Shown here: one piece after another, positions 1 to 64,000 of the stretch
How positions within the stretch are numbered: position 1 is the stretch's first letter
Layout: each line of letters begins with the position of its first letter
Program-made: the position numbers and the translations under genes
Assembly: GCF_004010955.1 (NCBI RefSeq)
Contig: NZ_CP025227.1
Coordinates: forward strand, 682,001-746,000
Source: Actinomyces wuliandei
GTDB lineage: Bacteria; Actinomycetota; Actinomycetes; Actinomycetales; Actinomycetaceae
DNA: 64,000 nt
Direction of reading: 5' to 3'
Notes under the pieces: model-generated
The model's database searches: none
The model's input: only the letters and a program-made list of their open reading frames with translations
What the model was told of the DNA's origin: nothing

Positions 1-1161
1 CCCCAGCGTGCCCGCACTCATGGCCTGGGCGTACCCGGGCAGGTCAGTCAGGCGGGTGACCTTCTGGTGGTGGCAGACCAGGACGTCGCGCAGCTGGTCC
101 CCGCCCAGCGCGTCCAGCAGTGCGGGGGAGTGGGTGGTGACCAGCGCGCTGACCTGGCCACGCTGTGTGGCCTCCTCGACCAGGTGGAGCAGCCTGCTGG
201 CGTTGGAGGGGTGCAGGCCGTTCTCGATCTCTTCCACAGCCAGCAGGGCGCCAGCACTGGGAGCGGGGACGTCGCTGGTGTAGGTGGTGGTGACGGAGTC
301 AAGATCCAGGCCGCTGGCCGGGCTGGACAGGGCTGTGGCGATCGCAAGGAAACGTAACAGGCCGTCGCTCATCGAGCGGGCCGTTGTCAGGGCGGCAGGC
401 TCGTCTGGTTCGCCGTTGCCGTGGTCCTCCTGGACGGCAGTCATGATGTCTCCCGTATCTGTTGAGCTGAAGCTCAGGGCGCGTATCGGGCAGTCGGCAA
501 TCTGGCGTGCCAGCTCCTCCAGCCGGGAGAATGTGTCAGGGGTGTGGTCCTGAAGGTGCCTGAGGACGGGAGCCAGGTTCTCGCCGGTGCGACGCAGCTG
601 GGTCTCCCGGAGGGGAACCCAGTCCCGCATCAGGCTTGGTGCGGGATCAAAGTGAAAGGTGCTGCGCAGCGCGGCGGACACGTCGCGCTGGGCGTCGAGG
701 ATGTCCCGGTCTGCGCGGGTGGTGCCTGGGAGCACTGCGGGGAGCTGGCTGAGCGCGGACCGGTCGTCCCGCAGCGCGATGCGTCGGTTGGGACCTCGTT
801 TACCCGTCGAGACAGCGGCGTCCAGCCCGACACCACCACTTCCGGCGGTCGCCGACATGAGAGTCTGCTGGTTCCAGCGACCGCTCTTGGCGGCACGCTG
901 TGGTCCATTAAGGTGCTCACCTACGACTCGGATAAAGGGCACAGTCTCCAGCTTGACGTCGTAGCGGTAGTCGTAGCTCCCGCCAGAGTGGGTCACGGTG
1001 ATGGTGCATCCCAGCGAGAACCGGGTGCTGCCGTGCGGGGCACACCCAGCAGCGCCGCCACGGACCGGGCCGCCCTCCCGCCGTCTCCCGTCCAGCGCGT
1101 CGGCCAGCCTCCCGGGCGAGGCGGTGACCGCCGACCCGTCGGCTGCGTAGGATCGGTCCAT
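1..1161 (-). pseudogene. AAA/OLD-type ATPase, C-terminal part, N-terminus missing
   Basis: An uninterrupted minus-strand reading frame runs off the left edge of the window. It carries a Walker B-like stretch (LLAVEEIENGLHP) followed by a switch motif (VTTHSPALLDAL), as in AAA_21/OLD-type ABC-like ATPases that often belong to defence or repair modules. The Walker A P-loop, which should lie about 100 residues earlier, is absent because the frame enters guaB3 at that point. The only usable ATG (1161-1159) overlaps the guaB3 start codon, leaving no promoter space. I infer a truncated remnant that now serves as guaB3 upstream DNA. A functional short protein is possible but unlikely without a P-loop. 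Confidence 0.6.
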
Positions 1162-2284
1162 GAGCTCTGAGATCGAGATCGGGCGCTCCAAGCGAGCCCG
1201 CCGCGCCTACTCCTTTGAGGACATCGCGCTGGTTCCAGCCCGCCGCACCCGTGACACCTCCGAGGTCCGTGTGGGCTGGCAGATCGACGCCTACCACGTG
1301 GACCTGCCGGTCATGGCCTCACCCATGGACTCGGTCATGAGCCCGGAGACCGCCATCCTGGTAGGGCGGCTCGGCGGGATCGGGGTGCTCGACCTGGAGG
1401 GCCTGTGGACCCGCTACGAGGACCCGACCCCGGCTCTGGAGCGTATCCGTGCCGCTGCTCCTGAGGAGGCCACCCGGGTGCTCCAGGAGGTCTACCAGGT
1501 ACCGGTGGATCCTGACCTCATCACCGAGCGCCTGGCCCAGGTCCGTCAGGCGGGCGTCGTCGTCGCCGGGCGGCTCAGCCCCGCCCAGACCCAGCGGCAC
1601 TGGCGCACCGTGGTGGAGGCGGGCGTGGACCTGCTGGTCATCCGCGGCTCGGTGGTCTCGGCGGAGCACGTCTCCGGGGCGGCGGAGCCGCTCAACCTCA
1701 AGCGCTTCATCTACGGGCTCGACGTGCCCGTGGTCGTGGGCGGGGTGACCACCTACACCGCCGCCCTCCACCTCATGCGTACCGGTGCCGCCGGCGTGCT
1801 TGTGGGGCAGGGCGGTGGCGCCTCCTCCTCGGTGCGACAGGTCCTGGGCCTGCACATGCCCATGGCCACTGCCGTGGCCGACGTGGCCGGCGCCCGGCGC
1901 GACTACCTGGATGAGTCCGGGGGCCGCTACGTCCACGTCATCGCTGACGGGTCGGTGGGCAACTCCGGTGACGTCGTCAAGGCTATCGCCTGTGGGGCGG
2001 ACGCGGTCATGCTCGGTGCGGCCCTGGCTCGTGCCCAGGAGGCCCCGGGCAAGGGCTACCACTGGGGCGCCGAGGCGCGTCACCAGCGTCTGCCACGCGG
2101 CTTCCGCAGCCACGTGGGTACTGTGGGCACCATGGCGGAGATCCTCAACGGCCCCTCTGACCAGGCCGACGGGACCCTCAACATCATGGGTGCCCTGCGC
2201 CGGACCCTGGCCACCACCGGCTACTCCGACGTCAAGGAGCTCCAGCGCGTCGAGGTGGTCCTGGCTCCCTACGAGGCCTCCTGA
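1160..2284 (+). CDS. guaB3: GuaB3 family IMP dehydrogenase-related protein
   Basis: This 374-residue cytosolic TIM-barrel protein belongs to the actinobacterial GuaB3 group related to IMP dehydrogenase and GMP reductase, with a presumed role in purine nucleotide interconversion. The N-terminus (EIEIGRSKRARRAYSFEDIA) and the segment LPVMASPMDSVMSPETA are typical of the group. The barrel also shows VGQGGGASSS and a phosphate-binding region around HVIADGSVGNSGDVVKAI. CBS domains are absent, as expected. The ATG at 1160 is preceded by AGGA at a suitable distance. The gene is divergent from the ATPase remnant and its last 16 bases overlap the convergent glycerate kinase gene. The reaction of this subgroup is less certain than its family. 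Confidence 0.93.
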   Translation: MSSEIEIGRSKRARRAYSFEDIALVPARRTRDTSEVRVGWQIDAYHVDLPVMASPMDSVMSPETAILVGRLGGIGVLDLEGLWTRYEDPTPALERIRAAAPEEATRVLQEVYQVPVDPDLITERLAQVRQAGVVVAGRLSPAQTQRHWRTVVEAGVDLLVIRGSVVSAEHVSGAAEPLNLKRFIYGLDVPVVVGGVTTYTAALHLMRTGAAGVLVGQGGGASSSVRQVLGLHMPMATAVADVAGARRDYLDESGGRYVHVIADGSVGNSGDVVKAIACGADAVMLGAALARAQEAPGKGYHWGAEARHQRLPRGFRSHVGTVGTMAEILNGPSDQADGTLNIMGALRRTLATTGYSDVKELQRVEVVLAPYEAS

Positions 2285-3405
2285 GCCGCGACCCACCGGG
2301 TCACGGCTGAGCGCAGGTTCTGCGACCCCTCGGCAAGCGCCTGCTCCATAGCTGTGCCCTCCGGGGTGATCTGCACCAGGTCACGCACGCCCTGCCCCAG
2401 GAGCGCGGCCGCGTCCGCCTGTACCCGCCCGGCGAAGACCACCACCGGCACCCCGGCGGCTGCGGCCACCCGGACAACACCCGCTGCGGTCTTGCCGCTC
2501 AGTGTCTGGCTGTCCACAGAGCCCTCACCGGTAAGGACGGCGGTGGCTCCCTTCACTGCCTCAGCCAGCCCGCTAGCCTCCATGACCAGGTCCACGCCCG
2601 GGCGCGTCCGAGCAGACAGGAAGGTCATGAGTGCCCAGCCCAGCCCACCTGCGGCGCCGGCTCCGGGGCGTTGCGCCACCTCTGTCCCGCTGACACCCTC
2701 AGACGAGGTGGACAGGCCCGCCAGCCGGGACAGCAGGTCGTCCAGGACCCGCACCTGGCTGCCGGTGGCCCCCTTCTGGGGACCAAACACCGCGCTCGCG
2801 CCCTGGGGGCCAAGCAGAGGTGAGGTGACGTCGCAGGCAGCATGGACCTGCACACCTGCCAGCCTCGGGTCCAGGCCGCTGGTGTCGACTGCGGTGGCCC
2901 TGACCAGCTCAGCAGGTACAGGGGCCAGTGGCGCGGCCTGCTCGTCAAGGAAGCGCACGCCCAGCGCCGCCAGCATGCCCGCTCCGGCGTCGTTCGTGGC
3001 GGAGCCGCCCAGGCCGACGATGATCTCCTGGGCTCCTCGGTCCAGGGCTGCCAGGACCAGCTCGCCCACACCGAGGGAGCTGGAGCCCATGACGTCTCGG
3101 TGGCGCGGGGGAACCTGCTCCAGACCCACAGCTGTGGCCACGTCAAGCAGGGCGGTCGTGCCAGCAAGGTAGAGAGCGCCCTGCACGGGTGCGCCGAGGG
3201 CGTCGTGCACGGGCACCTCCACGCTCCTGGCTCCCAGGGCGGCGGCCAGCGTCTGAGCGAACCCCTCCCCGCCGTCAGCCATGGGACGCAGGAGGCAGGT
3301 GGCCTTCGGGTCGGCCTGGCGGACTCCCGCTGCCATCGCCTCGGCAGCCTCAAGCGCGGTCATGGACTCCTTGAAGGAGTCGGGGGCGAGGACGTAGGTG
3401 GCCAT
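2269..3405 (-). CDS. glxK: glycerate kinase
   Basis: Predicted 378-residue cytosolic kinase that phosphorylates D-glycerate. The N-terminus MATYVLAPDSFKESMTALEA is the family signature, followed by RPMADGGEGFAQTL and the glycine-rich IVGLGGSATNDAGAGML. GEGSVDSQTLSGKTAAGV lies near the C-terminus. A longer frame begins at 3459, but the ATG at 3405 matches the conserved start. The gene lies downstream of ptsH on the same strand, separated from it by a strong hairpin, so it is probably transcribed separately. Its 3' end overlaps guaB3 by 16 bases. The 2-phosphate or 3-phosphate regiospecificity cannot be read from the sequence. Confidence 0.93.
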   Translation of the reverse strand: MATYVLAPDSFKESMTALEAAEAMAAGVRQADPKATCLLRPMADGGEGFAQTLAAALGARSVEVPVHDALGAPVQGALYLAGTTALLDVATAVGLEQVPPRHRDVMGSSSLGVGELVLAALDRGAQEIIVGLGGSATNDAGAGMLAALGVRFLDEQAAPLAPVPAELVRATAVDTSGLDPRLAGVQVHAACDVTSPLLGPQGASAVFGPQKGATGSQVRVLDDLLSRLAGLSTSSEGVSGTEVAQRPGAGAAGGLGWALMTFLSARTRPGVDLVMEASGLAEAVKGATAVLTGEGSVDSQTLSGKTAAGVVRVAAAAGVPVVVFAGRVQADAAALLGQGVRDLVQITPEGTAMEQALAEGSQNLRSAVTRWVAAQEAS

Positions 3406-3487
3406 GCTCCAGGATCTCACACCGGCTTCGGCCGACGGAGGCACCTGGGTGGCCGACACAGGGCGCCGCAGGGATGGGGAGGACGAC

Positions 3488-3524
3488 GACGGGGTGTCCT
3501 CCCAGGCTGGGAGGACACCCCGTC
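3488..3524 (-). terminator. ptsH terminator hairpin
   Basis: Two perfect 18-base arms (3488-3505 and 3507-3524) are separated by one base. The hairpin lies 25 bases past the ptsH stop and before glycerate kinase on the same strand. No U-tract follows. Confidence 0.75.
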
Positions 3525-3548
3525 AGGCAGTGATGTCGTTGTCGCCTG

Positions 3549-3815
3549 TCAGGCGTCGAGGTCAGTCTCCAGGAGAGCCTTGAGCTCATCAAGCGCGGCC
3601 TGCGCGCCGTCGGCGTCGGAGGAGAGGGTGACCACGTCGCCGAAGCCGGCACCCAGAGTCATGACACCGAGAATAGAGGAGGCGTCAACGGCGGCCCCGC
3701 CCTCCTTGGCGATAGAGACAGGAACGCCCTTCTCAGCGACAGCCTTGACGAAGGTGGCGGCGGGACGGGCGTGAAGACCGACCTTGGAAGCGATAGTGGC
3801 GGTGACCTGGGCCAT
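3549..3815 (-). CDS. ptsH: HPr phosphocarrier protein
   Basis: This 88-residue HPr is the general phosphocarrier of the sugar phosphotransferase system. It carries phosphate from enzyme I to sugar-specific EIIA on His15, visible in KVGLHARPAATFV. The regulatory-serine region is present as DASSILGVMTLG (Ser46/47). The ATG at 3815 follows a strong ribosome site (AAGGAGCT), so it is preferred over the longer frame from 3869. No other PTS gene is in the window. A hairpin directly downstream suggests a monocistronic unit. Confidence 0.97.
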   Translation of the reverse strand: MAQVTATIASKVGLHARPAATFVKAVAEKGVPVSIAKEGGAAVDASSILGVMTLGAGFGDVVTLSSDADGAQAALDELKALLETDLDA

Positions 3816-4057
3816 GTGGAGCTCCTTTGAGATGACGGTGTCTGTACGGCAGGTGTGCCAGAGGCTCACCCTTGCGCCGCGCTATGCAACGAGTATGCAG
3901 CACGATGACTGCCGCAAGCCCTGACCCTACCGGACAGTGGCGGTCACGCGCACGCGTTTAGGCAGCTGGCGTGCACTGTGAAGACGTTCTGGGTCTGCGA
4001 CCAGGAGCCGTCTGCGTGAGGCCGTACGAGCTGGGACGGCTGGGTCGCCGTCCGGTA

Positions 4058-4303
4058 CTAGCCCTGCGGGTCCTGGCTCTGGGGCGACGGCGCCTGGGCC
4101 GGCCTGATAAACCACCACAGCCCCATTCCTGCTGCGATAGCAAGCAGCGCCAGGCCCGCCCACAGGTTCGCGTTGACCCCTCCGCTACGGGCGAGGTCGG
4201 CGGGCTCGTGGGCCAGCCCGGCGCACACCAGCAGAAAGATGCTGATGAGGCCCAGGGCCGCAGCGATGACCGCGCGGATATCTGACAGTGAGCGCTTGTT
4301 CAT
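4058..4303 (-). CDS. small two-helix membrane protein
   Basis: An 81-residue protein with two hydrophobic segments, at about residues 11-30 (VIAAALGLISIFLLVCAGLA) and 47-66 (LWAGLALLAIAAGMGLWWFI), and a proline/glutamine-rich tail. It lies 135 bases downstream of the sodium/solute symporter on the same strand, with a good ribosome site (GGAGTAACCTC), so it is probably co-transcribed. Small membrane proteins of this form often accompany symporters in actinobacteria. No function is assigned. Confidence 0.65.
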   Translation of the reverse strand: MNKRSLSDIRAVIAAALGLISIFLLVCAGLAHEPADLARSGGVNANLWAGLALLAIAAGMGLWWFIRPAQAPSPQSQDPQG

Positions 4304-4438
4304 GAGGTTACTCCGATGTCGGTGTCGGGACGTTGAGTAGGAGGAGCTGGCTCAGCAGGACTGGGACACGGTGCGTGGGGGGCTGGAACCGGTAGGCTGC
4401 CAGTGGGCCGCGCAGCAGTCGCACAGTGCCGGCGGGTG

Positions 4439-6163
4439 TCAGTGGAACACGCTGTTGAGCAGGATGACCATGGTGCCGGCCAGGACGCCCAGTGGGACCG
4501 GCCTGCGGTACCACGGCAGCTCGTGCAGGTGGGGGTCGGTGCGTTCGCTCCGTGGCGTCAGCGCGTAGACGAATCCCTTGAGCTCGGAGTCGGGCTTGGG
4601 ACGCGTCGTCAGGGAGACCCCGATCGTGACCGCGACATCGACGACGAAGGCGATACCTGCCGCCAGGAAGGCCCCGCCCTGACCCGGCATGGACAGGACG
4701 TCGGTCCACAGCATGACGTTGACGGCCAGGGCAGCCAGCGTCCCGGCCACGAGTCCGCTCCAGCCTGCTGCTGGCGTGGCGCGCTTCCAGAACATGCCAA
4801 TGATGAAGGTGGCGAAGAGAGGGGCGTTGAACATGGAGAACAACGTCTGGAGGTAGTCCATGAGGTTGGAGTAGTTCGACGCGATGAGCGCGGTGAAGAT
4901 CGCGATGACAGCGGCGGCCAGCGTCGAGAGCTTGCCCATTGCCAGGTAGTGGGCGTCGTCCCCGTCCTTCTTGATGTAGCGCTGGTAGAGGTCGACCCCC
5001 CACACGGTGTTGAAGGCTGAGACATTAGCGGCCATCCCCGCCATGAAGGAGGCGAGCAGGCCGGTGATCGCCAGACCGAGCAGCCCGTTGGGCAGGACGT
5101 CGCGCATGAGGTACAGGATCGAGTCGTTGTAGTCGTAGGCCTGGCTGGCTCCTGCCTTGAGGTCGCGGACCTCGGAGACCAGGACGCCGGCGACCATCCC
5201 GGGCACGATTACCAGGAAGGGGACGAGCATCTTCACGAAGGTCCCGATGATCGGGGTGGACTGGGCCGCTGAGATCGAGTTGGAGGCCATGGCGCGCTGG
5301 ACCTCCACGAAGTTTGTCGTCCAGTAGCCGAAGGACAGGACGAAGCCAAGGCCGAAGACCAGGCCGACCACGGAGAGGATGTCGGAGTCAAAGCCCGAGA
5401 TGGCGTTTCCGGGCCAGGAGTGCAGCTGCAGGGCGGGGTCGGTTCCTGCTGCCGTGGCGTCGGCGGTGATCTGCTCGGTCAGCCCCTGCCAGCCGCCGAC
5501 CCGGCGCAGGCCGATGACGGTCAGCGGCAGCAGGGCGGCGACGATGACGAAGAACTGGAGGACCTCGTTGTAGATCGCGGCTGACAGGCCACCCATCGTG
5601 ATGTAGGCGTAGACGATGACTGCGGCGATGACCAGGGCCGACCACAGGGGCCAGCCCAGCAGCCAGTTGACGATGTTGCCCAGCAGGTACAGGTTGATGC
5701 CAGCGATGAGCAGCTGGGCCAGGGCAAAGCTCAGCGAGTTGACCAGGTGCGCCTCGACACCGAAGCGCTTGAGCATGAACTCCGGGACCGAGCGGACCTT
5801 GGACCCGTAGTAGAAGGGCATCATGACCAGTCCCAGGAAGATCATGGCCGGGATGGCGCCGATCCAGAAGTAGTGGAAGGTCGGCATCCCGTACTGGGCG
5901 CCGTTGGCAGACATCCCCATGATCTCCACCGCGCCGAGGTTGGCTGACACGAAGGCGATCCCGGTGACCCAGGCGGGCAGGGACCGGCCTGAGGTCAGGA
6001 AGCCGTCTGCCGTGGAGGCCTGGGCACGGGCCATGAGGCCCACACCGATGACGAAGGCAAAGTAGATGACAATAGGGACGTAGTCATACCAGGCTGCGTC
6101 GATAAGTGTGGTGGAGGCGGGCAGCGTTGAGGGAAGTGCTGCGAGAGGTGGAGCGGAGGACAT
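4439..6163 (-). CDS. sodium:solute symporter (SSS family)
   Basis: A 574-residue polytopic membrane protein of the sodium/solute symporter family with many hydrophobic segments. The early region ASTADGFLTSGRSLPAWVTG and the motif SANLGAVEIMGMSANGAQYG are typical of sugar- and inositol-type members of the SGLT-like branch. The ATG at 6163 follows CCGAGGT, while the longer frame from 6220 lacks a ribosome site. The small membrane protein gene follows on the same strand. The substrate is not evident. Given the inositol genes elsewhere in the window, an inositol or sugar importer is a reasonable guess, but the gene is not adjacent to them and has no visible IolR-like site. Confidence 0.88.
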   Translation of the reverse strand: MSSAPPLAALPSTLPASTTLIDAAWYDYVPIVIYFAFVIGVGLMARAQASTADGFLTSGRSLPAWVTGIAFVSANLGAVEIMGMSANGAQYGMPTFHYFWIGAIPAMIFLGLVMMPFYYGSKVRSVPEFMLKRFGVEAHLVNSLSFALAQLLIAGINLYLLGNIVNWLLGWPLWSALVIAAVIVYAYITMGGLSAAIYNEVLQFFVIVAALLPLTVIGLRRVGGWQGLTEQITADATAAGTDPALQLHSWPGNAISGFDSDILSVVGLVFGLGFVLSFGYWTTNFVEVQRAMASNSISAAQSTPIIGTFVKMLVPFLVIVPGMVAGVLVSEVRDLKAGASQAYDYNDSILYLMRDVLPNGLLGLAITGLLASFMAGMAANVSAFNTVWGVDLYQRYIKKDGDDAHYLAMGKLSTLAAAVIAIFTALIASNYSNLMDYLQTLFSMFNAPLFATFIIGMFWKRATPAAGWSGLVAGTLAALAVNVMLWTDVLSMPGQGGAFLAAGIAFVVDVAVTIGVSLTTRPKPDSELKGFVYALTPRSERTDPHLHELPWYRRPVPLGVLAGTMVILLNSVFH

Positions 6164-6324
6164 CGGCGTACCTCGGGTCTCGGGTAAGGGGGCAGGGTCA
6201 AGGAACGAGCAGGTGCTCACCGCACAGGATAGCGTTCCACGGTTGGGAAGGTGTCCGCTTTGGTGGCTTCTGGTGACACGTCGCGACGGGCTGACGGGCG
6301 CGGGGCGCAGGTAGGCTGGCCCGC

Positions 6325-6939
6325 ATGACGATCACTGCTGCGGCGGACGGCTCCGCCCTGGGTAACCCCGGTCCGGCAGGCTGGGCGTGGTACGTGGACG
6401 AGGGCTGCTGGGCGGCAGGCGGCTGGCAGACCGCGACCAACAACCGTGGGGAGCTGACCGCCGTGCTGGAGCTCCTGCGCGCGACGCAGGCGGCGGGCCT
6501 GGCAGGCGAGGACCTCCTGGTCCTGTGCGACTCCCAGTACGTCATCAACTCAGTGACACGGTGGCGGCACGGCTGGAAGAAGCGGGGGTGGCGCAAGGCG
6601 GACGGCAAGCCGGTCCTCAACGTGGACCTCATGCGGGAGCTGGACCAGGCCCTGGCAGGTCGGTCCGTACGCTTTGAGTGGGTGCGTGGGCACGTGGGCC
6701 ACATGCTGAACGAGGCGGCGGACACCAGGGCGCGGGCCGCAGCCACCGCCTACCAGCAGGGCAGGGCGGTGCCCGCAGGTCCTGGCTGGACGCGCGGTGG
6801 TGGAGCCAGCCAGGCCGCTGGGCAGGTGGTGCAGGCTAGTGCCCAGGGGGAGGGACAGCAGGGCTCAGAGAAGCGTCAGGGCCTGGCGGGCGATGGCCAG
6901 CTCCTCGTTGGTGGGGACGACCAGCACCGTCACGGGTGA
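6325..6939 (+). CDS. rnhA: ribonuclease HI
   Basis: A 204-residue type 1 RNase H that cleaves the RNA strand of RNA-DNA hybrids. The metal-binding acidic residues are visible in order: Asp in TAAADGSALGNPGPAG, Glu in NNRGELTAVLE, Asp in VLCDSQYVINSV, and Asp in NEAADTRARAAA. The catalytic domain fills about the first 150 residues. The remainder is a low-complexity Gly/Ala/Gln-rich tail of about 50 residues that runs antisense over the end of ackA with a 75-base overlap. The tail may be an incidental extension after loss of an earlier stop. Confidence 0.92.
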   Translation: MTITAAADGSALGNPGPAGWAWYVDEGCWAAGGWQTATNNRGELTAVLELLRATQAAGLAGEDLLVLCDSQYVINSVTRWRHGWKKRGWRKADGKPVLNVDLMRELDQALAGRSVRFEWVRGHVGHMLNEAADTRARAAATAYQQGRAVPAGPGWTRGGGASQAAGQVVQASAQGEGQQGSEKRQGLAGDGQLLVGGDDQHRHG

Positions 6940-8049
6940 CTGCGGTGCGGAGACGACGCGGGCCTGGGAGGACCGGGTCTCGTTGAGGGTGTCGTCGAGC
7001 CTGATGCCCAGGAAGCCCAGGCGCCCGCACAGCTCGCGGCGCAGGCGGGCGTCGTTCTCCCCGATCCCGGCGGTGAAGGTCAGGGCGTCCAGGCCGCCCA
7101 TGACGGCGGTGTAGGCCCCCACGTACTTGGTCAGCCGGTGGAGGTAGATGTCCATGGCGTCACGGGCCTCCTGCTCCCCGTCGTCCACACGCCTCCACAC
7201 CTCACGCATGTCGTTGTCTCCGGCCAGCCCCTTCATCCCGGAGCCCCGGTTGAACAGGTTGTCGATCTCGTCGACCGTCATGCCGGCCACCCGGGCCAGG
7301 TGGAACACGGCCGCCGGGTCAATGTCACCTGTGCGCCCGCCCATGACCAGTCCCTCCAAGGGGGTCAGCCCCATGGAGGTCTCCACGGCGTGGCCCGCCA
7401 CCACCGCCGAGGCTGAGGCCCCGTTGCCCAGGTGCAGGACTACCTGACGCAGGTCCTCACGTCCCAGGAGCCGGGAGACCTGCTCGGAGACGTACTGGTG
7501 GCTGGTGCCGTGGGCGCCGTAGCGGCGGATCGAGTAGCGGTCGGCGACCTCCCGGTCCAGGGCGTAGCGGGCAGCCTCCTCAGGCAGGTCCTGGAAGAAC
7601 GCGGTGTCGAAGACCGCCACGTGGGGGACGTCCGCCAGCAGCCTGCGAGCGACCTCAATACCCTTGAGGTGGGCGGGGTTGTGCAGCGGCCCCAGCGGCA
7701 CCAGCTCTGTGATGAGGGTGACGACCTCGTCGTCGATGAGGGCCGGGCCGCTGAAGTGGCGCCCTCCTTGGACCACCCGGTGCCCCACGGCGACGACGTG
7801 CGCCTCAGCCAGGCTGGGACCCTTGTCCTCGAAGAGGCGCAGCACCTCGGCCAGCCCGGTGCCGTGGTCGGGAACAGGCTGGTCGAGCTCGGTGCGCTGG
7901 CCAGCCACCTTGTGGACGATGGCACCAGCCTCCTCCCCGATGCGCTCCACCAGGCCGGAAGCCAGGGAGCTGCCCGAGTCAGGGTCCACCAGCTGGTACT
8001 TGATGGAGGAGGAGCCGGAGTTGATGACGAGGACGGTCCGCTGGGTCAC
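6865..8049 (-). CDS. ackA: acetate kinase
   Basis: A 394-residue cytosolic acetate kinase that converts acetyl phosphate and ADP to acetate and ATP. The N-terminal phosphate-binding segment VLVINSGSSSIKYQLV, the motif VFDTAFFQDLP, the stretch HGTSHQYVSEQ and the block FTAGIGENDA are all present. The start is GTG at 8049. It lies 128 bases downstream of pta on the same strand, the classical pta-ackA pair for acetate overflow and mixed-acid fermentation. Its end overlaps the rnhA tail. Confidence 0.97.
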   Translation of the reverse strand: MTQRTVLVINSGSSSIKYQLVDPDSGSSLASGLVERIGEEAGAIVHKVAGQRTELDQPVPDHGTGLAEVLRLFEDKGPSLAEAHVVAVGHRVVQGGRHFSGPALIDDEVVTLITELVPLGPLHNPAHLKGIEVARRLLADVPHVAVFDTAFFQDLPEEAARYALDREVADRYSIRRYGAHGTSHQYVSEQVSRLLGREDLRQVVLHLGNGASASAVVAGHAVETSMGLTPLEGLVMGGRTGDIDPAAVFHLARVAGMTVDEIDNLFNRGSGMKGLAGDNDMREVWRRVDDGEQEARDAMDIYLHRLTKYVGAYTAVMGGLDALTFTAGIGENDARLRRELCGRLGFLGIRLDDTLNETRSSQARVVSAPQSPVTVLVVPTNEELAIARQALTLL

Positions 8050-8177
8050 GAGGAGCCTTTCGGTGTGCGTGGCGGGCAGGGCAGGTCTCGGTGGGTTGTC
8101 GTCAGGTGAGGTGGTGCCGCAGTGCCTGGTCGGTGCAGGCCGACCGTCCCGGACTCTCCCGGCCCGCCCTCTGGGCG

Positions 8178-10232
8178 CTAGCCCTGGGCCTGGACGGCGG
8201 TGATGGCCACGGTGTTGATGATGTCCTCCACAAGGGCACCACGCGACAGGTCGTTGACCGGCTTGTTGAGGCCCTGGAGGACGGGGCCGATGGCGATGGC
8301 GCCGCTGGAGCGCTGCACGGCCTTGTAGCCAATGTTGCCACTGGAGAGGTCGGGGAAGATAAAGACGTTGGCATGGCCTGCCACCTGGGAGTCCGGCGCC
8401 TTCTTGGCGGCGACAGTGGGGTCGATGGCGGCGTCGTACTGGATGGGGCCGTCCACGGCGAGGTCGGGGGCCTTGGCCTGGACCAGCTCGGTGGCCTCGC
8501 GCACCTTGTCCACGTCCGCCCCCTGCCCGGAGGTGCCGGTGGAGAAGGACAGCATCGCGACCCGGGGCTCCACCCCGAACCGGCGTGCCGTGGCAGCGGA
8601 GGAGACGGCGATGTCAGCCAGCTGCTCGGCGGTGGGGTCCGGGTTGACCGCGCAGTCCCCGTAGACGAGGACCCGGTCCTGGAGGAGCATGAGGAAGACC
8701 GAGGAGACGATGGAGGTCCCAGGTCTGGTCTTGATGATCTGGAAGGAGGGGACGATGGTGTGGGCGGTGGTGTGGGCCGCTCCGGAGACCATGCCGTCGG
8801 CGTCACCCAGGTGGACCATCATCGTCCCGAAATAGGACACGTCCTGGATCTTCTCGTGGGCCTGCTCCAGCGTGACCCCCTTCTTGGCGCGTAGACGGGC
8901 GAACTCCCTGGCGTAGGTGTCGAGTCGCTCAGGATCGCTGGTAGAGACCACGCGCGCCGCCGTGATGTCCAGCCCCAGCTCGGCGGCGCGTGAGCGGACC
9001 GTGGTCTCCTCGCCCAGGAGGGTCAGGTCAGCGATGCCGCGGCGCAGGATCGCGTCCGCGGCGCGCAGCACCCGGTCGTCGTCGGGCTCGGGCAGGACGA
9101 TCATCCTGCGGTCGGCCCGGCTGCGCTCCACCAGCTCGGCCTGGAACATGACGGGGGTGACGACGTCGGAGGGCTCCACCTCCAGGGCGGACATGAGGGC
9201 CTCGACGTCGGTCTCCTGCTCAAAGGTGGTCACGGCCACGTCCAGCTTGCGGTCCGAGCCGTGAGCCAGCAGGCCGGTCAGGGAGCTGGTGACTGAGGCG
9301 GCGGCAAAGGTGTCCAGGGGGGAGGTCATGACCGGGATGGGCAGGCCCAGGCCCTCCAGGAGGCGCAGCGCGTGGGGGTTGATGTCAAACCCCCCGTTGA
9401 AGACCAGGCCGGAGAGCTTGGGGAAGCTGGAGGAGGCCTGGGCGGCCAGCAAGGAGATGACCAGCGCCGAGCGGTCCGCGGGTACGATGGCCAGCTGTCC
9501 CTCGCGCAGGCGCTCCAGGACGTGGGAGACGTCCATGGCGCACACGAGGAAGGACTCAGCCTCACGGGCCAGCAGCGTCGGGTCCCCGGAGATGAGGGTG
9601 CCGTCCACCGACTCCATGACCTCGCGGACCGAGGGGGCTGCCAGCAGTGGCACCTCCGGGAGCGTGGTGGAGACCAGCCCGGAGTGCTCCCTGAGGGCCG
9701 TGGCCACGGCCTGACGCGTGTCAGGGAGGCACTTGTTGGCCACGACGGCCACGGTGCGGGCGTGGTTGTCAGCGATCTCGGCGACGGAGACCTCCACGTT
9801 GCCCATGACGTCCTCAGGGCCGTTGTGGCCGGAGACCACCAGCAGGACGGGCACCCCGAGGTTGGCGGCCACGCGGGCGTTGAGGGAGAGCTCGGGGTTA
9901 CCTGCCAGGTCGGTGAAGTCGGAGCCGTCGATGATGACGACGTCGTGGCTGCGGGCGACGTCACGGTAGGCGGCCACGATCTGGGACAGGGACTCCTCGG
10001 GGTCGGCGTGGAACTCCTCCCACGTGGTGCCCACGCACTGGGCGGCGGGCACGGTCGAGCCGGCACGGGCCAGGAGCACGTCGAGGAAGGCGTCACCATC
10101 CCTGCTCTCGACGAAGGGGCGGAAGACCCCGACCCTGGCGACGACCTTGGTCAGGGAGGCGACCAGGCCGAGTGCCACTGTGGACTTCCCGGTCCCGGCG
10201 TTAGGTGAGGCGATGTAGATGCTGCGCGCCAC
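8178..10232 (-). CDS. pta: phosphate acetyltransferase
   Basis: A 684-residue long-form phosphotransacetylase (acetyl-CoA plus phosphate to acetyl phosphate plus CoA). The N-terminal P-loop domain starts SIYIASPNAGTGKSTVALGL. A central DRTGG-type domain follows. The C-terminal catalytic domain contains LPEPDDDRVLRAA, MVSGAAHTTAHTIVPSFQII and GPVLQGLNKPVNDLSRG. I place the start at GTG 10232, preceded by AAGGA. The longer frame from 10292 adds 20 atypical residues. It is co-oriented with ackA for acetate production. Confidence 0.95.
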   Translation of the reverse strand: MARSIYIASPNAGTGKSTVALGLVASLTKVVARVGVFRPFVESRDGDAFLDVLLARAGSTVPAAQCVGTTWEEFHADPEESLSQIVAAYRDVARSHDVVIIDGSDFTDLAGNPELSLNARVAANLGVPVLLVVSGHNGPEDVMGNVEVSVAEIADNHARTVAVVANKCLPDTRQAVATALREHSGLVSTTLPEVPLLAAPSVREVMESVDGTLISGDPTLLAREAESFLVCAMDVSHVLERLREGQLAIVPADRSALVISLLAAQASSSFPKLSGLVFNGGFDINPHALRLLEGLGLPIPVMTSPLDTFAAASVTSSLTGLLAHGSDRKLDVAVTTFEQETDVEALMSALEVEPSDVVTPVMFQAELVERSRADRRMIVLPEPDDDRVLRAADAILRRGIADLTLLGEETTVRSRAAELGLDITAARVVSTSDPERLDTYAREFARLRAKKGVTLEQAHEKIQDVSYFGTMMVHLGDADGMVSGAAHTTAHTIVPSFQIIKTRPGTSIVSSVFLMLLQDRVLVYGDCAVNPDPTAEQLADIAVSSAATARRFGVEPRVAMLSFSTGTSGQGADVDKVREATELVQAKAPDLAVDGPIQYDAAIDPTVAAKKAPDSQVAGHANVFIFPDLSSGNIGYKAVQRSSGAIAIGPVLQGLNKPVNDLSRGALVEDIINTVAITAVQAQG

Positions 10233-10320
10233 ATTGGGTCCTTCGTGTCTCGTTGTGCGGGGCCGGGCCGTTCCGGCTGCACCAGTGTCCATCGAGTGCT
10301 CCCACCAGTGTCTCAGCGCC

Positions 10321-10785
10321 CTAGCGTGTCCCGGGGTCCGGGGCGCTTGCGGGTGACCTGCCTGTGCGGTCCCGGGTGCGGCTGCTGCTGCCGTGCCTGC
10401 CTGCCTCCGGCGGGTCGTCGAGCCGCTCGCTCTTGCGGGCGAGCTCGACGATCGCGCCGATGCTTGCCAGCGCGGAGTCGCTCAGCCCGTGGACACGCAG
10501 AGCGATCGTGCGCTCCGCAGGAGTCAGCTCGGTGGCCGAGGCGGGCTCCCCCTCGCCCTCGAGAAAGTAGGACACGGGTACGTCAAAGGCGTCAGCCAGG
10601 GCGCGTAGGTGCTGTAGGCGAGGGTTGCGCGCCTGACCCGTGCGCAGCTGCTGGAGGTAGCTGACGGACATCGTCGAGATCCCCCTCTGGTCCATCCTGT
10701 GCACGACCTCTTGCAGCGTGACAGGCCGACCGTGAGGGCCTGCGGTCTGTGCGAACAGGCGCTCCAGCCGTTGCGCGATGGTCAC
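10321..10785 (-). CDS. XRE-family helix-turn-helix regulator
   Basis: A 154-residue protein with a helix-turn-helix at about residues 22-75, including MSVSYLQQLRTGQARNP and the conserved end LADAFDVPVSYFLEG. The rest is a short helical region and a disordered basic tail. The start is GTG at 10785. It lies downstream, on the same strand, of genes for an ImmA-like protease, a DUF6545 membrane protein and a PAP2-like protein. XRE regulators whose turnover depends on ImmA proteases usually neighbour them, so a regulatory link is inferred. Confidence 0.85.
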   Translation of the reverse strand: MTIAQRLERLFAQTAGPHGRPVTLQEVVHRMDQRGISTMSVSYLQQLRTGQARNPRLQHLRALADAFDVPVSYFLEGEGEPASATELTPAERTIALRVHGLSDSALASIGAIVELARKSERLDDPPEAGRHGSSSRTRDRTGRSPASAPDPGTR

Positions 10786-11020
10786 GAGCCTGGCTCTCCT
10801 TAGTGGTCAGGGGTGGTCAGGGCGGCCGAGCGGGAGGTCCGTCGGTTCCTCGGCGGCTAGGGTGAAGCCATCCTAACGGATGATCTCCTCCCAGGACGAG
10901 GTGGTGGCGTGTCTGTCTGCGCGGTCGTCTCCCCGATTGTCTTTGCGGCCTGGGTCGGTGTCTGGTCGGCCTGGCCGGAGGGCTCTGGGAGGTCCGTAGC
11001 CCGGACCAGGCGGCGCCAGA

Positions 11021-11710
11021 CTAGGCGGTGGGGGGCATGAGCAGGCGGGCCGTCAGCATGACGGCGACAGCCAGCACCATACCCAGGGTGATCTCGCCAG
11101 GCGTGTGGTGGCGCAGCCGCAGGCGGGCGAAGGCGACCGCTGGCAGCAGGGGCAGGAGCGCGAGCAGCCACCAGGGGGAGACAACCAGCGCTGCGGCGAG
11201 GATGGCAGCCGTGAGGCAGAACGCGTGCATCGACACCTTGGTGCCGGCGAGCGTGACGGCCCCGGTCAGGGCGAGCCCTGCCACCATGGTGAGAAGGATC
11301 CAGATGAGGAGAGGCGGTGCGCCTGCGCCTCGCGCCACAGCGGTGCCGCACAGCACGGAGCCCGTGCACACGAGGAGCACCCACCAGCGCTGCTCACGCC
11401 GGGTGACGTGGCGGTCGCTGAGGTGGTTGCTGCGTACGGCGACGTGGATGGTGGACACAGGCACTGCGGCACAGAAACCGCTGAGGAGGACCGCCCACCC
11501 CAGGCCGGCCAGGGGCTGAGGGTGGCCCGCGACACCGCACAGGACGCAGATCAGGGACACGGACACAGCCGGGGAGACCACGTCGCTGAGCAGTCGAGCA
11601 ACCCGCGTGGCCCGGTCCTCAGACCGAGGAGCATCCTGTGGCGTCTCACGGGGAGCCTCCAGCCCCGGCCCCGGCCTCCCGGCCGGGGCTCCTGCGGCAG
11701 CCGTCACCAC
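11021..11710 (-). CDS. PAP2-like membrane phosphatase
   Basis: A 229-residue protein with about six hydrophobic segments in the pattern of actinobacterial PAP2-superfamily proteins. NHLSDRHVTRREQRW resembles the first loop of this group. KVSMHAF and RLRHHTPGEITLGM look like modified phosphatase motifs 2 and 3, with Glu where Asp is common. The gene starts GTG at 11710 and overlaps the end of the DUF6545 gene by 7 bases, indicating translational coupling. It may act on lipid phosphates such as polyprenyl or phosphatidyl species, but activity is not assured given the altered motifs. Confidence 0.75.
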   Translation of the reverse strand: MVTAAAGAPAGRPGPGLEAPRETPQDAPRSEDRATRVARLLSDVVSPAVSVSLICVLCGVAGHPQPLAGLGWAVLLSGFCAAVPVSTIHVAVRSNHLSDRHVTRREQRWWVLLVCTGSVLCGTAVARGAGAPPLLIWILLTMVAGLALTGAVTLAGTKVSMHAFCLTAAILAAALVVSPWWLLALLPLLPAVAFARLRLRHHTPGEITLGMVLAVAVMLTARLLMPPTA

Positions 11711-12828
11711 GGGCCGACTCCGTGGCGCCTGGTGGCATCGACGGCGAGACGTATCTCGTAGAGGCTGTGCAGGGAGGCTGACAGTGTCTCGTCCTCGGCC
11801 AGGCTGAGGGTAGGCAGCCGGGTCAGGGCCAGAGTCGCTCGCCCCAGGGGAGGGACAGCCGAGTCTCCGCTGAGGTGGCGCACCAGTCCGGCGGACAGGT
11901 AGGGGTCGTGCGGGTACTGCTCGTGCACGTGCCTCAGGGCTGGGTCCGGGTCCTCGCGGATGAGCCTGAGGGCGTCGTGCGTCTCGACCGTGAGCCTGTA
12001 CAACGTCATGATCCTGCTGAAGTCGCGCTGCTCCTCAGCCGGGAGCCTGACACCGGGGTGGAGGGCCGTCGTCGTCGTCCACAGGGGCCGGATGACGGCG
12101 CTGGCCAGGCGTAGAGAGAGGTCCTTGCGTGCTCGTGAGACGAGGCGGTGGGCAAGACCCGAGGTCAGCCCGACCAGGAAGAGGACGACCACGGCGACCA
12201 GGAGGTAGCTCCTGGCCCCGGATCCTCCGAGGACGGGGCGGGCGAGCATGTCCGCGATCGAGGAGCAGACGAAGAGGATCGAGCCGAGGGCGCCGACAAG
12301 GATGCAGCCGACAGAGAACCTGGTGGGCAGAGGGAGCTTCCCGCGGGCCACGGCCTGCCAGCAGCCGACGGCGACGACGACTGCTGACAGCGCGAAGGCG
12401 CCCAGGTAGAGCGTGTGGTAGGCGGCAAGCGGCCACGCCTGCCCCTGGGCTGAGGCCTCGCCGATCTCTGAGCGGTGGAGCACACTGCCGTCGGCGTGCA
12501 GCGGGATGAACCACACGAGCACCGTCTCACCAGCAGCGACACCGCTCGCGCACAGGCAGACTGTCCGCGTGAGGCGCCGTGAGACGGGGGGTGAGCGGAA
12601 GGTCAGGACCAGGAGCACGGTGGAGACCTGGGCCGTCAGGATGGCGAGACGCTTGACCAGGTCAGTTGCGGGGCCGTCGGTGACGGACTCGAGCTCGCGG
12701 CACAGCACGGCCAGGCACAGGGCGGCAGCGGCGACCCGCAGCAGCCGGGCACGTTGCTGCCCCTTGTACAGGGTTGAGGTGATCACGACCAGTCCTGCCG
12801 TGACGGTGATGGCAAGGAAGGAGGTCAT
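11704..12828 (-). CDS. DUF6545 / MAB_1171c-like membrane protein
   Basis: A 374-residue protein. The N-terminal half (about residues 1-215) consists of seven hydrophobic segments. The C-terminal half is cytosolic and helical, including LASAVIRPLWTTTTALHPGV, which matches the conserved segment of MAB_1171c-like proteins. It overlaps the ImmA-like gene by 4 bases (ATGA) and the PAP2-like gene by 7. In actinobacteria such proteins occur beside XRE regulators and ImmA-type peptidases, as here. The function is unknown; a membrane sensor or transporter in that regulatory unit is an inference. Confidence 0.75.
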   Translation of the reverse strand: MTSFLAITVTAGLVVITSTLYKGQQRARLLRVAAAALCLAVLCRELESVTDGPATDLVKRLAILTAQVSTVLLVLTFRSPPVSRRLTRTVCLCASGVAAGETVLVWFIPLHADGSVLHRSEIGEASAQGQAWPLAAYHTLYLGAFALSAVVVAVGCWQAVARGKLPLPTRFSVGCILVGALGSILFVCSSIADMLARPVLGGSGARSYLLVAVVVLFLVGLTSGLAHRLVSRARKDLSLRLASAVIRPLWTTTTALHPGVRLPAEEQRDFSRIMTLYRLTVETHDALRLIREDPDPALRHVHEQYPHDPYLSAGLVRHLSGDSAVPPLGRATLALTRLPTLSLAEDETLSASLHSLYEIRLAVDATRRHGVGPW

Positions 12829-13271
12829 GACAGCCTGCTATGGGTGCTGGAGGCGGAGAGGAAGGTGATGACCTCGCAGGGGCGTGGTCGGCCAAGAGCC
12901 TCCTGCCGACGGTGGAGCTCCCTGAGCAGCCGCATCCCTGTCGTCTCGGCCCGTCTCTCCGTGAGGTCGTCGAACACGCTGCGCAAGTGGGTGCCGCTGG
13001 TGTCGGCCCTGACATCGCCGTGGAGGATGTGGGCGTACTCGTGGAGAAGCGTCTGCTCCCGGTTCAGGGGTGACAGGCCGACGTCGTGGAAGACATGGGC
13101 GGTGCTGCCGACCACGACTGTCATGCCGCTGATCTCGTGGTGCCGCATCCTCTCAGGAATGGGGGCGATGGTGATCTCCAGGTTGCGGGCAGCGGCGATG
13201 GCGCCGCCGAGGGCCTCGACAGTAGGGTCAGTCGGCCACGTGAAGCCGTCAGGCACGTGATCAGTCGGCAC
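12825..13271 (-). CDS. ImmA/IrrE-like metallopeptidase
   Basis: A 148-residue protein with the zinc-binding HEXXH motif in TLLHEYAHILHGD at about residues 76-88, followed by a Glu/Arg-rich helix (LTERRAETTGMRLLREL) that can supply the third ligand. It is short for the family and has no separate helix-turn-helix. The start is GTG at 13271, and it is the first gene of an overlapping set with DUF6545 and PAP2-like genes. ImmA-type proteases cleave XRE repressors; the regulator at 10321-10785 is the obvious candidate target. Confidence 0.82.
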   Translation of the reverse strand: MPTDHVPDGFTWPTDPTVEALGGAIAAARNLEITIAPIPERMRHHEISGMTVVVGSTAHVFHDVGLSPLNREQTLLHEYAHILHGDVRADTSGTHLRSVFDDLTERRAETTGMRLLRELHRRQEALGRPRPCEVITFLSASSTHSRLS

Positions 13272-13430
13272 GGGGGCGCTCCTGCAGGTGGTGGGACCGG
13301 ACAGAGAGGGTGGCAGCGGCCGTAACGGCGACGGGCCGACCCGTGACTAACAGTAACGGAGAAATTATCGTGACGGATAGGGGGCAGGGCTTGATGTGTG
13401 TCCTGTCACCAGGCCCGGCGGCGGGGGTCC

Positions 13431-14237
13431 TCACAGCAGCAGCGGCAGGGCAGACACGACGGTCAGGGTGATGACCAGGGGCTCGAAGACGCGCTGGTCC
13501 ATGCGCTCGGCAAGCCTGCGCCCCGCGAGGGCCACGACCACGACGACGGGGGCGGTGACTGCGGCCAGGGACACGGTTGTGGGGTTGACCAGGCCGATGG
13601 ACACGGAGAACGGCAGCTTGACCAGGTTGACCACGAAGAAGAACCAGGCCGTCGTTCCCAGGAAGGCCTTGACCGGGTAGCGGCAGGCCAGGAAGTACAT
13701 GGAGGTAACCGGTCCGCCCGCGTTGGCGACCATGGTGGTGAACCCGGCCAGGGTGCCGTAGACCAGGCGGGCGCTGGCTGAGTCAGCGGCGCCACGGGTG
13801 CTCAGGGGCGCCGCAGCGCGTTGGCGGTAGCGCTGCACCAGGGTCACGGCGATGAGGAGCAGCAGGACGGCACCGATGACGCGGCGGGTGGAGCTGTCAG
13901 TGGCCAGGCGCAGGAAGACCGCCCCGGCCGCCACACCCGCCAGGACAGCGGGTACCAGGCGCAGGAGCATGCGCACGTCCGCGTCCCTGCGATAGCTCCA
14001 CACCGCGACAAGGTCGCCGGTCATGAGCATGAGCAGCATCGCCCCGGTGGACTCCCTGGCGGGCAGCAGCGCGGCGCACAGGGCGACAGCAATGGCGGCC
14101 GCGCCGGGCAGCACGGTCTTGGCGACCCCGGCCAGCGCGGCTGCCAGGACAAGCGCGGTCCAGGACAGGGGGCTGAGGTCGGGCAGAGGTAGCGCTGGGG
14201 GCGGCATGGCGGAGAGGGCAAGGGTGGGCACGGACAA
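13431..14237 (-). CDS. TSUP (TauE/SafE) family permease
   Basis: A 268-residue membrane protein with about eight hydrophobic segments. The repeated family signature is seen in LAAALAGVAKTVLPGAAAIA near the N-terminus and TLAGFTTMVANAGGPVTSMY in the second half. Members export sulfite, sulfonates or other anions. The start is uncertain: the longest frame uses TTG at 14237, with GTG 14231 and ATG 14207 as alternatives and no clear ribosome site. No sulfur-metabolism gene is nearby. Confidence 0.85.
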   Translation of the reverse strand: MSVPTLALSAMPPPALPLPDLSPLSWTALVLAAALAGVAKTVLPGAAAIAVALCAALLPARESTGAMLLMLMTGDLVAVWSYRRDADVRMLLRLVPAVLAGVAAGAVFLRLATDSSTRRVIGAVLLLLIAVTLVQRYRQRAAAPLSTRGAADSASARLVYGTLAGFTTMVANAGGPVTSMYFLACRYPVKAFLGTTAWFFFVVNLVKLPFSVSIGLVNPTTVSLAAVTAPVVVVVALAGRRLAERMDQRVFEPLVITLTVVSALPLLL

Positions 14238-14273
14238 GATGCTAAGGGTGCATGGTCCTGGTCGTCCCCGGCG

Positions 14274-14325
14274 CCAAGAACGTCATAGGATAACAAGGCA
14301 TCGTGTTGTCCTATGACGTTCTTGG
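14274..14325 (-). terminator. long palindromic hairpin, copy 1
   Basis: Perfect 17-base arms (14274-14290 and 14309-14325) are extended by about five more pairs including one wobble, with an eight-base loop. It lies 60 bases past the end of the 14385 isomerase gene. Its core GTCATAGGATAACA is nearly identical to that of the hairpin at 24086-24141. Confidence 0.7.
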
Positions 14326-14384
14326 TGTCCGGGCCGAGTGTCCGGGCGTGGGCGTGCGGCGGGTCTGCCCCACGCCCGGACACC

Positions 14385-15383
14385 TCACAGCCGGGAGGCG
14401 GCCTCCAGGAGGTTCCTTGCCGAGATCTGGAGGCCCTCGACGTTGCCGTACTCGGCGTCCTCGTGCTCGATGTTGACGTTCATCTGCGGGTCCACCTCGG
14501 CGATGGCCGCCAGGAACTGCGCCCAGTAGTCGGCGTCGTGCCCCAGTCCGAGGGCGACAAAGCGCCAGGCTGGGTCGCTGGGCCAGGCGTTGCACCAGTA
14601 GCCGTAGGCGGTGGGTACCTTGCCCTCGGCGTCAGCAGGCACGTGACCGAAGTCCGTGTCCAGCACGCCACGGTAGGCGGCCCCGGGGAACACTTTGGTG
14701 TCCTTGGCGTGGACGTGGCCCACGAGGCTGCCCAGCCTCCTGGTGGCGGCGATGGGGTCCATCTGCTGCCAGAACAGGTGGGAGGGGTCCATGTTGACCT
14801 TGATGTTCGTGGCCCCAGTCTCCTCGACCAGCCGCTCGAAGGTGGGGACGTTGAAGACCAGGTTGCGTGGGTGGAGCTCCAGGCAGACCTGGACGTCGTT
14901 GTCGCGGGCCAGGGCGTCGACCTCCTTGAAGAAGGGGGCTACCACGCTCCACTGGTAGTCGAGGACCTCCATGTCGACGCCGTTCCACGGGTTGACCACC
15001 CAGGTGGGGTACGTGGCCGTGGGGTCGGTCCCGGGTGTGCCCGACATGGTGACGATCTCCTTGACCCCGAGCAGTCCCGCCAGCTCGATGGTCTGGCGCA
15101 CGTCGTGGGCGTGCTTGAGACCCTCGTGAGGAAGCGGTGAGGTCGGGTTGCCGGAGGTGTTGAGGCCGGACAGCCTCATGCCCCGCTCCTCGAAGATCCC
15201 CAGGTAGTCCTCACGGGCGGCCTGGGAGGCCAGGAGGGCGTCGACAGGGCAGTGCGGGGAGGGGATGAACCCTCCGGCGTTGACCTCCGCTCCGGTCAGG
15301 CCAACCTCCTTGAGGGTGTCGAGGGCCGCGCCCAGGGGGCGGTCGTGCAGGCAGGCGGTGTAGGCGCCGTAGGTGAGTGCCAT
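14385..15383 (-). CDS. sugar phosphate isomerase/epimerase (inositol region)
   Basis: A 332-residue xylose-isomerase-like TIM barrel. Metal-site residues are visible in CLELHPRNLVFNV, NIKVNMDPSHLFWQ, VGHVHAKDTKVFPG and MNVNIEHEDAEYG. Such proteins in inositol regions act as inosose isomerases, dehydratases or epimerases (IolE, IolI or IolH types). It lies 173 bases downstream of a Gfo/Idh/MocA dehydrogenase on the same strand, so the pair probably oxidises and then isomerises a cyclitol or sugar. The exact substrate is not readable. Confidence 0.85.
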   Translation of the reverse strand: MALTYGAYTACLHDRPLGAALDTLKEVGLTGAEVNAGGFIPSPHCPVDALLASQAAREDYLGIFEERGMRLSGLNTSGNPTSPLPHEGLKHAHDVRQTIELAGLLGVKEIVTMSGTPGTDPTATYPTWVVNPWNGVDMEVLDYQWSVVAPFFKEVDALARDNDVQVCLELHPRNLVFNVPTFERLVEETGATNIKVNMDPSHLFWQQMDPIAATRRLGSLVGHVHAKDTKVFPGAAYRGVLDTDFGHVPADAEGKVPTAYGYWCNAWPSDPAWRFVALGLGHDADYWAQFLAAIAEVDPQMNVNIEHEDAEYGNVEGLQISARNLLEAASRL

Positions 15384-15556
15384 GTGGCTGTTCTCCTTGT
15401 TGGTGCTTGTTGTTGGTGCTTGCTTTGCTGGCTGTCCTGCCGGTGGTCGGTGCTGTCGGCCCGACGGCCGGCAGCGGGGGCGTGACGGCTGCCGACGTGC
15501 ACGGAGGTGGCTCGTAGAGCCCGTCAGTCAGCTGGTCGTGGCGGCTGGTCGCAGTC

Positions 15557-16771
15557 TCAGCCCAGGTCGGAGACGTCGATCGCGGCACCGCCCTGCTCGG
15601 CCGAGCGGGCCACGGCGTCGGCGATGAGCATCTCCCGGTAACCGTCGGCGAAGGTGGCGCACGGAGGCAGGGCGCCCTTGCCGGGGTCGGTGACTCCGGC
15701 GACCTGCTGGAGGAAGGCATGGGCCTGGTAGGTGAACTGCTCGATCTGGGTCAGCCCCACACCCCCGACGGCCATGGAGGAGCCGCGGGCGAAGTAGGGG
15801 AAGTCGGGGTTGACCAGCACGCGGCGGGCGCCGCCCAGGCCAGCGGGGGAGTTGACGTCGTCGATCTTGATCTCACCGCAGCGGGCCAGGTCCCAGGAGG
15901 CCCGTCCCTTGGTGCCCAGCACGTCCACCATAAGGGAGTTGGGCAGCCCCCAGGCCACGCGGGAGCAGGAGAAGGTGCCCACGGCCCCGCTGGCGAAGTG
16001 CGCGGTGAAGGTGGCGACGTCGTCGTTCTCCACCGGCTCGTAGACGATGCTCTCGGAGTCCGAGGTGTCCAGGGCGGTGCCGCGGGTGACGTGGCCCTTG
16101 GCGACAGGGCGCTCCTTGATGGAGGTCATCATGGCAGCGCCGGACACGGAGACCAGGGGTCCGCAGATCAGCTCGGCGGTGTCGATGAGGTGGCTGCCGA
16201 CGTCGCCCAGGGCGCCGGTGCCCATGGCGCCCTTGTAGCGCCAGGCCATGGGGGTGGCCGGGTCCGCGCCGTAGTCGCACCAGTAGCGCCCGTCGAAGTG
16301 GTTGACCTCGCCCAGGTGGCCCTGCGCGACGAGCGTGGCCAGCTCAGCGACGGCGGCGTTGCGACGGAAGGTGAAGCCGACGGCGGTGACCACCCCGGCT
16401 TCCTTCTCCGCTTGCGCCATGGCCTTGGCGGAGTCGAGGGTGTCGGCCAGGGGCTTCTCGCACAGGACGTGCTTGCCCGCCCTGATCATGGCCTCGGCTA
16501 TCTCACGGTGCGCGGCGTTGCCCACCACGATGGACACGATGTCGATGTTGGGGTCCTCGGCCACCTGGCGCCAGTCGTCCACGGCACGCTCGTAGCCGTA
16601 GCGCTCGGCGGCGTCCTGGGCGAAGGGAAGGTAGGCGTCGGCGATGGTGGCCAGGTGGACCTGGGGCAGGCCCAGGTCGAAGACGGTGCCAACCTGGCGC
16701 CAGGCGTTGGCATGGGTGGTGCCGGCCATGCCGGCACCGATGACGGCGACGGAGAGGGGGCTGTTGCTCAT
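15557..16771 (-). CDS. Gfo/Idh/MocA family oxidoreductase
   Basis: A 404-residue NAD(P)-dependent dehydrogenase. The Rossmann nucleotide site is VAVIGAGMAGTTHANAW at the N-terminus. The catalytic lysine region is GKHVLCEKPLADTLDSA at about residues 95-111, followed by the C-terminal sheet domain with GDVGSHLIDTAELI. It is longer than a typical IolG (about 335) and resembles members that oxidise modified sugars or other inositol isomers. It is the first gene of a pair with the 14385 isomerase, and both an IolR-like site (16882-16895) and a perfect palindrome (16810-16829) lie upstream. Confidence 0.88.
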   Translation of the reverse strand: MSNSPLSVAVIGAGMAGTTHANAWRQVGTVFDLGLPQVHLATIADAYLPFAQDAAERYGYERAVDDWRQVAEDPNIDIVSIVVGNAAHREIAEAMIRAGKHVLCEKPLADTLDSAKAMAQAEKEAGVVTAVGFTFRRNAAVAELATLVAQGHLGEVNHFDGRYWCDYGADPATPMAWRYKGAMGTGALGDVGSHLIDTAELICGPLVSVSGAAMMTSIKERPVAKGHVTRGTALDTSDSESIVYEPVENDDVATFTAHFASGAVGTFSCSRVAWGLPNSLMVDVLGTKGRASWDLARCGEIKIDDVNSPAGLGGARRVLVNPDFPYFARGSSMAVGGVGLTQIEQFTYQAHAFLQQVAGVTDPGKGALPPCATFADGYREMLIADAVARSAEQGGAAIDVSDLG

Positions 16772-16809
16772 GGGTAGACCTTCTGTCCTCGTTGACTGGC
16801 TTGAGTGCT

Positions 16810-16829
16810 GAGTTCACGCGCGTGAACTC
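16810..16829. promoter_or_regulatory. perfect 20-bp palindrome, probable operator
   Basis: GAGTTCACGCGCGTGAACTC is self-complementary over 20 bases and lies 38 bases upstream of the dehydrogenase start at 16771. The size and symmetry suit a LacI-family repressor. The LacI gene at 18222-19229 is the nearest candidate. Confidence 0.6.
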
Positions 16830-16881
16830 GTGGTCCCAGTATGGGGCCGACGACGGCGGGTGTCAAGGGTGACGAGCGGGT

Positions 16882-16895
16882 TAGTCAGGACAAAG
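16882..16895. promoter_or_regulatory. IolR-like operator, site 1
   Basis: On the minus strand this reads CTTTGTCCTGACTA, matching nine of ten positions of the KGWCHTRACA motif I recall for C. glutamicum IolR. It lies 111 bases upstream of the dehydrogenase gene starting at 16771. Confidence 0.5.
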
Positions 16896-17413
16896 AGAGT
16901 CGGAGGGGCTGAGGTGTGGCGGCTCCGGGCCTGCTGGGCGGTGGCTCGCTCCTGGCCTGTCGGCGCTGGACAGTAGCCGGTACCTCCGGGCCTGCCGGAC
17001 GGTGGCGGTGCGTGGGGCTGGGTCTGGGGCCAGCCCGGAACGGCTCCCGGGGCCTGGGTGCGGGGCCTGCCGTAGGCGGACGTCTCCGCGTTGGTAGTGA
17101 TCCCCGGAGCCTGCGTGTGCGGAAAGGGTGGCGTGGCGCTGCTGCGGTGCCCCATTGCACGCTCAGGTCCTCGGTCCTTCACTCAAAGTGGCGGAACACC
17201 AACGTTTCTGCGATCGGGAAGATAACGGCGGACGGCTCCCATGTGCGTCGAGCCCTCGAATGCACATGGGAGGCGCGCGGATGCCGAGGGACCCGCTAAC
17301 AATACTTCACACGTTTACTGTCTTACCGTGTCGCTGGAGTGGTGGCGAGTGAGTCAAGAACCGTGGCGAGAGCAGCGTCAGAGGAGTCCTCGTGCACTAG
17401 GCAGCACTGCCAG
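16896..17413. other. non-coding stretch with one hairpin
   Basis: No convincing reading frame is seen. An 11-base inverted repeat (17236-17246 and 17262-17272, loop 15) reads CTCCCATGTGC / GCACATGGGAG and may be a terminator. The rest is GC-rich sequence without recognised motifs. Confidence 0.5.
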
Positions 17414-18105
17414 TCAGTCATCGCCGTCCCAGCCTGCGGGGTTCTCCAGGAAGGTGGCGGCCTCACCCCGAGACACCGGTCGGGCGGCCTTGCCCCGAGA
17501 CACCGGTCGGGCGGCCTTGCCCCGAGACACCGGTCGGGCGGCCTCACCCTGCTGCCAGTCCTGTGCGCGCCAGGAACCCGGCAGCGGGTGAAACCTGATG
17601 CTTCGCCGTAGGCTCCCGCCAGGCTCTGGCAGCGTCTTCTCGACGGCGCACAGGATGTCCTCGTCGGATTCGAGGCTGTCGCGTACCTGGTCCATGACGG
17701 GGGCTGCCGCTCCGTCCTCTTGCTGCACTCCTGCCTGCCCTCGCCCGTCCTGGAGGCACTGGCGGAACAGGGACGCTGGAAGGTACGTGAGGGTGCGACC
17801 TTCGGACCGAACTCGTCCACCGATGTGAGGGGGAATCATCTCGGACGTGGGCCTGAGGTCCTTCTGGCGTCGAGGACGTCAGCGGAGAAAAGGGTACCGA
17901 TGTTGCTGCGCTGCTGCGTGGTGGGGCGAACCAGGGCGCAGGCCTCAAGGAAGGAGTGGGTGCTCAGCAGGGACAGCAGCTCGATGGCGTCGAACAGGTT
18001 GGACTTCCCCACGGAGTTCGGGCCTGCCACACAGGTGAAGGGGCCCAGCTCCACGGAGACGTCGGGAAGGTTCTTGAGGCCGGAGACCTCGAAGCGGGTG
18101 AGCAT
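17414..18105 (-). pseudogene. fused remnant of an ATPase and a partner gene
   Basis: The first 89 codons (18105-17836) encode the start of an SMC/RecF-like AAA ATPase with a full P-loop (VAGPNSVGKSNLFDAIELLS) and then hit a stop. A second frame (17839-17414) encodes 141 residues with an orderly region (RTLTYLPASLFRQCLQ; FHPLPGSWRAQDWQ) that looks like the C-terminus of a different protein I do not recognise, ending in three copies of a nine-residue repeat. I infer a deletion that joined the start of an ATPase gene to the end of its partner. No intact ATPase of this type is in the window. Confidence 0.6.
17461..17547 (-). repeat. 27-bp tandem repeat, three copies
   Basis: The unit CCGAGACACCGGTCGGGCGG plus seven further bases is repeated three times nearly perfectly. 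In the minus frame it encodes PVSRGKAAR three times near the end of the remnant at 17414-18105. Confidence 0.85.
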
Positions 18106-18221
18106 CAGCCGTCTTTTGCTCCTGTGACGCAGCTACGCGCGGGTTCCCGCGATGCTACCAGCTGACCAGGGGCGGCTTGCCTACGTGTCTGGGCCAACCG
18201 GAGCCGACCCCGCTGTCGGTC

Positions 18222-19229
18222 TCAGGTGTCCCGCCCCAGGGAGGAGGCGCGTTCCACCAGCGTGGGAGGCAGGACCACCGTGCGCGCGGTGTCGCCCGTG
18301 GTGACCTCAGCCCGCTCGCAGACCAGCTCCACGGCCTGAGTGGCCATGCGCTCCTCGGACTGGCTGACGCTGGTCAGGGAGAACTCCTCGCGCTCAGCCA
18401 GGTAGGTGTTGTCGTAGGAGACCAGGAGGACAGAGGCGCTGTTGCGGCGGGAGGCCTCCCGCAGGACGGGGACCGCGTCGATCGCGTAGCCGTCGTTGTG
18501 CATGACCAGTCCCAGGGGCTCTGGGTGGTCCGCCAGGGCGGCACGGACCGCCGGTCCGGCGTCCTGGTCACACTCGTAGACGTCAGCAGCCGCCCTGGTG
18601 CGCGAGACCGCCTGCGTCATCGCCTGCTCTCGCTCCCTGCGGGAGGCCTCGTCGGTAGTGCTGGGGCCGATGTAGGCGATGGTCTGCGCTCCGCGTGCCA
18701 CCAGGTGGTTCACGACGAGCCGGGCGGCGGCGGGCTCGTCCACGTGGACGGCGTCGACCCTTCCGCCGGGGCTCCTGCGCCCCACCAGGCAGGTGGGGAC
18801 CTCTTCGGCAATAGCCAGCAGGTCCTCGTCAGCAAGCCAGGGTGAGACCAGGATGATGCCTAGGACCCGTACACCCAGCAGCGACTCGATAGCCTGGTGG
18901 AGCACTGCGGGCCTCTCGGCACCGACCGTGAGGAACAGGGTGAGGCCCCGGGCCGAGGCCGCTTCCCCCAGGCAGCGGGCCAGGCGCTCGAAGAAGGCGT
19001 TGCGCAGGTTGGGCAGGACCACCCCGACGATGCTGGAGCGGCGTCGGGCCAGGGAGGCGGCGGCGACGTTGACGCGGTAACCGAGGTCGGCGGCGACCCG
19101 GTGGATGCGCTCGCGGGTATCAGGGGCGACCTTGGGGGAGCCGCTCAGCGCCAGGGAGACCAGACTCCGCGAGACCCCGGCGGCACGGGCGACGTCGCTC
19201 TGGGTCACCACCCGTGCGTTCGTGGTCAT
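18222..19229 (-). CDS. LacI-family transcriptional regulator
   Basis: A 335-residue repressor. The helix-turn-helix (TQSDVARAAGVSRSLVSLAL) and hinge region (ADLGYRVNVAAASLARRRSS) fill the first 65 residues. A periplasmic-binding-protein-like sensor domain follows, with IVGVVLPNLRNAFFERLARC and a C-terminal LACI-type end. The ATG at 19229 has a strong ribosome site (GGAGGAGCC). The inositol-type dehydrogenase/isomerase pair lies downstream on the same strand, beyond the ATPase remnant. The palindrome at 16810-16829 is a plausible target. The ligand is probably a sugar or cyclitol. Confidence 0.9.
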   Translation of the reverse strand: MTTNARVVTQSDVARAAGVSRSLVSLALSGSPKVAPDTRERIHRVAADLGYRVNVAAASLARRRSSIVGVVLPNLRNAFFERLARCLGEAASARGLTLFLTVGAERPAVLHQAIESLLGVRVLGIILVSPWLADEDLLAIAEEVPTCLVGRRSPGGRVDAVHVDEPAAARLVVNHLVARGAQTIAYIGPSTTDEASRREREQAMTQAVSRTRAAADVYECDQDAGPAVRAALADHPEPLGLVMHNDGYAIDAVPVLREASRRNSASVLLVSYDNTYLAEREEFSLTSVSQSEERMATQAVELVCERAEVTTGDTARTVVLPPTLVERASSLGRDT

Positions 19230-19814
19230 AAGGCTCCTCCTGTCCGTGCCCCTGCTCGGGACGGGCCTGGACTGTCCGGCACGCCGCAGCGCACAGACCC
19301 TGGCCAGGCTACAGGGCCTGGTTGCTGCCGACAGCCAGCCCGTACTGCTCCCTGTGTCTGTGGGGGCTCCGGTCTGTGGCCCGTGCCCGGCTGGTCGCTT
19401 GGAGGTTGCGTGACAGAAACCGGTGAGAAGTGCTGGATCTTCCCGTTTGTGAAGGCTGTTCCTGGATCCTCGGGTGGCGACCTTCGGTGGGAGACATAGG
19501 TGTAATCGCTGTGCTCCCGCCAGGAACGCTGGCCGTTGGATTGATATGATATTGTATCCGTTGCGTAGGTCCGGCTGCTGCCGGGGGGCTCTATGGGCTG
19601 AGTCGTTAGGCGTTGCGCTACAGCGCGGGAGAAGTCACCCGGCTGGGCGATTCTGTCGGTGGGTGACAAGAGCGGCCAGGGGCGTGGCCGTCTGGATCGG
19701 ATTGCTCGTGACTGTGCCGCCACCTGAGCGGTTCTGCGGGTGCCCGGACGCCGCGCGCCTGATAGGACGGTGGAAGTTAGCCACACAAAGTCTAGGAGTC
19801 GGTCGGGAGTGTCC
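19230..19814. other. intergenic region, no gene seen
   Basis: This 585-base gap lies between divergent genes for a LacI regulator and a response regulator. It contains a short AT-rich patch (TTGATATGATATTGTATCC near 19540-19558) in otherwise GC-rich DNA, which may hold the response-regulator promoter. No coding frame looks real. Confidence 0.4.
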
Positions 19815-20486
19815 ATGACTACCTGTGATCCAGCGCGTGTCCTTATCGTTGACGATGAGCCCTTAATCCGTGACGGACTGAGGGCACACCTTGACAGTGT
19901 TGGTGGTGTTGAGGTAGCTGCTGACGTGTCCAACGGCTCAGAGGCCCTGGACTACCTTCATGTGTATCACGTTGACGTGGTCCTTATGGACGTGCATATG
20001 CCCATTATGGATGGTCCGAGCGCGCTGACCAGGATCAAGACGGAGCACCCCCGGGTGCGGGTTCTGTTCATGGCCTCCCTCGATGACGAGGAGAATGACA
20101 AGGGTGTTGTCTACCGTCTTCTGTCCGGGGGCGCACGAGGGTATCTTCTCAAGGACTCCTCCCCGGAGGAGATTCGCGCTGCTGTCCGCTCTGTCCTTGA
20201 CGGGGGAGTGCCTGTCTCTCCGGTCGTGAGCGCACGCATCCTGAACAGGCTGCTACCGCAGCACCAGAAGAGGGCGCGCGACTTCGGGCTGTCCGACCGG
20301 GAGCGGGAAGTTCTCGAGCTATTGTGTCGCGCTGATTCCAACCGCAGCATTGCCAGACAGCTCAGGCTCTCGGAGTCAACAGTCAAGTCGTACGTCTCCT
20401 CCATCATGAGGAAGATGGACTGCTCCTCAAGGGTGCACATTGTCGTCACCGCCTTCGAGTGCGGACTGGTGCCCGACGTGCACTGA
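19815..20486 (+). CDS. NarL/FixJ-family response regulator (orphan)
   Basis: A 223-residue two-domain regulator. The receiver domain has the acidic pair in VLIVDDEPLIRDGL, the phospho-acceptor Asp59 in VVLMDVHMPIMDG, and GARGYLLKDSSPEEI near its end. The C-terminal LuxR-type helix-turn-helix is GLSDREREVLELLCRADSNR followed by SIARQLRLSESTVKSYVSSI. ATG 19815 is chosen because it starts just before the receiver domain. No histidine kinase gene is adjacent. The ABC transporter genes downstream are likely targets. Codon usage is less GC-biased than in neighbouring metabolic genes. Confidence 0.93.
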   Translation: MTTCDPARVLIVDDEPLIRDGLRAHLDSVGGVEVAADVSNGSEALDYLHVYHVDVVLMDVHMPIMDGPSALTRIKTEHPRVRVLFMASLDDEENDKGVVYRLLSGGARGYLLKDSSPEEIRAAVRSVLDGGVPVSPVVSARILNRLLPQHQKRARDFGLSDREREVLELLCRADSNRSIARQLRLSESTVKSYVSSIMRKMDCSSRVHIVVTAFECGLVPDVH

Positions 20487-20597
20487 GCCCCTGCCGTACG
20501 ACCCTGCGGTGCCCCGTCGGGGCCGAGGGGTCTGCCGAGTCGTCACCTCCACAGAGCAGGGCTGCATAGGCAGTGAGGATGTCACTGAGAGAAGGCT

Positions 20598-20609
20598 GTA
20601 CTTTAGTAC
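20598..20609. promoter_or_regulatory. inverted repeat upstream of membrane/ABC genes
   Basis: GTACTTTAGTAC (arms of five, centre of two) lies 104 bases before the small membrane gene and after the response regulator. A LuxR-type regulator could bind such a site, and the neighbouring response regulator is the candidate. Confidence 0.35.
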
Positions 20610-20712
20610 GGTCCCCAACCCTACTTTCGGCTGTGGTGGTCCTACCTGGCCGGGCGCAGGATCAAGGGTGCCTGGACGACGGTCGTGCGGGTGGAGAGAG
20701 AGGTAGGTCCTT

Positions 20713-20883
20713 ATGAAGGGCAGGAAGGGGCCGTGGCTTACCACGATGCTCGTCGGTGTGCTCGTCATCCTCGTCGATATCGCAGTCACCGGCAGCCCGC
20801 TGCTGCTTGGGGTCGGAGGAGTCGTGGCGCTTGTGTCTGCCGTCGTCCTTGTCCTCCAGCACGTCACGGCCGGGCGTTCGTAG
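20713..20883 (+). CDS. small membrane protein (56 residues)
   Basis: A short reading frame starting ATG at 20713, with a purine-rich upstream region (GAGAGAGGTAGG). It encodes a basic N-terminus (MKGRKGPW) and two hydrophobic segments (MLVGVLVILVDIAVTG and LLGVGGVVALVSAVVLVL). It is in the same frame as the following ABC gene, separated by a TAG and 27 bases. It may be a separate small transporter-associated or immunity protein. It does not resemble the missing N-terminus of the ABC protein. Confidence 0.55.
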   Translation: MKGRKGPWLTTMLVGVLVILVDIAVTGSPLLLGVGGVVALVSAVVLVLQHVTAGRS

Positions 20884-20910
20884 GTACTTAGGGGCAGTGG
20901 CGGTAGTACA

Positions 20911-22068
20911 TTGTCCGGGCGCATTCTCCCAATAGTTGTCGACCTTGTCTTCCTGATCGTGTACTCTGCACTTATAGGAACCTGGTCGCACGTGCTTCTC
21001 GTCGTTCTGGCCGCTATTGCCTCCGTACAGGTGATTTCTATCCTCATGTATGGTCCACGAGCCAAGGTCCTTGCGGACCAGGAGGTCAACGAGATGTCTC
21101 GGGCCCAGTCCGTCATGGTTGACATTCTGGGCAACATGGAGGCTGCCAACTCCCTGGGATCGGCGGCACTGACCCCAGTTCAGCAGATTGGAATGAATCT
21201 CCAGGTCATTCAGACAGTCCGGGTGCACCTCAATCGCCTGCACGACCTTGTCGACGAGGAGCAGGAGGACACCCACCCCGACGGTGTTCCTGCTGACCTG
21301 TCACAGGCGCTTGTTCTGGAGAACGTCTCCTACTCCTACTCCAATAATGGCCAGAAGGTCCTGTCGGACGTCAACCTGACGATCCGGCCCGGGGAGCTTC
21401 TTGCCGTCGTAGGGCCGTCAGGATCGGGAAAGTCAACCCTCTCGCGCCTGTGCCTGGGCCTTATCGACCCCGTGTGCGGTCAAGTCCGTCTCGGTAAGCA
21501 TCCGTTGGAGGAGATTGATCTGCGATCGATGCGCCGCCAGACAGGGATCGTCACCCAGGGGGCGACCGGTTCTGCCGGGTCTATTCGTGCCAATGTTCGT
21601 GCTGGTCGACAGTGGGTGAGCGACGCCGATATCGTCCGGGCCTTGAAGGCTGCCGCCCTGGATGAGGACGTGTCACGAATGCCTTTGGGCCTGGACACGC
21701 CGCTGGGCGAGTCTGGCCAGGGGCTGTCTGGAGGGCAGCTCCAGCGTCTGGCTATTGCCCGAGCAGTGGCCGGGCGACCTGCATTCGTTATCTTTGACGA
21801 GGCGACTTCGAGCCTGGACGGTCCTGCGGAGGCGGTGGTCTATGACGCTCTTTCTACTCTGGATGCGACTCGCATCGTTATCGCGCATCGCCTGTCTACA
21901 GTCGTCCACGCCGACCGTATTCTCTTCCTTGTTGACGGGCGTGTGGCTGCGCTCGGACCGCATGAGGAACTGCTCCTGTCCTGTCCCGGCTATGCCGAGT
22001 TTGTCCGCTCCCAGATGGCCTGGGGTGCTGATCCGCCCCCTGAGTCCGCTCCCCCGACTGACTGGTGA
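20911..22068 (+). pseudogene. ABC exporter with truncated membrane domain
   Basis: The nucleotide-binding domain (about residues 130-370) is complete: GPSGSGKSTLSR (Walker A), LSGGQLQRLAIARAV (signature), FVIFDEATSSLD (Walker B) and VIAHRLST (switch). The membrane domain is not. It begins mid-domain (SGRILPIVVDLVFLIVYSAL) from a TTG after an in-frame stop, and after VDILGNMEA jumps straight to its end (ANSLGSAALTPVQQIGMNLQ), so about 100 residues seem deleted. The pattern is that of a bacteriocin/NHLM-type exporter whose N-terminal peptidase and first helices are also gone. Two lesions suggest a decayed exporter; a new role as a soluble ATPase is less likely. Confidence 0.7.
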
Positions 22069-22091
22069 GGTCACTGAAAGGAGAAAGAGTT

Positions 22092-23087
22092 ATGAATCGA
22101 AGATCAACGCCCCGCGTGTCTCCGTCGTATGCGGTCTCAGTGCATCAGTCTGCGCCCGGCCGCCGGGACGTGCCTAAAGTACCCTGCCTCAGGGCTACAG
22201 GCCTGACGAAGAGGTACAGAGGCTTCCGGCTCACTGATGTGGACATTGAGGTCCGAGGTGGTCGCATCCAGGGGTTCTTCGGCCCCAACGGCTCTGGAAA
22301 GACGACGACGCTGTCGATCCTGGCGGGGCTGGTGCGCCCTGACTCGGGCGCCGTCGTCCGGGACCCCGGCTCGCGCCGAAGTCGGCGCGAGCCGATGGCT
22401 GTCCTCCTGGACTCCTTTGGCCACAACCCCTTCCTTACGGGCCGGGAACACCTGCGTACCGTCGCTCGACGGTTCGGCCGTCCGTCTTCTCGTGTCGATG
22501 AAGTGCTGGAGGAGGCGGACCTGGTGAAGGCTGCACGTCGTCGCATCGGGAGGTACTCGCAAGGTATGCGCCGACGGTTGTCCATCGCTGAGGTGCTGCT
22601 GGTGGACGCCGACGTGGTCCTCCTGGACGAGCCGACCAACGGCCTGGACCCTGACGGTATCGTGTGGCTGCGCCGGGTAGTGCGCCGAATGGCCTCTGAG
22701 GGGCGGGCGGTACTGCTTTCCTCCCATGCTCTCAATGAGGCAGAAGGTCTTATCGACGACTCGGTCTTCCTGCTCGACGGGGCTGTCGAGTGGGCCGGTC
22801 CGTACGATAAAATTGTCGAAGCAGCCACTGACCGCTATGTGACGCTGAGCGGGGCCAATGGCTTCGAGCTCGCCGAGTACCTGACTAGTCGTGGCGTGGA
22901 CGTCCTGCAAGCCGGCCAAGATGAGCTCGCCGTGCGGGTCGAGCAGCTTGATGCGGCTCGTAAAGCGGCTGCTGAGAGTGGGTACAGCGTATCCGTGTCC
23001 AGGCTCGGCCGACCGGGACTAGACCTTGTCTACCACCTTATCCGTTCACACGGTCTCAGGAGCACGGGGGTCTCCAGCCATGAATGA
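22092..23087 (+). CDS. ABC transporter ATP-binding protein
   Basis: A 331-residue ATPase of the drug/lantibiotic-immunity type. It has GFFGPNGSGKTTTLSILAGL (Walker A), SQGMRRRLSIAEVLL (degenerate signature), VVLLDEPTNGLDPDG (Walker B) and LLSSHALNEAE (switch), plus a C-terminal regulatory segment. ATG 22092 has a strong ribosome site (AAAGGAGA). It overlaps the permease gene by 8 bases, so the two form an export system. It is probably co-expressed with the upstream exporter remnant and may be controlled by the response regulator. Confidence 0.92.
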   Translation: MNRRSTPRVSPSYAVSVHQSAPGRRDVPKVPCLRATGLTKRYRGFRLTDVDIEVRGGRIQGFFGPNGSGKTTTLSILAGLVRPDSGAVVRDPGSRRSRREPMAVLLDSFGHNPFLTGREHLRTVARRFGRPSSRVDEVLEEADLVKAARRRIGRYSQGMRRRLSIAEVLLVDADVVLLDEPTNGLDPDGIVWLRRVVRRMASEGRAVLLSSHALNEAEGLIDDSVFLLDGAVEWAGPYDKIVEAATDRYVTLSGANGFELAEYLTSRGVDVLQAGQDELAVRVEQLDAARKAAAESGYSVSVSRLGRPGLDLVYHLIRSHGLRSTGVSSHE

Positions 23088-23877
23088 GTTCCTGTCCCAG
23101 CTCGGCGGTGTGGCCCGGGATCGCGCCATTATTCTTACCTCACTGGTGATCGGAGCCTTCTTGTGGGTCCTAGTGGGTCTGGTTACGTCCAACGTGGCTC
23201 GGGGGTATGGGGCGGACCAGACGGCGGCCGTCGCTATAGGCTACGTGTACTCCTACGTGGGTCGGTCGGGATATGTTCTCCCTTTCCTTGTCGGAGTCCT
23301 TGTCTCCACCCAGATGTTCCGGCACCGTACGGTGGCCCGGCTTGTGTTCTACGGGTCCTCAAGGCTGCGGATGTACGTCAACCAGGCGGTGGCGGGCCTG
23401 TGGGTGTCCCTGGTGGTCGCGGTGGTGACGGTCTTTGGCGCAGTCGCGATTATTGCCGGTGTCCTCACCCTTGTCGGAGAGGACACGGCGCTGGGCGAGG
23501 CGACCTACTGGCTCATGTCCCTGCGGACAGTGGCAGTATTTCTGCTTTGGACTCTCATCGGCGTAGGTCTGGGGATGCTTGTCCGCAACCAGGTCGCTGC
23601 GATAGCCACGGTGTTTGTCTTCGCGATACTCGTTGAGCCGACGGTGACCGCGATGTGCAACGAGTCTGAGAGCCTCCAGCAGGTTGGGCAGTTTCTTCCT
23701 GGTGGTGCGAACTGGTCGGCGGTGTGGCCGACGGACCTGGCCGCAGGAAACACCTCGGAGATGGTTCAGGCCGGCCTGAGCTGGGCTGGTGGCCTGGGGG
23801 TTCTTACACTGTACGCGGCGACGCTGCTTGTTGTTGGCTATTTGGCTGGCTTACGGCATAGGGATATTACGGCGTAA
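23080..23877 (+). CDS. ABC transporter permease
   Basis: A 265-residue membrane protein with about six hydrophobic segments (for example IILTSLVIGAFLWVLVGLV, and WVSLVVAVVTVFGAVAIIAG). FRHRTVARLVFYGSSR in the first cytosolic loop is typical of ABC-2-type permeases. It overlaps the ATPase gene by 8 bases. Substrate unknown; antimicrobial peptide export or immunity is plausible given the decayed peptide exporter next door. Confidence 0.85.
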   Translation: MNEFLSQLGGVARDRAIILTSLVIGAFLWVLVGLVTSNVARGYGADQTAAVAIGYVYSYVGRSGYVLPFLVGVLVSTQMFRHRTVARLVFYGSSRLRMYVNQAVAGLWVSLVVAVVTVFGAVAIIAGVLTLVGEDTALGEATYWLMSLRTVAVFLLWTLIGVGLGMLVRNQVAAIATVFVFAILVEPTVTAMCNESESLQQVGQFLPGGANWSAVWPTDLAAGNTSEMVQAGLSWAGGLGVLTLYAATLLVVGYLAGLRHRDITA

Positions 23878-24085
23878 CGCATCTGGTGGGCACCGAGGTA
23901 TGGTGGCTGGAGTCAGCTGTCGGTCACGACAGGCGTGGGCTAAGCGCTGCGGTGATGGACGTCAGGGTCCTGCTGCCACACGCAGCGTCCTGGCATCATC
24001 TGTCATGGCAGCCAGGCTCCCTTCTCCTGCCCTGGGTCGTACGGTGCCGGTAGCACGGGCCCGGCTTTGCTCAGGCTGCTGACGA

Positions 24086-24141
24086 CAACAGAAACGTCAT
24101 AGGACAACACGGTGCCACGGTGTCCTATGACGTTTCTGTTG
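24086..24141. terminator. long palindromic hairpin, copy 2
   Basis: Perfect 21-base arms (24086-24106 and 24121-24141) with a 14-base loop lie between the convergent permease and iolE genes. The core GTCATAGGACAACA differs by one base from the hairpin at 14274-14325. Confidence 0.75.
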
Positions 24142-24151
24142 CCTGGGCGGC

Positions 24152-25078
24152 TCAGCCAGCCAGGAGCGTGCCGTCGATGTAGGCGCGGGCCTTGCGGGCG
24201 TACTCCAGGGGGTTGGCCAGGGCCGGGTCCTGCTCGGCCTCCACCAGGATCCAGCCGGAGTAGCCGTGGTCCACCAGGAAGGAGTACGGCTCGGTGAAGT
24301 CGATGGTGCCGTCGCCGGGGACGGTGAACATGCCTGCCAGGAAGGAGTCCAGGAAGGAGCGCTGCGCGGCGCGCGACTCCTCCATCTTGTCGGGCCGCAC
24401 GTCCTTGAAGTGGACGTGCTTGACGCGGTCGATGGTGGCGCGCAGCAGCCCCATGACGTCACCGTCGCCCACAAAGGCGTGACCGGTGTCGAACAGGAGG
24501 GAGACCTTCGAGGGGTCAGTCAGCTCCATGAGGCGGGTCGTCTCCTCCTTGGTCTGGATGACCGTGCCCAGGTGGTGGTGGTAGACCAGCTCCAGGCCGT
24601 GGGCGTGAGCCACCTCGCCCAGCCGGTTCAGCCCTGCGGCCAGGAGGGGCCACTCCTCCTCGGTGAGCACCGGCTTGTTGGTGAAGATGCAGACGTCGCG
24701 CTGCCCCTGGACGGAGCCGGTCTGCTCCGAGACCACCACGCGGGTGGCCCCCAGGTACTCCAGGTAGGAGCAGGTGGCCTCGAAGTCGGGCACGACGGCG
24801 TCTACGCCGTCACGCAGGATGAAGGAGGAGAACCACTGGGCGGCGATCCTGAGGCCCCTGGCCTCCACGGCGGCCTTGACCTCTTCCTTGGGTGGGAAGA
24901 ACCCGGCGCACTCGGTGCCCGCGTAGCCGGTGTCGGCCAGGTCCAGCAACATGTCCTCCAGGGTGTTGAAGGCGCCGACCTCAGGGATGTCGTCGTTGCG
25001 CCAGCTGATAGGGTGCATGCCCCAGGTGATGCCGTGCGGGTCCTTGATGGCGGTGTCGGGGTCAAGGCGGAAGGCCAT
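24152..25078 (-). CDS. iolE: myo-inosose-2 dehydratase
   Basis: A 308-residue TIM-barrel lyase that dehydrates 2-keto-myo-inositol to the trihydroxycyclohexanedione handled by IolD. The N-terminal stretch [17 protein letters not shown] is the IolE hallmark. [11 protein letters not shown] and metal-site regions [24 protein letters not shown] and [10 protein letters not shown] are also present. ATG 25078 follows AGAGGAG. It lies 183 bases downstream of a Gfo/Idh/MocA dehydrogenase in the same direction, so the two supply the oxidation and dehydration steps. Confidence 0.92.
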
Positions 25079-25261
25079 GAGCGTGTCTCCTCTGGGTCGT
25101 GGAACAGTTCCGGTCGGTGAGGGCTGGGTTGATGTGGTTTCAGTGCCGGGGCGGGGCGCCGGGACGCGGTGGCCGTACGTGGCGCCGGAGCCTCGCTGAG
25201 GGGGTGGGGCCGTGTGGCAGCGCCAGGCTCCTGCCTGGTGAGCCTGGCCGGAGCCCGGGGC

Positions 25262-26458
25262 TCAGCGGTCGAAGGTAGTGGGTCCAGTGACGCGAGGCAC
25301 GTCGTGCCACCGGCCGTCTGCGGCCGAGGCGACGACCGCCTCGTCAACCTCAGCAGCGCACCAGGCGTCGGCGGCTGAGGGTGCGAGCTGCTCGCCACGC
25401 AGGATCGAGTCGATGAACTGAGCAGCCTCGATCACCTTCATGTCGTCAAAGCCCATGGAGGTCCCGATGGCAGGCTGGAAGCGCTGCCACTGGCCCCACT
25501 GCGGCCCGGCCATCGCCCGGGTGTAGCCGTGGGTGGCGCCGCCGTCCTGGACGGGGCAGACCTGGAGCTCGTTGAGGCGCTCGAAGTTCCACCGGGCCGA
25601 TCCCTGGGTGCCGTAGACCTCGATGACGTACTCGGCCCGCGGGCCCACGCTGACCCGAGAGGACTCCATGGTCCCGACCGCGCCACCGTCGAAGCGCACC
25701 AGCATGGCCACGTAGTCCTCGTTGCCCACCGGGCCGGTCTCCTCCCCGATCTCGAAGCCGGAGTGCCCGACTCCCGTCTTGGTAGGGATGGGGCGCTCGG
25801 TGATGAAGGTGTCGGTCAGGGCGGACACGGAGGTGATCCGGCCCACGAGGTACTGGGCCAGGTCGGCCCCGTGGCTCATAAGGTCGGGCACAACGCCGGC
25901 GCCGGCCTTCTCACGGGAGGTGCGCCAGGTCAGGGGGCTGAGCGGGGAGGAGCTGTAGTCGGCGATGAACCACACGCGCACGTTGGTGATACGTCCCAGG
26001 TCTCCGTTGCGCACCAGTGTGCGCAGGTACTCGATGGCCGGGGTGTGGCGGTAGTTGAAGCCGACGGCGGTGACCAGTCCCGCGTCCTGGGCTGCTTGGG
26101 CGATCGAGCGCGACTGGGCGGCACTGACACCCATCGGCTTCTCGATCCAGAAGGGCTTGCCAGCCTCGATGGCGGCCAGGGCCATCTCGTGGTGCAGGTA
26201 GTTGGGGGAGCAGATGGAGACCGCCTCCACCTCGGGGTCGGCCAGGAGCTCGCGGTAGTCGGCGTAGGAGCGGTCGAACCCGAGGTCATCCACAGCCGCG
26301 CCACGTATCTCCTCCACCGGGTCGGCGACGGCAACCAGCCGGGGAGCGGCCCCCAGCTCAGGGAAGTGCTCGGAGACGGAGCGGTAGCTGCGGGCGTGGA
26401 GGCGGCCCATCCAGCCCAGCGAGATGACACCGACGCCCAGGGTCTTCTTGGTAGTCAT
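25262..26458 (-). CDS. Gfo/Idh/MocA family oxidoreductase
   Basis: A 398-residue NAD(P)-dependent dehydrogenase with GVGVISLGWMGRLHARSY at the N-terminus, GKPFWIEKPMGVSAAQS as the catalytic Lys region, and VPDLMSHGADLAQYLVG downstream. I chose ATG 26458 because the longer frame from 26617 adds 53 residues unlike the family. It is larger than classical IolG and probably handles another inositol isomer or a derivative. Located upstream of iolE. An IolR-like site lies 205 bases upstream. Confidence 0.88.
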   Translation of the reverse strand: MTTKKTLGVGVISLGWMGRLHARSYRSVSEHFPELGAAPRLVAVADPVEEIRGAAVDDLGFDRSYADYRELLADPEVEAVSICSPNYLHHEMALAAIEAGKPFWIEKPMGVSAAQSRSIAQAAQDAGLVTAVGFNYRHTPAIEYLRTLVRNGDLGRITNVRVWFIADYSSSPLSPLTWRTSREKAGAGVVPDLMSHGADLAQYLVGRITSVSALTDTFITERPIPTKTGVGHSGFEIGEETGPVGNEDYVAMLVRFDGGAVGTMESSRVSVGPRAEYVIEVYGTQGSARWNFERLNELQVCPVQDGGATHGYTRAMAGPQWGQWQRFQPAIGTSMGFDDMKVIEAAQFIDSILRGEQLAPSAADAWCAAEVDEAVVASAADGRWHDVPRVTGPTTFDR

Positions 26459-26662
26459 GCGTGGTCCTGTGTCCTTTCCGACGGCCTTGTCGGGGCGGGG
26501 TGATGCACTGGTGCGCAACGACGTGCGGCGATGCTGCGACGGAGCCGGTATACGGTCACCACGGTGCAGGCTGCACCCCTGCGGCCGTACCGGGCTCCAG
26601 TGCTGTCGCGACTGCAAGGACGCGTGTCAGCAACATCGTGAACTGGACGCTACCAGAGGGAC

Positions 26663-26676
26663 TTTGTCTTGACAAG
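26663..26676. promoter_or_regulatory. IolR-like operator, site 2
   Basis: TTTGTCTTGACAAG contains TGTCTTGACA, a full match to KGWCHTRACA as I recall it. It lies 205 bases upstream of the dehydrogenase-iolE pair. Confidence 0.6.
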
Positions 26677-27496
26677 CGGGTGTGTTGGCGTATGAGGAGG
26701 CCGTTGACCGACGGCGGTGACCAGGTCCTCCTGGGCTGGGTGTGTCGTGCGTATGAGGAGGCGGGTGGCCTTGAGGACGTGATGCCCTGCCCCGCACGTG
26801 CTGTCCGCAGCCGCAGGGACCTGCGGGCCACGCAGCCGCCGTGGAGCTCTGTCTCGCGCGGACTGTCTCTGGTTGGCTCTCCCTGGCAGGGAAGTCTGGG
26901 CTTCTCGGGTGGCCGTGGTGGCGGCGCTGCTCGCGACTCTCTGGTCAGGCGGTCTGGGCGGTCTCGGTCCTCGCACCAGCCCGTTGCTCCTGTGGGGCAC
27001 GCCTCGCCGGTGGTACCGATCTTGCGAGAGAGGTTTTTCCTGTGTAGTTCGTCAGGTTCTCGGGGGGCGCTTTCTCAGGGGTGGCGCTCCTAGTTGCTTT
27101 GCGAGTAGTTCTAACTCAGTGGGAGTCGTGCGAGGTGGGGTGGTAGTGGTCGCGGTGGGCTGGCGAGCGTCGGCAAAGGCGTGAGCCTCGCCAACTGACC
27201 TGGAATCGGGCGCGCAAGCCAGGCTCGCACCATTCCACGTCACCTGCGTGGTCTCCGTACAGGCAAAATCTGGGCCAGCCAGGCTCGCGCCACTGCATCC
27301 CAGGTGGAACAGCGACAGCAACTTATATGTCTTAACCTGTATGCCTTGTATCTTCATGGCGTCCTCGTGGGCGCTGCTCCGGCACGCTGGGTGTCACCGT
27401 CTCGGCTTGTGGAGGCCCTGGCAGGGGCCGACAACTGCTGAGGCGGAGGTCAACGGCGGGCGGGCAGCAGGCATCAGCGGGCGGGAGGAGGCGCGC
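26677..27496. other. long intergenic region between divergent units
   Basis: No convincing gene in 820 bases. It contains a 12-base direct repeat GTATGAGGAGGC (26691 and 26751) and a direct repeat GCCAGGCTCGC-R-CCA (about 27216 and 27279). A weaker IolR-like sequence TGTCTTAACC (27328-27337) lies 160 bases before the LacI gene. Confidence 0.4.
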
Positions 27497-28579
27497 ATGC
27501 GTCGAGGGCGGGACGGCCGGGCCACGATCGCCACCGTGGCCGCACGTGCGGGTCGCTCCATCTCCACGGTCTCGGCGGCCCTCAACGGCGCCCCGGGAGT
27601 GGCGGCAGCGACCCGGGCAGAGATCCTCCGGGTGGCCGAAGAGCTCGGCTACGAGGCGGACCCGCGGGCTCGCCTGCTGCGGCGTCACCACACAGGTCTT
27701 GTCGGTGCCAGCTTCACCGTGGGGCAGGCCTTCCAGGGACTGGTGGTGGACGGTCTCTACCGGGCTTGCTCCGACCTGGGGCACTCCTTGGTGCTGGCCG
27801 CCTCGACCCCGCACCGCGACGTCGTTGAGGGCCTGCACGGCCTGCGGTCGGAACGCTGCGAGGGCCTGGTGCTCGTTGACCCCGGCGTGCCCGGCTCCTC
27901 ACTGGCCCAGGCGGTCGGCCGCATCCCGGCCGTCGTCATGTGCACCACGACGGACCTGGCCGGTGCCGACGAGGTCGTCTCCCGTGACGACCTCGGTGTG
28001 GCCTGCCTGGTGGACCACCTGGTGGGCTCGGGGCGGCAGCGCATCGTCTACGTGGACGGGGCGGGGGAGACGGCTGCCAGGAGGCGTTCCCAGGCCTACG
28101 TCGCTGCCATGGGCCGCAGCGGCCTGGGCGAGGAGACCCGGGTCCTGCCCGGTGGCGCCAGCGAGGAGGACGGTGCCCGGGCGGCGCACGCCCTCCTGGG
28201 CGAGGGGCGGCTTCCCGAGGCTGTCATGTGCTTCAACGACCACTGCGCCGTCGGGGCGCTTATGGAGCTGCGCCGTCACGGTGTCAGGGTGCCCCAGGAG
28301 GTAGCAGTCACCGGGTACGACGACATCCCGGTGACGGCTGCCTCCTCCTTCTCCCTGACCACGGTGCGCCAGGACGCCGTGGTCCTGGCCGAGGTGGCGG
28401 TCAGCGCCCTGCTGGCGCGCGTCCACCCTGAGCGGCCGCCCCAGGTGCCGCCCGATGTGGTGCGTGAGGACCGCGCCCGGGGCGGGAGCACCTACCGCGT
28501 CACCCCCGCCCTGGTTGTGCGCGACACGACAGCGCCTGCGGAAGCGCCTGCGGACAGCAGCCCCCGCCCACGGGCGTGA
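27497..28579 (+). CDS. LacI-family transcriptional regulator
   Basis: A 360-residue repressor. The helix-turn-helix is ATIATVAARAGRSISTVSAA, followed by EELGYEADPRARLLRRH (hinge), and a sensor domain ending VAVTGYDDIPVTAASSFSLT. ATG 27497 has GGAGGAGG nine bases upstream, so it is preferred over the longer frame from 27248. It lies between two inositol units and converges on iolG, sharing a terminator. Probably responds to an inositol or sugar derivative. Confidence 0.92.
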   Translation: MRRGRDGRATIATVAARAGRSISTVSAALNGAPGVAAATRAEILRVAEELGYEADPRARLLRRHHTGLVGASFTVGQAFQGLVVDGLYRACSDLGHSLVLAASTPHRDVVEGLHGLRSERCEGLVLVDPGVPGSSLAQAVGRIPAVVMCTTTDLAGADEVVSRDDLGVACLVDHLVGSGRQRIVYVDGAGETAARRRSQAYVAAMGRSGLGEETRVLPGGASEEDGARAAHALLGEGRLPEAVMCFNDHCAVGALMELRRHGVRVPQEVAVTGYDDIPVTAASSFSLTTVRQDAVVLAEVAVSALLARVHPERPPQVPPDVVREDRARGGSTYRVTPALVVRDTTAPAEAPADSSPRPRA

Positions 28580-28596
28580 CCCCGAGGCGGGGGCTG
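28558..28596. terminator. bidirectional terminator lacI/iolG
   Basis: Eleven-base arms CAGCCCCCGCC (28558-28568) and GGCGGGGGCTG (28586-28596). The lacI stop codon lies in the loop, and the iolG stop is 18 bases further on the other strand. Confidence 0.7.
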
Positions 28597-28613
28597 AGCC
28601 TGGCCGGGGCGGC

Positions 28614-29603
28614 CTAGCCCAGCCGCACCGGCTGCCCGGTCGTGGCCGACTCCGTGGCCGCCTCGGCCAGGCGCAGGGCCTCCACAGCGTCGGCGATGGA
28701 GGTCGGAGGGGCGGTGCCCGCCTCGACCGTCTCGATGAAGGCCGACAGCTCCAGGCGGTAGGCGTCGGCGTAGCGCTCCAGGAAGAAGTCCAGGTAGGGC
28801 TCCTGGGCGTCGGTCACCTCGGCGTTGGACAGGCGCACGGTGGTGGCACGGATGTTCTCTGCGAACAGGGTGCCCTCGCGTCCGGAGGCCTCCAGGCGCT
28901 GGTCGTAGCCGGAGGCGCAGTGGCGGTTGTTGATAATCGTGGCCACGGCTCCGGAGGCGGCCCTGAGGGTCACGACCGCGGCGTCGAAGTCCCCTGTCTG
29001 TGCGACCTCCTGGTCCAGGTGCTGTCCCACGGCGTGGACCTCGACGATGTCCCCCAGGAAGAACCGGGCGGTGTCAAAGTCGTGGATGGTCATGTCGCGG
29101 AAGATCCCCCCGGAGACCTTGATGTAGTCCACCGGCGGGGCGGCCGGGTCGCGGCTGATGATGGTCAGCTGCTCCAGCGCTCCGACCCGGCCCTCCTGCA
29201 CGGCGGCGCGGGCGGCGGCGAAGCTGGGGTCGAAGCGGCGGTTGAACCCGAACATGACTGGGACGCCGACGGCGTCCAGCTCGGTACGGGCGGCGTCGAC
29301 ATCCTTCATGTCCAAGGCAATGGGCTTCTCGCACAGCACGGCCTTGCCCGCCCTGGCCGCAGCCAGGAGGTGCGGGATGTGCAGGGGCGTGGGGGAGCCG
29401 ATGATGACGGCGTCGACCTGGGGGTCGGCAAAGACCTCCTCCACGTCCTGGCAGGACCTGGCTCCGTAGGTCTGGGCCAGCGTGGTGGCGGCGTCCTGCA
29501 CGGGGTCACAGACCAGGGCCAGCCTGGCCTGAGGGTGGGAGGCGATGGTCCTGGCGTGGACCTGGCCGATACGGCCGGCGCCGATGACGGCGATACTGAG
29601 CAT
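28614..29603 (-). CDS. iolG: inositol 2-dehydrogenase
   Basis: A 329-residue NAD-dependent dehydrogenase that oxidises myo-inositol to 2-keto-myo-inositol. It has SIAVIGAGRIGQVHARTI (nucleotide site), GKAVLCEKPIALDMKDVD (catalytic Lys), FGFNRRFDPSFAAAR and GGIFRDMTIHDFDTARFFLG, the last two being characteristic of IolG. ATG 29603 follows AAGGAGCAAGG. It lies 84 bases downstream of the transaldolase-family gene and is probably in its transcript. Confidence 0.93.
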   Translation of the reverse strand: MLSIAVIGAGRIGQVHARTIASHPQARLALVCDPVQDAATTLAQTYGARSCQDVEEVFADPQVDAVIIGSPTPLHIPHLLAAARAGKAVLCEKPIALDMKDVDAARTELDAVGVPVMFGFNRRFDPSFAAARAAVQEGRVGALEQLTIISRDPAAPPVDYIKVSGGIFRDMTIHDFDTARFFLGDIVEVHAVGQHLDQEVAQTGDFDAAVVTLRAASGAVATIINNRHCASGYDQRLEASGREGTLFAENIRATTVRLSNAEVTDAQEPYLDFFLERYADAYRLELSAFIETVEAGTAPPTSIADAVEALRLAEAATESATTGQPVRLG

Positions 29604-29687
29604 CCTTGCTCCTTGTGTTGTGACTGTCTGGTGCGTGTGTCGTGGTGATGTTGGGTGAGTATGTCGTGAGGTCCTGCCCGGGACTGC

Positions 29688-30764
29688 TCAGGGCTGGGGC
29701 ATGATGACGTCACGCACCAGGGAGTCCAGGTCGGCGTCGGCCTGCAGGAAGCCCCGCAGGGTGCGCACGGTGGCGCCGTAGGTGTCGAACTCCTCCGGTG
29801 TCATGCCGTCAGGCTCGTAGGCGCGCACGAAGTCAGGGATGCCCATGAGCGTCCTCATGATCTCCGGGGCCACAGGCACGTCAATGCGGGGCTCAACCGT
29901 GTAGCCGGAGTTGTTGATCAGCTGCTGCCAGGCGAAAGGCGGGGAGATCACGATGTCGCCGCCAAGGAGCTCTGACCAGTGCATGACGTTGCGGAAGGCG
30001 GCGGACAGGGGGCGGGCGCGCAGGCCGCGCTCGCGGAACTCCTGGTAGGCCCGCTTGAAGGCGGCGATCCCGGCCCACTCCAGGTGGCCGGGGTCGAGGA
30101 ACAGCTTGTCCCGCTTGGCGACGATCTTGATCCAGTCGTCCAGACGGCCCACCATGAGGGTCACGACCGGGCCCATGGTGGAGACGTCCTTGCCCTCGGC
30201 CTCACGGCGCCTGAGGCCACGCTCGATGGCCTCGCCGGTCGCCACGGCCTGGGGGACGGAGAAGGACACGGTGACGTTGACGGAGACCCCGCGGTAGGTC
30301 GCCTCCTCAATGGCCGTGACGCCCACCGAGGTGGCTGGGATCTTGACGATGATGTTCCTGGCCAGGTTGGAGAACTCCTCGGCCTGGTCGGCCAGCGCGG
30401 TGGCGCTGCGTGCCAGGCGGGGGTCGGTCTGCATGGACAAGCGCCCGTTGCGCCCGTTGTGCTCCTCGAAGGCTGGCTCCAGCAGCTGGGCGGCCTGCAG
30501 GCTCAGCTCGCGGACCACCTGCCAGCCGATCTGGGCCTCGGTGGCCTCGGGCATCTCCTCGGCGAGCTCGGCGATGCGGGGCAGCCACACGTCCTTGCGC
30601 TGGTTGATGCAGGTGTAGGCGATGGTGGGGTTGCAGGTGGCGCCGACGCCGCCGAAGGCGATCGACTGCCGCAGCTCGTCGGGATCGGCGGAGTCGTTCC
30701 ACAGTGCTGTGGGCGTGCTGCGTACGGCGTCGAGGAGCGGTCCGGGGGTGTAGTCGATACTCAT
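29688..30764 (-). CDS. transaldolase-family protein
   Basis: A 358-residue aldolase of the transaldolase family. The Schiff-base lysine is in ARNIIVKIPATSVGVTAI at about residue 143. GATCNPTIAY near residue 41 corresponds to the substrate-binding Thr/Asn-Pro segment, and VNVTVSFSVPQAV follows. It is far from the length and sequence of housekeeping Tal. Its place before iolG, under an IolR-like site 99 bases upstream, says it serves inositol or cyclitol carbon, possibly cleaving or transferring a three-carbon unit. The actual substrate is unknown. Confidence 0.85.
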   Translation of the reverse strand: MSIDYTPGPLLDAVRSTPTALWNDSADPDELRQSIAFGGVGATCNPTIAYTCINQRKDVWLPRIAELAEEMPEATEAQIGWQVVRELSLQAAQLLEPAFEEHNGRNGRLSMQTDPRLARSATALADQAEEFSNLARNIIVKIPATSVGVTAIEEATYRGVSVNVTVSFSVPQAVATGEAIERGLRRREAEGKDVSTMGPVVTLMVGRLDDWIKIVAKRDKLFLDPGHLEWAGIAAFKRAYQEFRERGLRARPLSAAFRNVMHWSELLGGDIVISPPFAWQQLINNSGYTVEPRIDVPVAPEIMRTLMGIPDFVRAYEPDGMTPEEFDTYGATVRTLRGFLQADADLDSLVRDVIMPQP

Positions 30765-30862
30765 CTGTCTGTGCTCTCTGGTCGGGGTGGTCTGCGGTCA
30801 GCGTCCTTGCGGCCGCGGGCCGATGGCCCTATTGAAGAAGATGACGCGAGATCTGTCAACGG

Positions 30863-30876
30863 TTTGTCCTGACATA
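30863..30876. promoter_or_regulatory. IolR-like operator, site 3
   Basis: TTTGTCCTGACATA contains TGTCCTGACA, a full match to KGWCHTRACA. It lies 99 bases upstream of the transaldolase-iolG unit and between it and the iolR gene. Confidence 0.65.
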
Positions 30877-31042
30877 GGTGGCGTCGTGTTGGTTTCTGGC
30901 CGCCTCCGGGCGCCAGGGGGCGGGCGGTCCGGGAGGGCGGCTGTGGCCTCAGGGGGTGGCCTCAGGGGGCTGGTCCCGGGGCCGGGTGCCGGGGCTAGGG
31001 TGCCGTCGTCCTGCCGTTTGCCGGGCTGCCCCACCGACGGCC

Positions 31043-31843
31043 TCAGCCCGCGAACAGGGTGGTCTCGAAGGAGTAGCGGGAGGCCCTGTAGATGTGGTTC
31101 CCGAACTCGACGACCCGGCCGGTCTGGTCGTAGGTGGTCCTGGTGGCAGTCAGCAGCGCTGCCCGCCTGCGCTCGTGGAGGAGCTCGGCCTCCTTCGTGG
31201 TGGCGTTGCGGGCGCCAATGACCTGCCGGGCCGTCGTGGGGACGACCCCGCTGGTGCGCAGGAGCTCGTAGAGCCCTGAGGTCTCCAGGTCCTCGCGCGC
31301 CGGGGCGACTGCGGCCGGCACGAGGTTGTGCATGATGGCGACGGGCTCGTCGTCGGCGGCCCGGATGCGCGTGAAGGTGACGACGGGGCGGCCCTCCTGG
31401 GTCTCCAGCCTGTCTGCCTCCTCGGGGGAGGCGGGGTGCTCGTCGTAGTCGAGGAGTGTGGTGGAGGGGGTGTGCCCGGCTGCCGACAGGTCTGCCAGGA
31501 GGCTGGTCAGCTCCATCGGGCGGTGGACGTGGGGCGGGGCGACGACGGTACCCACGCCGCGGCGCCGGGTGAGCAGCCCGCGGTCAACCAGGTGCTGGAG
31601 AGCCTGGCGGGCGGTCGGCCGGGAGACCTGCAGACGCCGGGCCATGGACAGCTCGTCCTCCAGCCGCGTCCCGGGGGGCAGGGTGCCGTCGAGGATGAGT
31701 GTCGCCAGAGGCTCGGATATCTGGACGTGCAGGGGGGTGCGTATCGTGCGGTCGATGGTGACGTCGAGGGCGAAGGCGGCGTCGGCGCGAGGCTCGGCGG
31801 GCGCCTCGGCAGGTGTGGCGTGTGCAGTAGGCGTGGTAGGCAT
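31043..31843 (-). CDS. iolR: GntR-family (HutC-type) inositol regulator
   Basis: A 266-residue regulator. The winged helix-turn-helix spans about residues 35-100 (LEDELSMARRLQVSRPTARQ, then HLVDRGLLTRRRGVGTVVAP). A UTRA-type ligand domain follows, ending VVEFGNHIYRASRYSFE. ATG 31843 is preceded by AAGGTG; a longer frame from 32575 is an antisense artefact over iolC. It is divergent from iolC with an IolR-like site between them, the classical position for an autoregulated iol repressor. The identification as IolR rests on this context and the repeated operator. Confidence 0.85.
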   Translation of the reverse strand: MPTTPTAHATPAEAPAEPRADAAFALDVTIDRTIRTPLHVQISEPLATLILDGTLPPGTRLEDELSMARRLQVSRPTARQALQHLVDRGLLTRRRGVGTVVAPPHVHRPMELTSLLADLSAAGHTPSTTLLDYDEHPASPEEADRLETQEGRPVVTFTRIRAADDEPVAIMHNLVPAAVAPAREDLETSGLYELLRTSGVVPTTARQVIGARNATTKEAELLHERRRAALLTATRTTYDQTGRVVEFGNHIYRASRYSFETTLFAG

Positions 31844-31973
31844 GGAGCACCTTGTGGCGGTCGGTCGTGTCGGGCGCAGCTCGGTAGCCGACGGTGCCAG
31901 CATACGGAATACGGGGCCTGGTGGTGACGCTGCCTGCTGCCGCCTCGTGTCGCTGTCGGACCGGGACCCCAAA

Positions 31974-31987
31974 ATGTTCTGACAAAT
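31974..31987. promoter_or_regulatory. IolR-like operator, site 4 (iolR-iolC)
   Basis: ATGTTCTGACAAAT matches nine of ten motif positions and sits in the 240-base gap between the divergent iolR and iolC genes. It could control both. Confidence 0.6.
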
Positions 31988-32083
31988 ACTTGACCTGAGG
32001 GGGTGGAGTGGGGCAGGCTTCGTCATGTGTCCAGGCCGTCCCGGGCACAGGCGATCCGCCCCGATGACGTGGAAGAGAACGTG

Positions 32084-33118
32084 ATGACCGCACAAGTAGC
32101 GACGACCGCAGCGGCCGGGCAGATGCCTGGGGCCGAGGTCCTGACCATCGGACGCTGCGGGATCGACATCTACCCGCTCCAGGTGGGTGTGGGCCTGGAG
32201 GAGGTGGAGTCCTTCGGCAAGTTCCTGGGAGGCAGTCCCACCAACGTGGCCGTGGCAGCGGCCCGCTACGGCCACGGCTCGGCCGTGGTCACCGGGGTGG
32301 GGGCTGACCCCTTCGGCCGCTTTGTCCGTGCTGAGATGCGCCGCCTGGGCGTGGCCGATGACTACGTCGTCACCAAGGCCGACTACAACACCCCGGTCAC
32401 CTTCTGTGAGATCTTCCCCCCGGACAGCTTCCCTCTCTACTTCTACCGCGAGCCCTCTGCCCCGGACCTGGAGCTGGAGGTGGAGGACGTCCCCCTCCAG
32501 GCGGTCCGTGAGGCGTCGGTCTTCTGGGTCTCCGCCACGGGGCTGAGCAAGGACCCCTCCCGTCGCGCCCACCACGCGGCCCTTGACGCTAGGGGTGACG
32601 CCAGGGGTGACGCCAGGGGGCGTCAGGCCGTGACGGTGATCGACCTGGACTACCGTCCGATGTTCTGGGAGAGCCGCGAGGCCGCCCGCCGTGAGGTCTC
32701 AGCGGTCCTCCCCAAGGTCACGGTGGCTATCGGGAACCGGGAGGAGTGCGAGGTCGCCGTCGGGGAGCGTGACCCCGAGCGTGCCGCCGAGGCCCTCCTG
32801 GAGGCGGGTGTCGAGCTCGCGATCGTCAAGCAGGGGCTGGAGGGGACCCTGGCCAGGACCCGTGACGAACGGGTGGAGATGCCGGTGACACGGGTGGAGA
32901 CCAAGAACGGCCTGGGAGCAGGGGACGCCTTTGGTGGCGCCGTCTGCCACGGCCTGCTGGAGGGGTGGTCACTGGAGAAGACGGTCTTCGCGGCCTCGAC
33001 CGCCGGGGCGATCGTCTCCTCCCGTCTGGAGTGCTCCACGGCGATGCCCACCGAGCCCGAGCTGCTTGACATGATGCGGCGCAATCGTGAGGTCTGCGCC
33101 CCCGACCTGGACCTGTGA
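32084..33118 (+). CDS. iolC: 5-dehydro-2-deoxygluconokinase
   Basis: A 344-residue PfkB-family kinase that phosphorylates 5-dehydro-2-deoxygluconate. IGRCGIDIYPLQVGVGLEEV and GKFLGGSPTNVAVAAARYG are IolC signatures. The catalytic Asp lies in VETKNGLGAGDAFGGAVCHG near residue 285. ATG 32084 is taken because it starts shortly before the conserved region. It is the first gene of the iolC-aldolase-iolB-iolD set. A short repeated insertion (ARGDARGDARGR, about residue 170) lies in a variable loop. Confidence 0.95.
   Translation: MTAQVATTAAAGQMPGAEVLTIGRCGIDIYPLQVGVGLEEVESFGKFLGGSPTNVAVAAARYGHGSAVVTGVGADPFGRFVRAEMRRLGVADDYVVTKADYNTPVTFCEIFPPDSFPLYFYREPSAPDLELEVEDVPLQAVREASVFWVSATGLSKDPSRRAHHAALDARGDARGDARGRQAVTVIDLDYRPMFWESREAARREVSAVLPKVTVAIGNREECEVAVGERDPERAAEALLEAGVELAIVKQGLEGTLARTRDERVEMPVTRVETKNGLGAGDAFGGAVCHGLLEGWSLEKTVFAASTAGAIVSSRLECSTAMPTEPELLDMMRRNREVCAPDLDL
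32585..32620 (+). repeat. 12-bp tandem repeat inside iolC
   Basis: GACGCYAGGGGK is repeated three times in frame and encodes DARG three times in a surface loop of the kinase. Likely copy-number variable between strains. Confidence 0.75.
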
Positions 33119-33122
33119 GGTG

Positions 33123-34094
33123 ATGGTGATGGGGCAGAGCACACCCGTCGAGGCGGCGGGCGGACCGGGTGAGACGGGTGCGGCCCTGGAAGCGGGACCG
33201 CCCGTGGCGGTCCCGGGCTCCACGTCGCGCACCCCTCTGACGGAGGCGGTCGTGGAGGTCCGCGCTACCAGACCTGATCTTGTCTCCCAGGTCCTGCGAC
33301 ACCGCCCTCGGCCCGCCCTGGAGCAGGTCCGCTCGCTCATGGTGGTCGCCTGCGACCACCCTGCCCGTGGCGCCCTGGGTGCTGGGACCGAGCCCATGGC
33401 CATGGCCTCGCGCGAGGACCTCCTGGCACGCTGCGTGGAGGCGCTGTCCCGGCCGGGGGTCAACGGCTTCCTGGGAACGCCTGACGTCGTGGAGGACCTG
33501 GCGCTCCTGGGTGCCCTGGACGGCAAGATGGTGTGGGGGTCGATGAACCGGGTGGGTCTGCAGGGAGCCTCCTTTGAGGCGGACGACCGGTTCAGCGGGT
33601 ACGACGCCGCCGGCATCAAGGCCTCCGGGCTGGACGGGGGGAAGATGCTCACCCGCATCTGCTACACCGACCCTGCCAGCGCGTCGCTCCTGGAGGCCTG
33701 CGCCGGTGCTGTCACCTCCCTGGCCGAGCGCGGTCTGACCGCCATGGTGGAGCCCTTTGTCTCCTGTTGGCAGGGGGGACGCCTGGTCAACGACCTGAGC
33801 CCGGAGGCGGTGATCCGCTCCGTCAGCGTCGCCCAGGCCCTGGGGAGGACCTCGGCCTACACCTGGCTCAAGCTGCCCTGCGTGGAGGACATGGAGCGGG
33901 TCATGGAGTCCACGACCCTGCCCAGCCTCATCCTGGGAGGGGAGGTGTCCCGGGACCCGGAGGCTGCCATGGCCTCGTGGGCGCGGGCACTGGCCCTGCC
34001 CAACGTCAGGGGGCTGGTCCTCGGCCGGTCCCTGCTCTACCCGCCTGACGACGACGTCGCGGCCGCCGTTGACGGCGCCGTCGCGCTCTTGTGA
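33123..34094 (+). CDS. Cgl0158-like (DhnA-type) class I aldolase
   Basis: A protein of about 323 residues with a class I aldolase barrel. SLMVVACDHPARGALGAG resembles the DhnA-type active-site start. GGKMLTRICYTDPASASLLE and AYTWLKLPCVEDMERVM carry likely Schiff-base lysines. It sits between iolC and iolB where the product of IolC (2-deoxy-5-keto-gluconate 6-phosphate) needs cleavage and no class II IolJ is seen, so it probably cleaves that compound to dihydroxyacetone phosphate and malonate semialdehyde. The start is ATG 33123 or 33129; GAGGTG favours 33129. It follows iolC by four bases. Confidence 0.82.
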   Translation: MVMGQSTPVEAAGGPGETGAALEAGPPVAVPGSTSRTPLTEAVVEVRATRPDLVSQVLRHRPRPALEQVRSLMVVACDHPARGALGAGTEPMAMASREDLLARCVEALSRPGVNGFLGTPDVVEDLALLGALDGKMVWGSMNRVGLQGASFEADDRFSGYDAAGIKASGLDGGKMLTRICYTDPASASLLEACAGAVTSLAERGLTAMVEPFVSCWQGGRLVNDLSPEAVIRSVSVAQALGRTSAYTWLKLPCVEDMERVMESTTLPSLILGGEVSRDPEAAMASWARALALPNVRGLVLGRSLLYPPDDDVAAAVDGAVALL

Positions 34095-34192
34095 GCCTGG
34101 TGCCTGCCTCAGAGACCACCGGGGCAGCCTCTAGCCTCTGCAGCTTCTGCCACCAGCGCCCGTCCCCCGGGCACGGTGCCGTTCCGCCCGGT

Positions 34193-34206
34193 CCTGTCGG
34201 GACAGG
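34193..34206. promoter_or_regulatory. IolR-like palindrome before iolB, site 5
   Basis: CCTGTCGGGACAGG is a perfect inverted repeat with the TGTC-nn-GACA core. It lies in the 221-base gap before iolB, 110 bases from its start. Match to the motif is eight of ten. Confidence 0.45.
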
Positions 34207-34315
34207 CCCGCCGGTACCTGCCCCCGACCGCCGCACCTGTACATCACACTCAATACCGAACCGCATCCACCCTACCTCAGGCTTTCAGCCGGACACGACA
34301 CGTGAGGACACTCCT

Positions 34316-35230
34316 ATGACCCAGCAGCCCCAGCCTGACCAGCCAGGCCAGTCACAGTACGTCATCAGAGCCGGCGGGCTCGCCCACGACGCCTACGAGC
34401 TCGACCTCACGGCCGAGCGTGCCGGGTGGGAGTGGTCCTCCCTGCGGGTCCTGGCGCTGGAGCCGGGGCGGGGCGTGGACGTCCCCGGCGGCGAGCACGA
34501 GTTCCTGGTCCTGCCGCTGAGCGGCGGGTGCACCGTAGAGGTTGAGGGGGAGGCCGCGGGCCAGGTCCTGGAGGTGACAGGCCGCGACTCGGTGTTCACC
34601 GACATCACCGACTACGTCTACGTCCCGCGCCGCACCGACGTGCGCCTGACCAGCGCCCAGGGCGCGAGGGTCGCGCTGCCAGGTGCCCGGGCCACCACGG
34701 ACAAGCCCCTGCGGTACTGTCCCCGTGAGGAGGTCGGCACCGGGCTGCGCGGCGCGGGTCCCTCCTCCCGCCAGGTGAGCAACTACGCCCTGGGCAACGA
34801 GGTGGAGACCTCCCACCTGCTGGCCTGCGAGGTGCTCACCCCCGGGGGGAACTGGTCCTCCTACCCTCCCCACAAGCACGACGAGCACACCGAGGTGGAG
34901 CGCGTCCTGGAGGAGATCTACTACTACCAGGTGCGCGAGGGCGCTGACGGCGCCCAGGGCTTCGCCCTCCAGCGTATCTACCCCTCTCCCGGCCATGACA
35001 TCGACGTGTGCACCGAGGTGCGTGACGGCGACGTCGTCGTCATGCCCTACGGCTACCACGGCCCGTCGGTGGCCGCCCCCGGCTACGACCTGTACTACCT
35101 CAACGTCATGGCCGGCCCCGCGGAGGACTCGGTGTGGCTCATGACGGACGACCCCCACCACACCTGGGTGCGCCAGACCTGGGAGGCCCAGGAGGTCGAC
35201 CCCCGTCTGCCCATGACCCCGATGAACTGA
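34316..35230 (+). CDS. iolB: 5-deoxy-glucuronate isomerase
   Basis: A 304-residue cupin enzyme that isomerises 5-deoxy-glucuronate to 5-dehydro-2-deoxygluconate. The second cupin holds the metal ligands in SSYPPHKHDEHTEVERVLEE and GDVVVMPYGYHGPSVAAPGY. ATG 34316 follows GTGAGGAC; the longer frame from 34091 is not supported. It lies 43 bases before iolD. Confidence 0.95.
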   Translation: MTQQPQPDQPGQSQYVIRAGGLAHDAYELDLTAERAGWEWSSLRVLALEPGRGVDVPGGEHEFLVLPLSGGCTVEVEGEAAGQVLEVTGRDSVFTDITDYVYVPRRTDVRLTSAQGARVALPGARATTDKPLRYCPREEVGTGLRGAGPSSRQVSNYALGNEVETSHLLACEVLTPGGNWSSYPPHKHDEHTEVERVLEEIYYYQVREGADGAQGFALQRIYPSPGHDIDVCTEVRDGDVVVMPYGYHGPSVAAPGYDLYYLNVMAGPAEDSVWLMTDDPHHTWVRQTWEAQEVDPRLPMTPMN

Positions 35231-35273
35231 CAGCCACTCACTGACCACCAGCAACGACAGGAAGAAGACACAC

Positions 35274-37181
35274 GTGAGCAACGAGGCCTACGCCGGTACG
35301 GTCCGCCTGACCGTGGCCCAGGCGACTATTCGGTTCCTGACCAACCAGTACTCCGAGCGTGACGGCGTGGAGCACCGCCTCATTGAGGGCGCCTTCGGCA
35401 TCTTCGGCCACGGCAACGTGGCTGGGATCGGCCAGGCGCTGCTGCAGAACGAGGTCGACCCCGCCGAGGGCGAGGGCGAGATGCCCTACATCATGCCGCG
35501 CAACGAGCAGGGTGCCGTGCACGCGGCCGCTGCCTTCGCCAAGACCCGGGACAGGATGTCCACCTACATGGTCACGGCCTCTATCGGCCCGGGCTCCCTC
35601 AACATGGTCACCGGTGCCGCCCTGGCCACGACCAACCGCCTGCCGGTCCTCCTCCTGCCCTCCGACCAGTTCGCCACCCGGGTGCCCGACCCCGTCCTCC
35701 AGCAGCTGGAGGACCCTACGACCCTGGACGTCACCGTCAACGACGCCTTCCGGCCAGTGTCCCGGTTCTTTGACCGCGTCAACCGGCCCGAGCAGCTCAT
35801 CCCCTCCCTGCTGAACGCCATGCGGGTCCTCACCGACCCCGCCGAGACCGGCGCCGTGGTCATCGCCATGCCCCAGGACGTCCAGGCCGAGGCCCACGAC
35901 TGGCCGGTCGAGCTGTTCCGCAGGCGGGTGTGGCACGTGCGCCGCCCCGTCCCCGAGCCGGCCGCCCTGGAGCGCGCCGTGGACGCCATCAGGGCCGCCA
36001 AGCGCCCCATGGTTATCGCCGGTGGTGGCGTCATCTACTCCCAGGCCAGCGAGGAGCTGCGCGCCTTCGCCTCGGCCACGGGGATCCCCGTGGCCGACAC
36101 CCAGGCGGGCAAGGGTGCCATCAACTTCGACCACCCCTGCGCCATCGGGGGAGTGGGATCCACCGGGGGCGACTCCGGCAACCACATCGCCGACAAGGCT
36201 GACCTGGTTATCGGCATCGGCACGCGGTACTCGGACTTCACCACAGCGTCGAAGACCCAGTTCAAGAACCCGGAGGTGGGTTTCGTCAACATCAACGTGC
36301 GCGCCTTTGACGCCGCTAAGCAGAGCGCGGAGATGGTGGTGGCCGACGCGCGTGAGGCGCTGACCGCCCTGAGCACCGCCCTGGAGGGCTACCGGGTGTC
36401 CCCGGAGTACTCCGCGGAGGTCACCGCTGAGCGGGAGGCTTGGCTGGTCCGTACTCAGGAGTGCTACCACCGGGGCCACGGCCCCTTGCCCGCCCAGACC
36501 GAGGTCTTTGGCGCCCTCAACGAGCTCATGGGGGAGGAGGACATCATGATCAACGCCGCCGGCTCCATGCCCGGCGACCTCCAGGCCCTGTGGCAGGCCA
36601 GGACCCCGGTCCAGTACCACGTCGAGTACGCCTTCTCCTGCATGGGCTACGAGGTCCCGGCCGCCCTGGGGGTCAAGCTCGCCCGGCCCCAGAGCGAGGT
36701 GGTCTCCATCGTCGGTGACGGCACCTACCAGATGCTGCCCATGGAGCTGGCCACCGTGGTCCAGGAGAACATCAAGGTCATCTACGTTCTGCTACAGAAC
36801 TACGGCTTCGCCTCCATCGGCTCCCTGTCGGAGTCCCGCGGCTCTCAGCGATTCGGCACCAGGTACCGCCAGCGCGGCCAGGGTAGCCACCTTCAGGACG
36901 AGCAGAAGGTCGCCGGAGTGGACATCGCCGCCAACGCCGAGTCCTGGGGGCTCACGGTCTACCGGGTCTCCACGATCGAGGACTTCAGGCAGGCCTACGC
37001 CCAGGCCCGCGCCGAGGACCGTGCCTGCATGATCCACATCGAGACCGACCTCTACGGCCCCAACCCGCCCGGCTCCTCCTGGTGGGACGTCCCGGTGTCG
37101 GGGGTCTCCCGCTTGGAGTCCACCCAGAAGGCCTACGAGGACTACGTCCAGGACCGCAGGCCGCAGCGCCACTACCTGTGA
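35274..37181 (+). CDS. iolD: 3D-(3,5/4)-trihydroxycyclohexane-1,2-dione acylhydrolase
   Basis: A 635-residue thiamine-diphosphate enzyme that opens the cyclohexanedione ring to 5-deoxy-glucuronate. The N-terminal TPP domain shows FGIFGHGNVAGIGQAL and MPRNEQGAVHAAAAFAKTRD (catalytic Glu). The C-terminal TPP-binding motif is IVGDGTYQMLPMELATVVQE. The start is GTG at 35274 after AGGAAGA. It follows iolB closely. A palindromic IolR-like site begins at its stop codon. Confidence 0.96.
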   Translation: MSNEAYAGTVRLTVAQATIRFLTNQYSERDGVEHRLIEGAFGIFGHGNVAGIGQALLQNEVDPAEGEGEMPYIMPRNEQGAVHAAAAFAKTRDRMSTYMVTASIGPGSLNMVTGAALATTNRLPVLLLPSDQFATRVPDPVLQQLEDPTTLDVTVNDAFRPVSRFFDRVNRPEQLIPSLLNAMRVLTDPAETGAVVIAMPQDVQAEAHDWPVELFRRRVWHVRRPVPEPAALERAVDAIRAAKRPMVIAGGGVIYSQASEELRAFASATGIPVADTQAGKGAINFDHPCAIGGVGSTGGDSGNHIADKADLVIGIGTRYSDFTTASKTQFKNPEVGFVNINVRAFDAAKQSAEMVVADAREALTALSTALEGYRVSPEYSAEVTAEREAWLVRTQECYHRGHGPLPAQTEVFGALNELMGEEDIMINAAGSMPGDLQALWQARTPVQYHVEYAFSCMGYEVPAALGVKLARPQSEVVSIVGDGTYQMLPMELATVVQENIKVIYVLLQNYGFASIGSLSESRGSQRFGTRYRQRGQGSHLQDEQKVAGVDIAANAESWGLTVYRVSTIEDFRQAYAQARAEDRACMIHIETDLYGPNPPGSSWWDVPVSGVSRLESTQKAYEDYVQDRRPQRHYL

Positions 37182-37197
37182 TATTGTCCGGACAATA
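37182..37197. promoter_or_regulatory. IolR-like palindrome before iolA, site 6
   Basis: TATTGTCCGGACAATA is perfectly self-complementary over 16 bases and matches nine of ten motif positions. It begins right after the iolD stop and 145 bases before iolA. Confidence 0.65.
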
Positions 37198-37260
37198 GGA
37201 CACGATGCGCCAGACGGACCAAGGTCCTCAAAGAGGGCGTAGTGTCATGTCTGTCGACCT

Positions 37261-37285
37261 GGGGCCGGGCGACCTGCCCGGCCCC
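37261..37285 (+). terminator. hairpin between iolD and iolA
   Basis: Perfect ten-base GC arms (37261-37270 and 37276-37285) with a five-base loop. It may end the iolC-iolD transcript, or form a 5' leader structure if iolA is transcribed from near the site at 37182-37197. Confidence 0.6.
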
Positions 37286-37341
37286 AGGCACCTCCAGACC
37301 CCGGAGGACCCCGGGGTCACCCAAGACTCAAAGGAGAGATA

Positions 37342-38844
37342 ATGACAGTCAAGCACTGGGTCTCCGGCGGCCCGTGGACCGGATCGGGAACTGAGACGCT
37401 GCCGATTGAGAACCCGGCCACCGGCGAGGTCATTGACGAGCTGGTGCTGGCCTCGGAGGAGGACCTCGACCACGTGGTAGAGGTGGCGCGCGAGGCCCAG
37501 AAGAAGTGGGCCCGTACCTCGCTGGCCAAGCGTGTAGACGTCATGTTCCGGATGCGCGAGCTGGTCAACCAGCACGCGGACGAGCTGGCCGAGCTCATCG
37601 TGCGCGAGGGCGGCAAGACCCACGGTGACGCCCTGGGGGAGATCGCCCGCGGCCGGGAGACCATTGACTTTGCCTGCGGCATCAACGCTGCCCTCAAGGG
37701 GGAGTTCACCGACCAGGCGGCCACCGGGGTCGATGTCCACACCCTGCGCCAGCCGGTGGGGGTCGTCGCGGGGATCTGCCCGTTCAACTTCCCCGTCATG
37801 GTGCCCATGTGGATGCACCCCATCGCCCTGGCCACCGGTAACGCCTTCATCCTCAAGGTGGCCTCGCTGGTGCCCTCAGCCTCCCTGAAGATTGCTGAGC
37901 TCTACAAGGAGGCGGGCCTGCCTGACGGCCTGTTCAACGTGGTGGCGGGCAACCGCACGATCGTCACCCGGGTGCTGGAGCACCCCGGCATCGACGCCAT
38001 CTCATTCGTGGGCTCCTCGCCGGTGGCCCACATCGTCCAGGACACGGGCGTGTCCCACGGCAAGCGCGTCCAGGCCCTGGGCGGGGCGAACAACCACGCC
38101 ATCGTCATGCCTGACGCCAACATGGAGTTCGCCGCCCAGCACGTCTCCGCCGGCGCCTTCGGGGCGGCCGGGCAGCGCTGCATGGCCCTGCCGGTGGTCG
38201 TGGCCGTGGGTGACGCGGCCGAGCGCCTGATCCCGCTGGTCAAGGAGCGTGCCCAGGCGATCGTCACCGGGCCGGGCACGGACAAGGCCTCCGAGATGGG
38301 GCCGGTCATCACCCGCAAGGATCTGCAGCGTATCGAGGGCTGGATCGCCCGGGCCGAGGAGGGCGGCGCTGACGTGGTGCTCGACGGCCGCGGCTACCGT
38401 CCCGAGGGTGAGGACTACCAGGACGGCTTCTGGCTGGGCCCCACGATCGTGGACAGGGTGCCCACCGAGCAGTCCCTCTACTGTGAGGAGACCTTCGGCC
38501 CGGTGCTTGTGGTGGTGCGGGCCGAGACCTACGAGGAGGCCATCGAGCTGGTCAACTCCTCGGAGTTCGGCAACGGCGCGGCCATCTTCACCTCTGACGG
38601 GGACGCTGCGCGTCAGTTCGTGGTTGACGTGGAGGCTGGCATGGTCGGGGTCAACGTGCCCATCCCAGTGCCGGTGGCCTACTACTCCTTCGGCGGGTGG
38701 AAGGAGTCGCTCCTGGGTGACCACCACATTCACGGCCCAGAGGGTGTGCGCTTCTACACCAGGGGCAAGGTGGTCACCTCCCGGTGGGCGCGCCGTGGCG
38801 AGAAGGTCGGCTACGTGGGGATGAACTTCCCGACCAACGGGTAG
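37342..38844 (+). CDS. iolA: methylmalonate-semialdehyde dehydrogenase (CoA-acylating)
   Basis: A 500-residue aldehyde dehydrogenase that converts malonate semialdehyde to acetyl-CoA, the last inositol step. It has ICPFNFPVMVPMWMHPIALA, FVGSSPVAHIVQ (nucleotide site), and the catalytic Cys in GAAGQRCMALPVVVAVG, typical of the MmsA/IolA branch. ATG 37342 follows AAAGGAGAG. It is last in the right-hand iol set and ends at a very long terminator palindrome. Confidence 0.95.
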   Translation: MTVKHWVSGGPWTGSGTETLPIENPATGEVIDELVLASEEDLDHVVEVAREAQKKWARTSLAKRVDVMFRMRELVNQHADELAELIVREGGKTHGDALGEIARGRETIDFACGINAALKGEFTDQAATGVDVHTLRQPVGVVAGICPFNFPVMVPMWMHPIALATGNAFILKVASLVPSASLKIAELYKEAGLPDGLFNVVAGNRTIVTRVLEHPGIDAISFVGSSPVAHIVQDTGVSHGKRVQALGGANNHAIVMPDANMEFAAQHVSAGAFGAAGQRCMALPVVVAVGDAAERLIPLVKERAQAIVTGPGTDKASEMGPVITRKDLQRIEGWIARAEEGGADVVLDGRGYRPEGEDYQDGFWLGPTIVDRVPTEQSLYCEETFGPVLVVVRAETYEEAIELVNSSEFGNGAAIFTSDGDAARQFVVDVEAGMVGVNVPIPVPVAYYSFGGWKESLLGDHHIHGPEGVRFYTRGKVVTSRWARRGEKVGYVGMNFPTNG

Positions 38845-38869
38845 GTGGGCAGGCCAGCAGTTCGGTACA

Positions 38870-38926
38870 GCCCACGTCAACGCACCACTGACGCCCCAGG
38901 GGCGTCAGTGGTGCGTTGACGTGGGC
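38870..38926 (+). terminator. 28-bp perfect palindrome after iolA
   Basis: Arms 38870-38897 and 38899-38926 are perfectly complementary with a single-base centre. It lies 26 bases past the iolA stop. No U-tract follows. Confidence 0.75.
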
Positions 38927-39074
38927 GTCTGGCAGGGGTAGTCGCTGCACCGTGCGGCTGAGAGGCTCCAGGTCAGCCCGGCTACAACCAGGCGCTGGGC
39001 TAGCAGCCGACAGGTGGGGCGGCCCCTGACCGACCGCAGTTCCAGGCCGCGCTCCTGGCCTGGTCGGCTGGCGC

Positions 39075-39393
39075 TGGTTCCACCACGCCGTGGGCGGCCG
39101 CTCCAGGGGCGTGTGCCCCGAGATCCTTGATGACGAGACCAGGGACACTGCCGCAGGCTTCTAGTGGCGCGCCAGCGCCTTCTTCGCCTCCCTGGGCGTG
39201 ACTGTGCAGGAGGTCATGACCGGCGACAGGGCCTGCTACCGGTCCAGGGTCTTCAACCAGGCACTCCAGGCAACCGGGGTCGGGCACCGCTGCACCCGCC
39301 CCTACCGCCCCCAGACAGGCGCCAAGGTCGAGCGCCTCAACCCCACCCTGCAAGAGGAGCAGGCTGGGGTGGGGGGCTTCTCGGCTGCTGGGA
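39075..39393 (+). mobile_element. IS481-family transposase remnant
   Basis: A frame with an in-frame TAG (39162-39164) and no start or proper end encodes the core of an IS481-type transposase: PEILDDETRDTAAGF, then after the stop VTVQEVMTGDRACYRSRVFN and HRCTRPYRPQTGAKVERLNP. The catalytic Glu (KVERLN) is kept, but the expected acidic residues in the first two motifs are degraded. Neither end of the IS is recognisable. It marks the left side of the AT-rich peptide island and is probably a relic of its arrival. Confidence 0.8.
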
Positions 39394-39406
39394 TCAAAGC
39401 ACAACT

Positions 39407-39470
39407 CTTTGTGAAGGGTGATCTTTGTGAAGGGTGATCTTTGTGAAGGGTGATCTTTGTGAAGGGTGAA
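39407..39470 (+). repeat. 16-bp tandem repeat, four copies
   Basis: CTTTGTGAAGGGTGAT is repeated three times exactly (39407, 39423, 39439) and a fourth time with one change at the end (39455-39470). It lies at the junction between the IS481 remnant and the peptide island. No coding or regulatory role is evident. Confidence 0.9.
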
Positions 39471-39702
39471 GGAGGCCGTGCCAGGGGACACGCTGCTGTG
39501 ACGAAACGGCTACTGCCGCCATACACCCGGTTAGTAGGCAGGAACAGTTTATGGGCGAACTGAGATCTAGGGTCCTCGGCCTGTATGCCGGGCATCCTCC
39601 CACCAGTCACTCGTCCCCACGAGTCACTCGCCACTGCATAGCACGCGGCGCAAACATATCCGAAAGGAACTACGTATGTGGCTAGAACACGATTAGATTT
39701 AC

Positions 39703-40530
39703 TTAAGGAGGACTGTGTCGAGCCGTAGTCGAGTAGCAGTTATCTATGGTGCCACGGCGTGCGAATACCCATCCGTGAAGTAACTGCGGGAGCCGTGAAC
39801 CGGTGGATCGTTCCTGCTGCCTGAGGGCAGTGATTACTCGTGGAGCGGTCATCAACTGCAGATGCTCTCGGGTGCCAAAATCGAAACCCGCAAACGTTGA
39901 AGTCCCGGTAAGGACCTCATATCCCTGTTCGGCCGGAGCTGAACGGATGAGGAGATCAGTGAACTGTTGCAAGGTGTAGGCGGAGTCGTACTGACTTCTC
40001 AGGTAAGAACGTTCTTCGTCGTTGATGGCGTATGAGAGCCCTAGTTCGAGATCCTTGACGTTGATGTCGACGATATACATCAACCCTCGCGTCGACAGTT
40101 GCTGGACGGCGTGGGCGAGTAGGTGTAAAGGCCTTTCCCAAAGTCCAAGAGTCAAGTGTGCGAGAATAGTATCAAAACTCCCTTCGGGTGCTCCTTCCCG
40201 AAGGAGCAGGCGCGCTGATGGAACTATCTGGCGTGCACAAGAAAGCGTCTCTGCCACCGTGTCTGTGCCTGTTAGTGAAACTTCAGGATCGCTGTTAGCA
40301 ACATAAGAAAGGACAAGCCCCTCGCCACAGCCGACGTCGAGAAAACTGCTGGGAGAAAAGCCGTTAAGGGCCTCGTATCTACTGAAAAGAAAAGCAGCTG
40401 ATAACTTTCCGGTGGCTGTTGTTTCTCGATAATCATGCGCAGAACTGATGTGCGTGAGCAATGGATCATTGAACCAATCTTGAGCCGAAGCCCGGTCTGA
40501 CTGTGAAGGTGTCATCGCACTACCATACAT
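39703..40530 (-). CDS. pznL: SAM methyltransferase, plantazolicin PznL-like
   Basis: A 275-residue class I SAM-dependent methyltransferase. Motif I is SFLDVGCGEGLVLSYVANSD at about residues 60-79; SFDTILAHLTLGLWE is the post-II region. It ends the peptide operon, overlapping the CPBP gene by 11 bases, which is the position of PznL in plantazolicin clusters as I recall. PznL dimethylates the alpha-amine of the core Arg1 after leader removal, and this precursor keeps Arg1. Function is inferred from position and precursor. It appears intact, as do pznB, pznE and the ABC genes. AT-richer than surrounding genes. Confidence 0.82.
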   Translation of the reverse strand: MYGSAMTPSQSDRASAQDWFNDPLLTHISSAHDYRETTATGKLSAAFLFSRYEALNGFSPSSFLDVGCGEGLVLSYVANSDPEVSLTGTDTVAETLSCARQIVPSARLLLREGAPEGSFDTILAHLTLGLWERPLHLLAHAVQQLSTRGLMYIVDINVKDLELGLSYAINDEERSYLRSQYDSAYTLQQFTDLLIRSAPAEQGYEVLTGTSTFAGFDFGTREHLQLMTAPRVITALRQQERSTGSRLPQLLHGWVFARRGTIDNCYSTTARHSPP

Positions 40531-41155
40531 TCCGCGAGGGTGGAGGGGGTTGTGTCGCCATTATCGTACCGTTTCCCGGCTTTAAAAAAGCCAATGCAAA
40601 GTTGTGTGCCACATGAAACACAATTGCTGCAAAAACTGCTCCCGACAGGATTGCAGCCCAAGAAAAGGTAGTGAACAAACAAATATAGAGAAAAAATGCC
40701 ATGCGTTTATTTTTAGGGTAGTGCAGTGCAATGAAGCCCGCCGCTGAAGTTGCAACAGCTGCATAGTTAGACAGCCCCCAGTGTGTTAGCAGGAGCGGGG
40801 CTGTCACCCGCCACAGCAGTTCTTCACCTACGGCAGCGGCGGGAAGAGTAGAAAGATCAGTGCGGTGCCGCCTCTTTCGTATACGCTGGCCAGTTATCAG
40901 CCAAACCGCACAGGGCATTAATATGCCAAATCCCGCCCACGCGGCAATCATCAAAAGATGACCAACACAGTTAGGGTACAGGAGTGCAACGGGCATAGCA
41001 AGGACGCCTGCGGCAATTGTCACGAGATCGTAGTGGCGTTGGGGCGTGAGTGACAAATTCATCTGACCCCAAATGCCGGTCCTGGGAAAAAATGCAACCT
41101 GCACTGGTGCAGTGAGATGCAATGTCAGTCCGAGGGATGAAAGAACTATATTCAT
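40520..41155 (-). CDS. pznE: CPBP intramembrane protease (SagE/PznE-like)
   Basis: A 211-residue membrane protein with about six hydrophobic segments and the CPBP motifs: EELLWRVTAPLLL (EExxxR), FIALHYPKN and IVFHVAHNFAL (His residues). In streptolysin- and plantazolicin-type clusters the E protein is thought to remove the leader or give immunity. Here the expected cut is after MAA in the precursor. The ATG overlaps the dehydrogenase stop as ATGA, and its own end overlaps the methyltransferase gene. Confidence 0.85.
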   Translation of the reverse strand: MNIVLSSLGLTLHLTAPVQVAFFPRTGIWGQMNLSLTPQRHYDLVTIAAGVLAMPVALLYPNCVGHLLMIAAWAGFGILMPCAVWLITGQRIRKRRHRTDLSTLPAAAVGEELLWRVTAPLLLTHWGLSNYAAVATSAAGFIALHYPKNKRMAFFLYICLFTTFSWAAILSGAVFAAIVFHVAHNFALAFLKPGNGTIMATQPPPPSRNVW

Positions 41156-41973
41156 ATGTCACCAGAAATCCCAACAACAAAAGCGTATATCGGCGCAGTG
41201 TCGACTCCATTAGTATAGCCGATCATCTGAGATAGCTCGTCGTCAATGAACCCGCCGAATGGTCTGCCTCCGAGTGAGATTGCTGGAGTTATTAGAGTCA
41301 GGTTCTGCATAATATGACCAGCATCAAGAAACACGAACCTCCCCGAACGAGGGTCGTACTTGAAACGGTTTCGCCAGAAACTGGCTGAAAGCACAATGGT
41401 AGCAGCAGAAGATGCCACCATGTCTTCTTGCAACAGTGCTTGGGCAAGGAGCTCATCTCTAAAATCTGCAAGACGGACAAGACATGTTCGGTATGGATCG
41501 TAGTGATAAACGCCGTGCCTCAGTTTAGTGATACGACTAGCGAAAACATAGATGTCGATTGGGTACAACGCTCCGCCCGAAGGAACACGACGGCGTAGTC
41601 CTTCCGGCCGATAAGTAACCCCGTAACTGAAATCAAGCATAGTGGCGAGTTGGGTCAATGTAATTTCCTCGCCAGTGAAATAGTTAGTACTTCGTCGCTC
41701 CTCCGCTGCTTCTAGAAGACTAATGGAGGGAGTCAATGGTGCTGGAAGTTGTGTTGCTGGTAGATCGTCGAACCGTTTTCCGGCACGTGTAGCAATTACT
41801 TGCAATGCGGGTGAACGGGTGAGTCGACTAACACCTGGGGCATCCCATGCCATTGAAGCCCGGTATACCTTGCTAGCCTCAAACCAGTTCTCAGTAGGAT
41901 CGTCGTAGGAAAGATACTCATTCCCATAAACAACGTCAACCAGGTTGGTTGCATGACGTTCTATTTCACTCAT
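41152..41973 (-). CDS. pznB: SagB-type azoline dehydrogenase
   Basis: A 273-residue FMN-dependent nitroreductase-like enzyme of the SagB/ThcOx family that oxidises thiazolines and oxazolines to azoles. The hallmark RRRVPSGGALYPIDIYVFAS is followed by GVYHYDPYRTCLVRL and FLDAGHIMQNLTLI. It appears intact. It lies 27 bases after the YcaO reading frame and overlaps the CPBP gene by four bases, as expected for order C-D-B-E-L. Confidence 0.9.
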   Translation of the reverse strand: MSEIERHATNLVDVVYGNEYLSYDDPTENWFEASKVYRASMAWDAPGVSRLTRSPALQVIATRAGKRFDDLPATQLPAPLTPSISLLEAAEERRSTNYFTGEEITLTQLATMLDFSYGVTYRPEGLRRRVPSGGALYPIDIYVFASRITKLRHGVYHYDPYRTCLVRLADFRDELLAQALLQEDMVASSAATIVLSASFWRNRFKYDPRSGRFVFLDAGHIMQNLTLITPAISLGGRPFGGFIDDELSQMIGYTNGVDTAPIYAFVVGISGDI

Positions 41974-42000
41974 TTCGGTAGTGTCCTTCCTGGTCCTAGA

Positions 42001-43343
42001 TCATGGGAATGGGTGGGGCGCCTGATTCAAACTGTCAACGGTGAAGGGCCGCGAACATAGGCCAAGTTGATGGGCATGGTTTAGAAGTCGTTGGCCCCCC
42101 ATGAAACGAGCGTTGTAGGAGGTGTCAAGAGGCCGTAAACCAGATACGACCGTCTTTACTACATGCACCCCTGCATCGCGTATATCCGGGCTGGTGAGAT
42201 CGAATGTAATGACTCGGTGACCTTGTTGAGACAAATGTTCTACCAGATTATGCCATAGCCTATTTGGGGATGTGTCGTCGAAAGATGGGAGTTCTGAAAC
42301 CTCGCAACGACAAGGGCTTGTTGTCAAAAAATCTGCTTCAGTCATGATAGGGGTGCCAGCGTAAAGGCGAATGTGATCCTCAAATGTGCGCAGAGTTTTT
42401 GAGAAGTCTGCGGGGTGACGGATTACTCTTCCTTCTCTCTGCTCGGTTTTCATCCAAGTCCTAGTGTACATTGCTTCTGTTGCGGCTTTGACGCAGGCAC
42501 GTTCTACAGTCGCAGCACTGGCAGCACCGATCGCGAATGGCGCAAGTACCGAGGTGCGGCTGCGGACTACTGCGAGGATGGCTGGAATGCCGCTGAACGC
42601 TGACATGTTCACAAGATGAATGTCAAGACCAGTGGGCGTGAAGTGTCTTTCAATGTAGTCTTGCAGGGTTGGACTCGAGATTACTTCAATCTGCGGGAGG
42701 CTTAATTTGTTGTACCAGGTGAGCATGAAGCCGTCCCGCTCGACCACTTCAAATAAGCCAGAGAGCGCCGCTTCGGTGTACGTGATACCACAAGCGAGAC
42801 CGTTGCTGGTGGCATAGCCAACAGCGGGCTCATTGCGCCATTGTCCGGCCATGTGGATCAATTGTGCAGGTGCCCATACTGCAGTTCCTGTGATGGCGTC
42901 TTTTCCTTCTCGCCACCACAGCGGCAGGTCGTCAGTCCACCGATCGTAACCGAAGTCCTTGATGTTATACTACTGATCAGCAAACATAGCGAAATCATCA
43001 GCGCTCAGTAGGTCTAGTTCGTGCCTAAGATCATGAGTGGTCCCATATCTTACAGATGCTGAGTCTGTCGGTGCGTAGGCAGCACTATACCGTTCCACCG
43101 TCTCGCCGATTGCAGCCAGGCGGGCGCTAATGAGATCAGGTGATCCTCCACCGTTGTATTGTAAGTGCTACCAGGGACGTCGAAAAGCAAACTGCTATCT
43201 GTGCTGTGGGCACCAACAGAATGAGCAAGGATGTCGTCAACATCACGGAGCTTCATGTACTCACGACGCGTGATTCCCACATACGGATCAGAAAGTGGCA
43301 GCAAGATCGCCGCTGCTTGCTGGGTGCTAGTCCACTCGCTCAT
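42001..43343 (-). pseudogene. pznD: YcaO cyclodehydratase (SagD/PznD-like), interrupted
   Basis: YcaO proteins use ATP to convert Cys, Ser and Thr into azoline rings. The N-terminal frame (43343-43050) reads normally to FDVPGST and then leaves frame. The other frame picks up YNGGGSPDLISARLAAIGE, then VERYSAAYAPTD, so one base is lost or gained between 43151 and 43170. A TAG at 42970-42972 then interrupts before YNIKDFGYDRW. The remainder (42969-42001) is continuous, with VGYATSNGLACG, FEVVERDGFMLTW and a C-terminal PHPFP that fits the PxPxP end of this family. The restored length of about 447 residues equals an intact family member. The ATGA overlap with the C gene remains. Confidence 0.88.
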
Positions 43344-44361
43344 TGCGTTGCCTTCGAGTCTCTACTCTCTACGCTGACAGGATCGTCGTGAAACCAAACT
43401 TGAGGGAAGCCCGTGTCGGCTACTGGGGAGCAGTCGGGACAACGGGGTACCCTCAGGACTCTACGGGTTTGAACTTCCAATCCGGTGTCACCGATGGTGA
43501 TTGTGGTCAGTCCGCCAGGCATAGTGCATGGCCCATGGCTGCGGAGCGTGACACTTTCTAGAAGCAGATTGGAAACTATCCCCGCCTGGATGTAATGTAG
43601 TGGGTTCGGGCCGAAGTCAGGGGCAGGGTTATCAATAGGTTGAAGCTTAAGGAGTTCCGGACGGAAGATATCATCGGAGAAATTTGCTGATCTGCGAAGT
43701 TGAAAGCATTTTATACAGGCGGATTGATATGGGATACAGAATGGTCCTACCCACGCTGTTTCCGAGTCGAAGGCTATCACAGGAAGCAGCGGTGTGTTAG
43801 TTTTTAGCGCGTGGCTGTTGGCAAGAAAGAGCGTTGGATCTATGTAGGAGTTTGCGACTATGACAAGTATATCTCCCCGCGCTTCTGGAACCGAACTGAA
43901 CACCTGTATATTCGGGCCCTGTGCCGTTGCGGCTAGTTGGATGGTATCCGCTAAGGCGCTCCCCGGACGAGACATCAAGGATACAGATGTCTTCTTCAGG
44001 CGCTGTTCGATGGTGTCATCAGATGCCTGACGTCCTGGGCGTAGAGCGGCTAAGATGACTGATGGAGGATAGCGCTTCTGCGCAGTGGTCAATAGACCTG
44101 CTTCGACTAATCGGTCCAGCACGGCCGAAACCTGACTGACCGGGAGAGACATGGTTTCAGCCAAGTCTTCGGCAGAGATGTATCCATCCATTCCCAGCTC
44201 GTGCAACAACTCAGTGGCGAAACTGGTAACTCCGTCGCCGTGAATAGTGGTAGCGAACTTAGCTGCAACTATGACTAAACTTTCGTCTAGAGACGCCGTC
44301 TCGGCAAAAGGTGCCGACGGTAGAACTTATCTGGTTTGAGGTCATTGGCATGTGAGCTCAC
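43340..44361 (-). pseudogene. pznC: TOMM leader-binding protein (SagC/PznC-like), frameshifted
   Basis: This ThiF-like partner binds the leader and presents it to the YcaO protein. The start is GTG 44361 after a perfect AGGAGG, giving SSHANDLKPDKFYRRHL. The frame is then lost at a run of four T (44306-44309); adding one T restores FAETASLDESLVIVAAKFAT and a continuous frame to the end. From there the protein is intact, with two zinc-ligand pairs, SACIKCFQLRR and RVPRCPDCSP. Restored length is about 340 residues. The single lesion in a homopolymer could be a sequencing error. Confidence 0.82.
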
Positions 44362-44370
44362 AGTTGCCTC

Positions 44371-45089
44371 CTAGTGTCCGTGAGAGATAAGTTGCGGAGT
44401 GAGTGGCTGCCTTCCAAGTATTTTCGATAGGACCTGGGTAGTTGCTGACAGCAGCGGATCGGAAGTGGTGTGTTGGTAGTTGGCCACCCAATATGCATCT
44501 GTGTCAGACATTCCGTTTGCCAGGAGTTTGTCTGTGAACTCATCTGGTTGCAGGCACGCCAATTCAATGTCCATATTTAAGTTATGTGCCATAGTGTCGC
44601 GAAGGTGGGTCATCGGTATGCGCGCAGGCCCGGTCAGGTCGTACGCTTGACCTTTTTTCTTGGATATGGGTTGGGGTAATCCGGCTAATAGCTTCGGCCA
44701 GGTCTGACGTCTGTATCCATGCTACACCTTCTTCGTGGAAGGATGACATGAGAATTCCAGCTGCTTGCGCCCACGACCACAGCAGCGGGAGCGATAAGTC
44801 TAACGGCGAGCATCGAAGTATGATTGAGTTCGGAATGCTGTTCAGCAGGGTAGACTCCGTGTCGCCGAGCGTGTCATCAAGGTGTGTCCGCCTCGTCGAG
44901 ATAATAACAGTCTCCCATGAGTTGTTGACGACGCCTTTAAGCTGTTGCAGACTCGGTGCTGAACTTCCAACTAAGTCGATGATCTGGACGGGTGCACAGA
45001 TGAAGGACTGAAGCGTCTCGGCGAGGCCATTTCATGCCCCGATATAGTGAGCACCATTGATTGCTGACGGATAGGTTGTCGGGGTCATG
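44371..45089 (-). pseudogene. NmrA-like NAD(P)-binding protein, interrupted
   Basis: Reading from ATG 45089 (overlapping the permease stop as ATGA), the frame meets TGA after HYIGA (45035-45033), continues in frame (NGLAETLQSF, VIISTRRTHLDDTLGD, GVAWIQTSDLAEAISRI), then shifts at a run of six A/T (44653-44658) into KGQAYDLTGPARIPMTHLRD to the end. YDLTGP and the C-terminal half are typical of NmrA-like/SDR5 proteins. One nonsense codon and one frameshift make it a pseudogene as read. It lies where PznJ sits in plantazolicin clusters, but I cannot confirm homology. Confidence 0.72.
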
Positions 45090-45861
45090 AGTCGTACTCC
45101 CGGTCGCTGTCGCGGCTGGCGCGGATAAGGCATATGACAGTGAGACCGATGGTCCAAGTGAAGAAGCCGACGAGTGCGGGAGCAAAGTGTTCAGTACCTA
45201 CGCCCGTTGCCCAACTGCTAAGTTCGAGTGCCGAGCGGGTGGGCATTGCGAGGGAGACGGTGGCGAACTGCTCAGGGAAGGCATGAGGAGGTATAAACAG
45301 GCCGCCTCCGAAGGCGAGTGCAAGCATGAGCACCTGGGCAACCGCTACTGCTGCTTTGGAACCTAGCAGGTACCCAATCGCGATTCCGATCAACATAGAT
45401 GGGGCAGAGGTGACAAGCAGGGCTGCGATTCCCGCAAGCAGGCGAGGCAGAGTGAGCGAGGCTTCCGTGCTGAAGGCTGCAAGTAAGATTAGCGGAATTA
45501 CCGATGCTGCGGAAAGTACTCCTGATGACAGGAGGTAGGATAATAGCCTAGATCCTGCTCCGCAGGGCAGTGTCCGGGTATAAGTGCCCCAAGGGCGTTC
45601 TCTCGCCTGGGAAACTTCCGTGGCGAACTGGAACAAGGAATTGACCATAACGCCGAATACGGCCAGGCCAATCACTGCGCTGGTGGCTAGTTCCGAGTCT
45701 TCTGCAACCGCGCGTTGCGGTACGACAAAGAACAGTAGGCCGATGCTGGGAGCGAAGAGACCCATGAGGATGCTGATGGGTATTCTCACGGCTTCACTGA
45801 GCTGGAACTTAGCTTGTACTAGGGCTAGGTAGATGGGGTTCTTAAGCGTTGTCGTGCTCAT
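45085..45861 (-). CDS. pznH: ABC-2 type permease (peptide export)
   Basis: A 258-residue membrane protein with six hydrophobic segments (for example IPISILMGLFAPSIGLLFFV and LLAGIAALLVTSAPSMLIGI). It overlaps the ATPase gene by 20 bases and the next gene by 4, so it is part of the peptide operon and pairs with the ATPase to export the mature peptide or confer immunity. It appears intact. Confidence 0.85.
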   Translation of the reverse strand: MSTTTLKNPIYLALVQAKFQLSEAVRIPISILMGLFAPSIGLLFFVVPQRAVAEDSELATSAVIGLAVFGVMVNSLFQFATEVSQARERPWGTYTRTLPCGAGSRLLSYLLSSGVLSAASVIPLILLAAFSTEASLTLPRLLAGIAALLVTSAPSMLIGIAIGYLLGSKAAVAVAQVLMLALAFGGGLFIPPHAFPEQFATVSLAMPTRSALELSSWATGVGTEHFAPALVGFFTWTIGLTVICLIRASRDSDREYDS

Positions 45862-46756
45862 CGATTATCCTCGTGTTGCGGCTGGCGGCGGAGAGTGCAT
45901 TGTTAACGACTTCGATGTTGTTGAGTGTGCCTGTGTTATGCAGTGCCCAGCGCAAGGTTTCGTCTAGGTCGTCGGTGATGAACTCTAGTACTCCGTTGCG
46001 GTAGTGGGACTCACCGTGGCGGTAGATTGCGTGGTAGGCATCTGGGGTGGTGGTCGAGATCCGCACCTTTGCTAGTCTGCTTGCCGCTCGGATATCTGTG
46101 ATAGGTGCGTCTTGGACGACTCGTCCTTCTTTGAGGGCGACTACTCGCTGGGACAATCGTTCGATGTCTTCCAAGTAGTGGCTCGTGACTATTAATGTAG
46201 TACCGGCATCGACTCGTGCTGCTACTCGCGTCCACAGCAGTTCTCGTGATTCATCATCCAGGCCGGTCGTTGGTTCGTCGAGTAGAACTAGTTTCGGGTT
46301 GCCGACGAATGCGAGGGCGACGGTCACTAGTCGTCTCTGCCCACCAGATAATCCGCCCACCTGCCTTCCCAGCAGATGTCCAATGTTGAACTCCTCCACC
46401 AATTTAGATATTTTTGCGGTTTTTTGGTAGAACGCTTGGACATATGCGAGCACCTCGCCAACCCTTGCTGTTTCAGGCAGGCTCAATGCCTGCGGTGCCA
46501 TGCCGAGCCTGGTACGCGATCGCGGGTTCGTCGGGTCGCCTCCAAACAGTCGGACTGTCCCGCAGGTCGGTCGTCGTAACCCGGCAAGCAACGCCAGCAG
46601 CGTAGTCTTGCCCGCCCCATTGGGCCCTACAAGCCCCACAGCCTCACCCGCAGTTATTTGCAAGGTAATATCGGTTAGTGCCGCCTGCCTTCGATATTTT
46701 TTGCATATTGAGTCGAAGTGAGCGACTGTTGGATGGGCGCCCGTCGTCATGTCCAT
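45842..46756 (-). CDS. pznG: ABC transporter ATP-binding protein (peptide export)
   Basis: A 304-residue ATPase with GLVGPNGAGKTTLLALLAGL (Walker A), GGLSGGQRRLVTVALAFV (signature), LVLLDEPTTGLDDESREL (Walker B) and VTSHYLEDIERLS (switch). It is the first gene of the operon, divergent from the precursor gene. ATG 46756 is used because it lies just before the conserved domain; 46813 and 46750 are alternatives. Together with the permease it forms the exporter. Confidence 0.9.
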   Translation of the reverse strand: MDMTTGAHPTVAHFDSICKKYRRQAALTDITLQITAGEAVGLVGPNGAGKTTLLALLAGLRRPTCGTVRLFGGDPTNPRSRTRLGMAPQALSLPETARVGEVLAYVQAFYQKTAKISKLVEEFNIGHLLGRQVGGLSGGQRRLVTVALAFVGNPKLVLLDEPTTGLDDESRELLWTRVAARVDAGTTLIVTSHYLEDIERLSQRVVALKEGRVVQDAPITDIRAASRLAKVRISTTTPDAYHAIYRHGESHYRNGVLEFITDDLDETLRWALHNTGTLNNIEVVNNALSAASRNTRIIDEHDNA

Positions 46757-46780
46757 GGATCTAGCGTAGCGCGTTGCGAC

Positions 46781-46793
46781 TTTGCATTGCAAA
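46781..46793. promoter_or_regulatory. inverted repeat in the divergent promoter region
   Basis: TTTGCATTGCAAA (five-base arms, three-base centre) lies 25 bases upstream of the ABC ATPase start and 166 bases before the precursor gene. It is a candidate operator for the peptide cluster. No dedicated regulator gene is seen in the island. Confidence 0.35.
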
Positions 46794-46958
46794 ACACTTT
46801 GTGAGGCAGACATGGATTTCAGCGTGCTGTGGAGCCAGTCTGTATTTCACCTGTTATTAATATCATAGTTTCTTTGGTTGTGCTTGATGTATGGTGTGTA
46901 TTGCGCTGATGCAGTCAGTGTGCAGATCTTGGCGAGCCGGACGCGAGAGGAGGTGGTT

Positions 46959-47090
46959 ATGGAAGCCATCGCCTTGCCGGATGTATCTACGATGACGATC
47001 ACGAGTTTCGGTGAGGGTCAGCACCTGTTTGAGCCTATGGCGGCTCGATGCACGACCACGACCATCATCTCCAGTTCCAGCTGCTTCTAG
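46959..47090 (+). CDS. pznA: plantazolicin-type azol(in)e precursor peptide
   Basis: A 43-residue precursor starting ATG 46959 after a strong AGGAGG site. The leader is MEAIALPDVSTMTITSFGE followed by GQHLFEPMAA, and the core is RCTTTTIISSSSCF. The leader end GEGQHLFEPMAA and the core match plantazolicin (RCTCTTIISSSSTF as I recall) except for two exchanges, Cys4 to Thr and Thr13 to Cys. Ten of 14 core residues can be cyclised. Arg1, Ile7-Ile8 and Phe14 are kept, so the two five-ring halves and N-terminal dimethylation of plantazolicin are predicted in principle. The gene is intact, divergent from the maturation operon and followed by a terminator hairpin. Confidence 0.95.
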   Translation: MEAIALPDVSTMTITSFGEGQHLFEPMAARCTTTTIISSSSCF

Positions 47091-47127
47091 GCGTGAGGTC
47101 GCCATGACTTTGTGTTGTCGCAGTGGG

Positions 47128-47169
47128 CATGTGGTTCCGCGAAGTTGAATGCCTTTGCGGAACCACATG
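47128..47169 (+). terminator. terminator hairpin after the precursor gene
   Basis: Thirteen-base arms CATGTGGTTCCGC (47128-47140) and GCGGAACCACATG (47157-47169) with a 16-base loop, 38 bases past the precursor stop. Confidence 0.7.
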
Positions 47170-47644
47170 TGTGTCTGGCTGGGAACTTAGGTGCTTTGGT
47201 GGTGGGTGAGTGGGTCTGGTGATGAGATGTTGGGTCTTGTCGCGCGGTGGTGCGTTGTTAAGCTGCGGCGGTGAAGCTTTGCTTGTGTCACTTCCCCTGG
47301 GGATGCTTGTTCTGGTGACGGGCTCGATCCGTGGGGTCTGGTCTGGGTGAGGTCGGAGACTGCAGGGCTGTGACGCGTGTGACTGCCTTGACTGTCGGCG
47401 TGGGAGGTGTTCTTGCTGCGTATGGCGGGACCCTCCTGTGGGTGGCGCGAGTCAGGCTGGTGCGGGCGTGGCTGTGAAGGTGGTGGGGGTCCTGGCCCCG
47501 CTGCTGGTCTCCGGGACCTTGTGCGCAAGACGTCTTGCGTGGTAGTGCGGGTCTGTTGGTGGTCAGCCGCCATAGGCCACCTGAAGATGTGCAGCATGGG
47601 AGCCTGGAGGTGTAGGCGCTGCGGGCGGGGCACGACCAACGCTG
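47170..47644. other. intergenic region at right edge of island
   Basis: No gene is seen in about 470 bases. Base composition shifts here from the AT-rich island to GC-rich chromosomal sequence, with a G/T-rich strand bias on the plus strand. No repeat of the IS481 remnant or of the 16-bp repeat was noticed. Confidence 0.4.
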
Positions 47645-47659
47645 TATGTCCTGACAAAG
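47645..47659. promoter_or_regulatory. IolR-like operator, site 7
   Basis: TATGTCCTGACAAAG contains TGTCCTGACA, a full match to KGWCHTRACA. It lies 83 bases before the isomerase gene that starts the right-hand inositol operon. Confidence 0.65.
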
Positions 47660-47699
47660 CCTGGACTTCTTGACGTGGGTGCGGTAACCTCGGTCTCAC

Positions 47700-47717
47700 G
47701 TCCGAAACGATTCGGAC
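47700..47717. promoter_or_regulatory. probable LacI-type operator
   Basis: GTCCGAAACGATTCGGAC is an inverted repeat (seven-base arms, four-base centre) 24 bases before the isomerase start. Its form and the AAACG-like centre suit a LacI-family repressor. Confidence 0.5.
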
Positions 47718-47741
47718 GAAACCTGCGACTGAGGAGCGACA

Positions 47742-48674
47742 ATGACGTCCAAGGCTGTCAACACCAGTGACCCCAGGTACTCCAAGCTGACCATCGGCGT
47801 GTGCCCCGACCAGTGGGGCGTCTGGTTCCCTGAGGACCCCAAGCAGATGGACCCCCGCCAGGCCTGGGAGGAGATGGCTGAGGCCGGCTTCGAGGTGATC
47901 GAGACCGGCCCCTGGGGCTACTTCCCCACCGACCCCAAGGAGCTCCAGAAGTGGTGCGACGACTACGGCATGCGGGTCGTGGCCGGCACCGGGTGGGGCA
48001 TCCTCCACAAGGAGGAGGCCTGGGAGACCACGCTGACAACCTTCCGGGCCATCGCGGAGACCCACGCCGCCGTGGGCGCGGAGTACATCGTCCACCTGCC
48101 CCCGCTCTACCGCGACGACAAGACCTGGGAGTGGACCGACGACCGCGTGCTCTCCGACGACGCCTGGAAGCTCTACGTGGAGCACGCCAACGCCCTGGGG
48201 CAGATGCTCCTGGACGACTACGACCTCAAGATGGTCCTCCACCCCCACGGGGACTCCCACATCGAGACCCCCGAGGAGATCGCCCGCATCTTTGACGCCA
48301 CCGACCCCAGGTACGTCAACCTCTGCCTGGACTCCGGCCACGTCGTCTACGGCGGCGGCGACCCGGTCGAGCTGTGCAGGAAGTACCCCGAGCGCATCAC
48401 CTACGTCCACATCAAGGCCTTCGACGAGGCCATCACCAAGGAGGCCCACGAGAAGGACTGGCCCTTTGGCGAGGCGGTCACCAAGGGCGCCTCGGTCTGC
48501 CCGCCCGCAGGCCTGCCCGAGATGCACGACTTCGTTGACGCCCTGGCGGACCTCGACAAGCCCATCTACTGCATCTGCGAGCAGGACTGCTACCCCTGCG
48601 ACCCGTCCTTCCCCAAGCCCAACGCCATCAACATGCGCACCTACCTGGCCGAGTGCGGCCTGGGGCTGGCCTGA
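47742..48674 (+). CDS. sugar phosphate isomerase/epimerase (inositol region)
   Basis: A 310-residue xylose-isomerase-like barrel. LTIGVCPDQWGVWFPEDPKQ starts the barrel. The metal-site stretches are KMVLHPHGDSHIETP, LCLDSGHVVYGGGD and YVHIKAFDEAI. It resembles the IolE/IolI/IolH-type enzymes but lacks the RNDDIPE stretch of IolE, so inosose isomerase or a related epimerase is more likely. ATG 47742 follows GAGGAGCG. First gene of the 47.7-50.8 kb operon, with two operator-like sites just upstream. Confidence 0.85.
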   Translation: MTSKAVNTSDPRYSKLTIGVCPDQWGVWFPEDPKQMDPRQAWEEMAEAGFEVIETGPWGYFPTDPKELQKWCDDYGMRVVAGTGWGILHKEEAWETTLTTFRAIAETHAAVGAEYIVHLPPLYRDDKTWEWTDDRVLSDDAWKLYVEHANALGQMLLDDYDLKMVLHPHGDSHIETPEEIARIFDATDPRYVNLCLDSGHVVYGGGDPVELCRKYPERITYVHIKAFDEAITKEAHEKDWPFGEAVTKGASVCPPAGLPEMHDFVDALADLDKPIYCICEQDCYPCDPSFPKPNAINMRTYLAECGLGLA

Positions 48675-48874
48675 GGCGGCTGGACCTTCCGGGCGCTGAC
48701 TGACCGCGTGGCTGCGGTGCTATGTGGCGCCGGTGGGTGCCCGCCGACGGCGCCGGGCTGCCCTGCCGAGGTGGTCTCGGCGCCAACCCGGCCGCGCCGT
48801 GGACACTGCTCGGCAGGCCGACTTCCTCCAATATCCAATATCACTGACTGACGCTACTCAACGAGGAGACAACC

Positions 48875-49882
48875 ATGAGTGTCCGTATTGGACTGATCGG
48901 GGCCGGCGGCATGGGCCGCGCCCACGTCGAGCGCATTGAGAACGAGCTGGCTGGCGGGCGCGTCGTCGCCGTGGCCGACCTCAACCTGGATGCTGCCAAG
49001 GAGGTCGCCGAGCCCCTGGGTGCCACGGCCTACGGCAGCGGTGCCGAGCTCATCGCCGACCCCGATGTCGACGCCGTCCTGGTGGCGACCTTCGGCAAGG
49101 TCCACGCCCCTGACGTCATCGCCGCCGTCGAGGCGGGCAAGTACGTCCTGTGCGAGAAGCCGCTGGCCACCACGCCGCAGGACTGCATCGCCATCATGGA
49201 TGCCGAGCAGAAGGCGGGAAAGAAGCTCGTCACCGTGGGCTTCATGCGCCGCTTCGACCCCGGCTACCAGGAGATGCGCGCCACCCTGGCCGGCGGGGAG
49301 CTTGGCTACGCCACCCTGGTGCACTGCCGCCACCGCAACCCCTCAGTGCCAGAGGGCTACGTCACGCGTAACATGATTGATGACACCGCCATCCACGAGA
49401 TCGACACCTGCCGCTACCTGTTGAACGAGGAGATCGTCTCCGTGCGCGTGGACGCCCCGCGCTCCACCAGCCGCCGTTTTGACCACCTGCGTGACCCGCT
49501 GGTGCTGGTGGCCAGGACGGAGTCCGGCGTGCTCATTGACGACGAGGTCAACGTCAACATCCAGTTCGGCTACTCTATCGAGTGCGAGCTGGTCATGGAG
49601 GCCGGCACCATCCGCCTGGGGGACCAGAACACCACGGTCACCCGTGACTCCCACGGCAACCGCAACCCGATCTGCCGCAGCCACGTGGACCGCTTCCACA
49701 CGGCCTTCAACCAGGAGGTCCAGCAGTGGATCCGCGCGGTGGAGCGCGACGAGCACACCGGGTCCACCTCCTGGGACGGCTACGCCGCCACCTGCGTGGT
49801 GGACGCCGCCCTGGAGTCCCTGGAGAACGAGGGTCGGGAAGTCACTGTCTCTACCATCGACAAGCCCGCCCTCTACGCCTGA
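48875..49882 (+). CDS. inositol 2-dehydrogenase-like Gfo/Idh/MocA oxidoreductase
   Basis: A 335-residue NAD-dependent dehydrogenase of IolG length. It has RIGLIGAGGMGRAHVERIEN, GKYVLCEKPLATTPQDC (catalytic Lys), VGFMRRFDPGYQEMR and NMIDDTAIHEIDTCRYLLNE, close to actinobacterial inositol 2-dehydrogenases. ATG 48875 follows GAGGAGAC. It lies 200 bases after the isomerase gene and 74 before the next isomerase. It probably oxidises myo- or another inositol isomer. Confidence 0.9.
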   Translation: MSVRIGLIGAGGMGRAHVERIENELAGGRVVAVADLNLDAAKEVAEPLGATAYGSGAELIADPDVDAVLVATFGKVHAPDVIAAVEAGKYVLCEKPLATTPQDCIAIMDAEQKAGKKLVTVGFMRRFDPGYQEMRATLAGGELGYATLVHCRHRNPSVPEGYVTRNMIDDTAIHEIDTCRYLLNEEIVSVRVDAPRSTSRRFDHLRDPLVLVARTESGVLIDDEVNVNIQFGYSIECELVMEAGTIRLGDQNTTVTRDSHGNRNPICRSHVDRFHTAFNQEVQQWIRAVERDEHTGSTSWDGYAATCVVDAALESLENEGREVTVSTIDKPALYA

Positions 49883-49956
49883 GCCTCGCTGACAGATGCC
49901 CCTAGCGTGGTGCGACGACGTCGGTTGGCGCTGTCGCACCGGAGAGGAGACCACCT

Positions 49957-50829
49957 GTGGTCGATATCGCCCTTGACCCCAACATGTACTACCGCACCAT
50001 GCCCACCGTCCGCACCCTGTACAAGGCGGCCGAGCTGGGTTTTGAGCACGTGGAGCTGTCGCCCAACGCGGACTTCCACCTCTGGCACCACCGCCCGGCC
50101 GCCGACGACGCCTTCGTCGCCGAGCTGAACAAGGCGCAGAAGGAGACCGGTGTGCGGGTGCGCACCCTCAACCCGGTCTTCAACTGGTCCTCGCCGGTGG
50201 AGGAGGAGCGCACCGCTCAGGTCTCCAACTGGCGCCGCCTCCTGGAGCTGGCCGACCAGCTTGACGTGCGTGAGATCACCTCGGAGTTCTCCGGGGACCG
50301 CAACCAGGCCCGCCGCAGCGAGGAGCAGTGGTTCCGCTCCATTGAGGAGCTGGCCCCGCACTTCGAGCGCTACGGGATCCGCCTCAACATGGAGGCCCAC
50401 CCCTACGACTTCGTCGAGCTGCACGACCCGGCCCTGCGCCTGGTGCGTGCGGTCAACAAGGACTGGATCGGCTACGAGTTCTGCTGCCCGCACGCCTTCC
50501 ACCTGTCTGACGGCGCCGGCGACGTGGAGCGGATGATCCGCACCGCCCACGAGGCCGGCAAGCTGCGCGAGGTCCACGTTGCCGACGGCTTCAACCACCG
50601 TGCCAACGACGGCAACCGCTACATCGTCAACCCGCCCGGCGCCGATGTCACCGTGCACCAGCACAACGAGGTCGGTAACGGCGAGGTCGACTGGGACGCG
50701 GTGTTCTCCACCCTGAGGGACATCCGCTTTGACGGCGTGCTGTCGGTGTGCGTCTTCGGCTGGCACGAGCACGCCGACGACATCAACCGGCGCGTCCTGG
50801 CCCGCCTCAAGGACGAGCTCGGCGCCTGA
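49957..50829 (+). CDS. IolH-like sugar phosphate isomerase/epimerase
   Basis: A 290-residue xylose-isomerase-like barrel. IALDPNMYYRTMPTVRTLYK and LGFEHVELSPNADFHLWH at the N-terminus resemble actinobacterial IolH proteins. Likely metal-site stretches are RLNMEAHPYDFVELHDP, REVHVADGFNHRAND and HQHNEVGNGEVDWDAV. The start is GTG 49957 after GGAGAGGAG. It is the last gene before a strong terminator. Its reaction on inositol intermediates is not established. Confidence 0.85.
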   Translation: MVDIALDPNMYYRTMPTVRTLYKAAELGFEHVELSPNADFHLWHHRPAADDAFVAELNKAQKETGVRVRTLNPVFNWSSPVEEERTAQVSNWRRLLELADQLDVREITSEFSGDRNQARRSEEQWFRSIEELAPHFERYGIRLNMEAHPYDFVELHDPALRLVRAVNKDWIGYEFCCPHAFHLSDGAGDVERMIRTAHEAGKLREVHVADGFNHRANDGNRYIVNPPGADVTVHQHNEVGNGEVDWDAVFSTLRDIRFDGVLSVCVFGWHEHADDINRRVLARLKDELGA

Positions 50830-50857
50830 GACGCGGCTGGGCGGATCCCTGACCTGT

Positions 50858-50892
50858 GCTGCGGCCTCACGGGACGCCCGTGAGGCCGCAGC
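50858..50892 (+). terminator. terminator after the right-hand inositol operon
   Basis: Perfect 16-base arms (50858-50873 and 50877-50892) with a three-base loop, followed by CGTTCATTCTT. It lies 28 bases past the IolH-like gene. Confidence 0.8.
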
Positions 50893-50984
50893 CGTTCATT
50901 CTTCCCGGGGCACCGCCTGTCCCCGACAGGGGAGGTGTGTCGAGACCGTATCCTGCCGCCTATGACGTACACGGTGAGCCGGTC

Positions 50985-52430
50985 ATGACCTCGCCCGCGC
51001 CGCGCAGCCCCTTGCGGCTGCGCCTGTACGCGTGGGTGGCAGGTGTGCTCCTGGGCTCCCTGGAGGGGGTGCTTGCGGTCGTCGTCGCAGGTGGCGCTGG
51101 CAGGGGCGCCGCAACGGCTGGCCTCCCAGGTGGGGGCAGCGGTGTGGAGGAGGCGACTGGCGGTGCGCTCGGCGCGGCCAACCCGGCGCCTGCCGTGCCG
51201 GTGGCCCTCGTCCTGTGCGCCATGGTTGTGGTGGGGGCGTTGTGCGGCCCGCGGCTGAGCCGCCTGCTCGGCAGGAGGGTGGCGGACCTGGGGGCCGGGG
51301 CGCTGATCGTGGCCGGGGCGCTGCTGGCGGCTGCCTTGACAGGGGGTGAGGGTCCCTTAGGCGCCAGGACCGCTGGTGCCGTGGTGGCTGGCCTGGTCGG
51401 GCCTGCTGCCGCAGGGGCTGGTGCGGGGCTCCTGCTGCTGGTGGCCCCCCAGGTCTGTCACGAGCTCTCCCTGCCCGGTCACAGACGCCTCATGCCCCAG
51501 GCGATGGCGCTTATGCCAGCGGGTGCTGCGCTGGTGGTGCTGGGGGGAACCCTGGGTGCGCGGTGGCTGCCGGATCCTGCGCGCGGGGCGTGGCTGGGTG
51601 TCCTCGTGCTGGGTGCCGTGCACCTGGGGGTGGGCATCAGCCTGCCCGAGAGTCCGGTCTGGCTGGCGGAACGGGGAGGGGACGTCAGAGCCTTCGAGGC
51701 GCTGCGGCGCCTGCATGGCAACCTGGAGGCTGCTGTCGCCGTCGACTGGGCCCGCCACGAGGCAGGCATGGCCCGCGAGCAGCAGCGGCTGACCGCCGCC
51801 GACCTCAGGATTCCCCAGATTCGCCAGGCCACCGTGACCAGCGTGGTGCTCGTGGTGGCGCAGGAGGCGCCCCTGGGGGCCGCTGCGCTCGTCCTGGCTC
51901 CTGCGGTGGCTGACCACCTGGGAGGAGGCGCGCGCACGGTCGCCGCCGCCTGCGTGGGCTGGGGCGTCGTCAGTGTCCTGGCCCTGCTCCTGGGGCGGGT
52001 GGAGACCCTGGAGCGGCTGCGCTTCCTGCGGGTGGTGCTGGGCAGCGTGGTCGCGGTGGTGGCTGCCACGGTGCTGGTGACCACCACTAGCGCTGGTGGC
52101 GGGGGACCGTCAGACGCGGACCTGCCAGGAGGGGCGCTGGCCGGGACTGTCGTCGGCTGCCTCGTCGCGCTGGTGGCAGGCCAGTACGTCCTGGTGCTGC
52201 CCGCATGCCAGGGTGCAGTAGATCCGCAGATTCCCCCGTGGCTGGTAGGCACCCAGCGTCGGCTGGTAGCGGTGGGGCAGTCCCTGGCCCATGCCGGCGC
52301 GATCGTGGTCCCCCTGCTGGTCTACCAGCGCTGGGGCCTGGACGTGGTGGGCTGGGTGATGTTCACCCTGACCGTGGTCGCGCTGGCGGTGGTGCTGGTC
52401 CGGATGCCGCGTGCGCTCAGGGCTGCCTGA
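50985..52430 (+). CDS. MFS transporter, sugar-porter-like
   Basis: A 481-residue membrane protein with about 11-12 hydrophobic segments. ISLPESPVWLAERGGDVRAF followed by EALRRLHG is the sugar-porter signature after the sixth helix. The N-terminal half is very rich in Gly and Ala, and the usual first-loop motif is weak. ATG 50985 starts right before the first helix; a longer frame from 50856 runs through the terminator. Its place just after the inositol operon suggests inositol uptake, but the terminator in between argues for separate control. Confidence 0.78.
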   Translation: MTSPAPRSPLRLRLYAWVAGVLLGSLEGVLAVVVAGGAGRGAATAGLPGGGSGVEEATGGALGAANPAPAVPVALVLCAMVVVGALCGPRLSRLLGRRVADLGAGALIVAGALLAAALTGGEGPLGARTAGAVVAGLVGPAAAGAGAGLLLLVAPQVCHELSLPGHRRLMPQAMALMPAGAALVVLGGTLGARWLPDPARGAWLGVLVLGAVHLGVGISLPESPVWLAERGGDVRAFEALRRLHGNLEAAVAVDWARHEAGMAREQQRLTAADLRIPQIRQATVTSVVLVVAQEAPLGAAALVLAPAVADHLGGGARTVAAACVGWGVVSVLALLLGRVETLERLRFLRVVLGSVVAVVAATVLVTTTSAGGGGPSDADLPGGALAGTVVGCLVALVAGQYVLVLPACQGAVDPQIPPWLVGTQRRLVAVGQSLAHAGAIVVPLLVYQRWGLDVVGWVMFTLTVVALAVVLVRMPRALRAA

Positions 52431-52831
52431 CCTGTGGGACTCCCAGGGTCTCGTGTGCCTGGCGCATCTGCTCCGCCTCCTCCTGGGAGAACTCGAACTC
52501 CTTCTCGCTCCAGGCCCACATGTCGCTCCAGTCCCACATGGTCTGGACAAGCGGCCTGAGGCTCTCTCCGCGACGGGTCAGGCGGTAGTCCACCCTGGGC
52601 GGGGGCTCGCCGTGGTCGGTACGCTCAAGAAAGTCGTCCTCAACCAGCTCTTTTAGTTGCTTGAGCAGCGCGGAGTCCCGATATGCCGTGCAGGCAGCAC
52701 CGTAGCTGCCCACAGTGCCTGACGTCCGCCAGGGCGACGTAGAAGAGGATCTCAATCCTCCACTTCCCGCCGATAACCTTCTGACGGGACGTGATTGCAG
52801 GGCACCACGTGATCTTGGGGGCCTCTGGCAT
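52417..52831 (-). pseudogene. HxlR-family regulator, frameshifted
   Basis: Reading from ATG 52831, PEAPKITWCPAITSRQKVIG, GKWRIEILFYV and GQLRCCLHGIS give the first half of an HxlR winged helix (CP...VIGGKW...L). At about 52679-52682 the frame is lost; one additional base joins it to RDSALLKQLKELVEDDFLER, then PPRVDYRLTRRGESLRPLV to the stop. The combined length of about 138 residues equals an intact HxlR protein. It is divergent from the DsbA-like gene, a common HxlR target type. The gene ends 14 bases inside the MFS gene. Confidence 0.8.
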
Positions 52832-53063
52832 TGACCCCACCTCTTGTCGTGGGTACTGAGAGAAAGGCAGTACTAGGAAGTCGTGGCCGCGCTCGCTACG
52901 GTAGTCATGCCGCAGGACATGAGCAAGTCTGAGGCCGGTGGCCGCGTGCGTTGTCCCGTGAGGGCCGTACGGCACACGACCTGCGCTCGACTGGACACGG
53001 CCCGTACACGCGGCCGGGCGCAGGCACTCCACCGGCAGCAGGGCTACGACGAGGAGGAAGCAC

Positions 53064-53756
53064 ATGAAGGTGACCTACTGGTCCGACTACGCCTGCCCGT
53101 ACTGCTACATTGGCAGGACGCGCCTAGGCAGGGCGATTGACAGCCTCGGGCTGGCCGACGAGGTCGAGCTCGAGATGAAGTCCTTTGAGCTCTACCCTGA
53201 CGCCCCCTACGAGGTCCAGGGCGCCACGGTGGACAGGTTTGCCCGGAAGTACCGCCTCACCACCAAGGCGGCCCGACAGCGCGTCGAGGCGATCAGCAGC
53301 CTGGGACGCGCCGAGGGAATCGACTTCAACTACGCCACGACGCTCAACACCAACATGCTCGACGCCCACAGGCTGACCAAGCTCGCCCACGAGCTGGGCG
53401 TCACGGGCTTTGAGGAGCTGTGCTTCCACGCGTACTTCGTCGACAACGAAGTCATGGCCGACCACGACGTCCTGCGGCGCCTGGCGGCGGAGGCTGGCCT
53501 GCCCTCCCGGGAGGTAGAGCGGGTGCTGGCGGGCAGGGACTACGCCGACGCCGTGCGCGCCGACGAGCGCGAGGCCCACGAGATGGGTGTCGACGCCGTG
53601 CCGTACTTCGTGGTGGACGACACCTACGTCATCACTGGCAGCCGGCCCACCGAGGAGATGGCGCGCGTGCTCTACCAGGCCAGCGCCGAGAGCCTGGGCA
53701 GGCAGGACGACTCCGTCGGTGGTGCCTGTGGGCCCCAGGGGTGTGCGCTGCCATGA
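53064..53756 (+). CDS. DsbA family oxidoreductase (FrnE-like)
   Basis: A 230-residue thioredoxin-fold protein of the FrnE/DsbA group, with KVTYWSDYACPYCYIGRTRL at the start (active-site CPYC) and VDAVPYFVVDDTYVITGSRP (cis-Pro loop) near the end. No signal peptide, so cytosolic. Its C-terminus ends CGPQGCALP. ATG 53064 follows GAGGAGGAAG. Such proteins isomerise disulfides or act in thiol metabolism. The neighbouring HxlR gene may have controlled it. Confidence 0.9.
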   Translation: MKVTYWSDYACPYCYIGRTRLGRAIDSLGLADEVELEMKSFELYPDAPYEVQGATVDRFARKYRLTTKAARQRVEAISSLGRAEGIDFNYATTLNTNMLDAHRLTKLAHELGVTGFEELCFHAYFVDNEVMADHDVLRRLAAEAGLPSREVERVLAGRDYADAVRADEREAHEMGVDAVPYFVVDDTYVITGSRPTEEMARVLYQASAESLGRQDDSVGGACGPQGCALP

Positions 53757-53843
53757 GCGTGAGGGTCCACCCGCTGCAGGTACAGGGTGTGACCGTCGGT
53801 GCCGCCGTGGTCGCGATATGCCCAGCTGGGACCTGCGGCCTGG

Positions 53844-53859
53844 AATTGTCAGGACAAAT
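53844..53859. promoter_or_regulatory. IolR-like operator, site 8
   Basis: AATTGTCAGGACAAAT is an inverted repeat that reads TGTCCTGACA on the minus strand, a full motif match. It lies 168 bases upstream of the zinc alcohol dehydrogenase. Confidence 0.6.
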
Positions 53860-53946
53860 GACGTAGGCTGGGTGCACGCGGCGAAAGCCGGGACGCGGGT
53901 GCGGTGGGGCGAGTGTGCCCCGAGGCGCTTCTGAGCGTTCCTGGGC

Positions 53947-53973
53947 GCCCCGGGTTGGCTCTGAGCCCGGGGC
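53947..53973 (+). terminator. hairpin between DsbA-like gene and alcohol dehydrogenase
   Basis: Eight-base arms GCCCCGGG (53947-53954) and CCCGGGGC (53966-53973), extendable by two weaker pairs, eleven-base loop. It lies between the IolR-like site and the dehydrogenase start. Confidence 0.5.
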
Positions 53974-54027
53974 TCTGCTGACAGTTTGTCGTCGCTCCGA
54001 GTGTCCACTCCTGAGAGGTAACCAGCA

Positions 54028-55230
54028 ATGACCACCACGACGCGCAACGACGCCGTCCTGACTCCTGACGCCGTTCCAGGTGCCGCCCCCGATGCTGTGC
54101 CTGACACGATTCCTGAGGTGATGCAGGCGGCGGTGCTGCGTGACCCTGGGGCAGGTCTGCGCGTCGAGACGCTGCGTACCCCCCGCCCCAAGGCGGGTGA
54201 GGTCCTTGTCAAGGTCGCTGCCTGCGGGTTGTGCCACTCCGACCTCCACGTCATGGGGGGAGCGATCTCCTTCCCGCTGCCCGCGGTCCTGGGGCACGAG
54301 GTGTCCGGGACGGTCGTTGAGCTGGGGCCGGGCACCGAGCACACCGGGCTGGAGGTCGGCCAGCGGGTCGCGGGCGGCTTCCTCATGCCCTGCGGCCAGT
54401 GCGAGGCCTGTGCCGCTGGCCGTGACGAGCTGTGCGGACCCTTCTTCGAGCTCAACCGTCTCAGGGGTGTGCTCTACGACGGCACCACCCGTCTGGCTAC
54501 GCCCGACGGCGAGCCGGTGGCGATGTACTCCATGGGTGGCCTGGCCCAGTACTGCGTCATCCCTGCCACGTCTGTGGCCCCGGTGCCCGCCGAGATCGAC
54601 GTGGTCCCAGCGGCGATCCTCGGCTGCGCGGCGCTGACCGCCTACGGCGCGGTGCGCCGTGGCGCGGACCTGCGCTACGGGGAGACCGTGGCCGTCGTGG
54701 CCACAGGGGGAGTGGGCACCAACATCGTCCAGGTGGCCCGGGCCATGGGCGCCAGCCAGGTTGTCGCCATCGACGTCTCTGACGACAAGCTCGCCCCCAT
54801 GCCCGGCTACGGGGCCACTGCTGTGGTCAACTCCGTCACCCAGGACGCTCGTGAGGAGGTCTTCCGGCTGACCGGGGGCAAGGGGGTGGACGTGTCCTTC
54901 GAGGCCCTGGGTATCCCGGCGACGTGGGCCACTGCCCTGGACGTGCTGGCTGACGGTGGTCGCATGGTCCCGATCGGCCTGGGGGCGGGGGTGCAGACCG
55001 CTGGCGTGGAGATCAACCGGACTGTGCGCCGGTCCCAGTCGATCCTGGGCTCCTACGGGGCGCGGACCCGCCAGGACCTGCCTGCTGTGGTGGACCTGGC
55101 TGCCAGGGGTGTCATCAACTACAAGGACGTGGTCTCCCGCCGCTTCCCGCTGGAGCAGGCGGGGGCTGGCTACGAGGCGCTCCACAACCGGGAGGTCCAG
55201 GGGCGCGCTGTGGTCGACATGTCCCTGTAG
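54028..55230 (+). CDS. zinc-dependent alcohol dehydrogenase
   Basis: A 400-residue medium-chain dehydrogenase. Zinc ligands: AACGLCHSDLHVMGG (catalytic Cys), LGHEVSGTVVE (His-Glu), and PCGQCEACAAGRDELCGPFF (structural Cys4). The nucleotide site is VAVVATGGVGTNIVQVARAM. An unusual N-terminal extension of about 35 residues rich in Ala, Pro, Asp and Thr precedes the domain. ATG 54028 follows GAGAGGTAA. An IolR-like site upstream suggests it belongs to the inositol response, perhaps handling a polyol or an aldehyde end-product. Confidence 0.9.
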   Translation: MTTTTRNDAVLTPDAVPGAAPDAVPDTIPEVMQAAVLRDPGAGLRVETLRTPRPKAGEVLVKVAACGLCHSDLHVMGGAISFPLPAVLGHEVSGTVVELGPGTEHTGLEVGQRVAGGFLMPCGQCEACAAGRDELCGPFFELNRLRGVLYDGTTRLATPDGEPVAMYSMGGLAQYCVIPATSVAPVPAEIDVVPAAILGCAALTAYGAVRRGADLRYGETVAVVATGGVGTNIVQVARAMGASQVVAIDVSDDKLAPMPGYGATAVVNSVTQDAREEVFRLTGGKGVDVSFEALGIPATWATALDVLADGGRMVPIGLGAGVQTAGVEINRTVRRSQSILGSYGARTRQDLPAVVDLAARGVINYKDVVSRRFPLEQAGAGYEALHNREVQGRAVVDMSL

Positions 55231-55254
55231 CAGGTCTGGCACGCTCGCAGCGCT

Positions 55255-55296
55255 GGCTGCGCGGGCTTCGTCGGCCGCGCAGCCTCACGTGAGGCT
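55255..55296. terminator. double palindrome between convergent genes
   Basis: Ten-base arms GGCTGCGCGG (55255-55264) and CCGCGCAGCC (55275-55284), overlapped by a second perfect palindrome AGCCTCACGTGAGGCT (55281-55296). It serves the convergent dehydrogenase and small membrane genes. Confidence 0.7.
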
Positions 55297-55307
55297 GATC
55301 AGGCGCC

Positions 55308-55589
55308 TCAGCGGGACAGGGTGCTGACTCCGGTGTAGACGCAGGATCCAGCAGCCACGACACCCAGCAGGGCGGCAGCGAACATGACTGCGGGCACGCC
55401 GGTCACGGCACCGATGGTGGCCATGGTGGCGATGCCCAGCATGACGGCGACCATGGCCACCAGGAAGGTGGTGCGGTCCAGCTCGGCGTGCCGGCTCTGC
55501 TGCTGTGCCTGCGTGGCCTGGGTGCCCACGTGCTGCGCGGCGGTCGTGGCAGTGGTGGTCTCGGCGGTCGTCTCGACAGTAGCGGTCAT
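55308..55589 (-). CDS. small membrane protein (93 residues)
   Basis: A protein with a Thr/Ala/Gln-rich N-terminal half (TATVETTAETTTATTAAQHV) and two hydrophobic segments (TFLVAMVAVMLGIATMATIG; AVMFAAALLGVVAAGSCVYT). ATG 55589 follows GGAGAGG. The large frame covering this region on the same strand is an antisense artefact over guaA, but this part has a good ribosome site and a membrane-protein pattern. Function unknown. Confidence 0.7.
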   Translation of the reverse strand: MTATVETTAETTTATTAAQHVGTQATQAQQQSRHAELDRTTFLVAMVAVMLGIATMATIGAVTGVPAVMFAAALLGVVAAGSCVYTGVSTLSR

Positions 55590-55988
55590 GGTGGGTTCCT
55601 CTCCGTGGTTGGTGCCCGGGCCTGCGATGACCTCTGTGGCCCCGGGGATCGTGAGGGGTGCCATGCAGGTCCACCTGACCTTGTGGGTCGTGCGTCCCTG
55701 CACGACCCTGTGCAGCCGGTAGCCCGGCTGGCCGGTCCAGGCCAGGCGTGCGGCCCGGACCGGCTGAGTGGCTTGCGCCGGAAGGAACACTACGGACCTG
55801 TGCCCCCGTATGTCCAGACAAACGAGGGTGAGGTGCGTTGCGTCGCCGAGGCGTGGGACGCACGCCTGTGACGAAGCGCAGGAGCGTCGGGGACGTGCTG
55901 GGAGGTACGGGAGTGCATAGGAGGGACACGGCTTGCGGGCAGGTGCCGGAGTGCGGGCAGGTGCCAGGGCGCAGACGGGTATGCTGCT
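55590..55988. other. divergent intergenic region before guaA
   Basis: No gene is seen. It holds one IolR-like sequence (55809-55822) and presumably the promoters of guaA and the small membrane gene. A short repeat of GTGCGGGCAGGTGCC type lies near 55930-55970. Confidence 0.4.
55809..55822. promoter_or_regulatory. IolR-like sequence, site 9 (weak)
   Basis: TATGTCCAGACAAA keeps the TGTC-nn-GACA symmetry and matches nine of ten motif positions. It lies before guaA, which has no obvious link to inositol, so it may be chance. Confidence 0.3.
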
Positions 55989-57659
55989 GTGGTGACGACA
56001 CCTCAGAACAGCCTCGGGGCAGGTACCGCCACCAGTGCCGCTGCCAGTGCCACTGAACCGTCCTCCCCCTCCGTGCCCGCAGAAGGTGCTGGGACTGGCG
56101 CTGTCGGCCCCGTGCTCGTGGTGGACTTCGGTGCCCAGTACGCCCAGCTGATTGCCCGCCGGGTGCGTGAGGCCTCGGTCTACTCCGAGATCGTGCCCCA
56201 CACCATGCCTGCGGAGGAGGTGCTGGCCCGGCGGCCTGCCGCTGTCATCCTCTCCGGAGGGCCGTCCTCGGTCTACGCACCCGGGGCTCCCGGCCTTGAC
56301 GCTGCTGTCCTGGAGGCGGGGGTGCCGGTCCTGGGGATCTGCTACGGTTTCCAGGTCATGGCCCAGGCCCTGGGGGGGCAGGTGGGGCGTACCGGCACGC
56401 GCGAGTACGGGCGCACCACAGCGCGCGTGGAGCCTGGCAGCCGCCTGTTTGCCGGGACCCCTGCCGAGCAGGTGGTGTGGATGAGCCACGGCGACGCTGT
56501 GCAGGCCGCCCCCGCCGGGTTCCTCGTCACCGCCTCCACCGACCAGACCCCGGTGGCCGCCTTTGAGGATGTCCAGCGCCGCCTCTACGGGGTCCAGTGG
56601 CACCCGGAGGTGCTTCACACCGAGCACGGCCAGGCGGTGCTGGAGCGCTTCCTTCACGAGGAGGCCGGGATTCCCGCCACCTGGACGCCCGGCAGCATTA
56701 TCGACGAGCAGGTCGAGCGTATCCGTGCCCAGGTGGGTGAGGGCCACGTCATCTGCGGGCTGAGCGGAGGCGTGGACTCCTCGGTGGCTGCGGCCCTGGT
56801 TCACCGGGCGGTGGGGGACCGGCTGACCTGCATCTTCGTGGACCACGGGCTGCTGCGCTCCGGTGAGCGTGAGCAGGTGGAGAGGGACTACGCGCAGGAT
56901 ATGGGTGTCCGCGTCGTCACCGTGGACGAGACGCAGCGCTTCCTGACCGCCCTGACCGGGGTGAGCGAGCCGGAGGCCAAGCGCAAGATCATCGGCCGGG
57001 AGTTCATCCGCTCCTTCGAGGCGGCCCAGCGCCGCGTGGTGGAGGAGGTTGGTGCCGCAGGCGGGCAGATCCGCTTCCTGGTGCAGGGCACTCTCTACCC
57101 CGACGTCGTGGAGTCTGGCGGCGGTGAGGGTGCGGCCAGTATCAAGAGCCACCACAACGTGGGCGGGCTGCCTGAGGACCTGGACTTCGAGCTGGTCGAG
57201 CCGCTGCGCACGCTGTTCAAGGACGAGGTCCGTGCCGTGGGCCGCGAGCTGGGGGTGCCCGAGCGGATCGTGGCCCGCCAGCCCTTCCCCGGTCCGGGTC
57301 TGGGCATCCGGGTCATCGGGGAGGTGACGGCAGAGAGGCTGCGTGTCCTGCGCGCGGCTGACGCCATTGCTCGGGAGGAGCTGAGCGCGGCGGGCCTGGA
57401 TCCCGAGATCTGGCAGTGCCCGGTGGTGCTGCTGGCCGAGGTGCGTAGCGTGGGCGTCCAGGGAGACGGACGTACCTACGGCCATCCTGTCGTGCTGCGG
57501 CCGGTCAGCAGCGAGGACGCGATGACCGCTGACTGGACCCGGCTGCCCTACGACGTCCTGGCGCGCATCTCCAACCGGATCACCAACTCGGTCCCTGAGG
57601 TCAACCGGGTGGTGCTGGACGTCACCAGCAAGCCCCCGGGCACTATCGAGTGGGAGTGA
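55989..57659 (+). CDS. guaA: GMP synthase (glutamine-hydrolysing)
   Basis: A 556-residue enzyme that aminates XMP to GMP. The N-terminal glutamine amidotransferase domain has [17 protein letters not shown] (catalytic Cys) and [15 protein letters not shown] (His-Glu). The ATP-pyrophosphatase domain has [20 protein letters not shown], and the C-terminal dimerisation domain ends PPGTIEWE. It carries a low-complexity N-terminal extension of about 35 residues. The start is GTG 55989 or GTG 55992. Confidence 0.97.
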
Positions 57660-57711
57660 GTCTCGGGGCGTGTGCCTGGTGCGTAGCGGCGGAGTGCCCA
57701 CGCGCACGGCC

Positions 57712-58404
57712 CTACGCGGCGATCCTGAACAGCCTGCAACCGAGCCAGGCCAGGGCGAGCGGAAGGAACACGGCCACGACATCGCCAGCCAGGACCGCGA
57801 CCGGGCCCAGCGGTGCCAGCGCGTAGACCCTGAAGAAGATGACGTGGGCCAGGATGCCTGCCCCGAGTGTCACTGCCAGGCCCGCGCGCGACATGACGTG
57901 CCCTCTGAGGCACAGGACGATCATCCACACCGTGCCGGGAATGAAGAGGAGGGTGCCCGTAACCACGCCGGGGTTCTGGGACGGGTCGAAGCCTCCGGTG
58001 ATGTGCGTGATCCCGTTGAACAGCATGAACCCAAACAGGGAGAACCCGATGACAGGGTTTCTTCGTGCCAGGAGGGCGGCGAGAGGGGCCACGAACCACG
58101 CGAGGAGAATGTTGACCACGGGGAAGTGGGCCGCAGGGAGGTTCGTCAGGTCGAAGGGGAGCACCCCGCTTGTGGTGACGAAGCGCACTAGGTCGTACTG
58201 ACCGTCGGTGATGTGGAAGGAGTACTCCTCGAACTGGTGGGCCGTATAGGTGACTACCGGGAACCAGGCGAACCATGCCGGGTCCCTCCACCGGCTGATG
58301 CTGGTGGAGCTGCGCAGCACGTTAGTGCCAAACATAAGAACCAGCACCGTGAGACAGATGCCCAGCCCCATCCAGGGCCAGGAGTACCAGAACTGGGTCG
58401 CCAT
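57712..58404 (-). CDS. HXXEE domain membrane protein
   Basis: A 230-residue protein with about six hydrophobic segments. FPVVTYTAHQFEEYSFHITD contains the family motif H-x-x-E-E, and FMLFNGITHITGGFDPS follows. ATG 58404 after AAAGG. It is divergent from the TetR-family gene, which may control it, and convergent with guaA. Function unknown. Confidence 0.8.
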   Translation of the reverse strand: MATQFWYSWPWMGLGICLTVLVLMFGTNVLRSSTSISRWRDPAWFAWFPVVTYTAHQFEEYSFHITDGQYDLVRFVTTSGVLPFDLTNLPAAHFPVVNILLAWFVAPLAALLARRNPVIGFSLFGFMLFNGITHITGGFDPSQNPGVVTGTLLFIPGTVWMIVLCLRGHVMSRAGLAVTLGAGILAHVIFFRVYALAPLGPVAVLAGDVVAVFLPLALAWLGCRLFRIAA

Positions 58405-58690
58405 TGGAACCTGCCTTTCTCGTGAGCCGCGGTGTTCTCTGACCGCTTCCCGGGCTTTTTCGGCCTCCGGGTTCTTGGAGGCGACTTGACCCTAGCGCCT
58501 GCGCTGCTGAGGCTAAATGGAAGGTTGCGGCCGGTTCTTCCGGTTCCTCGTACGGCGTCATCGGCTGTGGTGGTTCCTGCCTGCTGGGGAGGGGAGCCGG
58601 GGCTGGCTGCTGGCGGCGGGTCTGCGTGGTCCTGCTACTGGTAGCCTGGCCTGTCCATATGGCCTCAGGCAGGCACAGGGGGTGTGGGAC

Positions 58691-59272
58691 GTGGCGCGAC
58701 CGAGGGCGGACCTGGGTGAGGACTCTGCGAGGAACCGGATCAAGGACGCGTTCTGGGGAATTCTGTCGCAGTGCCCGTACGCTGACGTGACGATCAAGCG
58801 TCTTGCCCGCGAGGCTCGGGTCAATCACAAGACGATCTACTACCACTACGCAAACGTGGACGACCTGGCCGAGCAATTGTTCCGCGAGAACCAGGCTGAG
58901 GCCGATGTCTCCCTGCTGGTTGGGCGGCTCATCCTGGGTGAGGAGGTGTCGGGGCTCCTTTCCAGCCCGCAGGTCCGGGCCTCGTTGCGTCGGGGGTGGC
59001 TCTACGCCAGAGGTGACTCCCCGTATCTGTTGAGCATCTTCAGGAAGCATGTCATGCGAGCCTGGCTGGAGTACGCGGGTGTCTCGCGCGAGGAGCTGTC
59101 GGAGGAGGAGCTGTTCGACATCGACTTTGTTGTGCACGGACTGACGGCCTCGATCGGCGACTCGCTCGCGTCCGGGAGAACTGAGGCGCTGGCCGGGCTG
59201 GCGCATCGTGAGCTCGGGAGGGCTGTGCGCGCGGTGATGCGCCGAGCCCTCGTCGAGCGGCACGACCAGTAG
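58691..59272 (+). CDS. TetR/AcrR family regulator
   Basis: A 193-residue regulator. The helix-turn-helix is SARNRIKDAFWGILSQCPYA followed by DVTIKRLAREARVNHKTIYY. The ligand domain is all-helical. I place the start at GTG 58691 (AGGGGG nine bases upstream); the longer frame from 58517 adds 58 residues unlike the family. Divergent from the HXXEE membrane protein gene, so a local repressor is likely. Confidence 0.88.
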   Translation: MARPRADLGEDSARNRIKDAFWGILSQCPYADVTIKRLAREARVNHKTIYYHYANVDDLAEQLFRENQAEADVSLLVGRLILGEEVSGLLSSPQVRASLRRGWLYARGDSPYLLSIFRKHVMRAWLEYAGVSREELSEEELFDIDFVVHGLTASIGDSLASGRTEALAGLAHRELGRAVRAVMRRALVERHDQ

Positions 59273-59411
59273 GCTCACGCCTCATGGGACGTGGTGCCGA
59301 CGCCCCGCTGGGGACGCTGGTAGCAGACGCTGGCCGGGGCGGTGCTGGTAGTGAGGTTGGGATGGTCGGGGAGGTTGCGCGCGCTCGGCTGCCGTGTGAG
59401 ACGATCCCGAG

Positions 59412-60245
59412 ATGCTGAACCGATACGCCACCGGCCTGACCCTGCGTCGCAGGGCGGAGGTCGCCGCGCTGTACCACCGTGCCTTCCCGCCCAGCGAGAG
59501 GGTCCCCCTACCGCTGCTGTGCCTGGCTTCCCTGCGCCGCGGCGTGGACCTGGAGGTCTATGAGGAGGGCAGCGCGCTCGCCGGAGACTGTGCGTCGGCT
59601 GGAAGCGGTCCCTCGGCCGGGGGCGGGCGTGACGCGCGTGCCAAGGGTGGTGCCTCCTGGGAGGGTGCTGGCTGCCATGGCCCTGGCCGTGGCTCGTGCA
59701 GCGGCCTTGTCGGCTTCACCTACACCGTCCAGACGCCGGAGGTCTTCTTCCTGCTGTTCCTGGCCGTTGACGACGCCCACCAGGGACGCGGCTACGGCTC
59801 GCAGATCCTGGGTGACGTGTTGGAGCGGGCCGGGAGGCGTCCTGTGGTCCTGGAGATCGAGCCGCTGGACCCCAGCGCGAGCAATATCGACCAGCGGTAC
59901 CGGCGGCTGGCCTTCTACCGGCGCCACGGGCTGGAGCTGACCGGCTACGACGTCCTGGAGGGCGGCGAGCGCTACACCGTGCTCTCCAGCACCCTGCCGC
60001 TCCACGTCCCCGCCCTGGGCCGGGCGCTGCGCCGCCTGGTGCCCAGCCCCCTGGGCCTGCCAGGCCTGGAGCGCACCAGGTTCTGGCCAGAACGGGATAC
60101 CTGGCCGCAAGCGGCCTGCCCTGCCGCGTGGCCAGCTGGTTCCGTCAGTGCCCGGGGGTCGGTCGAGGCTGCGGGCGCGGAGAGCACCGCAGATTCTGCT
60201 GGTGCCGCTGCGTCGGCAGGTGCGGTGGAGAGGCCGCGTCCATGA
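59412..60245 (+). CDS. GNAT family N-acetyltransferase
   Basis: A 277-residue protein with a GNAT fold. LFLAVDDAHQGRGYGSQILG is the acetyl-CoA binding motif A, and YRRLAFYRRHGLELTGYDVL is motif B. A Gly/Ser/Ala-rich insertion of about 40 residues (about 55-95) interrupts the N-terminal part of the domain and a low-complexity tail extends the C-terminus. The stop overlaps the next start as ATGA, so it is coupled to the alpha/beta hydrolase. Substrate unknown. Confidence 0.85.
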   Translation: MLNRYATGLTLRRRAEVAALYHRAFPPSERVPLPLLCLASLRRGVDLEVYEEGSALAGDCASAGSGPSAGGGRDARAKGGASWEGAGCHGPGRGSCSGLVGFTYTVQTPEVFFLLFLAVDDAHQGRGYGSQILGDVLERAGRRPVVLEIEPLDPSASNIDQRYRRLAFYRRHGLELTGYDVLEGGERYTVLSSTLPLHVPALGRALRRLVPSPLGLPGLERTRFWPERDTWPQAACPAAWPAGSVSARGSVEAAGAESTADSAGAAASAGAVERPRP

Positions 60246-61033
60246 CGCGGTCGGCACGGGGGACAAAGGGCTACAGCTCGAGGCCGCTTGCCTTGACCGT
60301 GGCGGGCCAGCGCGTGGGTGGACTGGCCTACGTGCCGGGCTCTGCGACCGCTGCCAGCCCGGCGCCCCTGGTGGTGTGCTGCCACGGCATGGACGGCTCT
60401 CACCTGCGGGTGGCGCCGCTGGCCCAGCGCCTGGCGGCCCAGGGCGCGGTGGCGGTGTGCTTTGATTTCCGCGGCGGCGGGGGAGCGGCCAGCCAGGGGA
60501 AGGCTGAGGACATGTCCGTTCTCACCGAGCTGGCTGACCTGGAGGGGGTCCTGGCTCAGGTCGGCCGGTGGGACGTTGTTGATGCCACGCGCGTGGCGCT
60601 GTTCGGGGTGAGCCTGGGTGGGGCAGTGGCCGCGCTGGCGGCGGCCCGGCACCCCTCACAGGTGTCCGCGCTGGCCTTGTGGTACCCCGCGCTGGGCCTG
60701 GCGGAGGACCTGCGCTCGCGGTTCCCGACCTTGGCGGCGGTGCCGCAGCGCTACGAGCACCGAGGTACTCTCCTGGGGCGCGCCTACGCGGCCGACGCCT
60801 GGGACCTGGATGTCTACGCCGAGGTCGCCGCCTACCGGGGGCCGGTGCTCATCATCCACGGAGACCAGGACCGCTCTGTCCCTCTGACCTCCTCCCAGCG
60901 GGCGGTGCGCGCCTTCCCCGACGCCCAGTTGGTCACCGTGCCCGGGGCTGGACACGGCTTCGCCGACGAGCGGTGGGAGCGGGCGGTGGGGCACACTGTT
61001 GAGTTCCTGCGGTGGAACGCGGTCCTGGACTAA
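60242..61033 (+). CDS. alpha/beta hydrolase
   Basis: A 263-residue serine hydrolase. The nucleophile is in RVALFGVSLGGAVAALAAAR, the acid in VLIIHGDQDRSVPLTSSQ, and the His in TVPGAGHGFADERW. VVCCHGMDGSHLRVAPLAQ is the oxyanion-hole region. It lacks a signal peptide. ATG 60242 overlaps the acetyltransferase stop; the longer frame from 60128 is not needed. Resembles small esterases and dienelactone hydrolase-like enzymes. Confidence 0.88.
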   Translation: MTRSARGTKGYSSRPLALTVAGQRVGGLAYVPGSATAASPAPLVVCCHGMDGSHLRVAPLAQRLAAQGAVAVCFDFRGGGGAASQGKAEDMSVLTELADLEGVLAQVGRWDVVDATRVALFGVSLGGAVAALAAARHPSQVSALALWYPALGLAEDLRSRFPTLAAVPQRYEHRGTLLGRAYAADAWDLDVYAEVAAYRGPVLIIHGDQDRSVPLTSSQRAVRAFPDAQLVTVPGAGHGFADERWERAVGHTVEFLRWNAVLD

Positions 61034-61293
61034 CGCGGTCCTGGCCCCCTGAGCCGTGCCTGGGCGCTAGGCCTTGTCCCCCGTCATGAGTCTGGGAGCC
61101 CTGCTGCCCGGCCCTGCTGTCAGTAAGCCGGGGCTCTGTCGCGTGGCCGTGGCCCATCGGCAGTGGCCTGAGGCTTCGCCACCCGTACGGCAGGCTTGGC
61201 TGAACGACTGATCTAAGCGTCTGATCGGCGGGATAGGGTGGTTATCCGATCGACGGAGGCCTCATACTTTCGACGGTAAGACCGGCATCTCTG

Positions 61294-61322
61294 TTGACTG
61301 GAAGCGTTCATGGATGTAACAT
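61294..61322 (+). promoter_or_regulatory. sigma70-like promoter
   Basis: TTGACT (61294-61299) and TAACAT (61317-61322) are separated by exactly 17 bases in an AT-richer stretch. It lies about 50 bases before the mini-frame and 75 before the secreted-protein gene. Confidence 0.6.
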
Positions 61323-61370
61323 ATACATTGCGTGCATTGTCGTATTGCGAGCGTACACAGGAGTTGCATC

Positions 61371-61391
61371 ATGAGCCCTAAAAGAGCCTAG
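61371..61391 (+). CDS. six-codon leader frame (MSPKRA)
   Basis: ATG 61371 is preceded by AGGAG at good spacing, while the ATG of the secreted-protein gene (61396) has none. The mini-frame ends TAG five bases before that gene, so ribosomes could be handed on. It could equally mark a frameshift in the true start of the gene. Confidence 0.35.
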   Translation: MSPKRA

Positions 61392-61395
61392 CGCA

Positions 61396-62220
61396 ATGAG
61401 GCGCCAGAGCCGACGTGTCGGCGCTGCTTGTCTTGTTGCAGCAGTATTCTTTTCGATGTCGGCCAGTGCATGGTCGTCAGAACAGTTTCCGGGTGCCGGG
61501 CCCGAGGATCCGGCTGCAGTCGCGGAGGCGATCTCAAGTATGAGGGATCGTGAAGTGGCGTGGGTCGGGGAGCCGATCAACCCGGAGGGTGTTGGGCGGA
61601 CGACCCTGACTGGCGGTACGGTCGATGTACCTTCCAGTGGCGGTGAAGGAGTCACTTTCACGGACTCAGAGGGAGAGTCGGTTAGAATCGGGCTCCCAGA
61701 AGCTGCGGGGTCGCAGGAGGCTGAGGTTCTTGATGGTGGCACGGTGGTGTTTCCCGGCGAAGAGAGCGCGAGCGCCGTCATTGTGACCGACCACGGCGCC
61801 CAGATGCTAACAGAGATAGCCGATGGCGCCGCCCCAACGCGGTGCTCCTACGAGATCGATCTTCAGGACGACCAGCATCTTGAGCTTGTTGACGACGGGG
61901 CGGTTGTCGTCGATGGTGATGGCAGTGTCACTCTCGCTGCAGGCTCGGCGTGGGCGACGGACGCCGAGGGGAGAAGCGTCCCGACCTGGTAGGAGACTGA
62001 CGGGAGTACGCTGGTCCAAGTTGTTGACCACGCGTCTGCTGAGGACGTTTCCTACCCGGTTGTGGCCGATCCTATTTGGCTGGCGCCATGGATGATAAAA
62101 TGTCTGGTGGGTATCGGGCTGGCGGGCCCACAGATCAGCGCGATCGCCTCAATGGGAAACCCGGCGTCAATCCTGGCAGCATTTGGCCGGGCTGCATTTG
62201 CCTGCGTTGTTGGAAGGTGA
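61396..62220 (+). pseudogene. secreted protein interrupted by TAG
   Basis: The first frame (61396-61992) encodes 198 residues. A signal peptide (RRVGAACLVAAVFFSMSASA) is followed by an acidic, Gly/Ser-rich region. TAG at 61990-61992 follows SVPTW. The same frame then continues for 75 residues without a stop (ETDGSTLVQVVDHAS; VSYPVVADPIWLAPWM; a hydrophobic tail) to TGA 62218-62220. VPTxYxxDGxTLVQxVxH and YPVVADP belong together in actinobacterial secreted proteins of this kind, so the TAG probably replaces a Tyr codon. Function unknown. Confidence 0.65.
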
Positions 62221-62232
62221 AAAGGGGGCGTG

Positions 62233-62514
62233 ATGTTTATGCGACCGTCAGAGAAGGTGATCTCCGCTAGGATTCGAGCAACTGATGCGAAGATCGCTGC
62301 GCACCCCTTAGGGTCGGAGCGGGTACGCGAGGCTCACCGTCTTATTGAGGAGTACGGGAGCGACCGGGACCGCGTCAGCAGTGAGCTGGCCCGAAGAGGT
62401 TTACCGAGCCTGCAAGAGCTTGGTTCGCTCCAGGTGAGGCACACGTTGAGCTGGTGGTGGCTTCACCGGAGCCGAAACAGGCTGGCTCGGCGCCTGGCGC
62501 GCCTGCGCAGATAG
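62233..62514 (+). CDS. hypothetical helical protein (93 residues)
   Basis: A basic, mostly helical protein: SEKVISARIRATDAKIAAHP at the N-terminus and SLQVRHTLSWWWLHRSRNRL near the C-terminus, ending ARRLARLRR. ATG 62233 (or GTG 62230) follows AAAGGGGG. It starts 12 bases after the secreted-protein frame ends and is probably in the same operon. I do not recognise a family. Confidence 0.6.
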   Translation: MFMRPSEKVISARIRATDAKIAAHPLGSERVREAHRLIEEYGSDRDRVSSELARRGLPSLQELGSLQVRHTLSWWWLHRSRNRLARRLARLRR

Positions 62515-62556
62515 GGCAGTGCGACGTCCCGTTCTCCTCCGGTGCTGTTTCTTTGG

Positions 62557-62594
62557 TCCCGTTGTCCTCGTAGAATTCTACGAGGACAACGGGA
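62557..62594. terminator. 38-bp perfect palindrome
   Basis: The 38 bases are fully self-complementary with GAATTC at the centre and no loop. It lies 42 bases past the 62233-62514 gene, so a terminator is the simplest reading. Confidence 0.65.
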
Positions 62595-62938
62595 TGCGTG
62601 CGGGTCATACTATCCGTGCGCGGGCGGTCTGTCGCCCCAGGGCCGACTCCCCCTCTACGTGCTGGCACAGTATCCGCGCGCAGGGCGGTCCGTCCCTGCC
62701 GCTCCCTTGTTCTTTTAGGCTCTTAGATCTGTCAGGTGTGGCGCGCATGAAACGAAACTGTATTCTGGGGTGCGCTCGGTCTGATATCGAATGAGCTGGC
62801 GGGCTTTGACGTGACCGAAGAGGGGCGCGCGGTACTCATCCGATGGAAGAAGCGAAACGACTTGCTCATCCTGATCAGACTGAAGACTGAAGGCATCCTA
62901 AGGCAGAAGGCATTCTCCACTGGGTGACAGGGTGTGAG
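62595..62938. other. intergenic region with a possible gene fragment
   Basis: A plus-strand frame without a start (about 62750-62927) encodes ELAGFDVTEEGRAVLIRWKK and LLILIRLKTEGILRQKAFST, which looks protein-like but stops right before the CRISPR repeats. It may be a remnant. Nothing else is recognised. Confidence 0.3.
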
Positions 62939-63088
62939 GAGGCGCCCCGCGTGTGCGGGGTCGGGTGGGCCAGCCTCCAGTCCTCGACCGCCCTGTCCGG
63001 AGGCGCCCCGCGTGTGCGGGGTCGGGGGCCACGAGGAGATGGAGGTCCACAGGTTGCCGAGAGGCGCCCTGCGTGTGCGGGGTCGGGG
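62939..63088. CRISPR. CRISPR remnant, three repeats and two spacers
   Basis: A 28-base repeat (core GGCGCCCCGCGTGTGCGGGG) occurs at 62939, 63000 and 63061, exactly 61 bases apart, leaving two 33-base spacers (62967-62999 and 63028-63060). The CCCCGC-GTGT-GCGGGG hairpin and 28+33 spacing are typical of type I-E arrays in actinobacteria. The third copy has a C-to-T change in the stem. No cas gene is in the window, so it is an orphan or truncated array. Confidence 0.85.
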
Positions 63089-63255
63089 CGGGGCTGGGCG
63101 CCCAGGGTCGGGGTCCGGTTGCCACCAGGCTGTGACGAGGTACCTGGCTGCGCAGGAAACATCCTGTTTCGCGACCTCGTCGCACCTCGTTGCTTTACTG
63201 AGGACGCGTACGAGACGCGTGGGCCGGCGGCGGCCCTGACGAGAAAGGAGACCAT

Positions 63256-63711
63256 ATGTCAATCGGATCGATGATTGCCCAGGCGCGTGAGGACCAGGGG
63301 CTGACACAGAAGGACCTTGCCGAGAGGCTGTTCGTAACCAGGCAGGCGGTGTCGCGATGGGAGACCGGAGCGGTCGCGCCTGGTATCGACATGTGCAAGC
63401 TGATTGCCATCACTCTCGGTACTCCCGTCACTCGCCTGCTGGAGATGCCAGAGGATCCTTCCTGCCAGAGCTGTGGCATGCCGGTACCCACGGAGGAGCT
63501 CTGCGGCACCGAGGCTGACGGGAGCCGGACGGAGGAGTACTGCACCTGGTGCTACCAGAAGGGCGACTTCACCTCCCAGGAGACCTTGGAGGAGGTCATT
63601 GAGCACACGGCGCCCCTGATGGCGGACAGCACAGGCCTCAGCAGGGACGAGGCGGTCTCCTACCTGACTACGGTGCTTCCGCTCCTGAGACGCTGGAGGC
63701 AGGAGACCTGA
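63256..63711 (+). CDS. XRE-family regulator with zinc ribbon
   Basis: A 151-residue protein. The helix-turn-helix is LTQKDLAERLFVTRQAVSRW followed by ETGAVAPG, at about residues 15-45. After it comes a zinc ribbon with Cys pairs in DPSCQSCGMPVP and EEYCTWCYQKGDFTSQETLE, then a helical tail. ATG 63256 follows AAAGGAGA. Proteins of this build are usually cytosolic regulators of unknown signal. No partner gene is visible. Confidence 0.88.
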   Translation: MSIGSMIAQAREDQGLTQKDLAERLFVTRQAVSRWETGAVAPGIDMCKLIAITLGTPVTRLLEMPEDPSCQSCGMPVPTEELCGTEADGSRTEEYCTWCYQKGDFTSQETLEEVIEHTAPLMADSTGLSRDEAVSYLTTVLPLLRRWRQET

Positions 63712-63832
63712 GACTGAGCAGTCCTTTTCAGGCCAAGGTGGTCCTCTGCTGCCCACGTGGTCCTGGCCTGCCGCCTGGCGCCGGTGAGTGCCGCGTCGGG
63801 ATCTGGCCCACTGAGACGTGTCGAGTCCTCAG

Positions 63833-63892
63833 GATGTGCCGAGTCCTCACAAAGTACTGACGTACAGGTACTTTGTGAGGACTCGGCACATC
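63833..63892. terminator. long palindromic terminator
   Basis: Perfect 25-base arms (63833-63857 and 63868-63892) with a ten-base loop, 121 bases past the XRE gene. The left arm is preceded by a short direct repeat of CGAGTCCTCA. The DNA from here to the window end shows no supportable gene. Confidence 0.7.
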
Positions 63893-64000
63893 TCGGTACC
63901 AGGGTGCGGCGGGCTCCTCGGGGTGGGGCCTGTGAAGGAGGTGTGGGTACGCACGGTGGGTTGTGGCTGGCTGCGGCTGTGGTCGCGGGGTCCGCGGCAA

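Follow-up and report, generated by a model that had tools for sequence, protein, structure and literature searches.

An intact plantazolicin-class precursor gene in a cluster probably acquired horizontally and since decayed

Introduction

Does an intact precursor gene mean that a strain still makes the peptide? The question is raised by a 43-codon gene in the 64-kb window analysed here, by which we mean the whole stretch of 64,000 nucleotides from the genome called G000 below. The earlier note on this DNA had identified the gene as that of a plantazolicin-type precursor in an inositol region and had taken it to define the neighbouring operon as a plantazolicin-class cluster, with the implication that the cluster works. 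The answer depends on whether the gene is real, on the class and condition of its neighbours and on how they came to lie where they do.

Results

The 43 codons and their stop form a real gene, as the earlier note had proposed. The NCBIfam model TIGR04218 (TOMM_plantaz) matches positions 1-43 of 43 with 65.2 bits and E 3.6e-18, above its cut-off of 45, and the family search of the own genome ranks the precursor first (E 7.4e-17), with a match in 0 of 14 control genomes. Among about 5.8 billion proteins, searched with a threshold of E <= 0.1, 13 homologues were found with E values from 3.0e-17 to 5.2e-7, and AGGAGG stands five bases ahead of the ATG. HLFEPMAARC is present in all 13 homologues and the full 14-residue GEGQHLFEPMAARC in 12 of them, P0007 being off by one residue. 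The six homologues that carry a name at NCBI are plantazolicin family peptides from four Bacillus species, Microbacterium lacticum and a Propionibacteriaceae MAG, and the alignment with Bacillus plantazolicin precursors that the earlier note had called for succeeds, since GEGQHLFEPMAARC is common to the precursor and those named in Bacillus. That the frame arose by chance or encodes an unrelated peptide is hardly conceivable, given the 13 homologues, 12 of which are identical over the 14 residues, together with the score above the family cut-off and the gene neighbourhood. We rejected the chance frame on the family model, the own-genome search and the homologues.

The leader ends in GEGQHLFEPMAA and the core is RCTTTTIISSSSCF, both exactly as first read from the DNA; likewise, the Bacillus core that the earlier note had given, RCTCTTIISSSSTF, is that of P0012 and P0013 (Bacillus safensis and B. 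velezensis by their NCBI names). According to PMC4603692, a plantazolicin core begins with Arg, followed by five heterocyclisable residues, two nonpolar ones and five to six more. The core found here agrees with that description, reading R-CTTTT-II-SSSSC-F, a five + two + five plan whose second Cys is penultimate. The main locus used for comparison, L005, comes from a MAG that bears the label Spirochaetia and occupies there an 11.3-kb contig, probably mis-binned actinobacterial DNA; its precursor has 95% identity to the one studied here and the same core, and dN/dS between the two is 0.066. A metagenome protein, P0004, equals the L005 precursor with nine extra core residues between CTTTT and IISSSSCF. 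Around the gene (46700-47300), a scan for sigma-70 and terminator consensus sequences gave none of either, and 47128-47169 contains a hairpin whose 17-nt arms are 94% complementary.

The genes adjoining the precursor, called A below, are collected in Table 1. Protease E and the ABC exporter are recognised by PF02517, PF00005 and PF01061, all above cut-off. A SagB-type dehydrogenase, B, is predicted from TIGR03605, and L is the likely N-terminal Arg methyltransferase, as it matches six PDB sequences that include 4kwc (BpumL, E 1e-41) and 4kvz (BamL, E 8.4e-36), the plantazolicin methyltransferases. The set and order G-H-J-C-D-B-E-L are identical in L005, in L006 (a Propionibacteriaceae MAG) and in L007 (Auritidibacter ignavus), and in L008 (Bacillus badius), L009 (Priestia flexa) and L010 (Bacillus safensis) they agree as well, except for G and H in L010 and an unmatched second half of J in L008. 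Identity to L005 is 73-82% for B, C, G and H. The longer of the two D pieces falls in the same range, and the shorter one has 69%. Thus, the minus-strand genes match plantazolicin clusters in both sequence and order, and L resembles BpumL and BamL, which bears out the class given to the operon at first reading. Sequence comparison therefore supports the assignment of the precursor to the plantazolicin class, which its match to TIGR04218 also indicates, and of the adjacent operon to plantazolicin-type clusters.

Table 1. Positions and evidence for the features of the cluster and of its insert
Feature	Position	Strand	Evidence
Stretch missing from sister genome G018, between iolA and iolE-like gene	38841..47645		blastn vs L034; GC
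Probable transposase (integrase core) remnant within insert	39198..39437	+	PF13683 17.9 bits, below cut-off 26.5
L, SAM methyltransferase, BpumL/BamL type, open	39703..40530	-	60% to L005 L
E, CPBP/Rce1-type protease (presumed leader peptidase), open	40520..41155	-	PF02517 37.9 > 22.4 bits; 47% to L005 E
B, SagB-type dehydrogenase, open	41152..41973	-	TIGR03605 125.7 bits > 78.4; 82% to L005 B
D, YcaO cyclodehydratase, broken	42001..43343	-	TIGR03604 on last piece, profile 103-377 of 377
C, leader-binding partner of cyclodehydratase, broken	43340..44361	-	TIGR03882 43.4 bits > 36.9
J-like gene, broken	44371..45085	-	tblastn to L005 J gives two pieces, each in its own frame, with a stop inside
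H, ABC-2 permease, open	45085..45861	-	PF01061; 78% to L005 H
G, ABC transporter ATPase, open	45842..46813	-	PF00005; 74% to L005 G
Shine-Dalgarno AGGAGG	46948..46953	+	5 nt upstream of ATG; sequence
pznA-like precursor (A), 43 aa, intact	46959..47090	+	TIGR04218 65.2 bits > 45

The implied working cluster was not supported. Six of the nine recognisable genes remain open (A, B, E, L, G and H), and five lesions are confined to three adjacent ones. Aligned with L005, D is covered in one frame over residues 1-93 and in another over 92-476, the switch falling near 43158, and has an in-frame stop at 42970-42972; J is interrupted in frame by a stop codon near 45032-45034 and shifts frame near 44640-44670; and the alignment of C begins at residue 20 of its L005 counterpart, with a frame change near codon 18-20 that puts its start in another frame and leaves the remainder open. 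Two of these lesions are nonsense substitutions, one is a short tandem duplication and two are frame changes located in or close to short homopolymer runs, so that no single type of sequencing error explains them. D belongs to the class by its last piece, 58% identical to B. safensis D; that piece leaves the beginning of the SagD-type profile uncovered, and the missing part presumably carries ATP/Mg-binding residues. One protein in the public set matches D at 100%, and no other does; at 320 aa, it is roughly as long as what follows the stop. A YcaO search of the own genome gave one match, which is D itself with its internal TAG, and rescue by a second YcaO was accordingly rejected. Two further genes, for a membrane protein and an HTH regulator, follow pznA in L005, L006 and L007, with a regulator also in L010, and tblastn with the L005 proteins found no match to either in the 64-kb window at E 1e-3.

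As a control for these lesions, coding-like open reading frames of G018, filtered by GC by codon position, were compared with native regions of the own genome. This gave 46 frames, with iolD counted twice (L034 and L040 overlap), eight further ones with no match of >=80% being left out. A single frame without stop was found for 38 of the 46, and eight were flagged. Three of the flagged frames have stops at residues 16, 18 and 48, ahead of the Pfam domain; two with a leading segment in another frame were read as over-long query frames; and one, acetate kinase, is split in G018 and not in the own genome. The G018 gene is shortened (L041:4697-5164), and the copy in the window, at 6865-8049, is open over 394 aa. 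After this triage two of the 46 remain. They include the gene of an HxlR-type regulator (52423-52831, minus strand), which lies in two frames relative to its G018 counterpart. Fisher's test of three broken cluster genes in nine gives p 0.027 against the triaged control (2/46) and 0.36 against the untriaged one (8/46), so the native genes back decay only moderately. Relaxed constraint could not be shown by dN/dS against L005, which was uncomputable for five of ten segments, their synonymous sites being saturated.

How did the cluster come to lie here? Homology to G018 (blastn against L034) ends at 38840 and restarts at 47646, leaving about 8.8 kb extra in the window, and in G018 about 0.4 kb separates iolA (99% identity over 476 residues) from the iolE-like gene (97%). 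The GC content of the cluster is 52.9%, against 68% on both flanks. Upstream, iolB, iolD and iolA match above cut-offs, and downstream there are iolE-like and iolG-like genes below curated cut-offs, so that the inositol setting noted at the outset stands. Sequence comparison would make acquisition followed by decay the simplest history of the cluster; it is also possible that the cluster was lost from G018 rather than gained here. A perfect palindrome with 28-nt arms (38870-38926) immediately follows iolA at the insert's left edge and is perhaps a terminator or the end of an element. Four head-to-tail copies of a 16-bp unit occupy 39406-39469, beside the transposase remnant, from whose region 39273-39360 has a 92% similar copy at G000:C1:579611-579699; DNA 75% similar to 39066-39334 is found at G000:C1:1307816-1308066. 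A large serine recombinase (L005:9560-11134) adjoins the plantazolicin-type cluster of L005, which fits with mobility. A plasmid origin was rejected, as tblastn of the precursor against plasmids gave no match at E 1e-5; with L005 D, at E 1e-60, a single plasmid record was retrieved, from Corynebacterium tuberculostearicum, with 36% identity. A viral origin was rejected too, since in a scan of viral contigs none of 17 pattern matches was confirmed.

The rarity that had been claimed for the family is confirmed in a class sample of 394 genomes, of which one, the own genome, exceeds the family cut-off; in this survey, 17 first-look candidates were scored in each of the larger genomes. Absence from all related genomes had been named as a sign against the gene. 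Within the genus the precursor is over the cut-off in 0 of the 36 other genomes searched, but related loci exist elsewhere, which points to horizontal acquisition and not to a false gene.

The own genome carries a second TOMM-like precursor, at L012:7228-7353 (MSEAATAQGFSIVTYGEDETFFEPTAARCSSSSSTCCAACVG), within a locus (L012:7228-11355, about 2971227-2975354 of G000:C1) that holds, besides the precursor, SagB, an ABC pair, a methyltransferase and a CPBP protease. Its counterpart in G018 (L036) also has J, C and a YcaO gene, and relative to it the own genome is without about 2.4 kb (C and D) and about 0.6 kb (most of J). The YcaO gene of this locus lies in two frames near its N-terminus in G018 (L036:8300-9630) and in one frame in G009 (L037:9390-10616), and the precursor type was found in three of the 49 genomes of the genus. 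A YcaO match is present in 34 of these 49 genomes (33 over cut-off), so that loci with YcaO, whether for azole peptides or for something else, are common in the genus; the congener G028 has six such matches.

Discussion

We conclude, with a probability of roughly 0.8, that the locus is a horizontally acquired and since decayed plantazolicin-class cluster, in which the precursor is intact but orphaned, and that production of the antibiotic by this strain has very probably ceased. In this model, the cluster would have arrived between iolA and the iolE-like gene and then decayed. In a cluster that works, C would bind the leader, the YcaO protein D would cyclise Cys, Thr and Ser of the core to azolines, and B would oxidise these to azoles; E would then cut the leader off after its MAA end, L would dimethylate the new N-terminal arginine beside the first thiazole, and G and H would export the product. 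In the strain studied here, the precursor, if translated, should remain unmodified, because the genome has no other YcaO. The sequences, their lesions, the absences, the site of insertion and the foreign composition are direct observations; we infer the loss of function, the decay after acquisition and, from the named families and general knowledge, the enzyme roles.

Might the cluster nevertheless be functional, its lesions being assembly or sequencing errors, so that the strain makes a plantazolicin variant? The precursor is open and historically constrained, as are open six of the nine genes; two of the frame changes lie at or near short homopolymer runs, which are error-prone sites, and the untriaged control does not set the cluster apart from its surroundings. 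Errors of this kind would, however, have had to strike five times within three adjacent genes, producing two stop substitutions and a tandem duplication as well, in an assembly that consists of one contig with an estimated completeness of 100% and in which the native iolD, iolA and iolE-like gene beside the cluster are all open; moreover, the regulator and the membrane protein have no match either. We therefore regard a functional cluster as unlikely.

A partly retained cluster, in which production has been lost and the open G and H protect against related peptides of neighbours, appears still less probable. It would suit the pattern of damage, which falls on D, C and J, and the dN/dS values of 0.125 and 0.086 for G and H against L005. 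These values, however, were obtained against a distant relative and reflect the history before acquisition; B, E and L, which have no obvious protective role, are open too, and no match was found here to the conserved membrane protein, which could be a candidate for immunity. A broader proposal takes both azole-peptide loci of the genome together: production would have been lost at each, as neither has a whole cyclodehydratase while precursors and exporters are open, through selection to drop production and keep export or protection. We consider this doubtful. If true, the loss at two loci would indicate selection for dropping production while export, or protection against the peptides of neighbours, stays.

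Decay after horizontal acquisition, the reading that we prefer, has several implications. The locus represents a rare, probably horizontally moving cluster in a genus in which none of the 36 other genomes searched exceeds the family cut-off, and it illustrates that an intact precursor is no proof of a working pathway. For finding a product, the useful leads are not this strain but L005, L006 and L007, where the genes are unbroken, and the core CTTTTIISSSSC. The loss of cyclodehydratase at two loci of one genome is, in addition, a small case for how azole peptides get lost.

How does the cluster compare with known systems? The second locus (L012, L036 and L037) is a plantazolicin-like sister type that shares a leader end, PTAARC, a Ser/Cys-rich core, SagB, the ABC pair, the methyltransferase and the CPBP protease, with C and YcaO in G018 and G009; it differs in its core, in having only about 39% identity in D and about 40% in B, and in adjoining a cytochrome c assembly gene in G000. 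With plantazolicin of Bacillus (L010, P0012 and P0013) the cluster has in common the leader end GEGQHLFEPMAA followed by RC and the 5+2+5 core, a methyltransferase of the BpumL/BamL type and, in L010, the order J-C-D-B-E-L on the strand opposite to A, with identities of 58% in the last D piece, 57% in B and 36% in L. The core here reads CTTTT...SSSSC instead of CTCTT...SSSST, D, C and J carry their lesions, and the regulator has no match. In L010, G is matched on the far side of A and H has no match, whereas here, as in L008 and L009, both genes stand between A and J.

L005, L006, L007 and the protein P0008 are relatives of actinobacterial type, and the three loci also place G and H between A and J. 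The core RCTTTTIISSSSCF is identical in L005 and ends in ...SSSSCTF in L006 and in ...SSSSSCW in L007 and in P0008, a Microbacterium lacticum protein named 'plantazolicin family RiPP' at NCBI. In these three loci D, C and J, all damaged in the cluster studied here, form one open reading frame each, and pznA is followed by the membrane protein and the regulator, to which nothing in the window matches. Because the RC start of the precursor core fits, a plantazolicin cluster in actinobacteria is not a new kind of finding, and the cluster described here is a degraded addition to an already known rare family.
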